Positions 1-46,826 of a DNA stretch of 46,826 nt are shown here, in pieces. The stretch spans positions 27,799 to 74,624 of the forward strand of contig PMNE01000032.1 in the NCBI GenBank assembly GCA_003162635.1, in the 5' to 3' direction. This DNA is from Ignavibacteriota bacterium (GTDB taxonomy: Bacteria; Bacteroidota; Ignavibacteria; UBA10030; UBA6906). Numbering within the stretch: position 1 is the stretch's first letter; every line of letters begins with the position of its first letter. Under the pieces are notes generated by a model. That model saw only the letters and a list, made by a program, of their open reading frames with translations. It was not told the origin of the DNA and ran no database searches. The position numbers and the translations under genes were made by a program.

Positions 1-2201
1 TTTCCGGCGATTGCCATCATCTCCAGAATCTTTGCGACGGAATACATCGCATCCGTTGCAAAGAAGAAATCCGTGAAGACGAAGCCCCCTCTGGTGCCGC
101 CGATGAACTTGATCGACGGATCAGCTGCCGCTTCCATCATTGCGAGGTGGCTGTTCCTGGTCTTCACCACGCGCACGCCGTGCCCCGCCGCGACAATATC
201 GATCTCGCCGGAAGCTGTGATCGGGACGGCGATCGCCTTCGCGCCAGGGTGGGTCTCCATGAACATCGCGGCGACGATCGTGAGGAGACGGTCGCTGTCC
301 ATCGGCTGCCCCGCTTCATTGACGACGATCAGTTTTTCCCCGCCTCCATCGATCTGACATCCTATGTCGTACTGAAGCGAGGTGACAATGTGCGCCAGTT
401 GCTCGATCAACTGGTCGAATTCCTCCTTATTCCGGGTGAGCTTGTGCGGGTCGAGATGGGCGTTCAATGCCACAACCTGACAGTCGAACGATCCGAGGAT
501 GATGGGAAAGATCGTCGAGGCGATTCCGTTGGAATAGTCGATGGCAATCTTGAACTTTCTCCTGCTGATCGCGTCGACGTTCAACGAAGAAAGGAACTTC
601 TGTTTATAGGCCTCGGTCGTGCGCTCAGGAAAGAGAATCCCTCCGACCTGTTCGCGCGGCGCACGGGCGAAATCCTCGCCATAAAAAAGCCGTTCGACGT
701 TCTTCGTCTTGTTTGTCGGCAAATCCTTGCCGTTGGCATCGAAGAAGATGATGTCGGTCAGGTTCTTCTGGAATGGGGATCGGCGGACATGGATCCCCCC
801 CGCTTCCTTGCCGCTGCTCAGCTCATGCCGGAGGATGGGGATCGATGTCGCCCGCAGATCCGAGGTGTTCACGCCCGCCGAGAGCAGGCCGCAAATCAAT
901 GCGCGGCTCATCATCCGGGAGACGTTGTCCGAATCCCGACTTGTGACCACGGTTCTTCCTATGCCGATGAACGCGCCGTAGGCGGATCCCAGCCGGGCGC
1001 CGAACTCAGGAGTCATCTCCACGTTTGACAACCCGGTGACGCGGGCGTCGCTGAATAGCTCCCGGAGCCACTTGTCTTCCCAGACAAGACTGCGGGTGAC
1101 GATGGATCCTTCCTCAACAACCTTTTCCGGCCAAAGCTTGATGTTGGCCCCGAGGCGCGAATTGCGTCCGATCCAACATCCGTCGCCAATGAACGCATTC
1201 TCCGCCAGAACGGATTTCTCACCGATGGAACAGCGGGTGCCGATCACGTCATAGGTGAGCTCGGTGCTGTGACCGATGACGGTGTCATGCCAAATGACGC
1301 TATTCATGATGCGCGCACCGGGACCGATGACGCAGTTGTCCCCGATGACGGTGTTGGAGAGCATGGTATTCTCACCGATGGTGCAGCTCTTCCCAATCAT
1401 GACCGTTCCCGACGTCTGCACGCCGCCACTGGGAATGAGGGTTCCCTCGCCGACATACATGTTACCGGTCTGCGTTCCGTCTTTGACCATCTGCACGAGC
1501 CCGTTGAGCGCATCGATATGCGCGTCCTGGTATTCGTTCAGATTGCCGATGTCACGCCAATAGCCGTTGGCGACGTAGCCGTACAGGCCGGCGTCCTGAC
1601 GAAGAAGGAGGGGGAAGAGGTCCTTGCTGAAATCGTAGTCGCTCCGGTAAGGGACCATCTCCAACACTTCGGGCTCCAGGATGTAGATGCCGGTGTTGAT
1701 GGTGTCGCTGAAGACCTCCCCCCAGGAGGGTTTTTCAAGAAAACGGGTGATCTTTCCGTCGTCTCCCGTAATCACCACGCCGAATTGAAGCGGGTTCTTC
1801 ACCCGGGAAAGGACGATCGTCGCCTTCGCTTTCTTCGCTTCGTGGTAGTGGAGGGCCGCGGAAAGATCGAAGTCGGTCAGGACATCCCCGCTGATGACCA
1901 TGATCCGCTCGTGCATGCCGTATGTGCCGTTGCGAACGCTTCCTGCCGTGCCGTAGTCTGCGTCGGCACGCACATAGTTCATCGTTACCCCGAATGCACT
2001 TCCATTGCCGAAATACCCGGTGATCACATCCGGTTGATAAAAGAGGGATGCTATCAGATCCTTGATGCCATGTGTGCGGAGAAGCGCGACGATGTGCTCC
2101 ATCATGGGCTTGTTCATCAACGGAACCATGGGCTTCGGGGTGTTACAGGTGAGGGGACGCAGCCGGGTCCCGAAGCCACCAGCCATGATGACTGCTTTCA
2201 T
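1..2201 (-). CDS. Mannose-1-phosphate guanylyltransferase-like protein with C-terminal phosphomannomutase-like domain (3' end off window)
   Basis: The reading frame is open from ATG at 2201 to the window edge (733 codons, no stop). The N-terminus (MKAVIMAGGFGTRLRP) carries the GGxGTRLRP nucleotide-binding motif of sugar-1-phosphate nucleotidyltransferases. Hexapeptide repeats of a left-handed beta-helix follow at about residues 255-380, then an alpha-D-phosphohexomutase-like region. This is the architecture of bacterial GDP-mannose/NDP-sugar synthesising fusions. The mutase part is degenerate: the phosphoserine loop TASHNP reads HVRRSP, the metal loop DGDxDR reads DGGGEK (about residue 617), and the sugar loop GGExSGH reads GGTRGG (about 700). 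It is therefore probably a transferase with a structural or regulatory mutase-like domain. It is transcribed divergently from plsY and has no clear Shine-Dalgarno. The exact sugar cannot be told from sequence. Confidence 0.88.
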   Translation of the reverse strand, partial: MKAVIMAGGFGTRLRPLTCNTPKPMVPLMNKPMMEHIVALLRTHGIKDLIASLFYQPDVITGYFGNGSAFGVTMNYVRADADYGTAGSVRNGTYGMHERIMVISGDVLTDFDLSAALHYHEAKKAKATIVLSRVKNPLQFGVVITGDDGKITRFLEKPSWGEVFSDTINTGIYILEPEVLEMVPYRSDYDFSKDLFPLLLRQDAGLYGYVANGYWRDIGNLNEYQDAHIDALNGLVQMVKDGTQTGNMYVGEGTLIPSGGVQTSGTVMIGKSCTIGENTMLSNTVIGDNCVIGPGARIMNSVIWHDTVIGHSTELTYDVIGTRCSIGEKSVLAENAFIGDGCWIGRNSRLGANIKLWPEKVVEEGSIVTRSLVWEDKWLRELFSDARVTGLSNVEMTPEFGARLGSAYGAFIGIGRTVVTSRDSDNVSRMMSRALICGLLSAGVNTSDLRATSIPILRHELSSGKEAGGIHVRRSPFQKNLTDIIFFDANGKDLPTNKTKNVERLFYGEDFARAPREQVGGILFPERTTEAYKQKFLSSLNVDAISRRKFKIAIDYSNGIASTIFPIILGSFDCQVVALNAHLDPHKLTRNKEEFDQLIEQLAHIVTSLQYDIGCQIDGGGEKLIVVNEAGQPMDSDRLLTIVAAMFMETHPGAKAIAVPITASGEIDIVAAGHGVRVVKTRNSHLAMMEAAADPSIKFIGGTRGGFVFTDFFFATDAMYSVAKILEMMAIAG

Positions 2202-2257
2202 TGGACAGGGGAGAAAGAATGAGGGAGCGACAAAAAATGAATCTGGAATGCCATAAG

Positions 2258-2288
2258 AAAAGATAGGTAAAAGCCGGGTGGGATTCAA
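2258..2288 (-). promoter_or_regulatory. Bacteroidota-type promoter for the nucleotidyltransferase gene
   Basis: On the minus strand TTG (2288-2286) is followed by 20 bases and TATCTTTT (2265-2258), close to the -33 TTG / -7 TAnnTTTG pattern. It would give a leader of roughly 50 bases before ATG 2201. Found by eye; no start site is known. Confidence 0.5.
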
Positions 2289-2300
2289 GAAATCGTCACC

Positions 2301-2331
2301 TTGACTCTCCGTCGCTTTTTGCGTAATTTTG
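2301..2331 (+). promoter_or_regulatory. Bacteroidota-type promoter for plsY
   Basis: TTGACT at 2301 is followed, 20 bases after its TTG, by TAATTTTG (2324-2331), an exact TAnnTTTG match. Its -33 element lies 12 bases from the -33 element of the opposing promoter, so the two are back to back. This argues that the TTG at 2301 is promoter rather than the plsY start codon. Confidence 0.6.
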
Positions 2332-2369
2332 TCATAATCCCCATACCAAGTCCAATTATCCGTTCCGTC

Positions 2370-2990
2370 GTGTTCTCGTTGACCCTTGCGGGGCTCCTCG
2401 GGTACACACTGGGAGCTGTGCCGAGCGCCTACCTGCTTGTTCGTTGGAAATCACACCGTGATATCCGCCGGGAAGGAAGCGGCAATGTCGGCGCACTGAA
2501 CAGCTACCAGGTGACCGGCTCCCTGCTCGCCGGCATCGTCGTCCTGGCGGCAGACGTCCTCAAGGGGATCTGCGCGGTGATGTTCTCGCAGTGGATATGG
2601 GGAAGAGGGAATACCTGTGTCCCCGTCGCCGGCATATGTGCTATCGTCGGTCATTGCTTCCCCCTTTCGCTTGACTTCAAAGGGGGGCGCGGCCTCGCAA
2701 CAGCGGCGGGGGTGTTCGGGCTGTTTGCGTTGCCGCTGGTGGGCGCGTGGTGCGTGGTTTGGTGTGTTGCGTACCTGCTCCTCAAAAGCGTGAACCCTGC
2801 AAATGCGGTCGCTTTGCTCGTGAGCGGAGGATGCGCAATTCTTGCACCCGGTTGGTTTATCGCACCGCTGACAGGAGCAACGCTCTCTGCCGACCTGTTC
2901 CGCATGATGGTTCTGTCGGGTTTTGGGGTTGTGCTCGTGAGGCATGTCTCTCCCGTCCGTGCATTCCTTCGCGAAGCGCGATCACGGTAG
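2370..2990 (+). CDS. plsY: Glycerol-3-phosphate acyltransferase PlsY
   Basis: Membrane acyltransferase that moves an acyl group from acyl-phosphate to glycerol 3-phosphate, the first step of phospholipid synthesis. Family motifs are visible: GAVPSAYLLVRW, the SGNxGA loop (here SGNVGALN), GHCFPLSLDFKGGRG (usually GHxFPxxxxFKGGKG), and a C-terminal RH motif. Several hydrophobic segments span the protein. The frame can be extended to TTG 2301, but that codon sits in a strong promoter -33 element; GTG 2370 gives 206 residues, the usual family length, and starts just before the first membrane helix. No Shine-Dalgarno is evident. It heads a plus-strand run with htrA and purB. Confidence 0.88.
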   Translation: MFSLTLAGLLGYTLGAVPSAYLLVRWKSHRDIRREGSGNVGALNSYQVTGSLLAGIVVLAADVLKGICAVMFSQWIWGRGNTCVPVAGICAIVGHCFPLSLDFKGGRGLATAAGVFGLFALPLVGAWCVVWCVAYLLLKSVNPANAVALLVSGGCAILAPGWFIAPLTGATLSADLFRMMVLSGFGVVLVRHVSPVRAFLREARSR

Positions 2991-3033
2991 AAACGGCTTA
3001 GGAATGTCTTTTGCAAAGGAGAACAGGAATATC

Positions 3034-4200
3034 ATGAAGCGGGGTCTTGCCGTGACGTTGCTGATCCTGGCGGTGTGCCTTGCCGCCGGGGGTCTTGTGG
3101 GCTACAGCATCGGGCGTGCCTCCGGCCACCAGAAAGGGGCGGGGGAGAGTCCTGCATTGACGAACGACGCACGCGATTCGGTGAACGACGCGCTGACAGG
3201 TTCCCGCCGGAATGCCATCACGCGTACCGTTGCAGCAATCAGCCCTGCGGTCGTCGGCATCAATGTGACAGAAGTGCGCCAGTACCGGTACCGGAGTCCC
3301 TGGGGAGATGATCCGTTCTTCCGCCAGTTCTTCGGCAATCAGGTCTACACCGAACGCGTCCAGGGCCTCGGTTCGGGTTTTATCATCTCGGCGGACGGTT
3401 TTGTCCTGACGAATGACCATGTGGCCGGCAATGCCAAGGAAATCACCGTCACCATGACGAACGGCGAGAAATACAAGGCGGATCTTGTGGGAACCGACCA
3501 GGTGTCGGATATCGCTCTCCTGAAGATCGATGGGAAGAACCTCCCGTTCATCCGCCTCGGGAATTCGGACGACGTCATCACCGGAGAGTGGGCGATCGCT
3601 TTCGGCAATCCGTTTGGATTGTTTGATATCGGTGATAAACCGACGGTCACGGTCGGCGTGGTGAGCGCGACCCAGATGAACCTCCGGTCGGAGGAGGGAC
3701 GCGTCTACAAGGGGATGATCCAGACGGATGCCGCAATCAATGCGGGCAACAGCGGTGGACCGCTGGTCAATTCCGCGGCGGAAGTGATCGGCGTGAATGC
3801 CGTCATCTATACCCCGAATCAGGGGAGCATCGGATTGGGGTTCGCCATTCCCATCAACCGTGTCAAGACCATCGTTGCGGAACTCCGCAGCCACGGCAAA
3901 GTGGAGCGGGAGTTCTGGACAGGCCTGGAGATACAGGGGATTGACGAGCGGGTGGCGCGGTACTTCGGACTTCCCAGTGCGGAGGGGGTCATCGTCAGCG
4001 ATGTGAAGAAGGGGAGCCCGGCGGATCGCGCAGGGTTCCAGGCGGGCGATATCATCGCTGCCGTGAACGGAGAGAAGGTTGTGGATGAAGGTTCGCTTAC
4101 GACGATCTTCGATGATGCGCGCGCCGGAGATGTGGTCAGGATCAAGGTTCTCCGGGACAGAAAAGCAATTGAATTGAAACTCACTCTCGAAAAGCACTGA
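3034..4200 (+). CDS. Membrane-anchored HtrA/DegS-type serine protease with one PDZ domain
   Basis: A trypsin-fold periplasmic protease for envelope protein quality control. One hydrophobic N-terminal helix (about residues 3-25) is a signal anchor. The catalytic triad is His129 (TNDHVAG), Asp159 (VSDIALL) and Ser240 (GNSGGP). A single PDZ domain occupies about residues 290-385, as in DegS, whereas DegP has two. ATG 3034 is preferred because AAAGGAG lies upstream and the hydrophobic anchor follows at once; earlier in-frame ATGs (2944, 3004) would add a charged tail and the first overlaps plsY. It ends 2 bases before purB, so the two are probably cotranscribed. Confidence 0.9.
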
Positions 4201-4202
4201 CC

Positions 4203-5498
4203 ATGATTGCCCGTTATACGCGTCCTGCGATGGGAAGGATCTGGGAGGATCACAACAAATTCCAGATTTGGCTCGATATCGAGATCCTCGCCTGTGAAGC
4301 ACAGGCCGATCTCGGCGTGATCCCGCGGGAAGCGGTTGAGGTGATTCGCGCAAAAGCGACTTTTGATGTCGGACGCATCGATGAGATCGAACGGGAAGTG
4401 AAACACGACGTGATAGCGTTCCTGACGAATGTCGGGGAACACGTCGGACCGGAAGCGCGATTCATCCACCTCGGCATGACGTCGTCCGATATTCTCGATA
4501 CGTGTCTCTCCATTCAGATGAAACAGGCGGGGGAGATGCTGCTCGCGGGACTGGCGAGACTGTCGGATGTGCTCGCGCGGCGGGCGAAGGAATTCAAAAC
4601 GACCATCATGGTGGGGAGAACCCACGGCATCCACGCGGAACCGACCACGTTCGGACTGAAGCTCGCGCTCTGGTATGACGAGACCCGCAGAAACATCGAA
4701 CGGCTCCGCAGTGCCGTCGACAGGATCAGCGTCGGCCAGATCTCGGGTGCCGTGGGGACGTACGAGCACCTGAGTCCGAAGGTTGAGGAGTACGTGTGCG
4801 CCCGACTCGGGCTGAAGCCCGCGCCCGTTTCGACGCAGATCCTCCAGCGTGACCGCCATGCAGAGTTCCTGACGGTTCTTGCGATCGCCGGGAGCTCACT
4901 CGAGAAGTTTGCAACGGAAATCCGTCACCTCCAGAAAACGGAGGTGCTCGAAGCGGAGGAGTACTTTGCCAAGGGGCAGAAGGGCTCCTCTGCCATGCCG
5001 CACAAGCGCAACCCGATTACGTGCGAGAGAGTGGCCGGATTGTCGCGCGTTTTGCGCGGGAATGCGCTTGCGTCGATGGAAAACGTAAGTCTGTGGCATG
5101 AGCGCGACATCACCCATTCTTCTGTCGAGCGCATCATTGTCCCCGATAGCTGTATTCTGCTCGATTACATGGCGGCGCTGATGACCGATGTGCTCGATCG
5201 CCTCATCGTCTATCCGGAGCATATGCGGGAAAACCTTGACCGGACCCACGGCCTGATCTTTTCCCAGGCGGTTCTCCTCGCCCTCACCAACAAGGGGATG
5301 AAGCGTGAAGATGCATACCGCCTCGTGCAAACGGCGGCGATGGAGGTCTGGCGGTCCGGGAATGATTTTCGTGCCACGCTGGAAGCTGTCCCGGAGGTGA
5401 ACGGTCTCTTGAGTGCCGGGGAGCTTGTCGGGATCTTCGACCTCGACAAGAGCATCCGCAACGTCGACGAAATATTCCAACGGGCCGGTCTCGGATAG
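4203..5498 (+). CDS. purB: Adenylosuccinate lyase
   Basis: Cleaves SAICAR and adenylosuccinate, releasing fumarate, in purine and AMP synthesis. At 431 residues it has the family's usual length. Visible motifs are [23 protein letters not shown] (catalytic His) and the fumarase/aspartase signature [11 protein letters not shown] in the flexible loop that holds the catalytic Ser. The ATG lies 2 bases after the HtrA stop. Confidence 0.96.
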
Positions 5499-5599
5499 AG
5501 GAAACGGGACCGGAAGGGCCCTTCTGTCCCCGCCGCCCGGTGTCCGGAGGTGCCGGCGGGGAGCGTGCGATCATACGATCATTTCTCCTGAGGATTCAT

Positions 5600-7093
5600 A
5601 TGCCGAAAAAGTTTCAGAACTTTATCGCCGGGAAGTGGGTGGATGCCCGATCAGGGAAGACATTCGAGAACCGGAATCCCGCCAATTGGGATGAACTGGT
5701 GGGGACCTTCCCCAAATCGGGAAAGGAAGACGTTGATGAGGCCGTGCGCGCTGCCCGGGCCGCACATGAAACATGGCGTCTTGTTCCCGCGCCCAAACGG
5801 GGCGACATCATGCGGAAGGTCGGCGATGTGATGGTCGCGCGCAAAGAAGAATTGGCTCGCCAGATGACACGCGAAATGGGGAAGGTTCTCACCGAGACAC
5901 GCGGTGACGTGCAGGAAGGAATTGACACGGCCTACTACGCTGCGGGAGAAGGACGCCGGCTGTTCGGCAAGACGGTACCGTCGGAGCTCCCGGACAAACT
6001 CAATATGGCGATGCGGGTCCCGATCGGCGTTGCCGGAATCGTCACGCCGTGGAACTTTCCGATGGCGATCCCGACGTGGAAAATATTCCCCGCCCTGCTG
6101 TGCGGCAACACGATCGTGTTCAAACCTGCGTCGGACACGCCCGCGACGGCAACGTCACTCGTGGAGATCCTCCTGGAAGCGGGCATCCCCGCCGGGGCAA
6201 TCAATATCGTCCACGGAGGCGGAGCCGAGGTGGGGAATGCCATCGTCGGTCATCCCGACGTCGATCTGGTGAGTTTTACGGGATCGACGGAAGTCGGGAA
6301 AAAAATCTCCGCCATGGCCGCTTCGACGCTGAAACGTGTCTCGCTCGAACTCGGCGGGAAGAATGCGCAGATCGTCATGGACGATGCAGACCTCGGCCTG
6401 GCCCTGGAAGGGCTTCTCTGGGGTGCGTTCGGCACAACCGGGCAGCGATGCACGGCGACCAGCCGGCTCATCCTGCATGAAAAGATCCACGACAAATTCA
6501 TCGGAATGCTCGTGGATCGGGTCAAAAAGCTCCGCCTCGGTGACGGGCTTCTTCCGACAACGGACGTCGGGCCTTGCATCAACCAGGGACAACAGGAGAC
6601 GGTGAAGAACTACGTCGAGATAGGCGTTCAGGAGGGAGCTCGCATCGTCACAGGAGGCGATATCCCGCGGGGCAGCGGACTGGAGAAAGGATGGTTCTTC
6701 TCCCCCACCGTGTTCGAAAACGTGAAGCCGGAACACAGGATCGCGAAGGAAGAGATCTTCGGGCCCGTGCTCTCCGTTCTGAAGACGAAATCGCTCGACG
6801 AGGCGATCCATATCCTGAACGATACCATCTACGGCCTTTCCTCTTCGATCTACACCGCTGATGTCAACCGGGCTTTCCGCGCGGTGCGCGATGTGAAGGC
6901 GGGAATTATCTATATCAACGCACCCACGATCGGCGCCGAGGCCCACATGCCGTTCGGCGGGGTCAAACAGACCGGCAACGGCCACCGTGAGGGGGGCTGG
7001 ACGGTCTATGATTTCTTCTCGGAATGGAAGACCGTGTACGTTGACTACAGCGGCGGGCTCCAGAGGGCACAGATCGACAACTATAACGAGTAA
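5600..7093 (+). CDS. NAD(P)-dependent aldehyde dehydrogenase, probably 2-aminoadipate 6-semialdehyde dehydrogenase
   Basis: Full-length ALDH superfamily enzyme of 497 residues. It shows PWNFP (oxyanion Asn), the cofactor loop FTGSTEVG, Glu250 in LELGGKN and the nucleophile Cys284 in GQRCTA; the 34-residue Glu-Cys spacing is canonical. The C-terminus (GGVKQTGNGHREGG, then EWKTVYVDYSG) resembles the semialdehyde dehydrogenase branch. The next gene is lysine 6-aminotransferase, whose product is aminoadipate semialdehyde, so oxidation to L-2-aminoadipate is the likely reaction. That substrate rests on context; alpha-ketoglutarate semialdehyde is an alternative. The ATG is preceded by AGGA 7 bases away. 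Confidence 0.85.
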   Translation: MPKKFQNFIAGKWVDARSGKTFENRNPANWDELVGTFPKSGKEDVDEAVRAARAAHETWRLVPAPKRGDIMRKVGDVMVARKEELARQMTREMGKVLTETRGDVQEGIDTAYYAAGEGRRLFGKTVPSELPDKLNMAMRVPIGVAGIVTPWNFPMAIPTWKIFPALLCGNTIVFKPASDTPATATSLVEILLEAGIPAGAINIVHGGGAEVGNAIVGHPDVDLVSFTGSTEVGKKISAMAASTLKRVSLELGGKNAQIVMDDADLGLALEGLLWGAFGTTGQRCTATSRLILHEKIHDKFIGMLVDRVKKLRLGDGLLPTTDVGPCINQGQQETVKNYVEIGVQEGARIVTGGDIPRGSGLEKGWFFSPTVFENVKPEHRIAKEEIFGPVLSVLKTKSLDEAIHILNDTIYGLSSSIYTADVNRAFRAVRDVKAGIIYINAPTIGAEAHMPFGGVKQTGNGHREGGWTVYDFFSEWKTVYVDYSGGLQRAQIDNYNE

Positions 7094-7224
7094 CCCGTGG
7101 CCGGCATTGATTTCTATATCGTTTCTCTCTTCGAGCATCAGGAGTTCTTCTGAGGGTGGTGTTGTCTGCCCGCGCACGATGCAGACCGCTGACGACAAAC
7201 ACAAAACCCGGAAGGAGTTCCCTT

Positions 7225-8655
7225 ATGCCTGTTCGCAAGAATCAGAAAACGAGGAAGGCCCGCGCCACCACAAAGACAGGAACGACGAAACGCGCTGCGC
7301 GAAGCGCCCGCAGGAGTATGCGCAACGCTCCTCCCCCCGTCCTCCGCATTTCTCCCGCCCTTGCCATCCCGACCCTTCGGCGCCACATGCTTGTCGATGG
7401 GTTCGACATTGTCATCGACCTGGAAAAGAGCAAGGGATCGTACATCGTCGATGCGCGGACCGGCAAGCGCTATCTTGATTTCTTCACCTTTGTCGCATCG
7501 TCACCCGTCGGGCTGAACCACCCGAAAATGACGGCTCCCGCGTTCCAGAAGAAACTCGCCCGGGTTGCGACCAATAAGCCGTCGCTCTCCGATATCTACG
7601 CGGCGGAACAGGCGGAGTTTGTTGAGACGTTCGCCCGCGTTGCTGTTCCCCCGTACCTGCCCCACGCGTTCTTCATCGAAGGCGGGACGCTCGGTGTGGA
7701 GAACACTCTGAAAGCGGCGTTCGACTGGAAGATCCGGAAAAACTTCGCGAAGGGATACCGCGAAGAACGGGGACGCCAGGTGATCCACTTCCGCCAGGGC
7801 TTCCACGGGCGGTCGGGGTACGCACTGTCGCTGACGAATACCGATCCTGCGAAAACCGATCTGTTCCCGAAGTTCGCCTGGCCGCGCGTGCTGAACCCCG
7901 CGGTCGCATTTCCGTTGAACGTCGAAAACCTCGCGAAGGTTGAACGGGACGAGCAGACAAGCATCGGACAGATCAAGCAGGCGTTTCATGACAACCGGGA
8001 CGACATCGCGGCGATCATCATCGAGGCGATCCAGGGCGAGGGAGGCGACAATCACTTCCGGCCTGAATTCTTCCGGGTGCTGCGACAGCTTGCCGACGAA
8101 AATGATGCGATGCTGATCGTCGATGAAGTGCAAACCGGCATTGGCATGACCGGAAAGATGTGGGCGCACCAGCATTTGGTCGAACCTGATATGATCGCTT
8201 TTGGCAAGAAAGTCCAGGTGTGCGGCTTCCTGTGCGGCAAGCGCATCGAGGAAGTGCCGGAAAACGTCTTCAATGTTTCCAGCCGGTTGAACTCGACCTG
8301 GGGGGGAAACCTTACCGACATGGTTCGGTCGCAGAAATATCTCGAGATCATCGAGGAAGAGAATCTGGTGGAGAATGCCCGCGTGGTCGGCGACTATCTG
8401 GTGGGGCGCCTGCAGGGGCTTGCCGAGGAGTTTCCGGACATTGTTTCCAATGCGCGTGGGCGGGGGCTCTTTGCGGCCTTCGACGTTGCCAGCGGCGACC
8501 TCCGGACATCGGTCAGGACGAAGTGCTTGAAGAAAGGGCTGATCATCCTGCCGAGCGGCGAGCGGTCGATGCGGTTCCGTCCGCCGTTGAATGTCTCGCG
8601 GAAGGAGATCGACGAGGGGATCGGGATCATTGTCGCTGCATTCAAGGAGGTCTGA
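7225..8655 (+). CDS. lat: L-lysine 6-aminotransferase
   Basis: PLP class III aminotransferase that moves the epsilon-amino group of lysine to 2-oxoglutarate, giving aminoadipate semialdehyde (spontaneously piperideine carboxylate). Sequence along its length matches the Lat family: SSPVGLNHPKM, EGGTLGVENTLKAAFDWK, EAIQGEGGDNHFRPEFF, IVDEVQTGIGMTGKMW. The PLP Lys is residue 328 (IAFGKK). ATG 7225 has GGAG about 7 bases upstream; a farther in-frame start at 7156 lacks this. Residues 3-35 are a very basic Lys/Arg/Thr-rich extension before the conserved domain. It lies 131 bases after the dehydrogenase. Confidence 0.92.
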   Translation: MPVRKNQKTRKARATTKTGTTKRAARSARRSMRNAPPPVLRISPALAIPTLRRHMLVDGFDIVIDLEKSKGSYIVDARTGKRYLDFFTFVASSPVGLNHPKMTAPAFQKKLARVATNKPSLSDIYAAEQAEFVETFARVAVPPYLPHAFFIEGGTLGVENTLKAAFDWKIRKNFAKGYREERGRQVIHFRQGFHGRSGYALSLTNTDPAKTDLFPKFAWPRVLNPAVAFPLNVENLAKVERDEQTSIGQIKQAFHDNRDDIAAIIIEAIQGEGGDNHFRPEFFRVLRQLADENDAMLIVDEVQTGIGMTGKMWAHQHLVEPDMIAFGKKVQVCGFLCGKRIEEVPENVFNVSSRLNSTWGGNLTDMVRSQKYLEIIEEENLVENARVVGDYLVGRLQGLAEEFPDIVSNARGRGLFAAFDVASGDLRTSVRTKCLKKGLIILPSGERSMRFRPPLNVSRKEIDEGIGIIVAAFKEV

Positions 8656-8706
8656 CGCACCGGCGTTTCTCACCAACGTGCGATGCGGTCCCTCTCATTC
8701 CATGAC

Positions 8707-8742
8707 GGGGCAGAGTGCGCAGGCATTCTGCCCCTGCCTTTT
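8707..8742 (+). terminator. Candidate intrinsic terminator after lat
   Basis: GGGGCAGA (8707-8714) pairs with TCTGCCCC (8727-8734) around a 12-base loop, followed by TGCCTTTTCTT. It lies between the converging lat and subtilase genes and may serve lat. The T-run is imperfect. Confidence 0.5.
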
Positions 8743-8784
8743 CTTGCACCCGCCTCACGCGCGAGACGGGAGATCCGTTGCAGA

Positions 8785-10590
8785 TTATTGCACGAGCATC
8801 ATCGTGCGCGCGAGCGATGTCGCGATGCCGGATGTTCCGCGTGCCGACAAACGGTAGATGTACACGCCGGACGCAACATGCCTGCCGCTCTGGTCTGTCG
8901 CATCCCACATGACGTGGTAGGGGATTCCTGTCGAAGCCGGGTAGTTCCCCTGCACCAGAGTTCTCACCTTCCGCCCCAGGATATCATAGACGGTCAAATC
9001 CACCGTAGACTCCTCCGGGAGGAGAAACTCGATCCGCGTGCCCGGGTTGAACGGGTTTGGGTAGTTCTGTCCGAGAGAATATCCGCGCGGGAAAGGTTCC
9101 TTCGTGGCGGTGTCTGCATTCCGTGCAAGAAAGTCAATGGCCGCCTTTGCATTCACTATCCCCCAGCCGTCATAGTCGTCGGGGGATCCGGCATTGCTCG
9201 CCGTTGCCTTGAGTGCACCAACGATCTCCATAGGTGTCGCCTTTGGAAAGGCGTGGAGGACAAGGGCGGCGACGCCGGCGGTCAAAGGACAGGAAAAAGA
9301 TGTTCCCGACCACACACTATATCCCGTGGGCACGCTGGCGCTCGCCGTATACACGTTGACGCCCATCGCCATCACGTCGGGCTTGATGCGTCCGTCGGCG
9401 GTGGGTCCGTACGAACTGAACGACGCGCGGATTCCGCCGGAATTCACTGCTCCCGCCGTCAGGACACTGTCGCCGTCTGCCGGCGCTATCAGCGTGTTCG
9501 GCTGGCCGGCTCGTGCAACGGCATCGTTCCCCGCGGAGTTCACCACGATGATCCCCTTGGCAACAGCCATTTCGGCTGCCCGCGTAATCACGGTGGTCTT
9601 CCCATCCATGTCGCTCCATGTCCAGCTCGTGTACGGGGCATCGTACGTGAGGTAGCCAAGGGAGGTGCTCGCAACATCGATGCCCAGACTGTCTGCCCAC
9701 TCGATCGCCCGAGCCCAGTTGTCTTCCTCCACCGGGGTTTCGCTGCTGTCGTTCTCCGTTCGGGCCAGGACAAAAGAAGCGCCAAACGCCGGTCCGAGAA
9801 GCTGGCCGGGTTCATACCCTGCGATCGTTGAGAGGGTATTGATTCCGTGGGATCCGAAACTGGTCGAAGGGTTGTCCGGCGCGACGCTCACCTTGTGATC
9901 CACAAAATCGTATGTAGCGATGATCCGGGAGCGGAGAGAGTCGAATGCCTGATGGCTCAGGAGACGGAAGCCGTTGTCGAAGAAGCCGATAAGCACTCCT
10001 TGCGCGGAGTTCCCGGAGGCGTGGACGGCTGGGATGTTTTCGAGACTATCCTGGAGAAGCGAGGGACCATAGGCGAGGTCATTCGTCAAGGCGGCCTTCG
10101 CCGCAGGGGAGGCAGACACGGCGTGTTCGATCTCGACAGGATTCTCCCGGGGCGGCGCGCCGTAACGCATGAGAAGATCGATTGTCCGGACAAACGGCAA
10201 TCCGCTCAGAGCCCGGATCTGAGCGGGCGTTGCCACGGCGCTGACAGCGTTCAACCACTTGGAAACCTGCCGCACATGGAGTGTCGCAGCGGCCACCTGA
10301 TCGATGTACGCCTGTTCGACCGGGAGGTCTGTCGCGTCGACAAGCTTGTCCACCGTCCGTACCCGTCCCCTCCGTTGAAGCGATCGCGGACTTACAAGCT
10401 GCTCCGGTATCGAGAGCTTTTCGAAGGTCCGGTTCCCCTTGTCCGTGAAGTATATCCAAACGGTGAGGGGGGTTCCCGGAACGGCGCTCTGGAGACTCGC
10501 CTCCAGTCTTGCCGTCGTTTGGGCTCGACTGCCGGAAACAAGCGACGCCAGGAGAAAGGCGATCGTTCCTGCGATGGTCATACGGTTCAT
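8785..10590 (-). CDS. Secreted subtilisin-family (S8) serine protease with type IX-type C-terminal sorting domain
   Basis: 601 residues from ATG 10590. A signal peptide (MNRMTIAGTIAFLLASLVSGSRAQ) is followed by the S8 domain with Asp205 (FFDNG), His248 (GSHGIN) and Ser431 (GTSFSCP), plus the oxyanion Asn in NSAGND. The C-terminal ~90 residues hold QNYPNPFNPGTRIEF, a FlgD-like fold (DILGRKVRTL) and ASGVYIYRL, which match the Por/type IX secretion sorting domain. It is therefore expected to cross the outer membrane and be surface-attached or released. Earlier in-frame starts up to 10872 would overlap nadE on the other strand and bury the signal peptide. No type IX machinery lies in the window. 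Confidence 0.92.
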   Translation of the reverse strand: MNRMTIAGTIAFLLASLVSGSRAQTTARLEASLQSAVPGTPLTVWIYFTDKGNRTFEKLSIPEQLVSPRSLQRRGRVRTVDKLVDATDLPVEQAYIDQVAAATLHVRQVSKWLNAVSAVATPAQIRALSGLPFVRTIDLLMRYGAPPRENPVEIEHAVSASPAAKAALTNDLAYGPSLLQDSLENIPAVHASGNSAQGVLIGFFDNGFRLLSHQAFDSLRSRIIATYDFVDHKVSVAPDNPSTSFGSHGINTLSTIAGYEPGQLLGPAFGASFVLARTENDSSETPVEEDNWARAIEWADSLGIDVASTSLGYLTYDAPYTSWTWSDMDGKTTVITRAAEMAVAKGIIVVNSAGNDAVARAGQPNTLIAPADGDSVLTAGAVNSGGIRASFSSYGPTADGRIKPDVMAMGVNVYTASASVPTGYSVWSGTSFSCPLTAGVAALVLHAFPKATPMEIVGALKATASNAGSPDDYDGWGIVNAKAAIDFLARNADTATKEPFPRGYSLGQNYPNPFNPGTRIEFLLPEESTVDLTVYDILGRKVRTLVQGNYPASTGIPYHVMWDATDQSGRHVASGVYIYRLSARGTSGIATSLARTMMLVQ

Positions 10591-10628
10591 GTACGAGCGC
10601 TCGTGGTCTGAATTCCATGCACTATGGT

Positions 10629-10659
10629 TCAAAATAACGATGCATTCCGGGAGAAGCAA
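10629..10659 (-). promoter_or_regulatory. Bacteroidota-type promoter for the subtilase
   Basis: On the minus strand TTG (10659-10657), 20 bases, then TATTTTGA (10636-10629). It would leave a leader of about 32 bases before ATG 10590. Confidence 0.45.
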
Positions 10660-10689
10660 GGAGGACGTGCGCGCGCTGTCTCGCTCCGG

Positions 10690-10720
10690 TTGAATCAATA
10701 CCGCCAATTCCGTACGTTCT
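10690..10720 (+). promoter_or_regulatory. Possible promoter for nadE
   Basis: TTG (10690-10692), 20 bases, then TACGTTCT (10713-10720). It matches TAnnTT, but it ends 3 bases before the nadE ATG, so either the mRNA is nearly leaderless or this is a chance match. Confidence 0.25.
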
Positions 10721-10723
10721 ATT

Positions 10724-11563
10724 ATGGAAACGTCATCTCCGCATGCTGATCTTTCCCTCCATGGGGGAGCGGTGCGCACCGTCCTTGTCGGATTCCTCCG
10801 GGATGAAGTGCAGAACGCCGGTTTTACAAAGGCGATTGTGGGCCTCTCCGGGGGGATCGATTCAACCGTCACGGCCTATCTCGCTGCTGAAGCGCTGGGA
10901 AACAAGAACGTCCGGGGCATCATGATGCCCTATGCGTCGAGCAGTCCTGACAGTCTTGCCGATGCAGAGGTCGTGGCCAAAGCTCTGCATATCAGGACGG
11001 AAACGGTGGACATTACGCCGATGGTCGATCCGTATCTTGCCCTGTCGACCGGACACGACCGGCTCCGGGCAGGGAATGTCATGGCCAGGCAGCGGATGAT
11101 CGTGTTGTACGATATCTCGGCTCGGGAGCGGGCGCTTGTCCTTGGGACGAGCAACAAGACGGAGAGCCTCCTCGGGTACGGGACCCTCTTCGGCGACATG
11201 GCCTGTGCCATCAACCCGTTGGGGGATCTCTACAAAACGCAGGTATGGGAGCTGGCGGGGATGCTCGGCGTTCCGCAGCGCATCATCGAAAAGAAACCCT
11301 CTGCCGACCTCTGGGAGGGGCAGACCGATGAAGGAGAGCTTGGGTTCACGTATCGCGATGTGGACCGGCTCCTCTTTGCGATGGTGGATCATCGCCGGAG
11401 GGAAAAGGAGTTGATCGCGATGGGGTTTGAGGAGAAGTTCATTCGCCGCGTCGCCCTCCTTGTCCGGCGGAACCAGTTCAAACGCCGCCCGCCGTTGATC
11501 GCCAAGATCTCCCACAGGACGGTGAACGTCGACTTCCGTTACGCCCGCGACTGGGGACTATGA
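10724..11563 (+). CDS. nadE: NH3-dependent NAD+ synthetase
   Basis: Amidates nicotinic acid adenine dinucleotide to NAD+ using ATP and ammonia. The PP-loop motif SGGIDST is at about residues 42-48, and the family regions LGTSNKTE and ADLWEGQTDE are clear. At 279 residues it lacks the N-terminal glutaminase domain, so it should use free ammonia. Its stop overlaps the rsmI start (ATGA), which indicates translational coupling. Confidence 0.95.
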   Translation: METSSPHADLSLHGGAVRTVLVGFLRDEVQNAGFTKAIVGLSGGIDSTVTAYLAAEALGNKNVRGIMMPYASSSPDSLADAEVVAKALHIRTETVDITPMVDPYLALSTGHDRLRAGNVMARQRMIVLYDISARERALVLGTSNKTESLLGYGTLFGDMACAINPLGDLYKTQVWELAGMLGVPQRIIEKKPSADLWEGQTDEGELGFTYRDVDRLLFAMVDHRRREKELIAMGFEEKFIRRVALLVRRNQFKRRPPLIAKISHRTVNVDFRYARDWGL

Positions 11564-12288
11564 GCGAGGAAATCCGGAAAGGGGTATTGTACGTCGTCAG
11601 CACGCCGATCGGGAATCTCGACGACATCACCCTGCGTGCCGTTCATATCCTTCGCTCGGTTGATCTGATTGCCGCGGAAGACACCCGCACGACGCGCGTC
11701 CTCCTCGACCGCCACGGGATCGACAAGCCCCTGATCAGCTGCTTCAGTTACAACGAACGTCGGCGCGTGCCGGATCTCCTCGATCGCATGCGGAGGGGGG
11801 GAGCGATTGCGGTCGTCACCGATGCGGGGACTCCGGGGATCTCCGACCCGGCGTACGTCGTGATCAGGGAGGTGATTGCTGCGGGTTTTGACGTCATCCC
11901 GTCGCCGGGAGCGAGTGCCGTGCTGGCCGCCCTGGTTGCCAGCGGGTTGCCGACGGACCGCTTCGTCTTCGAAGGATTCCTGCCGTTGAAGAAGGGAAGG
12001 AAGACGCGCTGGGAGAGACTTGCGCAGGAGGAACGGACGATCGTGATCTATGAATCGCCGCACCGTATCGTTCGGACGCTGGGGGATGTTCTGGCGATGC
12101 TCGGCGACAGGCACATTGCCGTTGCACGGGAAATGACGAAGAAATTCGAGGAGGTGGAGAGGGGGACAGTGTCGGAAGTGCTTTCCCGCATCAGCGGAAA
12201 AACGCCGCGCGGCGAGTATGTTCTGGTGATTGCCGGGACGACCTACCGCAGCGATGGGGCCGATGACCACAACGATCCACGAATCTGA
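11560..12288 (+). CDS. rsmI: 16S rRNA (cytidine1402-2'-O)-methyltransferase
   Basis: Tetrapyrrole-methylase-fold SAM enzyme that 2'-O-methylates C1402 in the ribosomal P site. The N-terminus has YVVSTPIGNLDDITLRA and AAEDTRTT; VVTDAGTPGISDP forms the SAM-binding loop and PSPGASAVLAAL follows, all RsmI hallmarks. 242 residues, near the family norm without its optional C-terminal extension. It overlaps nadE by 4 bases. Confidence 0.95.
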   Translation: MSEEIRKGVLYVVSTPIGNLDDITLRAVHILRSVDLIAAEDTRTTRVLLDRHGIDKPLISCFSYNERRRVPDLLDRMRRGGAIAVVTDAGTPGISDPAYVVIREVIAAGFDVIPSPGASAVLAALVASGLPTDRFVFEGFLPLKKGRKTRWERLAQEERTIVIYESPHRIVRTLGDVLAMLGDRHIAVAREMTKKFEEVERGTVSEVLSRISGKTPRGEYVLVIAGTTYRSDGADDHNDPRI

Positions 12289-12297
12289 CGGACGGCC

Positions 12298-13836
12298 ATG
12301 GCACATGGGAATGATGAATCCCTTCGGCTGAGCAACACACGCCATCCTATTCTCTATGAGGTGAATGCACGTGTCTTGCTGACGGATCTCTCCTCGACGG
12401 AAGGAAAACGCGTGACGTTGGGAGCGATTCCTGACTCCGTGTTGGACGAATGGGCGGAGATGGGGATCGACGCGGTCTGGATGATGGGTGTGTGGACATG
12501 CGGGCCCCTGGGAATTGCCATTGCGCGAGAACATCCGGATCTGGCCCTGGTGTATGAATCGGTTCTCCCCGGTTATACCGCCGGCGATGTCGGTGGGTCC
12601 CCGTATGCCGTTCAGGCGTACACCGTCCCCGCGAGTCTTGGAGGCGAAACAGGCCTGAAGCGGCTGCGTCGCCGATTGGCAAAAAGGGGGGTGGCGCTCG
12701 TCCTTGATTATGTCTGCAACCACACTGCGCGCGATCACGAGTGGGTGGAAGATCATCCTGAATACTACATCCACGGAAGGGAAGGGGAGGAACGTGAGAG
12801 GCCCGATTCCTACTTCCGTGCGGACACCAGGCGTGGGACGGTGGCGCTGGCGTACGGACGCGACCCCAGCTTTCCAGGATGGACTGATACCGCACAGTTG
12901 AATTCCCGGCATCGTGGTGCACGCGAGGCGATGATCGAGACCCTCGGAAGGATCGCCTCTCGCTGTGACGGGGTCCGGTGCGATATGGCGATGCTCGTGC
13001 TCAACAGCGTGTTCGAGCGGACGTGGGGGGATCACGCGGCACTGGGGGGCGAAACCCTGGCGACCGGCGAGTTTTGGAAGGAAGCGATTGAGACGGTGCG
13101 CAAGAAGCATCCATCCTTCCTGTTCATCGCCGAGGCATACTGGAATATGGAGTGGGATCTCCAGCAGCTCGGGTTTAACTACACCTACGATAAGACGCTG
13201 TACGACAGGTTGCTGCGTGAAGGTGCAGGTTCCGTTCGCGATCATCTCCGGGCGGAGATGGACTATCAGATGCACTCGGTCCGCTTTATGGAAAACCATG
13301 ACGAACCGCGCGCGGCGACGGCCATGCCGTCGGAAGGGTGGCAGTACGCGGCGGCAACCGTCATCGCAACGGTTCCGGGGATGGTCATGTTCCATGAAGG
13401 ACAATTTGAAGGGCGAAAGATCAGACTCCCGGTCCAGCTTTGCCGCCGCCCCCCGGAAGAGAGTGCCCCCCGGACACTCGCTTTCTACGAAAGACTCCTT
13501 GGCGTGGTCGCTGGGAATGTGTTCCGGCAGGGAGGATGGCGGCTCCTCATGCCCCGTCCTGCGTGGAACGAAAACTATACCTGGCAAAATGTCCTCGCTT
13601 TCTGGTGGGAGGAAGCAAAGGAGGGGAATCGCCTGGTTATCGTCAACTATGCACCCCTGACCGGCCAGTGTTACATCGATCTGCCTCTGGAGCTCCTTCC
13701 CGGACGGTTGATAGCGTTCCGTGACCTGATGGGGGAGGCGTCGTACAACAGGGAAAAGCACGGCCTGACGTCGAAGGGGCTGTATTTTGACCTCCCTGCG
13801 TATGGAATTCACATATTCCGGATCACCTCTCGATAG
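12298..13836 (+). CDS. GH13 alpha-amylase-family enzyme
   Basis: 512-residue TIM-barrel glycoside hydrolase with all four GH13 regions: DYVCNH (region I), GVRCDMAM with nucleophile Asp229 (II), FIAEAYW with acid/base Glu279 (III), and MENHDE with Asp335 (IV). No signal peptide is present, so it should be cytosolic and act on maltodextrin, glycogen or another alpha-glucoside. The C-terminus (VIVNYAPLTGQCYIDL...) fits the usual beta domain. It starts 9 bases after rsmI and probably shares its transcript. Subfamily and substrate are not determined. Confidence 0.85.
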   Translation: MAHGNDESLRLSNTRHPILYEVNARVLLTDLSSTEGKRVTLGAIPDSVLDEWAEMGIDAVWMMGVWTCGPLGIAIAREHPDLALVYESVLPGYTAGDVGGSPYAVQAYTVPASLGGETGLKRLRRRLAKRGVALVLDYVCNHTARDHEWVEDHPEYYIHGREGEERERPDSYFRADTRRGTVALAYGRDPSFPGWTDTAQLNSRHRGAREAMIETLGRIASRCDGVRCDMAMLVLNSVFERTWGDHAALGGETLATGEFWKEAIETVRKKHPSFLFIAEAYWNMEWDLQQLGFNYTYDKTLYDRLLREGAGSVRDHLRAEMDYQMHSVRFMENHDEPRAATAMPSEGWQYAAATVIATVPGMVMFHEGQFEGRKIRLPVQLCRRPPEESAPRTLAFYERLLGVVAGNVFRQGGWRLLMPRPAWNENYTWQNVLAFWWEEAKEGNRLVIVNYAPLTGQCYIDLPLELLPGRLIAFRDLMGEASYNREKHGLTSKGLYFDLPAYGIHIFRITSR

Positions 13837-13847
13837 AAACGAGCGCC

Positions 13848-13880
13848 CGGGGGCCTCATCCTCCCCCCGCTTTTCTTCCT
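13848..13880 (+). terminator. Candidate terminator after the GH13 gene
   Basis: A CGGGGG/CCCCCG stem (13848-13853 with 13864-13869) with a 10-base loop is followed by a pyrimidine-rich CTTTTCTTCCT tail. It lies between the GH13 stop and the groES promoter. The stem is short. Confidence 0.4.
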
Positions 13881-13910
13881 CTACTCTCGTCATCGGGCAT
13901 CTCCATCCTC

Positions 13911-13938
13911 TTGACAATCTCCCAATTTCTTCTATATT
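13911..13938 (+). promoter_or_regulatory. groESL promoter
   Basis: TTGACA (13911-13916), 16 bases, TATATT (13933-13938). It also fits TTG-N19-TATATTGT. The CIRCE element begins at 13940, over the expected transcription start. Confidence 0.75.
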
Positions 13939-13939
13939 G

Positions 13940-13966
13940 TTAGCACTCATTCAGGGTGAGTGCTAA
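13940..13966 (+). promoter_or_regulatory. CIRCE operator (HrcA binding site)
   Basis: TTAGCACTC-N9-GAGTGCTAA, a perfect copy of the controlling inverted repeat of chaperone expression bound by the HrcA repressor. It lies just downstream of the -10 box and 60 bases before groES. No hrcA gene is in the window, so the repressor must be encoded elsewhere. Confidence 0.97.
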
Positions 13967-14026
13967 TAGTGTTACCTATCTGTTAAGCACTTCATTTTAA
14001 ATAACTTACAGTTCTATGGAGGTACT

Positions 14027-15996
<1,970 letters not shown>

Positions 15997-16023
15997 GATC
16001 CTCACCGCTGTAAAGCTGCATCC

Positions 16024-16062
16024 GACCCCGGGGCTTCGCACAAAAGTCCCGGGGTCTTTTTT
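16024..16062 (+). terminator. Intrinsic terminator of groESL
   Basis: A 9-bp stem (GACCCCGGG 16024-16032 with CCCGGGGTC 16048-16056) is followed by TTTTTT. It lies 27 bases after the groEL stop and directly before the TetR promoter. Confidence 0.9.
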
Positions 16063-16072
16063 GTCTCTCCTG

Positions 16073-16101
16073 TTGACAACATCAGTTGCGTTCAGTACAT
16101 T
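16073..16101 (+). promoter_or_regulatory. Promoter of the TetR/exporter operon
   Basis: TTGACA (16073-16078), 17 bases, TACATT (16096-16101); also TTG-N20-TACATTAG. An 18-bp palindrome covers the -10 element, as expected for an autorepressed operon. Confidence 0.7.
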
Positions 16102-16109
16102 AGTACTGA
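16092..16109. promoter_or_regulatory. Palindromic operator candidate overlapping the -10 box
   Basis: TCAGTAC-ATTA-GTACTGA is a perfect 7-bp inverted repeat. Its position over the -10 box and the downstream TetR gene suggest it is that regulator's binding site. Seen in sequence; binding is inferred. Confidence 0.6.
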
Positions 16110-16110
16110 G

Positions 16111-16127
16111 AAAACTAAAATAGTTTT
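16111..16127. repeat. Second perfect inverted repeat just before the TetR start
   Basis: AAAACTA-AAA-TAGTTTT, 7-bp arms with a 3-base spacer, ending one base before the ATG at 16129. It could be a second operator half-site region or a weak hairpin in the leader. Confidence 0.45.
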
Positions 16128-16128
16128 T

Positions 16129-16785
16129 ATGGTGTTTGTTCCTCAATTCTCCCGATCTATGCCGGATACACCTGATATCAAAACACTCATCCTGCAAAAC
16201 GCGCGAAAGCGATTCGAGGCCGAGGGGTTCTCGCGTGTATCGGTCGATGATCTCGCGGCCGATCTTGGGATGAGCAAGAAGACGTTCTACAAGCATGTTG
16301 CGAGCAAAGATGCATTGCTGGACGAGGTCATCGGCGACATACTGGATGAGGTCGGGTCGAACGTCCGGACGCTCCTGTCGGGAGAAGGGACGTTCATCGA
16401 AAGACTCGACCGGTGGATGGGATTCCTCGCGCAGCAGATATCGCACCTGAGCAAACTGCTCATCCTTGATCTCCAACGCCGGAGACCCGACGTCTGGGCC
16501 AGGATTCAGAAGTTCCGCAAGGAACGAATCCTTGAATTCATGGGGAAGATCATCGCAGAGGGAATCCGCGAGGGGCATATCCGCTCGAACGTCCATCCGG
16601 AGCTTGTTGTGTCGGCATTCATCGGGACAATCGAGGCAGTGATCAATCCCGAAATCCTCGCAGAGCAGTCGTACTCGGCGAAGGACGCGATCCGCGGGAT
16701 CATGGATCTCTTCTTCCTGGGGATGCTGACCGAAGAGGCATCGCGGGATCTGCGGACGAGACAATCGACTTCTTCACAACAATAG
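16129..16785 (+). CDS. TetR/AcrR-family transcriptional regulator
   Basis: 218 residues. The N-terminal helix-turn-helix is typical (ARKRFEAEGFSRVSVDDLAADLGMSKKTFYKHVASKDALL), and the C-terminal ~150 residues form a divergent ligand-binding domain. ATG 16129 is the longest start; ATG 16159 (MPDTPD...) would give the more usual short lead-in and is equally possible, and neither has a clear Shine-Dalgarno. It is the first gene of the exporter operon, ending 12 bases before the HlyD gene, so it probably represses the exporter and itself. Confidence 0.9.
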   Translation: MVFVPQFSRSMPDTPDIKTLILQNARKRFEAEGFSRVSVDDLAADLGMSKKTFYKHVASKDALLDEVIGDILDEVGSNVRTLLSGEGTFIERLDRWMGFLAQQISHLSKLLILDLQRRRPDVWARIQKFRKERILEFMGKIIAEGIREGHIRSNVHPELVVSAFIGTIEAVINPEILAEQSYSAKDAIRGIMDLFFLGMLTEEASRDLRTRQSTSSQQ

Positions 16786-16797
16786 GAGGACCACACA

Positions 16798-17721
16798 ATG
16801 CGTGTTGTCCAGGGAGTGTGCGTGGCTGCCCTTGCGGTGCTCGCGGCAGGGTGCTCGGGTGACGGCGGCGGAGTGATCGAGGGATCCGGCACGATCGAAG
16901 GGACGGACGTGAACGTCGGTGCTGAGGTGTCAGGGAAGATCCTTGAGGTGCGTGTCGATGAAGGAATGCGCGTGGCCCGGGGCGATACGCTCGTTGTCAT
17001 CGACGACACGGAGTACGCGCTCCAGCTGCTTCAGGCGGAGGCCGGCCTGGCATCGCTCGAATCGGCCTATCAGCTCTCCGTCGAAGGATCGCGGCAGGAA
17101 GATGTGATTCAGGCCAAAGCTGCGGACGAAACTGCACAGTCGGATGAGAAGAGAATGAGGGATCTCCTCGCCTCGCAGACGATCACGCAAAAGCAGTACG
17201 ATGATGCCTACGCACGGTCCGTTGCGGCCGAACAGACGTATCAGAAACTCCATCGGGGTTCCCGTCCGGTGGAAATCCGCGGCGCACGCGATCGGCGCGA
17301 CCAGGCGTCGGCGCAGGTGGAGCTGTTGCGAAAGAAGGTGCGTGACTGCCGCATCCTCTCGCCGTCCGACGGAACGGTCACGTTGCGCGGCGTGGAACCC
17401 GGCGAGCTGGTGGCCGTCGGAACGAACGTCCTGCGGCTGACCTACCTGGACAAGGTCAAGCTGACGATCTATGTGAATGAAACGGACCTGGGAAAGGTGA
17501 AGCTCCGCCAGGGAGCAAAGGTCTCGATCGATACCGATGCGAAGAGAAGCTATGACGGCATCGTCGTGTTCATCTCACCGGTTGCCGAGTTTACGCCCAA
17601 GAACGTCCAAACCAAGGAAGAACGAACCAAACTCGTGTTCGGCGTCAAGATTGAAGTGCCGAATCCGGATGGGAGTCTCAAACCGGGTCTTCCCGCCGAT
17701 GCACGCATCATCGCCGGCTGA
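16798..17721 (+). CDS. HlyD-family periplasmic adaptor lipoprotein of an ABC exporter
   Basis: 307 residues. The N-terminus ends in a lipobox (VLAAGC, Cys19), so it is a lipoprotein. The biotinyl-lipoyl-like half (VNVGAEVSGKILEVRVDEGMRVARGDTL), a helical hairpin (about residues 70-180) and the return half (DCRILSPSDGTVTLRGVEPGELV) match the YbhG/EmrA branch of membrane fusion proteins. It would bridge the ABC-2 permeases to the TolC protein. AGGAGG precedes the ATG. Confidence 0.9.
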   Translation: MRVVQGVCVAALAVLAAGCSGDGGGVIEGSGTIEGTDVNVGAEVSGKILEVRVDEGMRVARGDTLVVIDDTEYALQLLQAEAGLASLESAYQLSVEGSRQEDVIQAKAADETAQSDEKRMRDLLASQTITQKQYDDAYARSVAAEQTYQKLHRGSRPVEIRGARDRRDQASAQVELLRKKVRDCRILSPSDGTVTLRGVEPGELVAVGTNVLRLTYLDKVKLTIYVNETDLGKVKLRQGAKVSIDTDAKRSYDGIVVFISPVAEFTPKNVQTKEERTKLVFGVKIEVPNPDGSLKPGLPADARIIAG

Positions 17722-17739
17722 CCCGAAGGAAACCGCACC

Positions 17740-18675
17740 GTGGGAAACGTGATAGAGGCAAGGGGTCTGACAAAGGATTTTGGGGCGATCCGGGCGGTCG
17801 ACGGGATCGATCTCACCGTGGGGGAGGGGGAAATGTTCGGTCTGGTGGGGCCGGACGGTGCGGGGAAAACAACAACGATCAGGATGCTCTGCGGGATCCT
17901 CGCACCGACGAATGGCGGCGCCATGATCCTCGGGAAGAACATTGTCACAGAACCTGACTTGGTCAAGAAGGACATCGGGTACCTGTCGCAGAAGTTCTCT
18001 CTGTACGGGGATCTGAGCGTCGATGAGAACATCGAGTTCTTCGCTGAGATCAACAATGTGTTCGACTATAAGAAGCGGCGTGAAGAATTGCTTGAGTTCA
18101 CGCGGCTGGTCCCCTTTCGCGGCCGCCTTGCAGAAAGGTTGTCGGGAGGGATGAAGCAGAAACTGGCGCTGGCCTGCACGCTCGTCCATACGCCCCGTCT
18201 GATCTTTCTGGATGAACCGACGACAGGAGTGGATCCCGTCTCGCGAAGGGATTTCTGGCGGATCCTGCAGAGTCTGTTGAGGGAAAGGATCACGGTCGTC
18301 ATGAGCACGCCGTATCTCGACGAGGCGGAGCGGTGCACCCGCGTTGCGCTGATGAACGAGGGGAGGATTATGCGCATTGATGCACCTGTCAACCTGAAAA
18401 AGGAAATGCGCGGCGAGGTGCTGGAAATCGTGTGCGACAGGGTCCGGGACGGGTTCCGTCTCTTGAAGACCCGTCCGGAGGCGTGGGAGGTTCAGGCATT
18501 CGGCGATCGGCTGCATGTGATCGTCGCACGGGCCGACCGGGATGCCGACCGCGTGCGTGAGACGTTGACTGGCGCGGGGATCCGCATCGAGAGCATCCGC
18601 GTCATCGCGCCGTCGCTGGAAAATGTCTTTATCTCCCTGCTGACGCACAAGGAACAAAGGAAGGATGTCGCATGA
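17740..18675 (+). CDS. ABC-2 exporter ATP-binding protein (first)
   Basis: 311 residues with GTG start (AAGGAA upstream). Walker A is GPDGAGKTTT, the Q-loop region is IGYLSQKFSLYGDLSV, the signature is LSGGMKQK and Walker B is LIFLDEP. The C-terminal ~90 residues are the extension seen in drug- and antibiotic-export ATPases. It matches the N-terminal half of YbhF-type proteins. It overlaps the TolC gene by 4 bases. Confidence 0.92.
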   Translation: MGNVIEARGLTKDFGAIRAVDGIDLTVGEGEMFGLVGPDGAGKTTTIRMLCGILAPTNGGAMILGKNIVTEPDLVKKDIGYLSQKFSLYGDLSVDENIEFFAEINNVFDYKKRREELLEFTRLVPFRGRLAERLSGGMKQKLALACTLVHTPRLIFLDEPTTGVDPVSRRDFWRILQSLLRERITVVMSTPYLDEAERCTRVALMNEGRIMRIDAPVNLKKEMRGEVLEIVCDRVRDGFRLLKTRPEAWEVQAFGDRLHVIVARADRDADRVRETLTGAGIRIESIRVIAPSLENVFISLLTHKEQRKDVA

Positions 18676-20039
18676 AAAGGATGCTGCTGGCTGCAGTGCT
18701 GTGCACGTCGGTCGCGGCTGCGCAGGTTCCGAAGGCTTTGACGCTGGCCGACGCCATTGCATTGGGGATGGCGGCGAACAAGACCTTGAAAATCTCCGGA
18801 GCAAAAGAGGACGCGGCGAGGGGCAGGGCGGGTGAGGCCGGAACGGCACTTCTCCCATCATTGAGATTCGAGGGAAGCTACAGGAGGCTCAGCGAGATCG
18901 ATCCGTTTCAGATCAGTCTCCCGATACTTCCCGCCCCCATCGTGGTCTTCCCGTCGATTCCGAACACGTACACGATGCGGGCGACTCTTCAGCAGCCCCT
19001 CTTCACCGGCTTCAAACTGCTCAATAACGCCCGGGCTGCATCGCGGCTGGCGGATGCAGCGGCAGAGGATGAGGCCAATGATGAAGCCGAGGTTGTCGTC
19101 ACGGTGACCACGGCGTATTGGATGGAGTACCAGACGATCGAGAACAGAAAAGCCGTAGGGGAGAACGTCGCCCGCCTGGAAGCATACGAACGCGACACGA
19201 AGAACCTGATGCAGGCGGGATTGGCCACGAGGAACGATCTCCTCAAGGTGGAAGTCCAGCTTTCCAACGCCCGTCTCACACTTCTCGATGCCTCGAACGA
19301 TGTCCAGATTGCGCTCATGAACCTGAATATCGCCATCGGGGAACCCCTGGAGAACGACATCGTTCCGGTCTCGATCCCCGGCGGAGAAGACAGTGCATCT
19401 GCCGCAGACCCCGGGAAGGAGATGGCGTCGCTGTCCGAGGCTGCCGGGCGGAACCGTCCGGATCTGGCCGCCATGAAATTGCGCGTGGATGCCGCTGAGG
19501 CATCGCTCCACGCTGCGCAGGGAGGATGGTGGCCGCAGATCTTTCTCAGCGGCAGCTATTATTACAGCCGCCCGAACTCCCGTATCGTCCCTGCACGCGA
19601 TGAGTTCACCGGAACGTGGGACGTCGGCGTGACTCTCCAATTCGATGTCTGGAATTGGGGGCTCACCGGCTATCAGACCGACCAGGCGCGGGCTTCCCTC
19701 GTTCAGAACCAGTGGCTCTTTGAGCAGATGAAAGAGAATGCCTCCCTCGAAGTCAGAAAGAATGCGCTGACGGAATCACGGGCAAGGGAGAAGGTGGGTG
19801 TTGCCCGTCTCGGCGTGGAGCAGGCCGACGAAAACGTCCGATCGACAGACGAAAAATATGCAAAGGGGGCGGCGTCGTCCACCGATGTGCTGGATGCTTC
19901 TGTCGCCCTCCTCCAGGCACGAACCAACCTGACTGGGGCGCTCGTCGACCTGGAACTTGCTTACACCCGGCTCCTGAAGTCGCTCGGGGTCCGGTCCGGG
20001 AATCTCCGCGGTTCATCGGGGGAAACTCGTCATGAGTGA
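18672..20039 (+). CDS. TolC-family outer membrane efflux protein
   Basis: 455 residues with signal peptide (MKRMLLAAVLCTSVAAAQ). Two repeats of the outer-membrane efflux fold are visible: LTLADAIALGMAANKTLK at the start and the long helical regions around NARLTLLDASNDVQIALMNLNIAIG and LLQARTNLTGALVDLELAYTRLLKSLG near the end. It supplies the outer-membrane channel for the exporter. It sits between the two ATPase genes and overlaps the second by 8 bases. Confidence 0.93.
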   Translation: MKRMLLAAVLCTSVAAAQVPKALTLADAIALGMAANKTLKISGAKEDAARGRAGEAGTALLPSLRFEGSYRRLSEIDPFQISLPILPAPIVVFPSIPNTYTMRATLQQPLFTGFKLLNNARAASRLADAAAEDEANDEAEVVVTVTTAYWMEYQTIENRKAVGENVARLEAYERDTKNLMQAGLATRNDLLKVEVQLSNARLTLLDASNDVQIALMNLNIAIGEPLENDIVPVSIPGGEDSASAADPGKEMASLSEAAGRNRPDLAAMKLRVDAAEASLHAAQGGWWPQIFLSGSYYYSRPNSRIVPARDEFTGTWDVGVTLQFDVWNWGLTGYQTDQARASLVQNQWLFEQMKENASLEVRKNALTESRAREKVGVARLGVEQADENVRSTDEKYAKGAASSTDVLDASVALLQARTNLTGALVDLELAYTRLLKSLGVRSGNLRGSSGETRHE

Positions 20040-20994
20040 CCTGGCGATCGAAGTGCGGGATCTCACGAAGAAATTCAATCTTCCCGGCAGGCATCAGACA
20101 TTCACGGCCGTCGACCATATCAACTTTTCGGTCAAACGAGGGGAAGTCTTCGGGTTCCTTGGAGCGAACGGGGCAGGGAAATCCACGACAATCCGGATGC
20201 TGTGCGGCCTGCTCCAGCCCACCTCGGGGACAGCGACCGTCGGCGGGTTCGATATCAATACCCAGACCGAACTCCTGAAGAAGAACATCGGGTATATGTC
20301 GCAGCGCTTCTCCCTGTATGACGATCTCACGGTGGAGCAGAACATCCGTTTCTACGGGGGCATCTATGGCTTGCACAACCACCGCCTCCAGGAAAGAATG
20401 GAGTGGGTGCTTGCGATGGCCGACCTGAAGGGACGGGAAAAGAGTCTGACGCGGACCCTTTCCGGTGGATGGAAACAGCGGCTGGCGCTCGGCTGCGCAA
20501 TACTCCATGAGCCGCAGATCGTCTTCCTGGACGAACCGACCGGAGGCGTCGATCCGATCTCGCGTCGGAATTTTTGGGAGCTGATTAACGATCTCTCGTC
20601 ACAGGGAATCACCGTCCTGGTGACCACGCATTTCCTCGATGAAGCGGAGTATTGCAACGATATCATCCTGATCAACGCCGGCCGCCTGATCGCAAACGGG
20701 AGTCCGGTGGAGTTGAAAACGGAATACATCACGAACCCGATTCTCGAAGTCCGCCCCGCCGCCAACATCGTGGAAGCCATGGAAGTTGTTCGGACCCAGC
20801 CGTGGGCGTTGGAAACGTCGGTCTTCGGCACGGGGCTGCACGTGATGGTGGCCGATGCAAAGGAAGGGGAGCGCGCGATCAGGCTGGTGCTTGGCGCGCA
20901 AGGAATCGGGGTCGAACATATCGAGCGCATTTCTCCTTCGCTGGAGGATGTCTTCTTGTATCTGCTGGAAAAGGACACGGCGAATGCTGCGTAG
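20032..20994 (+). CDS. ABC-2 exporter ATP-binding protein (second)
   Basis: 320 residues. Walker A is GANGAGKST, the Q-loop region is IGYMSQRFSLYDDLTVEQNI, the signature is LSGGWKQR, Walker B is IVFLDEP, and the switch His lies in VTTHFLDEAE. It resembles the C-terminal half of YbhF. With the first ATPase it could form a heterodimer, doing with two proteins what E. coli does with one fused ATPase. Confidence 0.92.
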   Translation: MSDLAIEVRDLTKKFNLPGRHQTFTAVDHINFSVKRGEVFGFLGANGAGKSTTIRMLCGLLQPTSGTATVGGFDINTQTELLKKNIGYMSQRFSLYDDLTVEQNIRFYGGIYGLHNHRLQERMEWVLAMADLKGREKSLTRTLSGGWKQRLALGCAILHEPQIVFLDEPTGGVDPISRRNFWELINDLSSQGITVLVTTHFLDEAEYCNDIILINAGRLIANGSPVELKTEYITNPILEVRPAANIVEAMEVVRTQPWALETSVFGTGLHVMVADAKEGERAIRLVLGAQGIGVEHIERISPSLEDVFLYLLEKDTANAA

Positions 20995-21000
20995 GACACC

Positions 21001-22143
21001 ATGACAGGGAAGAACATGCTCCGTTCGCTCCGGCCGATCATCGTCAAGGAATTTCGCCAGATCCGCCGCGATCCAACATCGCTGGGGATGCTCCTGGTGC
21101 TCCCGGCCGCGCTGATTATTCTCGTGGGTTACGCGTTGAATTTCGACGTGAAGCACGTCCCTCTCATTATCTTCGACCAATCGAGGACCCCTGAGAGCAG
21201 GGCGTATCTGGAACATTTCAAGAACAGCGAATACTTCACCTGCCTGGGCGACGTGCGGGGCTACCGGGAGATCGACGAGATGTTCCTGCAGGGCGAGGCG
21301 AAGATCGCTCTCATCATCCCCGAGGAATATGCGAGGGAGCTTCTGGCGGGCCGCAGCGCGAAAGTCCAGATTCTTGTGGACGGTTCGGACGCCAACACGG
21401 CGGGCCAGGCCGTCGGGAACGCGGTGGGGGTGACGGCGGGCTACTCTTCGCGCCTGATGGCCGAGGCGTTCCGCACGGCAGGGGCGGCAGTGTACACGCC
21501 GATCGATTTTCGGCCGCGCATATGGTACAACCCCGACCTCATCTCGGCGCAGTTCCTTATTCCGGGCCTTATCGGCTTCATCCTCGTGCTGACGGCGGTG
21601 ATCTCGACTTCCCTCACCGTTGTGCGCGAAAAGGAACGGGGGACGATGGAACAGATCATGGTCTCACCTCTCCGTCCCATCCAGGTCATCCTGGGGAAGA
21701 CGATCCCGTATCTGTTCATCAGCATGGCGGCTGCCACGGTGGTCCTCGTGCTGGGGTACGTGTTGTTCGGTATTCACGTTCGGGGGAGCATCCTCCTGCT
21801 CTACTTTGCATTCCTGACCATCATCCTGGGCGCGCTTGGGCAGGGACTGCTGATCTCAACGGTGACCGACTCACAGCAAGTCGCCTTTATGATCTCGGTG
21901 TTCAGCTCGCTCCTTCCGTCGTTCCTCCTGTCGGGATTTGTCTTCCCGGTTTCGAATATGCCCGTCTTCCTCCAGGTACTCTCCAATCTCGCCGTCAATA
22001 AGTTCTTTCTTGTCGTCATTCGGAGCGTCATGCTGCGGGGAGTGGGTTTCGCTGCCGTGTGGGACCAATTCCTGTATATGACAATCTTCGCTGTCGTCAT
22101 GCTCGGCCTCAGCATCCGGCGTATGCAGAAACGGAGTACCTGA
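21001..22143 (+). CDS. ABC-2 type permease (first)
   Basis: 380 residues in the YbhS/YbhR/YhhJ layout: one N-terminal helix (about 27-45), a large extracytoplasmic domain (about 46-175), then five C-terminal helices. VREKERGTMEQIMVSPLRPIQVILGKTIPY is the conserved cytosolic coupling segment. It starts 6 bases after the second ATPase. Confidence 0.92.
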   Translation: MTGKNMLRSLRPIIVKEFRQIRRDPTSLGMLLVLPAALIILVGYALNFDVKHVPLIIFDQSRTPESRAYLEHFKNSEYFTCLGDVRGYREIDEMFLQGEAKIALIIPEEYARELLAGRSAKVQILVDGSDANTAGQAVGNAVGVTAGYSSRLMAEAFRTAGAAVYTPIDFRPRIWYNPDLISAQFLIPGLIGFILVLTAVISTSLTVVREKERGTMEQIMVSPLRPIQVILGKTIPYLFISMAAATVVLVLGYVLFGIHVRGSILLLYFAFLTIILGALGQGLLISTVTDSQQVAFMISVFSSLLPSFLLSGFVFPVSNMPVFLQVLSNLAVNKFFLVVIRSVMLRGVGFAAVWDQFLYMTIFAVVMLGLSIRRMQKRST

Positions 22144-23280
22144 ATGGAGGAGAACCTTCGGATTATCTGGGAAATCGTCAAGAAGGAATTCTACCAGATC
22201 CGGCAGGACCGCCGGATGCTGGGGATCTCCGTGGCTGCGCCGATCCTCCAGGTGCTGCTGCTGGGGTATGCGGCGACGACGGACATCAGATACAGCAATA
22301 TGGTGATCTGTGACGAAGACAGAACAGAGGAGAGCCGCGCGCTCATCCGGCGGTTTACGACGTCGGGGTATTTCATCCAGCAGTACAATGTCAACGTGCC
22401 CGATGCCATCGACAGGTATCTGGAGAACGGAAGGGCATCGATTGCTCTTCTCATCCCTCGGGATTTCGGAAGCAAGGTCCTCGCCCGGACGACGGTACAG
22501 GTGCAAGTGATCCTCGATGGCGCGGATGCAAATTCCGCCAACGTGCTCTTGAGCTATGCAACGCAGATCATCAATTCCCACTCGCAAGCGCTCCAGGCGG
22601 GCGTCGTTCCCGCCTTCGGCAGGAGATCCGTCGGTATCGTGGCGCCCGAGCCGCGCGTTTGGTTCAACCCCGATCTGCTCAGTTCCAACTTTATGGTGCC
22701 GGGCGTCGTTGCCCTGGTGCTCATGATCATTACGATGATGCTCACCTCCCTCGGCATCGTGAAGGAGAAGGAGATCGGCACCCTTGAACAGTTGATGGTC
22801 ACGCCGATCAAACCGTACCAGCTCATCATCGGGAAACTCATCCCGTTTGCCGCGATCGGCTTCCTCGACGTCCTTGCCGTTCTGGCCATCGCACGGTACT
22901 GGTTTCACGTCCCCCTCGTCGGGAGTCTCCTCCTGCTGTTTGCTCTCAGCGGCCTGTTCATTCTCACGACGTTGGGAATCGGGCTGTGGATTTCGACGAT
23001 CGCGAAAACGCAGCAGCAGGCGATGCTGATCGCCCAGTTCTTCTTCTTCATGCCTTTCATGTACCTCTCGGGCTTTGCCTTCCCGATTGCGAACATGCCG
23101 AAGGTTATCCAGTATTGCACGTACGCCATTCCGCTCCGCTACTTTCTCGAAATTGTCCGGGGAATATTCCTGAAGGGGGCCGGTCTCCGGGAACTGTGGA
23201 GCCAGGCTTTGGCCCTTTTGATCATCGGAGTGACCATCCTGACGTTGAGCGTTTTGCGCTTCAGCAAGAAGCTTGAGTAG
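22144..23280 (+). CDS. ABC-2 type permease (second)
   Basis: 378 residues, with the same layout as the preceding permease and clearly a paralogue: VKEKEIGTLEQLMVTPIKPYQLIIGKLIPF corresponds to the partner's coupling segment. Its ATG directly follows the first permease's stop. The two should form a heterodimeric channel. The export substrate is unknown. Confidence 0.92.
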   Translation: MEENLRIIWEIVKKEFYQIRQDRRMLGISVAAPILQVLLLGYAATTDIRYSNMVICDEDRTEESRALIRRFTTSGYFIQQYNVNVPDAIDRYLENGRASIALLIPRDFGSKVLARTTVQVQVILDGADANSANVLLSYATQIINSHSQALQAGVVPAFGRRSVGIVAPEPRVWFNPDLLSSNFMVPGVVALVLMIITMMLTSLGIVKEKEIGTLEQLMVTPIKPYQLIIGKLIPFAAIGFLDVLAVLAIARYWFHVPLVGSLLLLFALSGLFILTTLGIGLWISTIAKTQQQAMLIAQFFFFMPFMYLSGFAFPIANMPKVIQYCTYAIPLRYFLEIVRGIFLKGAGLRELWSQALALLIIGVTILTLSVLRFSKKLE

Positions 23281-23331
23281 AGAAAGGGGGGAGACTGTCG
23301 GTTTCCTTCCTGCTTTCCCGATTCCGCCCTC

Positions 23332-23362
23332 TTTCGTTCCGGCGGAAGAACTCGTATATTGC
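23332..23362 (+). promoter_or_regulatory. Possible promoter for the phosphatase-like gene
   Basis: TTT (23332-23334), 20 bases, TATATTGC (23355-23362). It resembles the other promoters here except for TTT in place of TTG. It would give a leader of about 20 bases before GTG 23389. Confidence 0.3.
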
Positions 23363-23388
23363 ACGCCATAACCACCGCCGGAGGATAC

Positions 23389-24636
23389 GTGCGCGTCCCT
23401 TTCGTGCTTCGCTCTGCTCCTATCGTCTGTTGCATCCCGCTTGCCATGCTTGCTTTGTCACCGCCGCCGGACGCTGCGGGTGGGGAGCAGGTCGGGGCAA
23501 GGCGGGGATTAACCGTCATCGCGATCGGCGATGCGGGTGAAACATCGGGTGCACAACGCGGGTGCGGAATGTACCTCACCAATATGTACACCGGTCAGCA
23601 TGATGCCGGGAGCTTTCAGGTGCTCATCTTCCTGGGAAACAACTTCATGCCGATGGGACTGAACGTTCCACCCGGGGATGTTCCCGGGAAGGTGAGCACG
23701 ATTGCCGATCCGTTCAAAGTTCCGATGGCGGGGCTTGGAGCGCGGAACGTCCATGCAATTCCCGGCAACCATGACTATTATGCCCGTTATGCGATTGAGA
23801 AGTCCGCTTTTTTCGGTCTGTTCAAGACTGAAGAGATGCCGATCGGATTGACCGGTCGTGGCAACGACCGGGAGGCCGCGCTGGATTTCTGGTCCTACCA
23901 CGCGGGTCTGCCGGCAGAAGCGACGTATCCTCTCGGTGAAAACTCGCCGGACAGCGTCCAGTTCATTTTTTTTGATACCGCCCTTCCCCTGCGAACGCCT
24001 TCCTCCCTCTGGACTCCGGCGCTCGATAGTCTGCGCCATATCCTGCAGGCCGATCATGCGCGTCCCGGCATTGTCTGGCATCTCCTGTGCACCCATCACC
24101 CTTTCGCGACGGTGGGGGTTCACGGCGGATACAGTTTGTGGGACGAAGAAACGAATGACGCAGCGTATGTCACTCCATGCGACAGGGATTCCAACGCGTT
24201 GGCATGGTTTAAGAATCTGCTGGATCCCGAGGATGTGTGTGCCGACAGATATCGTCAGCTTGTGGATTCGTTGAAACAGATTATCAATGCGTCGGGCATC
24301 ATGATCCAGGCAGCGATTGCCGGGCATGACGGCAGCATGCAGTTTTTGCTCACGGGGGAGGACGGGGTACGGCAGCCATTTCCCTCTCTCCAGATCGTCT
24401 CCGGGGCAGGTTCGGTACCGACGATGGTGCGCTCCCCCAGGCCTCCGCGCATCTACACATCCGCCGAGCACGATCCCCTGAAGAAGGGGGAATCAGCCCC
24501 GGGATTTGCGCAGATCTTTCTCGCGGCGGACCGGATGAGAGTCGTTTTTTACAATGCCGACAATGGCGATCGAATCGACATGGGTGACGGGAAAAAGGAA
24601 TTCTGGATCGACCGGGATGGCCGGTTGATTCCTTAA
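23389..24636 (+). CDS. Purple-acid-phosphatase-like exported protein with altered metal ligands
   Basis: 415 residues from GTG 23389, which has GGAGGA just upstream and opens a signal-peptide-like segment; TTG 23359 also exists but lies in a possible promoter. The calcineurin-like metallophosphoesterase order is visible: GDAG, a GDxxY-equivalent site, GNHDY (His128), CTHHPF and a GHxH-equivalent site. The second motif reads GNNFM (Asn84-Asn85), replacing the bridging Asp and the Tyr ligand of purple acid phosphatases; the last reads GHDG, without the second His. The fold seems kept, but normal two-metal catalysis is doubtful. It overlaps the next gene (TAATG). Confidence 0.7.
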   Translation: MRVPFVLRSAPIVCCIPLAMLALSPPPDAAGGEQVGARRGLTVIAIGDAGETSGAQRGCGMYLTNMYTGQHDAGSFQVLIFLGNNFMPMGLNVPPGDVPGKVSTIADPFKVPMAGLGARNVHAIPGNHDYYARYAIEKSAFFGLFKTEEMPIGLTGRGNDREAALDFWSYHAGLPAEATYPLGENSPDSVQFIFFDTALPLRTPSSLWTPALDSLRHILQADHARPGIVWHLLCTHHPFATVGVHGGYSLWDEETNDAAYVTPCDRDSNALAWFKNLLDPEDVCADRYRQLVDSLKQIINASGIMIQAAIAGHDGSMQFLLTGEDGVRQPFPSLQIVSGAGSVPTMVRSPRPPRIYTSAEHDPLKKGESAPGFAQIFLAADRMRVVFYNADNGDRIDMGDGKKEFWIDRDGRLIP

Positions 24637-25382
24637 TGGAAGACCGCGAAGAAAGGAGTGCTCCATCGAAGATGAATCGACCCGCGCTGGAGGAGGTATT
24701 CTTTCCACCGTTTGAAGGCTTTCCGGAAGAAGGGCTCTCGTTCCTTCGCCGGTTGAAACGGAACAACAACCGTCCCTGGTTCCAGCTCCACAAGAGCGAG
24801 TACGAAGAGACGGTGAAATTTCCCATGCAGTGTCTGATCGCCGGACTTGCGGCGCGGATGTCGGGCGAGGCGCCGGAATTTGTTTTCGATCCGAAGCGGT
24901 CGCTCTTTCGCATCTACCGGGATGTCCGTTTCAGCAGGAACAAGGCCCCGTACAAGACCAATGTGGCAGCCGCGTTCGGAGCGAGGGGGAAGCAGGCGGG
25001 AAAAGAGGACTCGCCGGGATTCTACCTCGGCATCGAACCGGGCGAGGTGTTCATCGGCGGGGGTATCTACATGCCGTGGGGAGAACAGCTGAAGCGGATC
25101 AGGCACAGCATTGCGGATCGCCCTTCCGAATTTCTTGACGTGGTCCGTGCCCCGCGTTTCAGAAAAATCTTCGGGGAAATCATCGGCGACAAACTGACGA
25201 AGGCCCCACTGGGATTTCCGAAGGAACACCCGATGATCGGGTACCTCCGCTACAAACAGTTCTTTGTGGGAATTGACGTCGATGAAAAGAAATGCCACAG
25301 TCCCAGGTTTCAGGAGACCGTGGCCGGGGTTTTTGCCGATGCGCTGCCGTTTCTCCGCTGGCTCGTGGGATCGCTCCGCTGA
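24636..25382 (+). CDS. DUF2461 family protein
   Basis: 248 residues. The sequence fits the DUF2461/TIGR02453 family: GLSFLRRLKRNNNRPWFQLHKSEYEE near the start, FRIYRDVRFSRNKAPYKTN in the middle, and GFYLGIEPGEVFIGGGIYMP. Biochemical function is not known for the family. ATG 24636 overlaps the upstream stop; ATG 24672 (MNRPALEEV) is an alternative closer to the conserved domain. No membrane segments. Confidence 0.88.
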   Translation: MEDREERSAPSKMNRPALEEVFFPPFEGFPEEGLSFLRRLKRNNNRPWFQLHKSEYEETVKFPMQCLIAGLAARMSGEAPEFVFDPKRSLFRIYRDVRFSRNKAPYKTNVAAAFGARGKQAGKEDSPGFYLGIEPGEVFIGGGIYMPWGEQLKRIRHSIADRPSEFLDVVRAPRFRKIFGEIIGDKLTKAPLGFPKEHPMIGYLRYKQFFVGIDVDEKKCHSPRFQETVAGVFADALPFLRWLVGSLR

Positions 25383-25397
25383 GCCGGGAGTTCCTTC

Positions 25398-26567
25398 TTA
25401 TGCCGACCGAAGCGCCTCCAGGATGCTCAGCCGCGAAGCTCTGACTGCGGGGAGGAAGCCCCCGACGAGCCCCATGATGATCGAAAAGGCGAGGGAAGTC
25501 ACGATGATGGAGGGGGAGAGCGAGAAGCCAAAGGCAAGTTCGGAGAACGACGCAAAGTTCATCATGGAGACGGAGAAGAACTGGAGAAACGAGGCAAGGA
25601 CGAGCCCTGCCACGCCCCCGATGAAGGAGAGGAAGACCGATTCGACCAGGAACGCCGCAAGGACGCTCCGCCGGCGGAACCCGAGGGCCCGGAGGGTTCC
25701 AATTTCAACTGTCCGGTTGGAAACCGCCGCGTACATGGTGATCATTGCCCCGATCATCGCTCCGAGACTGAATATCACGGTGATCACGATACCGAGGATC
25801 CGGATGAATGTCGACATCGTCTCCGATTGTTCTTCGTAGAACTGTTTCTCCCGCTTGGCCTCGAATTCATTCAACCGGATGTCCTTCCCGAAAGCTGCAA
25901 CGAAATCATTGTACGATTCCGGCCGATCAAGCTTTATCGTCACGGTCGAGTAGACGGGTCGCTGAAACGCCTGTTCGATCTGGTTGACGTCCCCCCAGAA
26001 TTCCGAATCGAACCCGCTTCCTTCGGTATTGAAAACACCGACGATCGTCCATTGATCGCCGCCAAATTTTACCTGGCTGCCGATGGAGACGCCCTTGTAC
26101 CTTTTCACCGTTGATTTTCCCACGATGATCTCCCGGGCCCCCCATTGGAACATCCTTCCCTCCGTGATCCTGATCTGGGGGCGGATTTGGAATGCTTCCG
26201 GCGCGACACCGCGGACGGTAAGATTGCCGTAACCTTCATCATTCGTGTACGGGAGATTGATCACGACGACCACCTCGCCCGAGGCGAGCGGTTTGCCTTC
26301 AGCCGTCCTGGCAACCTGCGGCAGCGACATCATGATGCCTGCCTGGTCCTTGCCGATAATGCTGGTGATCTCTGCCGATGCCGAGACGCGGAGCGCGATA
26401 ATATTACCATCAGAACCCGTTGCCACGAGCGTTTTTTCCAGGCCGTGAGCCATCATCAGCACGGCGGAAAAGACAAAAACGACAAGGGCAACGCCGGCCA
26501 CAGTCAGTCCGGTCGTCAGCCTTCGGTTGCGGAAGTTGCGGATGGTGTATTTCAGGGGAATCTTCAT
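25398..26567 (-). CDS. FtsX/MacB-type ABC permease (second of pair)
   Basis: 389 residues. One N-terminal helix (about 17-40), a periplasmic MacB-like core domain (about 45-260), then three C-terminal helices of the FtsX domain (VSNRTVEIGTLRALGFRRRSVLAAFLVES). This layout belongs to mechanotransmitting ABC systems (MacB, LolCE) that act on the periplasm or outer membrane. Last gene of a four-gene minus-strand operon, 22 bases after the other permease. Confidence 0.92.
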   Translation of the reverse strand: MKIPLKYTIRNFRNRRLTTGLTVAGVALVVFVFSAVLMMAHGLEKTLVATGSDGNIIALRVSASAEITSIIGKDQAGIMMSLPQVARTAEGKPLASGEVVVVINLPYTNDEGYGNLTVRGVAPEAFQIRPQIRITEGRMFQWGAREIIVGKSTVKRYKGVSIGSQVKFGGDQWTIVGVFNTEGSGFDSEFWGDVNQIEQAFQRPVYSTVTIKLDRPESYNDFVAAFGKDIRLNEFEAKREKQFYEEQSETMSTFIRILGIVITVIFSLGAMIGAMITMYAAVSNRTVEIGTLRALGFRRRSVLAAFLVESVFLSFIGGVAGLVLASFLQFFSVSMMNFASFSELAFGFSLSPSIIVTSLAFSIIMGLVGGFLPAVRASRLSILEALRSA

Positions 26568-26589
26568 AAGAGAGCCTTCGCAGATGGTG

Positions 26590-27750
26590 TCATCCTACCT
26601 GACGGAGTCCGTCGACGATCCGTGTGCTGATTGCGCGCTGGATGGGGAATATCGAGCTGAGGATGCCCACCAGAACAGCGGAACTGACGCCAAGAATGAG
26701 CGTGATGGTCTCCACCTGGAAAACGGGGAACCATCCCTTCGGCATGACGGCGGCAAACCCGGCCACGAGGGGGAACGTGCCCGCCAAACCGAGACCCCCG
26801 CCGAGGCATGCGATCAGTAGGGATTCGCCGCCGATCAGTCCCACGATGTGCCAGCCGGTAAACCCCAGCGTCTTAAGGACTGCATATTCCTGTGTTCGTT
26901 CGCGTGCCGACATGATCATCGTGTTTCCGAGAACGAGGAGGATAATGCCGACGATAACGAAGGAAATGACATTCATCGCCGTCAGGATAGCTCCCACGGA
27001 AGCCAGGAAGTCCTGTTGGAAGGCGCGCTCAGTCTCTGTTTTTGTCTCTGCCGGGGAATTCTCGAAGAGGGCGTCCACCTTCTGCGAGATTGAGGCGGCT
27101 TCGGCGGGGTTCTTCACTTTGATAACGTACCATCCCACCTGATTGGCCCGGCCCGGCGACTGGTCCTTCATGCGCTCGTTCAGGTATTCCCAATGAAAGA
27201 ACATGTTGGACGGGTCCGTGACCTTGTCCTTGGGAGTGTAGATCCCGCGCACCACGAATTCCCACTTGCCCGGGTAGATGTCGCCATCGACGGGCATGAT
27301 GTCGCCAAGTTTCAGGTTGTACCGTTCGGCAATTTGACTGCCGATAATGCAGGAATTCCTCTCCTTCTTGAAGACTGCAAGCTGCTCGGGAGGCACGATA
27401 CATTCAGGATACACGTCGATGTAGTTATCTCCGGGCACGGCAAGACGCGCAAAGAACTGGTTCTTGTCGATGTACACCCCGCCGAACCAATTGGCGAAGG
27501 TGACATCTTCCACGCCGGGGACCCGCGCGATCTGATCCTTATACGAGAGTGGGAGCGTAAAGATAAACGACACCGCGTCACGGGTGATCAGCCGATTCGC
27601 GGCCGATGCCTCAACGCCGACGTTCCACGCGGTGACCACGGTCCGCAACATGCCGAACGCCGTGACGGCGATCGCGATGCCAAGAACGGTCAACGCGGCA
27701 CGCAGCTTGTGCCGCATCATGTTCTTCCAGACGAGCTTCACGATCTTCAT
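26590..27750 (-). CDS. FtsX/MacB-type ABC permease (first of pair)
   Basis: 386 residues, with the same architecture as its neighbour. The FtsX coupling region is [30 protein letters not shown]. The periplasmic domain contains long stretches ([22 protein letters not shown]) typical of MacB core domains. Start and ATPase stop overlap (ATGA). Confidence 0.92.
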
Positions 27751-28433
27751 GCGCTCAACTCCCCTTTTTCGAGGTGCATGACCGTGTGGGCCTTCTCCGC
27801 AGCACGGGGATCATGGGTTACCATGACAATCGTCTTCTTATATTCCGCATTCAGTTGTTCAAGAAGAGCCATGATCTCTCCGGCCGAAACCCGGTCGAGA
27901 TCGCCGGTGGGCTCGTCCGCCACGATGATGGTTGGATCCGTCACGATGGCCCGGGCGATGGCAACCCGCTGCTCCTGTCCGCCGGAGAGCTGTTTGGGAT
28001 AATGCGACATCCTGTCGCCCAGTCCGACAAGTCGCAGGGCCGCTTCCACATGTTCGCGCCGGCCCTTCTTCTTCAGGGAAGTCAGCAGGAGGGGAAGCTC
28101 GACATTTTCATATGCCGTCAACACGGGAAGCAGGTTATAGAACTGGAAGATGAATCCGACATTGGATGACCGCCAGCGGGCCAGCGTCGATTCGTTCATC
28201 ATGCCGATATCGACACCGTTCACGATGACGTTGCCCGACGTAGGACGGTCGATGCCGGCGATAAGATTAAGCAATGTGGTCTTCCCTGAGCCGGAAGGAC
28301 CCATCAGGGCGAGGAATTCTCCCTCCGGGACGACAAGGGAAACAGAGTGGAGGACCGGGATCTCCAGACTGTCCCGTCGGTACGATTTTGAGACGTTGGT
28401 AATTTCAATCATCGTGCGGCGGTCTGCTGCCAT
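27747..28433 (-). CDS. MacB/LolD-type ABC transporter ATP-binding protein
   Basis: 228 residues. Walker [10 protein letters not shown], signature LSGGQEQR, Walker [13 protein letters not shown] and the switch His in VTHDP; the LolD-family motif [22 protein letters not shown] is complete. GGAG 7 bases before ATG 28433 supports that start. It follows the adaptor gene by 27 bases and is coupled to the first permease. Confidence 0.95.
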
Positions 28434-28460
28434 GGTGAGTCTCCGTTGATGGAATGCCGA

Positions 28461-29651
28461 TCAGTTTGCGTGGACAGTGACGCTGGTTCCCGTGCTCATC
28501 GTGGGATCGGGGCGAAGGACAACCCTGTCGCCTATGCCCACTCCCTCCTTTATTTCGGTCCGGTTGCCGAAGACGGCTCCCGTACGCACCGGTGTTTCAA
28601 CGATCCGGTCGTTTCTGACAACAAGAACGACTGTCGTGCCGTTCCGGTTCGTGACACTGGTCGTGGGGACGGTTGTCACGGGCGGGGAGGACGCCGTGAT
28701 ACTGTCCGTCCCGTTCGAAAGGAACGTGATCTTTGCGCTCATTTCCGGGAGCACGTGGTCGTCCAGGTCGTTGAAAGCCACCTTGGTGAGGACTGTCGCT
28801 TTCGCGCGGTCCGCGGTCGGCACGATCTTGTGCACGGTGCCGTGGTATCTTCTGTCGGGGTACGCGTCAAGAACGATCTCGCACGGCTGTCCCACGGTGA
28901 CGCGCGTGATATTCGATTCCGAGACGTCCGCTTCGACCTGCACCGATCCCATATCGGCGATCGAAACGACGGCGCCGCGGGAGTTGGTGGAGGAAGCGAA
29001 AGGGGCGACCACTTCACCGACGTCTGCGTCCTTCGTCAGGACGGTCCCGCTGAACGGAGCGCGGATGCGCGTATTCTCCACGCCGACCGCAGCGCCATCG
29101 ACGGCTGCGCGGGCGGAGGCGATTCCTGCGATGACCCGCCCCGCTCGCGCCCTGGCGGCGTCAAAATCCGCATCCGACGCAAGATGGGCGGTGTGAAGGG
29201 CGCGTTGCCGTTCCAGTGAAACCACCGCATCAAGGGAATCGGCACGGGCAACACCAAGGTCTGCGTTTGCTTTTTCATAAGCGGCAACGACGTCTTGATC
29301 CTCCAGCCGTGCAAGGATCTGTCCCTTCAGTACCTTGTCACCCTCTTCCACCCCGAGATAGACCAGCCGACCGCTTCCTTTTGAGGCGACGGCCGCCTTC
29401 CGCTGCGCCACCACATAGCCATTGGCATTGAGCACGGCGTTGGCCTGCGATGGAGAGGTCAACGACACCGTCGTTGTTTCAACCTCCACCGGGGCTTTGC
29501 CGCGCAGCAGGAAGAAAGCCCCGGTGCCGGCAGCGACAATAACAACGGCGATGCCGATCCTCCTCTTCCCGTGCGATGGCGGAGGAGGCGGTGTCGAATC
29601 GTCCCGTTCAATACGGAGGCTTGCAATGTTCGGCTTTTCAGTTATGGACAT
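28461..29651 (-). CDS. MacA-like periplasmic adaptor (RND/ABC membrane fusion protein)
   Basis: 396 residues. A short cytosolic N-terminus with a Pro-rich patch is followed by one membrane helix (about 33-51). The rest is a standard adaptor: NANGYVVAQRKAAVASKGSGRLVYLGVEEGDKV (lipoyl half), helical hairpin, TRIRAPFSGTVLTKDADVGEVV (second half), beta-barrel and membrane-proximal domain ending IGDRVVLRPDP. It heads the MacAB-like operon. No TolC gene accompanies this operon; the TolC at 18672 is in the other exporter. Confidence 0.92.
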   Translation of the reverse strand: MSITEKPNIASLRIERDDSTPPPPPSHGKRRIGIAVVIVAAGTGAFFLLRGKAPVEVETTTVSLTSPSQANAVLNANGYVVAQRKAAVASKGSGRLVYLGVEEGDKVLKGQILARLEDQDVVAAYEKANADLGVARADSLDAVVSLERQRALHTAHLASDADFDAARARAGRVIAGIASARAAVDGAAVGVENTRIRAPFSGTVLTKDADVGEVVAPFASSTNSRGAVVSIADMGSVQVEADVSESNITRVTVGQPCEIVLDAYPDRRYHGTVHKIVPTADRAKATVLTKVAFNDLDDHVLPEMSAKITFLSNGTDSITASSPPVTTVPTTSVTNRNGTTVVLVVRNDRIVETPVRTGAVFGNRTEIKEGVGIGDRVVLRPDPTMSTGTSVTVHAN

Positions 29652-29732
29652 AGCTGCTCTGTCATGGGGAGGGAAAACCTGACCATTGCCACAGTAAACG
29701 AAAGAGGCGAGGATGATGTTCCGTTGCAGCCG

Positions 29733-30071
29733 TCATTCGGAATCGGAAACTTCCAATGACTTCTGATATGCCCAGTCGATGTATGGAAGCTCCACAATCG
29801 TCCTTTGGTCGAGCGGCCGTTTCGCGTGTCCCACCGAACCGAACCCGATCCCTCCGGTCCTCACTTCCTTCTTCGGAGGAACGGGATGCTGGGGAGAATT
29901 GAAGGCGGGTTCTCCCTCCTCGCGCGAGACGATCAGCGTGCTCCCATCCGGATCCGCCTTGGTGGGAGGGAACGTATACACGGAGTACAGGCCGGTCCAG
30001 ATTGCAAAGGAGAACCAAAAGGCGATCGCACTTGCGATAATGAACAGGATGATGAAGAATCGCTTGAACAC
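29733..30071 (-). CDS. Small single-helix membrane protein of unknown function
   Basis: 112 residues from GTG 30071. One hydrophobic N-terminal helix (about residues 4-28) is followed by a polar, proline-rich tail that should be extracytoplasmic (FPPTKADPDGSTLIV, HPVPPKKEV). I recognise no family. It lies 60 bases downstream of the DUF423 gene and on the same strand, so it may be the last gene of that transcript. Confidence 0.6.
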   Translation of the reverse strand: MFKRFFIILFIIASAIAFWFSFAIWTGLYSVYTFPPTKADPDGSTLIVSREEGEPAFNSPQHPVPPKKEVRTGGIGFGSVGHAKRPLDQRTIVELPYIDWAYQKSLEVSDSE

Positions 30072-30131
30072 ACTGGCCTCGCAGGGGAATGAACAAACGC
30101 CATCACAAGATCGCCATTTTCCGACGGAAGT

Positions 30132-30539
30132 TCAACCCTCTTCCGTGGAGGCAAAACCGGCGGCAAGGGACACCCATCCAGCGAGAAAAAGCAGACCGCC
30201 GATGGGAGTGATCGCCCCGATCCATCCACTACCGGAAAAAGCCAATGCATACAAGCTGCCCGAAAAGAGGACTGTCCCGAGTCCGAACGCGCTTCCCGCG
30301 AGGAGGAGCCATCGGCGGCCGGTCGGAGAGAAATTCCCCGCCATCCCTGCAGCAATCATCCCGATGGCGTGATACATTTCGTAACGGACTCCAGTTTCGA
30401 AAACTGTGAGCATCTCCGGAGAGATGACGTGCCGGAGCCCGTGGGCGCCGAACGCCCCGAGGGCGACCGCGACGGCTGCGCTTGCTGCGCCGGCGGCGGC
30501 GCAAAGGCGAAAAAAGCGATCTGATGATTGAGTCTTCAC
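30132..30539 (-). CDS. DUF423 family membrane protein
   Basis: 135 residues with four hydrophobic segments. Family hallmarks are ALGAFGAHGLRHVISPEMLTVFETGVRYEMYHAIGM and LFSGSLYALAF followed by GAITPIGGLLFLAGW. Function is unknown; E. coli YgdD is a relative. GTG start overlaps the stop of the upstream ABC-domain gene (GTGA), so translation is probably coupled. Confidence 0.93.
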   Translation of the reverse strand: MKTQSSDRFFRLCAAAGAASAAVAVALGAFGAHGLRHVISPEMLTVFETGVRYEMYHAIGMIAAGMAGNFSPTGRRWLLLAGSAFGLGTVLFSGSLYALAFSGSGWIGAITPIGGLLFLAGWVSLAAGFASTEEG

Positions 30540-31411
30540 ACCTGCTCGGTCTTAAGCCGTTTCGCTATATCCTTTAACGACGTCCAGCTTTCCAGAAGTT
30601 CCGGCAGGTATTCGGAGGAACTGACGAAAGTCCAGAGATACGCGACGATGGAGTAAATGTTTCCGGTGGAGAAATCATTCAGATCGATGCTGATGTAGAG
30701 CACAACCAGGAAGATTCCGAGGAGCACGATGCGGATCAGCCCAAACGAGAGGGCGCCCCAGTCCGCAATCTTCTGTTGGGGTTTCGCGAGCGCGGTGAAG
30801 TACTCGCGCACTTTTTCAGGGTCCTTGGTGGAGAAGACTTCGAAGGTCTCCTCATAGCTGTCATGGAGCGTCACCTGCAGGCTTGCCACCCTCTTGTTGT
30901 AGAAGAGATTCACAAGGAGGAGGGGGAATATCACCACGAGACATGCTGCGGCGATACGAAGATCGAAGAAGGCCAATCCCACGAGGGCTCCCCCGATGGC
31001 AATGGTCTGTTCGCCGATCTCCGGGACACGGTATTGCAGGAAGGAGACCAGCTCGCGGGACAGTTGTGCACGGGCGGCTGTCTTCGACACGCTGAGACGG
31101 TTCTGGACAGCGAGGCGGGAGACATTGGTTGCGATTTCCGTGAACATCCGGAGGTAGATCCGTTGGTCGATGGAACGCCTCACCGCACCGACTCCGGAAT
31201 TAATCAGGAACGCGCCGATCCAGAGAAAGAGCGGAGGGAGATACGAAGATGACGCCGTGCCGGCCGCCTTATCGATGGTCGCATCGATGAGGTTGCCAAA
31301 GAGGGTCGGTTCGATGATCCATGCAACGTCCTCGATCACGACGAGCGTCAAGGCGAGGATGACCCCCCTCTTGAACTCCTTGATGATATCGAGAAGGCTT
31401 ACGGTTGCCAC
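30536..31411 (-). CDS. Stand-alone ABC transporter six-transmembrane domain protein
   Basis: 291 residues from GTG 31411 (AGGA upstream). The sequence runs like an exporter type 1 membrane domain: about six hydrophobic segments, with long cytosolic helices between them (ATNVSRLAVQNRLSVSKTAARAQLSRELVSFLQYRVPEIG). It stops before any nucleotide-binding domain; there is no Walker A or signature, and the genes on either side encode no ATPase. It may pair with an ATPase elsewhere or have lost transport function. Confidence 0.75.
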   Translation of the reverse strand: MATVSLLDIIKEFKRGVILALTLVVIEDVAWIIEPTLFGNLIDATIDKAAGTASSSYLPPLFLWIGAFLINSGVGAVRRSIDQRIYLRMFTEIATNVSRLAVQNRLSVSKTAARAQLSRELVSFLQYRVPEIGEQTIAIGGALVGLAFFDLRIAAACLVVIFPLLLVNLFYNKRVASLQVTLHDSYEETFEVFSTKDPEKVREYFTALAKPQQKIADWGALSFGLIRIVLLGIFLVVLYISIDLNDFSTGNIYSIVAYLWTFVSSSEYLPELLESWTSLKDIAKRLKTEQV

Positions 31412-31481
31412 CGTTCGCTGTCCTGTGGTTCTTCGTGGGTATGAGGTGCAGCAACGCCGGGGAGGTGCGTCCCCGGGACGA

Positions 31482-33464
31482 TCAATCCCCTTCCTTTGCC
31501 CTCATCGTGTCCCACAGGGTGTAGCCGATGAGGAGAACAAACATCAGCAGACCAACCCATTGTCCGCCGAACGACTCTGCCCACTCCGCCGCGTACCAGT
31601 TGAACCCGCCAAACCGGAGAAAAGCGTTCAGGACCCCGAAGATCGACCCGCCGGCAATGAAACCCGACGCGATGAGTGTCCCCCGGGAGAACCGCGCATT
31701 CCGGATCCTGTCGTTCTTCGCCCTCGAAGAGACCCACCACGCGACAAGTCCGCCGAAGAACAGCGGCGTATTCAGTTCCTGCGGGATGTACATACCGAGC
31801 GCGAATGCGAGGGGGGGGACGTCCATCATGACGAGGACGATCGCAACGAGCGCTCCGAGCGCATACAGGATCCACGGTGTCGGAGCGTTCGACATAAGAG
31901 GTTGAATGACGGCAGCCATGGCATTGGCCTGCGGGGCGACCATGGCGTGCTCTCCCTTGAAGCCGAAGGTCTGGTTCAGGATCAGGATCACACCGCCGAC
32001 CGTTGCTGCAGAGATGAGTGTACCGAGGAATTTCCACGACTCCTGCTTCTTTGGCGTCGATCCGATCCAGTACCCGATCTTCAGGTCGGTGACGAACCCC
32101 CCCGCCATCGAAAGGGCGGTGCACACAATACCGCCGATGATCAGGGCGCTGACGATTCCTTCGCTTCCCGTAAGACCGATGCGGGTGAGGATGAGCGATG
32201 ACAGGATCAGTGTCATCAGCGTCATGCCGGATATCGGATTGGATCCGACGATGGCGGTGGCATTGGCAGCCACGGTGGTGAAAAGGAAGGCGATGATGAG
32301 GACGATCGCCAGGCCGACAAGGGCATGGAGGGCGTTGAAGACAACTGCGCCGAAGAGGAACACGAAGATCAGGAAGGCGGCGAGGATGATCAGCATCAGC
32401 GTGAAGAGCATGGGAATGTCGGCCTGCGTGCGCACAGGTGCTGCGGCCTTCGACGAGTTCCTGTGGACAATCTCATGAAACGCGAGGCCAAACGCCCCGG
32501 CGATGATCTTGGAAGAGCGGAGGACGCCGATGATACCAGCCATGGCGATGCTGCCGATGCCGATCGGACGGACATAGAAGCGGAAGATCTCTTCAGCGCT
32601 CATCGAACCGATAAGCTTGGTTGCCGCAACGCCGAGGGGCGCCGGGAGCCCTTTGCCGATCTCATACACCAGCGGGACGAGGATGAACCATGACAGGAGC
32701 GAGCCCGCTGCAATGACAGCCGAATACTTAAGACCGATGATGTAGCCGAGCCCGAAAACCATCGAGGACACATTCACTTTGAACACCAGCTTCACCTTGT
32801 CGGCAAGGATCTGACCCGCATCCACCATGCGCGTGCTGATCACTTCCGACCACGCGCCGAAAGCGCTGAAGGCGAAATCGAAGAATCCGCCGATCAATCC
32901 GCTGATGACAAGAACCTGCGCCTGCTTCCCTCCCTTTTCACCGGCAATGAGGATCTCCGTTGTTGCCGTTGCCTCGGGGAAAGGGAGTTTTCCGTGCATG
33001 TCCTTCACGAAATACTTTCGGAAGGGGATGAGGAAGAGGATGCCCAGGAACCCGCCAAGCGCGGAGGAGACGAAGACCTTGAAGAAGTCGGCCGGGAGAT
33101 CGAGGATGTACAACGCGGGAATGGTGAAGATTGCGCCGGCGACGATAACGCCCGAACTGGCCCCGATCGACTGGATGATGACGTTTTGTCCCAGGGCTCC
33201 TTTCTTCCGGGCGCTTGCAGAAATGCCGACCGCGAGGATCGCTATGGGGATCGCCGCCTCAAAGACCTGCCCGATCTTCAGGCCGGAGTACGCGGCGGCG
33301 GCGGAGAAGAGAATGGCCATGAAGATTCCCCAGCCCACCGACCATGGGGTGACCTCGGGGTGCTCTGCTGCCGGGTCGAGGACCGGGCGATACTCTTCAC
33401 CTGGGGGAAGTTCCTTGTACGCGTTGTCGGGAAGGCCGGTGGTTGTGGTGTTGTCTTGTTCCAT
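31482..33464 (-). CDS. OPT-family oligopeptide transporter
   Basis: 660 residues with about 14-16 hydrophobic segments, matching bacterial OPT transporters: SAAAAYSGLKIGQVFEAAIPIAILA near the start, KLPFPEATATTEILIAGEKGG, and NPISGMTLMTLIL. Proton-coupled uptake of small peptides, or of metal chelates, is usual in the family. ATG 33464 is chosen because AAAGGAA lies 9 bases upstream; the frame extends to 33503 without such a site. It follows peptidase T by 95 bases. Confidence 0.93.
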   Translation of the reverse strand: MEQDNTTTTGLPDNAYKELPPGEEYRPVLDPAAEHPEVTPWSVGWGIFMAILFSAAAAYSGLKIGQVFEAAIPIAILAVGISASARKKGALGQNVIIQSIGASSGVIVAGAIFTIPALYILDLPADFFKVFVSSALGGFLGILFLIPFRKYFVKDMHGKLPFPEATATTEILIAGEKGGKQAQVLVISGLIGGFFDFAFSAFGAWSEVISTRMVDAGQILADKVKLVFKVNVSSMVFGLGYIIGLKYSAVIAAGSLLSWFILVPLVYEIGKGLPAPLGVAATKLIGSMSAEEIFRFYVRPIGIGSIAMAGIIGVLRSSKIIAGAFGLAFHEIVHRNSSKAAAPVRTQADIPMLFTLMLIILAAFLIFVFLFGAVVFNALHALVGLAIVLIIAFLFTTVAANATAIVGSNPISGMTLMTLILSSLILTRIGLTGSEGIVSALIIGGIVCTALSMAGGFVTDLKIGYWIGSTPKKQESWKFLGTLISAATVGGVILILNQTFGFKGEHAMVAPQANAMAAVIQPLMSNAPTPWILYALGALVAIVLVMMDVPPLAFALGMYIPQELNTPLFFGGLVAWWVSSRAKNDRIRNARFSRGTLIASGFIAGGSIFGVLNAFLRFGGFNWYAAEWAESFGGQWVGLLMFVLLIGYTLWDTMRAKEGD

Positions 33465-33559
33465 GCGAAAATGTTCCTTTGATAATGGGGCAGAGGCGGT
33501 CATGCCCGCGACTGCGCCCGCTGGTCGATTCCTGATTGGTGGACATGCGGCCGGATGGT

Positions 33560-34819
33560 TCAGGCAGAACCCATTTCAGCCCAGAGTTGGGCAATATGAA
33601 GAACTGTCTCGACGGATTTCTGCATCCCCTGGACGGAGAGCCATTCCGTGGGGCCGTGGTAGTTTTGTCCGCCGGTGAAGAGGTTGGGGGTCGGGAGTCC
33701 CTTCTCCGTCAGGCGGGAACCGTCGGTACCGCCGCGGATGGGGACCCACTTCGGTTCGAGGCCGGCACGCTTCGTCGCCTCCCACATGATGTCGAGGAGC
33801 CGGGTGTCGCTACCCATAAAATCCTCCATGTTGCGGTACTGCTCGATGATCTGCAGGTCGATCTTCGCTTTCGGGTGAAGAGGGCGGACATCGGCGATAA
33901 TCGATTCGATCTTCTTTTTCAGAACTTCAAGACCGGCCGTGTGAAAATCGCGGAGAAGTACTTTGAGAGTCGTCCGCGCCTCCTCTCCATCAATGATGTA
34001 AGGATGGATGTACGGTTCGTAGCCCTCCGTCGTCTCCGGGGCCGCGTCCTTCGGCATACGGGCGATGATATCGGCCATTGCACGGATGGAATTGACCATG
34101 ATGTTCTTGGCGCTTCCTGGGTGGATGTTCCGGCCATGGACCGTGATGACCGCGAGATTGGCGCTGAACGTCTCCTTGTTCAGTTCTCCGGGCGTGTCGC
34201 CGTCGACCGTGTAGGCGAAGTCGGCGCCGAATTCCTTCTGATCGAAGTACTTTGTCCCGGCTCCCACCTCTTCATCGGGAGTGAATGCGATCTTGATGTC
34301 GCCGTGGAGAAGTGCGGGGTTGTGCACAAGCGTGTCGGCTGCCGTCATGATGATGGCGACCCCGGCTTTGTCATCTGCGCCCAGGAGCGTGGTTCCATCG
34401 GATGTCACGATTGTTCCACCGATGTTTTGCCGCAACTCCGGGTTCTCAGATTCGAGGATGACCACCGATGGATCGCCCGGAAGGACGATGTCCCCCCCCT
34501 TGTAGTCCCTGATGATCTGCGGTTTGACGTTTGCCCCCGAGGCGGAAGGTGACGTGTCGACATGTGCAATGAACCCGATGCGGGGGATCCTGCCGCGTGA
34601 CTCGAGTGATGCCGGGAGGTTGGACGGGAGCGTTGCCATGACATAGCCGTGCTCGTCCATGCGCGCGTCCTTCAGGCCGAGTTCCTTCAATTCCCGGAGG
34701 AGGAGGTCAAGCAGGTCGCGCTGTTTGGCTGTGCTGGGGTAGGTGTCGGAGTCGTCTTTCGACTGGGTGTCGATCTTGGCGTAGCGAATGAATCTGTCAA
34801 GCGCTGAGTCCTTCGACAT
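33560..34819 (-). CDS. pepT: Peptidase T (tripeptide aminopeptidase)
   Basis: 419-residue M20-family metallopeptidase that releases the N-terminal residue of tripeptides. Metal and catalytic residues lie in FIAHVDT, LGADDKAG, TPDEEVG, TVDGDTPGEL and FTGGQNYHGPTEW. AAGGA 9 bases before ATG supports the start. Paired with the downstream OPT transporter it forms a peptide uptake and digestion unit. Confidence 0.96.
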   Translation of the reverse strand: MSKDSALDRFIRYAKIDTQSKDDSDTYPSTAKQRDLLDLLLRELKELGLKDARMDEHGYVMATLPSNLPASLESRGRIPRIGFIAHVDTSPSASGANVKPQIIRDYKGGDIVLPGDPSVVILESENPELRQNIGGTIVTSDGTTLLGADDKAGVAIIMTAADTLVHNPALLHGDIKIAFTPDEEVGAGTKYFDQKEFGADFAYTVDGDTPGELNKETFSANLAVITVHGRNIHPGSAKNIMVNSIRAMADIIARMPKDAAPETTEGYEPYIHPYIIDGEEARTTLKVLLRDFHTAGLEVLKKKIESIIADVRPLHPKAKIDLQIIEQYRNMEDFMGSDTRLLDIMWEATKRAGLEPKWVPIRGGTDGSRLTEKGLPTPNLFTGGQNYHGPTEWLSVQGMQKSVETVLHIAQLWAEMGSA

Positions 34820-34848
34820 AAGAGAATCCTTGAGTAGTGGACGCGAAG

Positions 34849-34866
34849 CCCCTTTCGGGAAAGGGG
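34849..34866 (-). promoter_or_regulatory. Hairpin in the pepT leader
   Basis: CCCCTTT (34849-34855) and AAAGGGG (34860-34866) form a 7-bp stem with a 4-base loop, about 30 bases upstream of the pepT ATG and its AAGGA. There is no T-tract on either strand, so it is not a terminator; a role in mRNA stability or translation is possible. Confidence 0.4.
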
Positions 34867-34984
34867 GAGGGACATGCTGAACCGGTTTCTACGGGGAGAA
34901 GATAGCAGAAATCCCGACAAAAAAACAGCAAATAGGGAGGAGGCAGGGGGGATTGCCGCCGGGCTTCATGGGGCTCCGCAGGGT

Positions 34985-35014
34985 TTGACAATGAAGGAAG
35001 TTTTCGTTTATTAA
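34985..35014 (+). promoter_or_regulatory. Candidate promoter of the signalling/envelope locus
   Basis: TTGACA (34985-34990), 18 bases, TATTAA (35009-35014). The -35 box is perfect and the -10 box is fair. The leader to ATG 35131 would be about 110 bases. Confidence 0.5.
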
Positions 35015-35130
35015 TAGTCTCAGTTATCCTGTTTTTGGGTTTCCAGCAGTTTCGGACGCATGTGCTGTGGCGACGATGCGGGTCGATAGGGCGGCCGTCA
35101 ACGTTTTGAGAACATCCTTCAAGAGCGACC

Positions 35131-36117
35131 ATGTACGCACGATTGTACGCGAAATCCGGTCCCCTCGCCGGCAAGTCATACGACATCGTGGCGGAAGCCA
35201 TCATCGGCCACGGGCCGGAGTGCAATCTTGTCATCAAGAGTGGAATCATATCCGCGAAGCATGCTCGCATCTTCTATGACCAGAAGAAGGGGTCGTATTT
35301 CCTGGAGGACTTCAAGACCTTGAACGGGACGCTTCTCGATGGAAAACCGGTCCAGGGAAGGGTGAAACTCGAGAAGAAGCATGTTGTGATCATTGCAAAC
35401 ACGTTTGCGTTTATTTTCCAGGTGGAATCGGGCCAGGCTGCGGATCCCTTGCCGCCCCCTCCGAGAGACCTACCCCCCGAACCGGAGATTCCACCTCCGC
35501 CGCGCCGCCGGCCATCTGAACCGATGGAAGCGTCTCCGCTTCCGGACGAAGCGCCGATGGCCAAGCCTCTTCCTTCCGCACCCCCGCCTGCCGCCCAAGC
35601 TCCGGCCGTCCCGGCCGACGATGCGCCCGGGTCGCAGGAAGCGCCCGTGGAGCACAGGACCGTTTTTGACGAACCTGAAGAACCGAAGGAAGAAGAGGAG
35701 CTCGAATTCGTCGGTGATCTCCCCATTCCTGAGCCGGCCCCACAGTCGCGCGATGCTGCGCCGACCATGCTGATTGACGAGGAGCAGCTCGCGGCCCTTC
35801 TCGGTCCGCCGCGTTTTGCCCTGGAGTTTAAGACCGTCCGAGGTGAAAAGCACGCGGTGGACCTGAAGGAAGGGGAGAATACGGTGGGCCGCCTCGCCGG
35901 AAGTGAGATCTCCCTCGATGATGCCTCGATCTCGCGGAGCCATGCCCTCATCACCGTTCGGGCCGGGAAGGTCGTTGTACGCGATCTCGACAGCAAGAAC
36001 GGGACATTCGTCGGCGACAAGAAGATTGCCGCTGAAATCGAGATCAAGCCGGAGACCCCTCTCCGGTTCGGCCTTGTGAAAGCTTCGCTCGTTCGAAAGA
36101 CGGAGAAGCCCGCATGA
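35131..36117 (+). CDS. Double FHA-domain protein with Pro/Glu-rich linker
   Basis: 328 residues, no signal peptide, so cytosolic. FHA1 spans about residues 1-95 and FHA2 about 228-325, joined by a disordered Pro- and acid-rich linker. FHA2 has the full phosphothreonine-binding set (TVGR, SRSHA, DSKNGTF). FHA1 keeps SAKHAR and LNGT but has His where the phosphate-contacting Arg should be (IIGH). The linker holds two Thr sites, HRTVFDE and APTMLIDE, that fit pTxxD and pTxxI docking preferences. It precedes the phosphatase and kinase genes by 77 bases and is probably their phospho-reader or scaffold. Confidence 0.88.
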   Translation: MYARLYAKSGPLAGKSYDIVAEAIIGHGPECNLVIKSGIISAKHARIFYDQKKGSYFLEDFKTLNGTLLDGKPVQGRVKLEKKHVVIIANTFAFIFQVESGQAADPLPPPPRDLPPEPEIPPPPRRRPSEPMEASPLPDEAPMAKPLPSAPPPAAQAPAVPADDAPGSQEAPVEHRTVFDEPEEPKEEEELEFVGDLPIPEPAPQSRDAAPTMLIDEEQLAALLGPPRFALEFKTVRGEKHAVDLKEGENTVGRLAGSEISLDDASISRSHALITVRAGKVVVRDLDSKNGTFVGDKKIAAEIEIKPETPLRFGLVKASLVRKTEKPA

Positions 36118-36194
36118 GGGGAAGGATGTCCTGCGATGTCCTCCCGGATGCGTGCCGCCGCGAATCCCCCCGCTGAAATGGAGATCGATTCATT

Positions 36195-37016
36195 GTGAAA
36201 CGCATAACGTTTGCAAACTATTCCCACGTCGGGAAGGTTCGCTCGGAAAACCAGGACTCGTTCGGGAAATTCCCCGAGGGAACACTTGACCTCGGTGTGC
36301 CCGGGGGACAGCTGTTTGTGATCGCCGACGGCATGGGGGGACAGAATGCGGGCCGGGAGGCGAGCACGCTGGCGGTCCGGACACTCGCAGAGGCCTACTA
36401 TGCCGGGAACGATCCCGCCGTCATCCCCAACCTCCGCGAAGCGTTCGCAGCGGCAAACGCGGCGATCTATGCCAAGAGCACGACGGGGCAACAGTACCGG
36501 GGCATGGGGACCACCTGTGTCGTCATCGTCTTGCGCGACGGACATGCCTATATTGGGAATATCGGCGACAGCCGTGTCTATAAGGTGAACCAGCGCGGGA
36601 TCGAGCAGCTGACCAACGATCACTCGAAGGTTGCTGAAATGGTCCGACGCGGAATCATCACCAGGGAAGAGGCGAAAACCCACCCGGAACGTTCGCATCT
36701 GTATAGGGCCATGGGGCCGCGGGCTTCGGCTGAGGTGGATTTTTTTGATGATATGCCGCTGACGAGCAGCCGGACGTATCTCATGTGTACGGACGGGTTG
36801 TTCAATCATGTCGATGACGAGGATATGCGGCGCATCGTTCTTGCCTCTTCCCCCGACAAGGCGTGCCGGCAACTCGTCCAGCTGGCGAATGATCGCGGAG
36901 GAACCGACAATATCACCGTGCAGGTGATCCGGGTCGACGTGAACACCACGTCGCTTGGCCCGATCGCCCGCGGCAAAGAAAGATTGAAAGCAATGCTCAA
37001 GCCGAAAAAGCAGTAG
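36195..37016 (+). CDS. PP2C-family Ser/Thr protein phosphatase
   Basis: 273 residues from GTG 36195. All metal-binding and catalytic motifs are visible: VRSENQD, VIADGMGGQNAG, IGDSRVYKV, CTDGLFNHVDDED and GGTDNITV. It is a soluble phosphatase of the Stp/PppA type, expected to reverse the action of the kinase that starts 3 bases after its stop. Confidence 0.95.
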   Translation: MKRITFANYSHVGKVRSENQDSFGKFPEGTLDLGVPGGQLFVIADGMGGQNAGREASTLAVRTLAEAYYAGNDPAVIPNLREAFAAANAAIYAKSTTGQQYRGMGTTCVVIVLRDGHAYIGNIGDSRVYKVNQRGIEQLTNDHSKVAEMVRRGIITREEAKTHPERSHLYRAMGPRASAEVDFFDDMPLTSSRTYLMCTDGLFNHVDDEDMRRIVLASSPDKACRQLVQLANDRGGTDNITVQVIRVDVNTTSLGPIARGKERLKAMLKPKKQ

Positions 37017-37019
37017 GCC

Positions 37020-38789
37020 ATGGATCCCATCGTCGGCAAGACCATCGATACATACAAGATTCTTGACGTGCTGGGGCGTGGGGGGATGGGGGTGGTGTAC
37101 AAGGCGGTCGACACGCAACTCGACCGCGAGGTGGCCATCAAAATGATGGACGTGATGATTGCCACCGATCCCAATTTCATGAAGCGGTTCCAATCGGAAG
37201 CCAAGGCCCTCGCGAAACTGCAGAACCCCAATATCGTTTCCGTCTTTGCGTTGCGGCAAACGGATTTCGGTATCTGCATCGTCATGGAGTTCGTGAGGGG
37301 GAAGACGCTGGCCGATCTCCTCAAAGAGACGAGGAGTGTTCCGATCCCGCGCGCGATCCACATCTTTAAGCAGCTCCTTTCGGCTCTCGACCATGCCCAT
37401 CGGGCAGGCGTCATCCACCGCGACATCAAGCCCGGGAATGTCATGCTGGCGGAGGGCGATGTCGTGAAGGTCACGGATTTCGGCCTGGCAAAGATACAGA
37501 AGGGGAATGCTTCCACCATGACGATGGGGACGGCCGGGACGCTCTACTATATGTCCCCGGAACAGATCCGCGGTCTCAGCAACGTGGATAACCGCGGCGA
37601 CATTTATTCCGCGGGCATGGCCCTGTACGAAACCCTCACCGGCCGGGTCCCCTTTAAGGCGGATGACTCCGATTTTGTCGTTGGACAGATGATCGTCGAA
37701 GGACGCATCCCGCCGCCCGACAAGATGAATCCCGCCCTGCCGAAGGACCTCGTCAAGGTCGTCATGAAGTCGATCGACAAGGACCCCGCCCGCCGGTACC
37801 AATCGGCGGCCGAGATGATTGTGGCGCTGAATACTTTCGAGCGGGCGATGAGGCCGGGGCAGGTCCCCCTCGATTCCGCTCCGACGATCGTCGGTCCGAT
37901 TTCGCACCCCGAGCCGGGGGACCGCCCGGCGACGCCGCAAAGGAAGCGCCTGATTCTCTACGGCGCAAGTGCGGCGGCCCTCTGTGTCATCGCAGCGGCC
38001 GTATGGTTCTTCAGCCCTTCCGAGGAAGGGACGCTCACGGTGAAGCTCACCCCGCCGGGGGGTAAAGTATATATTGATAATGCTCTTGTGGAGAAGAGTA
38101 CGTTGGAGAATCATCCGTGCGCTGCCGGGCCGCACCGCGTGACAGTCCTCTGGGGCCAGGGACGCCTCGACACAAGCGTTTCCATTGCCGCAGGGCATGC
38201 GTCGACCCTGCTGCTTGCCCAGCGGCGGCAGGCGGAGGGCGTGAAGACTCCAGTGGAGGAGCCGGCCGCGTCCACCCCTCTTGTGGACAAGGGGACAACC
38301 GTCGGCGTGCCGGAGACCGAAACGCATGAGGTCTCCATGGGGACGCTTCTTCTGGAGGCGGTCCCTGCGGGTGAAGCAAGAGTGGATGACGGATCTTTCC
38401 GATCTGCAGGGGGAGGGACTCGCCATCAAGTCCAGGTGGGGATGCGGAGGGTGACGTTCAGAGGCGGAGACGGGGTGACCAAGGAGAAAAGTGTGCACGT
38501 TGCTGCCGGTACGACGCAGACGGTCAAGTGCTATTTCACCGGAACTGTCAATGTCGCGGCTATCGACAGCAAGACGGGGAAGGGAACATGGGCGAATATC
38601 CAGGTGGACGGCGTGCGTCAGGAAGTGGGGGCTCCCACAACACTGCATCTCTCCGCGGGACGTCATGTGATCAGCGTCTCGCGGCAGGGATACAAAGTGC
38701 TGGAGGGGAGCAGAAGCGTTACCGTCGAACCTTCCTTCGACGGCCCTCCAGAATACAAACCAATGTCTTTCAAACTGCAACAGCCATAA
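37020..38789 (+). CDS. Transmembrane Ser/Thr protein kinase with PEGA-like extracytoplasmic repeats
   Basis: 589 residues. The PknB-like kinase domain (about 1-275) has LGRGGMGVVYKA, Lys in VAIKM, VIHRDIKPGNVML, VTDFGLA and YMSPEQ. A juxtamembrane segment holds SAPTIVG. One helix (about 308-328) is followed by about 260 extracytoplasmic residues with PEGA-like repeats (GTLTVKLTPPGGKVYIDN; GTLLLEAVPAGEARVDD; a third variant near ANIQVDGVRQEVGAPTTLHLSAGRHVISVSRQGY written as separate blocks VDGVRQ and LSAGRHVISV). The outer domain may sense envelope state. It is 3 bases after the phosphatase. Confidence 0.93.
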   Translation: MDPIVGKTIDTYKILDVLGRGGMGVVYKAVDTQLDREVAIKMMDVMIATDPNFMKRFQSEAKALAKLQNPNIVSVFALRQTDFGICIVMEFVRGKTLADLLKETRSVPIPRAIHIFKQLLSALDHAHRAGVIHRDIKPGNVMLAEGDVVKVTDFGLAKIQKGNASTMTMGTAGTLYYMSPEQIRGLSNVDNRGDIYSAGMALYETLTGRVPFKADDSDFVVGQMIVEGRIPPPDKMNPALPKDLVKVVMKSIDKDPARRYQSAAEMIVALNTFERAMRPGQVPLDSAPTIVGPISHPEPGDRPATPQRKRLILYGASAAALCVIAAAVWFFSPSEEGTLTVKLTPPGGKVYIDNALVEKSTLENHPCAAGPHRVTVLWGQGRLDTSVSIAAGHASTLLLAQRRQAEGVKTPVEEPAASTPLVDKGTTVGVPETETHEVSMGTLLLEAVPAGEARVDDGSFRSAGGGTRHQVQVGMRRVTFRGGDGVTKEKSVHVAAGTTQTVKCYFTGTVNVAAIDSKTGKGTWANIQVDGVRQEVGAPTTLHLSAGRHVISVSRQGYKVLEGSRSVTVEPSFDGPPEYKPMSFKLQQP

Positions 38790-38813
38790 TCAGCACAAGG
38801 GGAGGAACATGCT

Positions 38814-39863
38814 ATGAGAACACTACCGTCGTGGCGGTCAAGCGTTGCGTCGTTGTTCGTTGTTCTGGCGTTGGCGTGCGGGGCCCTGGCGTTTTCCCCG
38901 GCCGTTGCCCATGCGCAGGGAGGGGGGGACGTGAAGCTGGCGAAGGCGATCGACTCGTTCAATGCCGGCGACTTCGACAGCGCGATCAAGGCGTACAACG
39001 ACATCGTGGCCGACAAGTCATTGGATAAGCCCGTCAGGCGTGATGCACTCCTCGGGCTTGGCCGTGCGTATTATGCCAAGAACAACAAGGAAAAGGCGAA
39101 GAGCGCGTTGAGCGATATGCTCGATCTCGAGCCCCCCCTGGTGGAACTCAACCCGGATGAAGAGGCACCTCCCCTGATGAAACTGTACTATGCTGTACGC
39201 CGGGAAAAACAGGGAAACCTGTCGGTGGAACGGGCTGATCCGGGAATCAAGACGATTGCCGTCCTCGACTTCCAAAACCACTCGATCGATGACAAGGCAA
39301 AATATGATCCGATGGAGAAGGGCTTTGCGGATCTTGTCATCAACCAGTTGCGGGGCTCCGTGCAGCTCAAGGTGATTGAAAGGGAGCGCATCGGATGGAT
39401 CATGGATGAGATCGGCCTCGAGAACACACCCGGGAAATTCGACGTTACCTCGGCAGTGCGCGTTGGAAAACAACTTGGCGTCCATGCCGTAGTGCTCGGG
39501 AGTTTCATCAAAGTGAAGGGTGACATCTGGCTGGGGGCGAGGTTGGTCAAGGTGGAAACGAGTGAAATTCTGGCAACGGAGGAAATCAGGGGGGATGCGG
39601 ACGATTTCTTCGAACTTGCGGAGAAGCTCAGCGCCAAGATGGCCAAGGGGATCAACATCAACATCACCGAGGCGGAGCTCACCAAGTCGAATGAAACGAA
39701 ATCCCTTGATGCCATGATGTCCTACTCCGAAGGACTCGTCCTCGTCGAGCGGGGTGACTATGACGGAGCGGTGAAGAAGTTCGAAGAAGCGCTGCAGCAG
39801 GATCCGACATACGACAAGGCACGCATGAAAGCCCAAAGTCTGAAGCCATTACTTCGGGGTTGA
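38814..39863 (+). CDS. Exported TPR and CsgG-like domain protein
   Basis: 349 residues with a long signal peptide ending near AVAHAQ (about residue 35). TPR-like helices (SFNAGDFDSAIKAYNDIV, LGLGRAYYAKNNKEKAKSALSDML) lead into a CsgG/FlgO-like fold: KTIAVLDFQNHS, KGFADLVINQLRG, LKVIERERIGWIMDEIGL, GVHAVVLGSFIKV. A final TPR unit is GDYDGAVKKFEEALQQDPTYDKA. CsgG-type proteins build or accompany outer-membrane pores. GGAGG precedes ATG. It is 24 bases after the kinase and 3 bases before a similar lipoprotein. Confidence 0.85.
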   Translation: MRTLPSWRSSVASLFVVLALACGALAFSPAVAHAQGGGDVKLAKAIDSFNAGDFDSAIKAYNDIVADKSLDKPVRRDALLGLGRAYYAKNNKEKAKSALSDMLDLEPPLVELNPDEEAPPLMKLYYAVRREKQGNLSVERADPGIKTIAVLDFQNHSIDDKAKYDPMEKGFADLVINQLRGSVQLKVIERERIGWIMDEIGLENTPGKFDVTSAVRVGKQLGVHAVVLGSFIKVKGDIWLGARLVKVETSEILATEEIRGDADDFFELAEKLSAKMAKGININITEAELTKSNETKSLDAMMSYSEGLVLVERGDYDGAVKKFEEALQQDPTYDKARMKAQSLKPLLRG

Positions 39864-39866
39864 CCC

Positions 39867-41183
39867 ATGAACGGACGCGGCGTCTGGTTTCTCCTTCTCC
39901 TGCCGCTCTTCCTGAATGCGTGTGCGACCACCGGCACCACGGTCACCGCCGGGGATTATGCGCAGACGATTCGGAAACTGCAGGAGCGGCTTGTGGCAAA
40001 TCCCCAGGATGGGGAGGCGTTGCGGGATCTGGGAGTCATTGCATTTGAAACAAAGCAGTACTTCCAGGCCCGCGATTACCTGAAGAAGTCGTCTCTCGTC
40101 AACGATCGCGACGGGAAGACGCTGTTCTATCTCGGCATGACGCAGGAGTACGCCAACGATCTCCCAGGTGCGCTGGCTTCGTACCTGAACTACACCGACC
40201 TCGCGGAGTCCTCGCAGTACCGGAAGCTCATGGAGGGAAGATACCAGGCGGTTGCCCGTGAACTGATCGCGGCACAGTTCCGGGCTCTGGCGGCGAACGA
40301 GGACTCGCTCGGGAAGCAAAGCACGCCATCAAGCGCGGTAGCGGTTTTCCCCCTTGTGTATCAGGGGACGGACCAAAAATTCTCCTCGCTTGGGCTCGGC
40401 CTTGCGGAAATGATGACCATTGATCTTGGCTATGTGAAGAAGATCAAACTGGTGGAGCGCATGCGCGTGGAGGAACTGATGACGGAGCTCAAATTCGGCG
40501 CTTCAGGGGCTGTGGATCCCGCGACCGCCCCGCGGCTCGGGAAATTCCTTGCCGCGGGCCGGATCGTCGGCGGGAGGTATGCCGTCGGTGCCGACAACAC
40601 GCTCCGCCTCGATGTCGCCTCGCTGGATGTTGCACGCGGCAAGCAGCCGGAGACGAGCACGGAATCGGATGATCTGGGAAACCTGTTCAAGGTGCAGAAG
40701 GAAGTCGTGTTCCAGGTGGTGAAGAATATGGGGATTACGCTCACGCGGGATGAACGGGAGAAGATCCAGCGCATTCCCACGAAGAACCTTCAGGCCTTTA
40801 TCGCCTATTCCATAGGGCTTGAGCGGGAACAGGAAGGAGACTTCGGCGCGGCGAGCGTCTATTTCCGACAGGCGAGCACGTTGGATCCCGGCTTCGCACC
40901 GGCCGCGGCAGCGGCGGAGATATCCGATGCGCGCAACGCTGCGGGACCTACGAAAGAATCGGCGCTCGCAGCATCGAACAGCCTGAGTCCGCCTCCGGCG
41001 CCGGATGCGCGCAACCAGCATTTTTCGTCCCAGGCACTCCTGGCGCAGCGTCTGCAGAAACTGGACTCCATGATCAATCTCGGCTTTATCCCGGGGGAGG
41101 ACAGCAGGAAACCTGCACAGGATGTCGGATCGGCCGGGGCATTGGTCAATGTGCTTCCGGCGCCGCCGCGCCCTCCGCAATGA
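39867..41183 (+). CDS. TPR and CsgG-like lipoprotein
   Basis: 438 residues. A lipobox (LFLNAC, Cys19) marks it as a lipoprotein. The order repeats that of the preceding protein: TPR helices (DGEALRDLGVIAFETKQYFQARDYLKK), a CsgG-like core (AVAVFPLVYQG, LGLAEMMTIDLGYVKKIKLVERMRVEELMTEL, AAGRIVGGRYAV), then a TPR (GLEREQEGDFGAASVYFRQASTLDPGFAPA). The tail is Pro/Ala-rich. E. coli CsgG is itself an outer-membrane lipoprotein. It may form a complex with the non-lipidated partner. Confidence 0.85.
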   Translation: MNGRGVWFLLLLPLFLNACATTGTTVTAGDYAQTIRKLQERLVANPQDGEALRDLGVIAFETKQYFQARDYLKKSSLVNDRDGKTLFYLGMTQEYANDLPGALASYLNYTDLAESSQYRKLMEGRYQAVARELIAAQFRALAANEDSLGKQSTPSSAVAVFPLVYQGTDQKFSSLGLGLAEMMTIDLGYVKKIKLVERMRVEELMTELKFGASGAVDPATAPRLGKFLAAGRIVGGRYAVGADNTLRLDVASLDVARGKQPETSTESDDLGNLFKVQKEVVFQVVKNMGITLTRDEREKIQRIPTKNLQAFIAYSIGLEREQEGDFGAASVYFRQASTLDPGFAPAAAAAEISDARNAAGPTKESALAASNSLSPPPAPDARNQHFSSQALLAQRLQKLDSMINLGFIPGEDSRKPAQDVGSAGALVNVLPAPPRPPQ

Positions 41184-41254
41184 TGGTGTCTGATTGAGCG
41201 TTCCGGGAGGAGAGCTGTCTCCCGCTGAGTCAACCCGTTTTCATGAGGCCGTGT

Positions 41255-44200
41255 ATGATGAACTTCTTCCATCGCCGCATCGTGCTTCTTGCAGCGCTCA
41301 GCGTCTTCGTGACGTCGCTCGGCGATTCGCAGGCAACCAGGAAAGCCCGGCATGCGTCAGCCCCCCCCAGCCGGGGCATCCTTCCGTCGCTCTCGCAGGC
41401 GCAGCGTGCGGCCCGGGCGGGTTTGGATGCCGTCTCGCTCCCCTGGACAGATGATGTCGAAAAGGGACCCGGCAGTTGGACCGCTGACGGGTTTTGGCAT
41501 GTCATCTACCGCCCGCAGAGGATTCGGATCAACGATAAGATTTGGCCTGGCCTTGTTCTTCTTCCTGATTCTGCTTATTTGCCTTCTCCATATTCCGGTG
41601 ACTATGCATGGTGGTATGGGCAGGATTCTACGGGCACATTCATCGGACCTGGCTTTGACACGCTGGCGCAGTATCCGCTCGACGGCGGAACTTCTGCCGC
41701 TCCCAACACTGGGAATCTCGTCACCCCTCCGATCAATCTTATCGGCCAGCAGCAAGCTACGCTGACGTTTGAAACATGGTGGGAGGTCGAAGGAGTCGAA
41801 ACGGATGCCTTCGATCTCATGTACGTGGAGATCTCAACCGACGGAGGAGATTCCTGGGCGTGGCTGGGACGGGGCAACCTCAACCCTCTTAATGATCCTC
41901 AGGGAGAGAGCTGGAAGCCATACAGTTCCGGCGGACTTGGCAACAAAGGGGTCTGGACCCAGCAGATCTTCAATCTCACCCCGTACGTCGGTGATACCGT
42001 GATGGTTCGTTTCAGCTTCGATACGGGAGACGCGGAATACAACGGGTTTCGCGGCTGGTTCATTGATAACATCAGCGTCACCGGGACCGGGCAGCCGGCG
42101 CCGACAATTTCATCGGCGAGGCCATCGACAGCAAGGTATGGGGACATCGTCAAAATCAACGGATCGAACTTCGTAAGCGGTGCTCAATTAATGGCTGACT
42201 CCGCACTTGTCGAGGGGGCGGCGGTGATGAGCAGCACCGAGTTCACGTTTCCGGCAAATCTCGGTCTGGGGAAACATAACATCACAGTGTCAAACCCCGA
42301 CGGAAAATCGGTCACGGCTCCAGGCATCTTTACGATTTCAGAAGATGCAGGACCAACCATAGACTCCATCACACCCGGCTCCGCCGTAGCGGGAAAATCC
42401 GTTCCGTTCGTTGTCCGTGGTGCGAATCTCCAAAAGGGCGTTACAGTCGCGTTCGATTCCGTTACGGCCAGCACGGCGTGGGTCGATTCCACTACTGTCT
42501 CCGGGAACACTCCTCCGACCCTTCCCACGGGCATCTACAATGTCCTTGTGACAAATCCTGACGGCCTCACCGATCAACTCATTCTCGCGTTCCGGGTTCT
42601 TCCGGGGAACCTCCCGCCGGCATTGTCCTCCATCCAACCGGATTCTGTGGAAGTCGGTGTGTCCACCGTTTTCACTCTTACGGGGAGCCAGTTTGAGCCC
42701 GGTGCAGCTGTCGATTTCAGCGCAAATCCGGCGTTGGGAGTCGGGTTCTCCGATCCTACAATTGTTTACGGAACAACGCCGCCGGGCCTTCCCATAGGCA
42801 CGTATGACGTCCGGCTGACGAACCGGGGCGGGCTGGCGGGGACGTTAAGCCAGGCGTTCAGGGTTGTTCAATCTGCCATACGAGTCGTCCCACAGTCGAT
42901 TCCCGAAGTGGGGAAGCCTCTTTCCCTTGTGGTCACTCCTCCTACGGGAACGACGTATCAGAGCGCAATGCTGCATTTTCGCAGAGGAGGAACAAGAGCT
43001 TTCGATTCGCTCGCGCTCTCCTCGTCAGGGGCTGGCTACCAGGGTGGATTGCCCGATACCTTGATGACCATTCGGGGTGTACAGTATTGGGTCGCGCTGC
43101 GGAACGCCAATGGAATTCTGTCGACGTACCCATCAATAGACCCGCAGTCATACCCCGGTGTTTTCTCCGTCCGCGTGGGAGCACTCCCATCCGCTGCCCA
43201 AACTGCAGCGATGGAATATCATATGATCTCGACCCCTGTGGCTCTGGATCAACCCCAGATCGGCGCACAGCTTTCAGCCGATCTCGGTTCCTATGATCCG
43301 TCGAAATGGCGGGTGTTCCGCTGGGAAGGGAACGACAACGTCGAACTCCCGGCCATCCAGGCGCCGCTTGCGCCGGGGAATGGGTTCTGGCTGATCACAG
43401 ATGCCGGCGAACAATTTTCATTCCGGGGAGGATCGTCGTTCCTCACACCGTCGGCGTATGCCATGACGCTGGACACCGGGTGGACCCAGATCGCTTCACC
43501 GTTCGGCTTCCCACAGATCTGGCCGGGCGTTATTCAGTATGGAGGCCATGTCTCCGGTCCCTACTCCTTCGATGGAACAGAGTACCGTCTGGATTCGCTG
43601 CTGTTCCCCTTTGAGGGGTACTTCGTACACAACGACGAGGCCCAGCAGGTCCAGCTTGGGTTCCTGCCGGTGGATATCGCGAACACGGCATTGGGCAAGA
43701 AGAATGCTGCATCCGCCGAATTGACTCCGGGGGAAATTGTCGTCCAGCTCTCCGCCCAGATGCGGGGGACGAAGTATCGTGATTCGTACAACTACCTGGG
43801 CATTCGCAACGCCGCATCCGTCGGACGCGACGACTTCGATGCTCCGAAGCCGCCGCCGATCGGTAATGGCGTGCAACTGAACATTATGGACAAAGGAAGA
43901 TCCTACCTCAGGAATTTCAAACCGGCAGGCGACGGGGGAGAATCGTGGATCGTGACGCTCAAGGGCGCGGGCGTCAAGGGGGACGTCGATGTCGCGGTGG
44001 CAACCAGCGGAACTCTCCCTCCGGGCTACTCTCTCTATGTCTTCGATCTCGATAACGAGTGCGTGGTCCCGTTGCTCGGGGGGACGTTCGCCGTGAACCT
44101 TGCGAATGTCGGCGCGAGCCGCTCCCTCAAGGTCGTTATGGGAACCGACGCGTACGTGAAAGCGGAGAGCGGCGGAACACCGCTGGAGCCGGTTTCCTTC

Positions 44201-44470
44201 GCGCTGGAACAGAATTATCCGAATCCGTTCAACCCTTCGACGAACATCAGGTATTCGCTTGCGAAAAGGTCCACGGTCGTTCTGGAGCTGTACAACGCCA
44301 TCGGCCAGAAGGTGCGGACACTGATCGACGGCGAACAGAGTACGGGGACCTACGGTGTCGTATGGAACGGGAAAAATGAAGCGGGAGGGAACGTGGCGAG
44401 TGGTGTCTACTTCTACAGATTGCGAACCGACTCCTTCACGGCGGTACGCAAGCTGCTCCTTCTCCGATAA
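41255..44470 (+). CDS. Large secreted IPT/TIG-repeat protein with type IX-type sorting domain
   Basis: About 1,071 residues. ATG 41255 has GAGG 6 bases upstream; ATG 41243 and 41258 are alternatives. After a signal peptide comes a jelly-roll or MAM-like region (about 60-280: TFETWWEVEGVETDAFDLMYVEIS, GWFIDNISV), then three IPT/TIG immunoglobulin-like repeats (about 285-545, each opening with I/L-xx-I/A-xP and carrying GxNF or GSQF), a beta-rich region, and the C-terminal sorting domain (QNYPNPFNPSTNI, GQKVRTL, ASGVYFYRL). Likely a surface or matrix protein. It lies 71 bases after the lipoprotein and 15 before the barrel gene. Confidence 0.85.
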   Translation: MMNFFHRRIVLLAALSVFVTSLGDSQATRKARHASAPPSRGILPSLSQAQRAARAGLDAVSLPWTDDVEKGPGSWTADGFWHVIYRPQRIRINDKIWPGLVLLPDSAYLPSPYSGDYAWWYGQDSTGTFIGPGFDTLAQYPLDGGTSAAPNTGNLVTPPINLIGQQQATLTFETWWEVEGVETDAFDLMYVEISTDGGDSWAWLGRGNLNPLNDPQGESWKPYSSGGLGNKGVWTQQIFNLTPYVGDTVMVRFSFDTGDAEYNGFRGWFIDNISVTGTGQPAPTISSARPSTARYGDIVKINGSNFVSGAQLMADSALVEGAAVMSSTEFTFPANLGLGKHNITVSNPDGKSVTAPGIFTISEDAGPTIDSITPGSAVAGKSVPFVVRGANLQKGVTVAFDSVTASTAWVDSTTVSGNTPPTLPTGIYNVLVTNPDGLTDQLILAFRVLPGNLPPALSSIQPDSVEVGVSTVFTLTGSQFEPGAAVDFSANPALGVGFSDPTIVYGTTPPGLPIGTYDVRLTNRGGLAGTLSQAFRVVQSAIRVVPQSIPEVGKPLSLVVTPPTGTTYQSAMLHFRRGGTRAFDSLALSSSGAGYQGGLPDTLMTIRGVQYWVALRNANGILSTYPSIDPQSYPGVFSVRVGALPSAAQTAAMEYHMISTPVALDQPQIGAQLSADLGSYDPSKWRVFRWEGNDNVELPAIQAPLAPGNGFWLITDAGEQFSFRGGSSFLTPSAYAMTLDTGWTQIASPFGFPQIWPGVIQYGGHVSGPYSFDGTEYRLDSLLFPFEGYFVHNDEAQQVQLGFLPVDIANTALGKKNAASAELTPGEIVVQLSAQMRGTKYRDSYNYLGIRNAASVGRDDFDAPKPPPIGNGVQLNIMDKGRSYLRNFKPAGDGGESWIVTLKGAGVKGDVDVAVATSGTLPPGYSLYVFDLDNECVVPLLGGTFAVNLANVGASRSLKVVMGTDAYVKAESGGTPLEPVSFALEQNYPNPFNPSTNIRYSLAKRSTVVLELYNAIGQKVRTLIDGEQSTGTYGVVWNGKNEAGGNVASGVYFYRLRTDSFTAVRKLLLLR

Positions 44471-44485
44471 ACCAGAGGGACCTCT

Positions 44486-45580
44486 ATGCGTGGATTTTCC
44501 CTTTTCTTTCTCCTTGCCGTCGTTGTGGCCGTTGGCAATGCACAATCCGACCAGTACCTCGTCAGCCGGCAGGCGTCCGTGTCGCTCCTCCCGGCATACC
44601 AATCCTGGTCGGTGAAGGATGGAGGTCTGAGCTTCTCGGAATTCAGCACGGTGTTCTCCGCATTATTTCCGCTTGGGCGCAATGCATCCCTCTCCCTTCG
44701 CGAAGGTGGCGCGGCGTCAGGGGGGGACGTTCCGTCGTTGAACGGTTTCACGGACGCGCAGGTGGGATTGATGTATCATGTCGAATCCATCAATACTCTC
44801 TTCAGTCTCGGCCTGAACCTGCCGACCGGGAAGACCGCCATGTCGACGGAAGAATTCGGCACGTCGGTCCTGTTCAGTACGTCGTTGTTTGATTTGCAGG
44901 TGCCTGTGTTCGGTCAGGGGTTCAACATCAACCCCGGTCTTGCATGGGTGTTCCCGGTTGGGGATGCGGTTGTCCTTGGACTCGCCGGAGCGTACCAGTA
45001 CCGCGGATCCTACACTCCCCTCAAGGGGCAAAGCAAGTTCAACCCGGGGGATGAATTCACCGCCAGCGGGGGGATCGATATCCGTGCGAGCGAGACGGTC
45101 TCCCTTTCGACGGATTTCGTCTTCACATCGTACACCGCCGATCAGTTTGGCGGAAAGGACGTTTTCGCGTCGGGAAATTCATACTGGATCAACTTCCAGT
45201 ACAAGCAGTATTTTCGCGAAAATGAATTATTGGGCTTCGTCGGGTATCGGACGATATCGAAGGGGCAGATCGCAGGCGCGGGCGGGCTCGTTGATGAGAA
45301 GGATCGCCTGGAACCGGGCCGGGTGGATGTGAAGGTTCTCTACCTTCATCCCATCGGGACGCAGTCGTCCCTGGGGATTTCGGCGGAGGCGCGTGTGTTC
45401 GAATCGACTTCTGCCGCCTTTTCGGGGGCGAAGGTGTTCGGTGCGGGGCTGATGCCGACGTTCGGTCTCGGATCGGGAGTGACGATCCCGACGCGATTCC
45501 GTTTCCAGATCGGATCGCTCGGGGGCGGGAAGACTATTACGGGGTTCGATGTGGGAGCCGGGATTGCCTGTACGTTCTGA
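44486..45580 (+). CDS. Outer-membrane beta-barrel protein of unknown family
   Basis: 364 residues with signal peptide (MRGFSLFFLLAVVVAVGNAQ). Alternating hydrophobic strands run through the protein, such as TLFSLGLNLPTG, VVLGLAGAYQYRGSY and SYWINFQYKQYF, and it ends in Phe (AGIACTF), the usual last residue of outer-membrane barrels. I do not recognise a specific family; the pattern resembles transporter-like or phenol-degradation-type barrels. AGGGA precedes ATG. Last gene of the plus-strand locus and possibly a membrane anchor or partner for the secreted protein before it. Confidence 0.75.
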   Translation: MRGFSLFFLLAVVVAVGNAQSDQYLVSRQASVSLLPAYQSWSVKDGGLSFSEFSTVFSALFPLGRNASLSLREGGAASGGDVPSLNGFTDAQVGLMYHVESINTLFSLGLNLPTGKTAMSTEEFGTSVLFSTSLFDLQVPVFGQGFNINPGLAWVFPVGDAVVLGLAGAYQYRGSYTPLKGQSKFNPGDEFTASGGIDIRASETVSLSTDFVFTSYTADQFGGKDVFASGNSYWINFQYKQYFRENELLGFVGYRTISKGQIAGAGGLVDEKDRLEPGRVDVKVLYLHPIGTQSSLGISAEARVFESTSAAFSGAKVFGAGLMPTFGLGSGVTIPTRFRFQIGSLGGGKTITGFDVGAGIACTF

Positions 45581-45614
45581 TGCATTCCTCTGAGGGCGGG
45601 GGAATCCGCTGTTC

Positions 45615-46532
45615 CTATGAAATCTCAATCGAAAACTTCACGCACAGTTCCGGTTGGATGGAAGTCGATTTTCCAAGACTGATCAATCCCGTTCCCACCA
45701 GGATCACCTCATCCCTCCGGACGGCGATCTCCTTTGCTCCGTTCATGAAGACGAACGTGCCGTTAATGCTCTGGTCGACCAGCACGAAGCGTCCACGCCT
45801 GAATTCCACCCTTGCATGAGCCCTTGAGGCGAGCGGCTCCGGAATCACGAAATCATTTTCCGGGCCCCTCCCCATGTGAAGCGCGGTCCGCTCCCGGTTC
45901 AGTTCCGCGGTCGAATCGCCGTACGTTGCGTGAAGACACACTTCATGGTGGCTGGATTCGAAGATGTTCTGGACAATCGTCAGATTCTCAAGTTCCCAGA
46001 TCAACTCGAAGAGGTCCAGTTCCTCCTTCTTCCCTTTGACCGCTGCCCGGTCGATGAACCGAAGCGATTGCGCCATGGCCTCAGGGAGCTGATCGGCAGT
46101 CTGCTTCGTGGTCAGGATTTGTCCCTTCTTCGCCTGCGCTATCACGCGGGCGGCGGTATTCACCGCATCCCCGAAGACATCCCCATCCTTGAGGATGACC
46201 GGCCCGTATTGAAATCCCACCTTGATGCTCAATGTTTCATATGGTACCGTGCCGATCGCAACGGCTTGCTTCAGCGATCGCTGCATATCCTGAGCCGCCT
46301 CTGCGGCCAAAAGGGGATCGGGGAAAGTGCACATCAACTCATCTCCGATACTCTTGACAAAGGTCCCCTGGTGTCGCTGTGCCGCAATGGTGAGGACTTC
46401 CAGCGCTTTGGAGATGATCGTTTCTGCACGGGTATTTCCGAGGGATTCGTACAACTTCGTGCTGCCGCTGACATCGGCAAAGAGGATGGCGAGCTGAATG
46501 CTCGGACGATGTTCGTTTTTGCTATTCGGCAT
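45615..46532 (-). CDS. Class III adenylate cyclase with C-terminal FHA domain
   Basis: 305 residues, soluble. The N-terminal cyclase domain (about 10-185) has both metal Asp residues (FADVSGST and IGDELMCTF), the substrate Lys in VKSIGD, Asp in FGDAVNTAAR and the transition-state Asn/Arg in the same motif, so it should be active on ATP. The FHA domain (about 205-290) is canonical: MGR, SRAHAR, NGTF. This joins cAMP production to phosphothreonine reading. It converges on the plus-strand locus with 34 bases between stops. Confidence 0.92.
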   Translation of the reverse strand: MPNSKNEHRPSIQLAILFADVSGSTKLYESLGNTRAETIISKALEVLTIAAQRHQGTFVKSIGDELMCTFPDPLLAAEAAQDMQRSLKQAVAIGTVPYETLSIKVGFQYGPVILKDGDVFGDAVNTAARVIAQAKKGQILTTKQTADQLPEAMAQSLRFIDRAAVKGKKEELDLFELIWELENLTIVQNIFESSHHEVCLHATYGDSTAELNRERTALHMGRGPENDFVIPEPLASRAHARVEFRRGRFVLVDQSINGTFVFMNGAKEIAVRRDEVILVGTGLISLGKSTSIQPELCVKFSIEIS

Positions 46533-46555
46533 GATTGGTGAGTTTAGCGATCATT

Positions 46556-46586
46556 GTAAGCTACGCATACGCCCTCTTCAAATCAA
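46556..46586 (-). promoter_or_regulatory. Bacteroidota-type promoter for the cyclase-FHA gene
   Basis: On the minus strand TTG (46586-46584), 20 bases, TAGCTTAC (46563-46556). It would give a leader of about 17 bases before ATG 46532, and it separates this gene from the phosphatase upstream. Confidence 0.4.
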
Positions 46587-46670
46587 GATGCCATCGGACG
46601 ATTTTCATCGGGGTTTTTCGTTGGAAAAGGAATGTGGAACGGGGCGAGTCGCTGCCGGAAGCGGGGGGGG

Positions 46671-46826
46671 TCAGCGCCGGACAAGATGGAGAGCCGTGAT
46701 GTCATCGCTCTGCGGGGCGTCTCCCGTGAAGCGTTTGAGCGAGGCGAGCAGTTCATCGATGAAATCGCGCGGGGTCGAGCGGTTTTGCCGGCGGAAGAAT
46801 TCTTTGAGGGGGACGTCGGAATCGAA
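46671..46826 (-). CDS. C-terminal end of a SpoIIE-type PP2C phosphatase (5' part off window)
   Basis: The last 51 codons and stop of a minus-strand gene. The ending DFIDELLASLKRFTG then DAPQSDDITALHLVRR is the typical close of the SpoIIE/RsbU phosphatase domain, with the metal-binding Asp pair in QSDDIT. Domains upstream cannot be seen. Such enzymes usually dephosphorylate anti-anti-sigma factors or similar STAS proteins. Confidence 0.8.
   Translation of the reverse strand, partial: FDSDVPLKEFFRRQNRSTPRDFIDELLASLKRFTGDAPQSDDITALHLVRR

Follow-up and report, generated by a model that had tools for sequence, protein, structure and literature searches.

To our knowledge, how diderm bacteria with Hanks-type kinases sense events at the outer membrane or outside the cell is largely open. 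CsgG, the curli channel, forms a nonameric ring and has two transmembrane beta-hairpins, and PelC is a CsgG-superfamily lipoprotein without a pore of its own. In the PelBC complex, twelve PelC lipoproteins form a ring, accompanied by periplasmic TPRs and by a barrel in which strands 15 and 16 are the last (PMC12141448). In the Rcs system, a lipoprotein/barrel sensor feeds a kinase (PMC4942254).

Here we analysed a stretch of 46,826 nucleotides (the window) from an Ignavibacteriota bacterium (contig PMNE01000032.1), in which two neighbouring genes encode the CsgG-like proteins CsgG1 and CsgG2. We tentatively propose an operon for signalling across the envelope whose envelope-located links are this pair, and in which a lipoprotein/barrel complex is coupled via CsgG1 to a kinase. 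No description of such a system was found in the open-licence literature searched.

An apparent operon of kinase, CsgG-like pair and barrel

The CsgG pair lies within an apparent operon, in the order FHA protein, PP2C, kinase with PEGA, CsgG1, CsgG2, T9SS-tailed protein and barrel (Table 1). The kinase has catalytic HRD and DFG motifs and one transmembrane helix at about residue 311; with PP2C and FHA genes adjoining it, its sequence points to a Hanks-type pathway. Among the homologous kinases aligned, the kinase domain was found in 15/15 and PEGA in 12/15, and several loci have an FHA gene upstream of their kinase gene.

Table 1. Features of the locus, in window coordinates
Feature	Position	Strand	Basis
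Two-FHA-domain protein, predicted phosphothreonine reader	35131..36117	+	PF00498 104.5 bits, 2 stretches
PP2C-type Ser/Thr phosphatase, GTG start	36195..37016	+	NCBIfam Stp1/IreP PP2C 242.5 bits, cut-off 230
Hanks-type Ser/Thr kinase, PEGA-containing extracytoplasmic part	37020..38789	+	Pkinase 177.9 bits, PEGA 27.7 bits
CsgG1, exported, apparently soluble TPR-CsgG-like-TPR protein	38814..39863	+	ORF, profiles, orthologue alignment
CsgG1 N-terminal TPR region, residues 42-107	38937..39134	+	TPR matches
CsgG1 core, residues 144-286	39243..39671	+	PF03783 29.2 bits; too short for CsgG first transmembrane hairpin
CsgG2, lipoprotein TPR-CsgG/TolB-N-like-TPR, disordered linker, Pro-rich C-terminus	39867..41183	+	Profiles, alignment, model
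CsgG2 lipobox cysteine, Cys19	39921..39923	+	Conserved across alignments
CsgG2 core, residues 157-287, TolB N-terminal domain-like fold	40335..40727	+	Predicted model and VIA
CsgG2 conserved Pro-rich C-terminal tail, LPxPPxPP	41154..41177	+	14-row alignment
Secreted surface protein with MAM-like and TIG domains and a T9SS sorting domain at its C-terminus	41243..44470	+	TIG 58.9 bits
Predicted 16-stranded outer-membrane beta-barrel	44486..45580	+	Model, VIA
Class III nucleotide cyclase, C-terminal FHA domain	45615..46532	-	PF00211 58.7 bits, PF00498 42.9 bits

The tandem of TPR-CsgG-TPR proteins named in the original prediction was borne out, as the ORFs and the PF03783 and TPR matches agree; in both proteins, Pfam TPR models match on either side of the core. 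CsgG1 begins with a signal-peptide-like sequence ending Ala-His-Ala-Gln, and the single Cys near its start is not conserved in the aligned orthologues. It is apparently soluble and exported. In CsgG2, the lipobox Cys19 is invariant in 14/14 aligned rows and is shared by 90% or more of 42 rows, which supports the prediction that one copy is lipidated. The predicted CsgG2 model places TPR-like helices at residues 28-143, the core at 157-287 and further helices at 294-373. In its C-terminal tail, L430, P436 and P437 are invariant over 14 rows, and P431, P433 and P434 are nearly so.

The surface protein encoded downstream scores 38.0 bits against TIGR04183 (cut-off 23). The SprA translocon was found over cut-off in 60/60 genomes, including that of the window, and with its type A sorting domain the protein would be a T9SS substrate. 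The barrel protein has 364 residues, with the first strand starting at residue 31; its model (pLDDT 84.9, pTM 0.79) has 16 strands counted by eye, and we found no Pfam match at E<=1 and no NCBIfam match at E<=0.1. The cyclase-FHA gene is a convergent neighbour whose membership of the operon is uncertain. It adjoins the barrel in four near relatives (L032, L033, L034, L040), in one of them as two ORFs.

From computed results (the order of the genes, their domains, the folds predicted for CsgG2 and the barrel, co-occurrence and ancient paralogy) we infer every physical contact, the signal direction and the stimulus of the following model. CsgG2 would be lipid-anchored in the outer membrane in one complex with the 16-stranded barrel, and its flexible Pro-rich tail may extend into or across the barrel. 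CsgG1 would be the soluble periplasmic paralogue, whose core could touch the CsgG2 core and whose N-terminal TPRs would bind the transmembrane kinase on its outer, PEGA-bearing part. The kinase would thereby receive the state of the complex in the outer membrane, which may reflect how much T9SS surface protein it carries; the FHA protein would read the kinase signal and PP2C would reset it.

Gene order among relatives and the export readings

We found the barrel downstream of CsgG2, on the same strand and within 8 kb, in 23/24 discovery genes whose downstream sequence reaches 7.5 kb or more, and in 9/9 genes of further loci outside the profile-building set. In L080, the barrel follows CsgG2 only beyond two surface-protein genes. 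Among 100 related genomes, CsgG2 (a match other than CsgG1-like or fusion, by which G054, G056 and G082 were dropped from 33 genomes with CsgG2 matches) was present in 30, the barrel in 31 and both in 28; in the 21 genomes of the window's own family the numbers were 10, 10 and 9. CsgG2 occurs without the barrel in G008 and G086, and the barrel without CsgG2 in G012, G056 and G082. In G056, a T9SS tail followed by the barrel stands at the contig start.

The kinase goes with one form of CsgG1. It lies directly upstream of 16/18 CsgG1 genes with an N-terminal extension and of 0/14 without it, counts that are not independent since 10 of the 14 come from one family and 3 of the 18 from one genus. 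Where CsgG1 does not directly precede CsgG2, no kinase was found within 3.5 kb upstream (0/22 and 0/4). The second CsgG2 of L078, and L106, were counted as kinase-free although a kinase-CsgG1 pair lies 4-5 kb upstream; kinase and CsgG2 are thus not neighbours in every case. Many loci contain CsgG2 and the barrel with no kinase nearby, indicating that the two work together independently of the kinase and that signalling may be an add-on. In relatives (loci L050 and L051), kinase, transmembrane helix, CsgG/FlgO core and TPRs are fused, and the short stretches fetched there held no CsgG2 or barrel match. The two-component outer-membrane assembly originally predicted is right in its outer-membrane context and too narrow in scope, as CsgG2 has the barrel as its constant neighbour, and CsgG1 with N-terminal TPRs has the kinase.

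The occurrence of CsgG2 and the barrel without a nearby kinase would also suit an export or display complex of the PelBC type, in which CsgG2 forms a collar under the barrel, the TPRs guide a polymer or surface protein out, and the kinase and FHA protein merely regulate. Surface-type proteins (T9SS-tailed, PEGA, LamG) adjoin the barrel. PelB is among the best VIA matches of the barrel (Z 18.5, 4.2 A over 269 residues), with 4y25, a polysaccharide secretin that we take to be PgaA, at Z 17.3 and BcsC at Z 16.5. However, the matches are generic, since CdiB (Z 19.9), FhaC (Z 18.6), BamA and porins score alike. PelBC has its twelve-PelC ring, periplasmic TPRs and a barrel with last strands 15 and 16 (PMC12141448), but here the TPRs sit on the lipoprotein and not on the barrel. 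Furthermore, no polysaccharide synthesis gene was seen in the eight genes scanned, and T9SS already offers the surface protein a likely way out, with SprA in all 60 genomes. We regard this reading as somewhat doubtful. The kinase may regulate export rather than sense.

PorP/SprF-type barrels are thought to anchor or fold gliding adhesins at the surface, and the barrel and CsgG2 could likewise be a T9SS accessory pair that anchors or folds the co-encoded T9SS-tailed protein. A T9SS-tail gene stands directly before or after CsgG2 in many loci, and SprA scores over cut-off in the window's genome. But such a gene was not adjacent, by script, for 10/34 CsgG2 genes with Pro-rich tails and 6/6 with other tails, nor, by eye, for 8 Pro-rich-tail and 9 other-tail genes; and the barrel lacks an NCBIfam match at E<=0.1. 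An accessory role of this kind is unlikely.

The form of the CsgG2 tail was also compared with the presence of an adjacent T9SS-tail gene. By script, genes with and without such a neighbour numbered 24 and 10 for Pro-rich tails, 0 and 6 for other tails, and 2 and 2 for unclassified tails, in a table compiled by hand with L083 counted as present by judgement. By eye, nine discovery genes with a strand-like tail (L069-L073, L075, L077, one of L078, L094) had no adjacent T9SS-tail gene. The rule that a Pro-rich tail goes with such a gene is broken by the further loci L101-L104 and L107, and also by L086 and both L036 genes. Script and eye differed: the script called the strand-like tails of L075, L078 and L094 Pro-rich, and the Pro-rich tails of L036, L079, L083 and L084 were left unclassified. 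We dropped the link because only 1 independent pair lay on supported branches, which leaves it unsupported after correction for descent. The conservation of the tail itself stands.

The CsgG-like core and the origin of the pair

CsgG1 matches Pfam CsgG (PF03783) with 29.2 bits (cut-off 20.8). The match of CsgG2 is borderline, at 20.9 bits against the same cut-off. Their relatives matched CsgG at E<=0.001 in 23/23 rows for CsgG1 and 37/42 rows for CsgG2, and a third CsgG match lies in the window's genome (G000:C86). The original prediction had proposed searching the CsgG, FlgO and LpoB families; of these three, among the matches listed, CsgG alone scored over its cut-off in the window proteins. 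For FlgO, CsgG1 remained below the cut-off (13.3 bits vs 22.6) and CsgG2 had no row. The LpoB profile gave no match to CsgG1 at E<=1 among the best 25 of 26 families, and none to CsgG2 among the 11 families matching at E<=1.

PknB-type kinases regulate cell-wall synthesis in Gram-positives, and LpoB PF13036 does match 14/23 CsgG1-relative rows at E<=0.001. This would fit LpoB-like activators of cell-wall synthesis under kinase control, but the window proteins lack LpoB among the families listed, the LpoB matches, where shown, overlap stronger CsgG matches, and no cell-wall synthase is among the eight genes scanned, making such activators very unlikely.

For the CsgG2 core, the best Foldseek and VIA rows were the TolB N-terminal domain and GNA1162, with TolB 2hqs_B at VIA Z 12.6 (2.4 A over 125 residues). 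CadC (3ly8) was a weak Foldseek match to the core and C-terminal helices (TMq 0.31, E 4.9e-3). Since likeness to TolB and, weakly, to CadC is seen too, no single function can be read from the fold. CsgG is absent from the 50 Foldseek/VIA rows listed for the CsgG2 model, which is no evidence against CsgG.

The presence of residues for the CsgG hairpins had been proposed as a check, and the answer was negative. The ER-to-TGE spacing, which tests the first hairpin, is 59-65 residues in 64/64 rows, compared with 86-87 in CsgG as aligned, which leaves every one of these rows some 22-28 residues short in this segment. In the model, a check covering CsgG2, the core strands are joined by loops of just 4 and 7 residues, with no hairpin. 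As predicted, CsgE/CsgF partners are lacking: PF10614 and PF10627 gave 0 matches in the window's whole genome, in a search whose controls, 14 genomes, were positive just for E. coli. The first-hairpin spacing, the TolB-N-like CsgG2 core and the missing CsgE/CsgF together argue against a curli-type pore. The predicted CsgG-like core holds at the superfamily level only. We therefore rejected as highly improbable a CsgG-type secretion pore or hetero-ring of CsgG1 and CsgG2, one of which is apparently unlipidated, despite the Pfam matches of both and a core profile that finds CsgG (E 0.005-0.007) as the sole PDB molecule up to E 10.

The two ORFs are 3 bases apart, and the proteins share 25% identity over 189 residues (E 4e-12). 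In a tree of 142 columns with midpoint rooting, in which 41/86 inner branches are left open, CsgG2 falls on one side of a branch with SH-aLRT 98 and CsgG1 on the opposite side, and the split spans Ignavibacteria, Rhodothermia, Calditrichaeota and KSB1 records. CsgG1 and CsgG2 are separate ancient paralogue lineages. The suggested duplication is thus upheld as paralogy, and a recent local origin was rejected.

Comparison with known systems

It is possible, and we put this more cautiously than the role of the pair itself, that a dedicated outer-membrane-to-cytoplasm system (lipoprotein/barrel, CsgG1, Hanks kinase, FHA, PP2C) exists in Ignavibacteria, Rhodothermia, Calditrichaeota and KSB1. If true, this would be a new route for signals across the whole cell envelope and a second solution beside Rcs, unrelated to it. 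Outer-membrane sensing would become directly testable with a conserved operon in which a kinase is joined to a periplasmic protein, a lipoprotein of the outer membrane and a barrel. The barrel, having no Pfam/NCBIfam match in the window, gains a predicted partner in CsgG2.

The locus resembles the curli channel in its core superfamily and in the lipoprotein nature of CsgG2, whereas it has no transmembrane hairpins, has TPRs on both sides of the core and a separate barrel, and lacks CsgE/CsgF. The predicted CsgG2 core is like the TolB N-terminal domain (Z 12.6 to 2hqs_B) and, with the C-terminal helices, weakly like the CadC periplasmic domain (3ly8), but it has neither a beta-propeller nor a DNA-binding domain and is flanked by TPRs. 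PelC/PelB of Pseudomonas likewise has a CsgG-superfamily lipoprotein without a pore of its own. Its periplasmic TPRs and 16-strand barrel (PMC12141448) have counterparts here in TPRs and in a neighbouring barrel predicted to have 16 strands. CsgG2 is PelC-like in its Cys19 lipobox and, by alignment and model, in a CsgG-superfamily core without hairpins. In contrast to PelB, the 364-residue barrel is encoded separately with no TPR and no Pfam match, the TPRs being fused to the lipoprotein, and a kinase/FHA/PP2C module is present, and the eight genes scanned include none for polysaccharide.

RcsF/OMP-IgaA-RcsC is similar in logic only, as an outer-membrane lipoprotein-barrel complex signals to an inner-membrane kinase (PMC4942254). 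We claim no sequence relation; the kinase of the present locus is a Hanks-type Ser/Thr enzyme with an operon of its own, accompanied by a periplasmic CsgG-like protein. In the kinase fusions of L050 and L051, the core and TPRs seen here follow the transmembrane helix of a Ser/Thr kinase; the difference is that they are joined to it in a single chain.

CsgG1, CsgG2 and the fold of their cores

We confirmed the two ORFs of the original prediction, which encode CsgG1 (349 aa) and CsgG2 (438 aa), and found in each the proposed CsgG match flanked by TPR matches on both sides. The CsgG matches scored 29.2 and 20.9 bits, respectively (cut-off 20.8), and the two proteins share 25% identity across 189 residues. 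One copy had been described as lipidated, and the lipobox cysteine of CsgG2 is indeed conserved. CsgG1 looks soluble and exported, as proposed from its sequence: Ala-His-Ala-Gln closes the hydrophobic stretch at its N-terminus, and the aligned orthologues show no conservation of its cysteine. The CsgG2 C-terminus is an LPxPPxPP-like tail in most rows, but several KSB1-type loci have a strand-like one (...IxIxVPIP).

The CsgG2 model (mean pLDDT 83.3, pTM 0.74, 42 rows) shows TPR-like helices, the core, further helices, and then a low-confidence linker and tail. Its core matched the TolB N-terminal domain (2hqs_B; Z 12.6, 2.4 A, 125 residues) and GNA1162 (Foldseek E 9.9e-4); equally high scores of the model against TPR structures show TPR likeness only. 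Searching the PDB with the core sequence profile found CsgG as the sole molecule (five distinct sequences, E 0.005-0.007). The Glu-Arg to Thr-Gly-Glu-like motif spacing is 59-62 residues in CsgG2 (41 rows, one gapped row set aside) and 59-65 in CsgG1 (23 rows), whereas by alignment it is longer in CsgG (86-87), a difference equal in size to one hairpin.

A tree of 89 cores, with 142 columns only and 41 of 86 inner branches open, placed CsgG2 (54 rows) on one side of a branch (SH-aLRT 98) and CsgG1 (31 rows), three kinase fusions and one caspase fusion on the other. The split between CsgG1 and CsgG2 is older than the lineages sampled. Omitted beforehand were the comparison loci L032-L049, which duplicate other loci or are closely related to them (L036 and L037 were kept), and L054, L055, L082, L095, L096 and L105.

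Features and their coordinates
Feature	Sequence	Position	Strand	Description
Ser/Thr kinase	window	37020-38789	+	HRD and DFG motifs; single TM helix around residue 311
CsgG1	window	38814-39863	+	
CsgG2	window	39867-41183	+	
CsgG2 C-terminal tail	window	41154-41177		
Secreted protein	window			1075 aa; TIG domains; T9SS type A tail
Barrel	window	44486-45580	+	predicted outer-membrane protein
Cyclase	window	45615-46532	-	class III nucleotide cyclase, C-terminal FHA domain
Third CsgG match of the genome	G000:C86	42195-42566	-	37.4 bits; profile 80-202; frame with one stop
Oxidoreductase fusion	L037	4726-7017		763 aa; FAD oxidoreductase, FHA and 2Fe-2S domains
ORF of the same length as the L037 fusion	L038	13013-15304		763 aa
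Protein after short CsgG1	L042	14682-17165		about 830 aa; weak TPR, CARDB and transglutaminase-like matches
Three large tandem kinases	L051	1489-9000		
Caspase fusion	L069	13413-15482		689 aa; CsgG, Ig-like and caspase (Peptidase_C14) domains

Genomic association of CsgG2 with the barrel

Scanning named genome contigs with the CsgG2 profile gave 45 loci, all from MAGs, in Ignavibacteria, other Bacteroidetes/Bacteroidota records, KSB1, Calditrichaeota, Rhodothermia and several further bacteria; one is from Gemmatimonadetes and one from Desulfobacterales. Together with the window, L036 and L037, they form the discovery set (50 CsgG2 genes, 48 loci). Further loci, none used in profile building, came from a phylum sample with CsgG2 in 14 of 296 genomes. 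This further set holds nine CsgG2 genes at nine loci and excludes L105 (a contig copy of L066) and L109 (without CsgG2); L106 and L066 are different places in one genome.

A barrel gene lies 3' of CsgG2, on the same strand and within 8 kb, for 23 of the 24 discovery genes with at least 7.5 kb downstream and for all nine further genes. At L080, the lone exception, a truncated barrel lies at 9.3 kb, beyond two T9SS-tail genes. In L100, one of the nine further loci, the barrel (283 bits) overlaps the end of the T9SS-tail ORF. The T9SS-tail gene between CsgG2 and the barrel is variable: in several loci the barrel directly follows CsgG2. Behind the barrel are PEGA proteins in L073, L075 and L078, and LamG proteins in L072 and L077. 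Across 100 related genomes, CsgG2 was found in 30, the barrel in 31 and both in 28; for the window's family (21 genomes) the counts were 10, 10 and 9 (Fisher tests ignoring kinship, 3.6e-19 and 3.5e-4). SprA, the T9SS translocon, exceeded its cut-off in 60/60 related genomes, including the window's.

In the barrel model (pLDDT 84.9, pTM 0.79, 32 rows), manual counting gave 16 long strands. The model matched CdiB (Z 19.9), FhaC (18.6), PelB (18.5) and many porins, likenesses that are unspecific. In the window, the cyclase gene is convergent to the barrel gene; a CHASE2-cyclase stands beyond the cluster in L044, an f5 locus. The caspase fusion of L069 is downstream of CsgG2 and the barrel.

Genomic association of CsgG1 with the kinase

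Seven window genes share one strand and are separated by 77, 3, 24, 3, 59 and 15 bases: double-FHA, PP2C phosphatase, Ser/Thr kinase, CsgG1, CsgG2, the secreted T9SS-tailed protein and the predicted barrel, a 364-aa protein matching no Pfam or NCBIfam family profile. Because of the shared strand and spacing, they probably form one operon. Past its TM helix the kinase has 260 residues, with PEGA within.

Among CsgG2 genes with at least 3.5 kb upstream, a kinase lies within that distance in 9/11 discovery and 5/5 further cases with CsgG1 directly before, and in 0/22 and 0/4 without. Within the latter groups, the second CsgG2 of L078, and L106, have a kinase-CsgG1 pair 4-5 kb upstream. In the two misses among the 11, L072 and L077, CsgG1 is without the N-terminal extension. 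When CsgG1 has at least 85 residues ahead of the core, a kinase is immediately upstream in 16/18 cases; of the two exceptions, L101 has its upstream kinase in two ORFs, and the L109 gene comes second in a tandem CsgG1 pair. Without the extension the count is 0/14.

FHA, PP2C, kinase, CsgG1, CsgG2 and barrel all scored, at a low FHA threshold (15 bits), in the window, L037, L052, L053, L067 (Rhodothermales), L100, L102, L103 and L104. L106 has all six in a different order, and L064 (Calditrichaeota) has FHA, kinase, CsgG1 and CsgG2 up to the contig end. The L037 oxidoreductase fusion lies between the FHA and PP2C genes, with a multihaem cytochrome just upstream; the domain scan covered the L037 proteins. 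Other f5 loci have ORFs like the L042 protein in length and place.

L050 and L051 encode proteins of 984 and 992 aa with kinase and CsgG matches, TPRs and a TM helix behind the kinase domain; the L050 protein also matches FlgO. In these fusions, kinases thus use a related outer module within one chain. Two of the tandem L051 kinases match the CsgG1 profile past the TM helix, and the third is partial in the stretch compared.

A possible chain from outer membrane to cytoplasm

CsgG2 and the barrel may be a constant outer-membrane unit, which a second unit, the kinase and CsgG1 with its N-terminal TPRs, would join in kinase loci. A chain running from the outer membrane to the cytoplasm is the simplest model that combines the two units; its contacts, stimulus and direction are our inference. 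Not far behind is a PelBC-like complex that displays or exports a surface protein or polymer, with the kinase only regulating. In PelBC, a lipoprotein ring can sit beneath a barrel with TPRs (PMC12141448). For the signalling chain, the comparison is the Rcs system, where a lipoprotein in a barrel is able to report to a kinase (PMC4942254).
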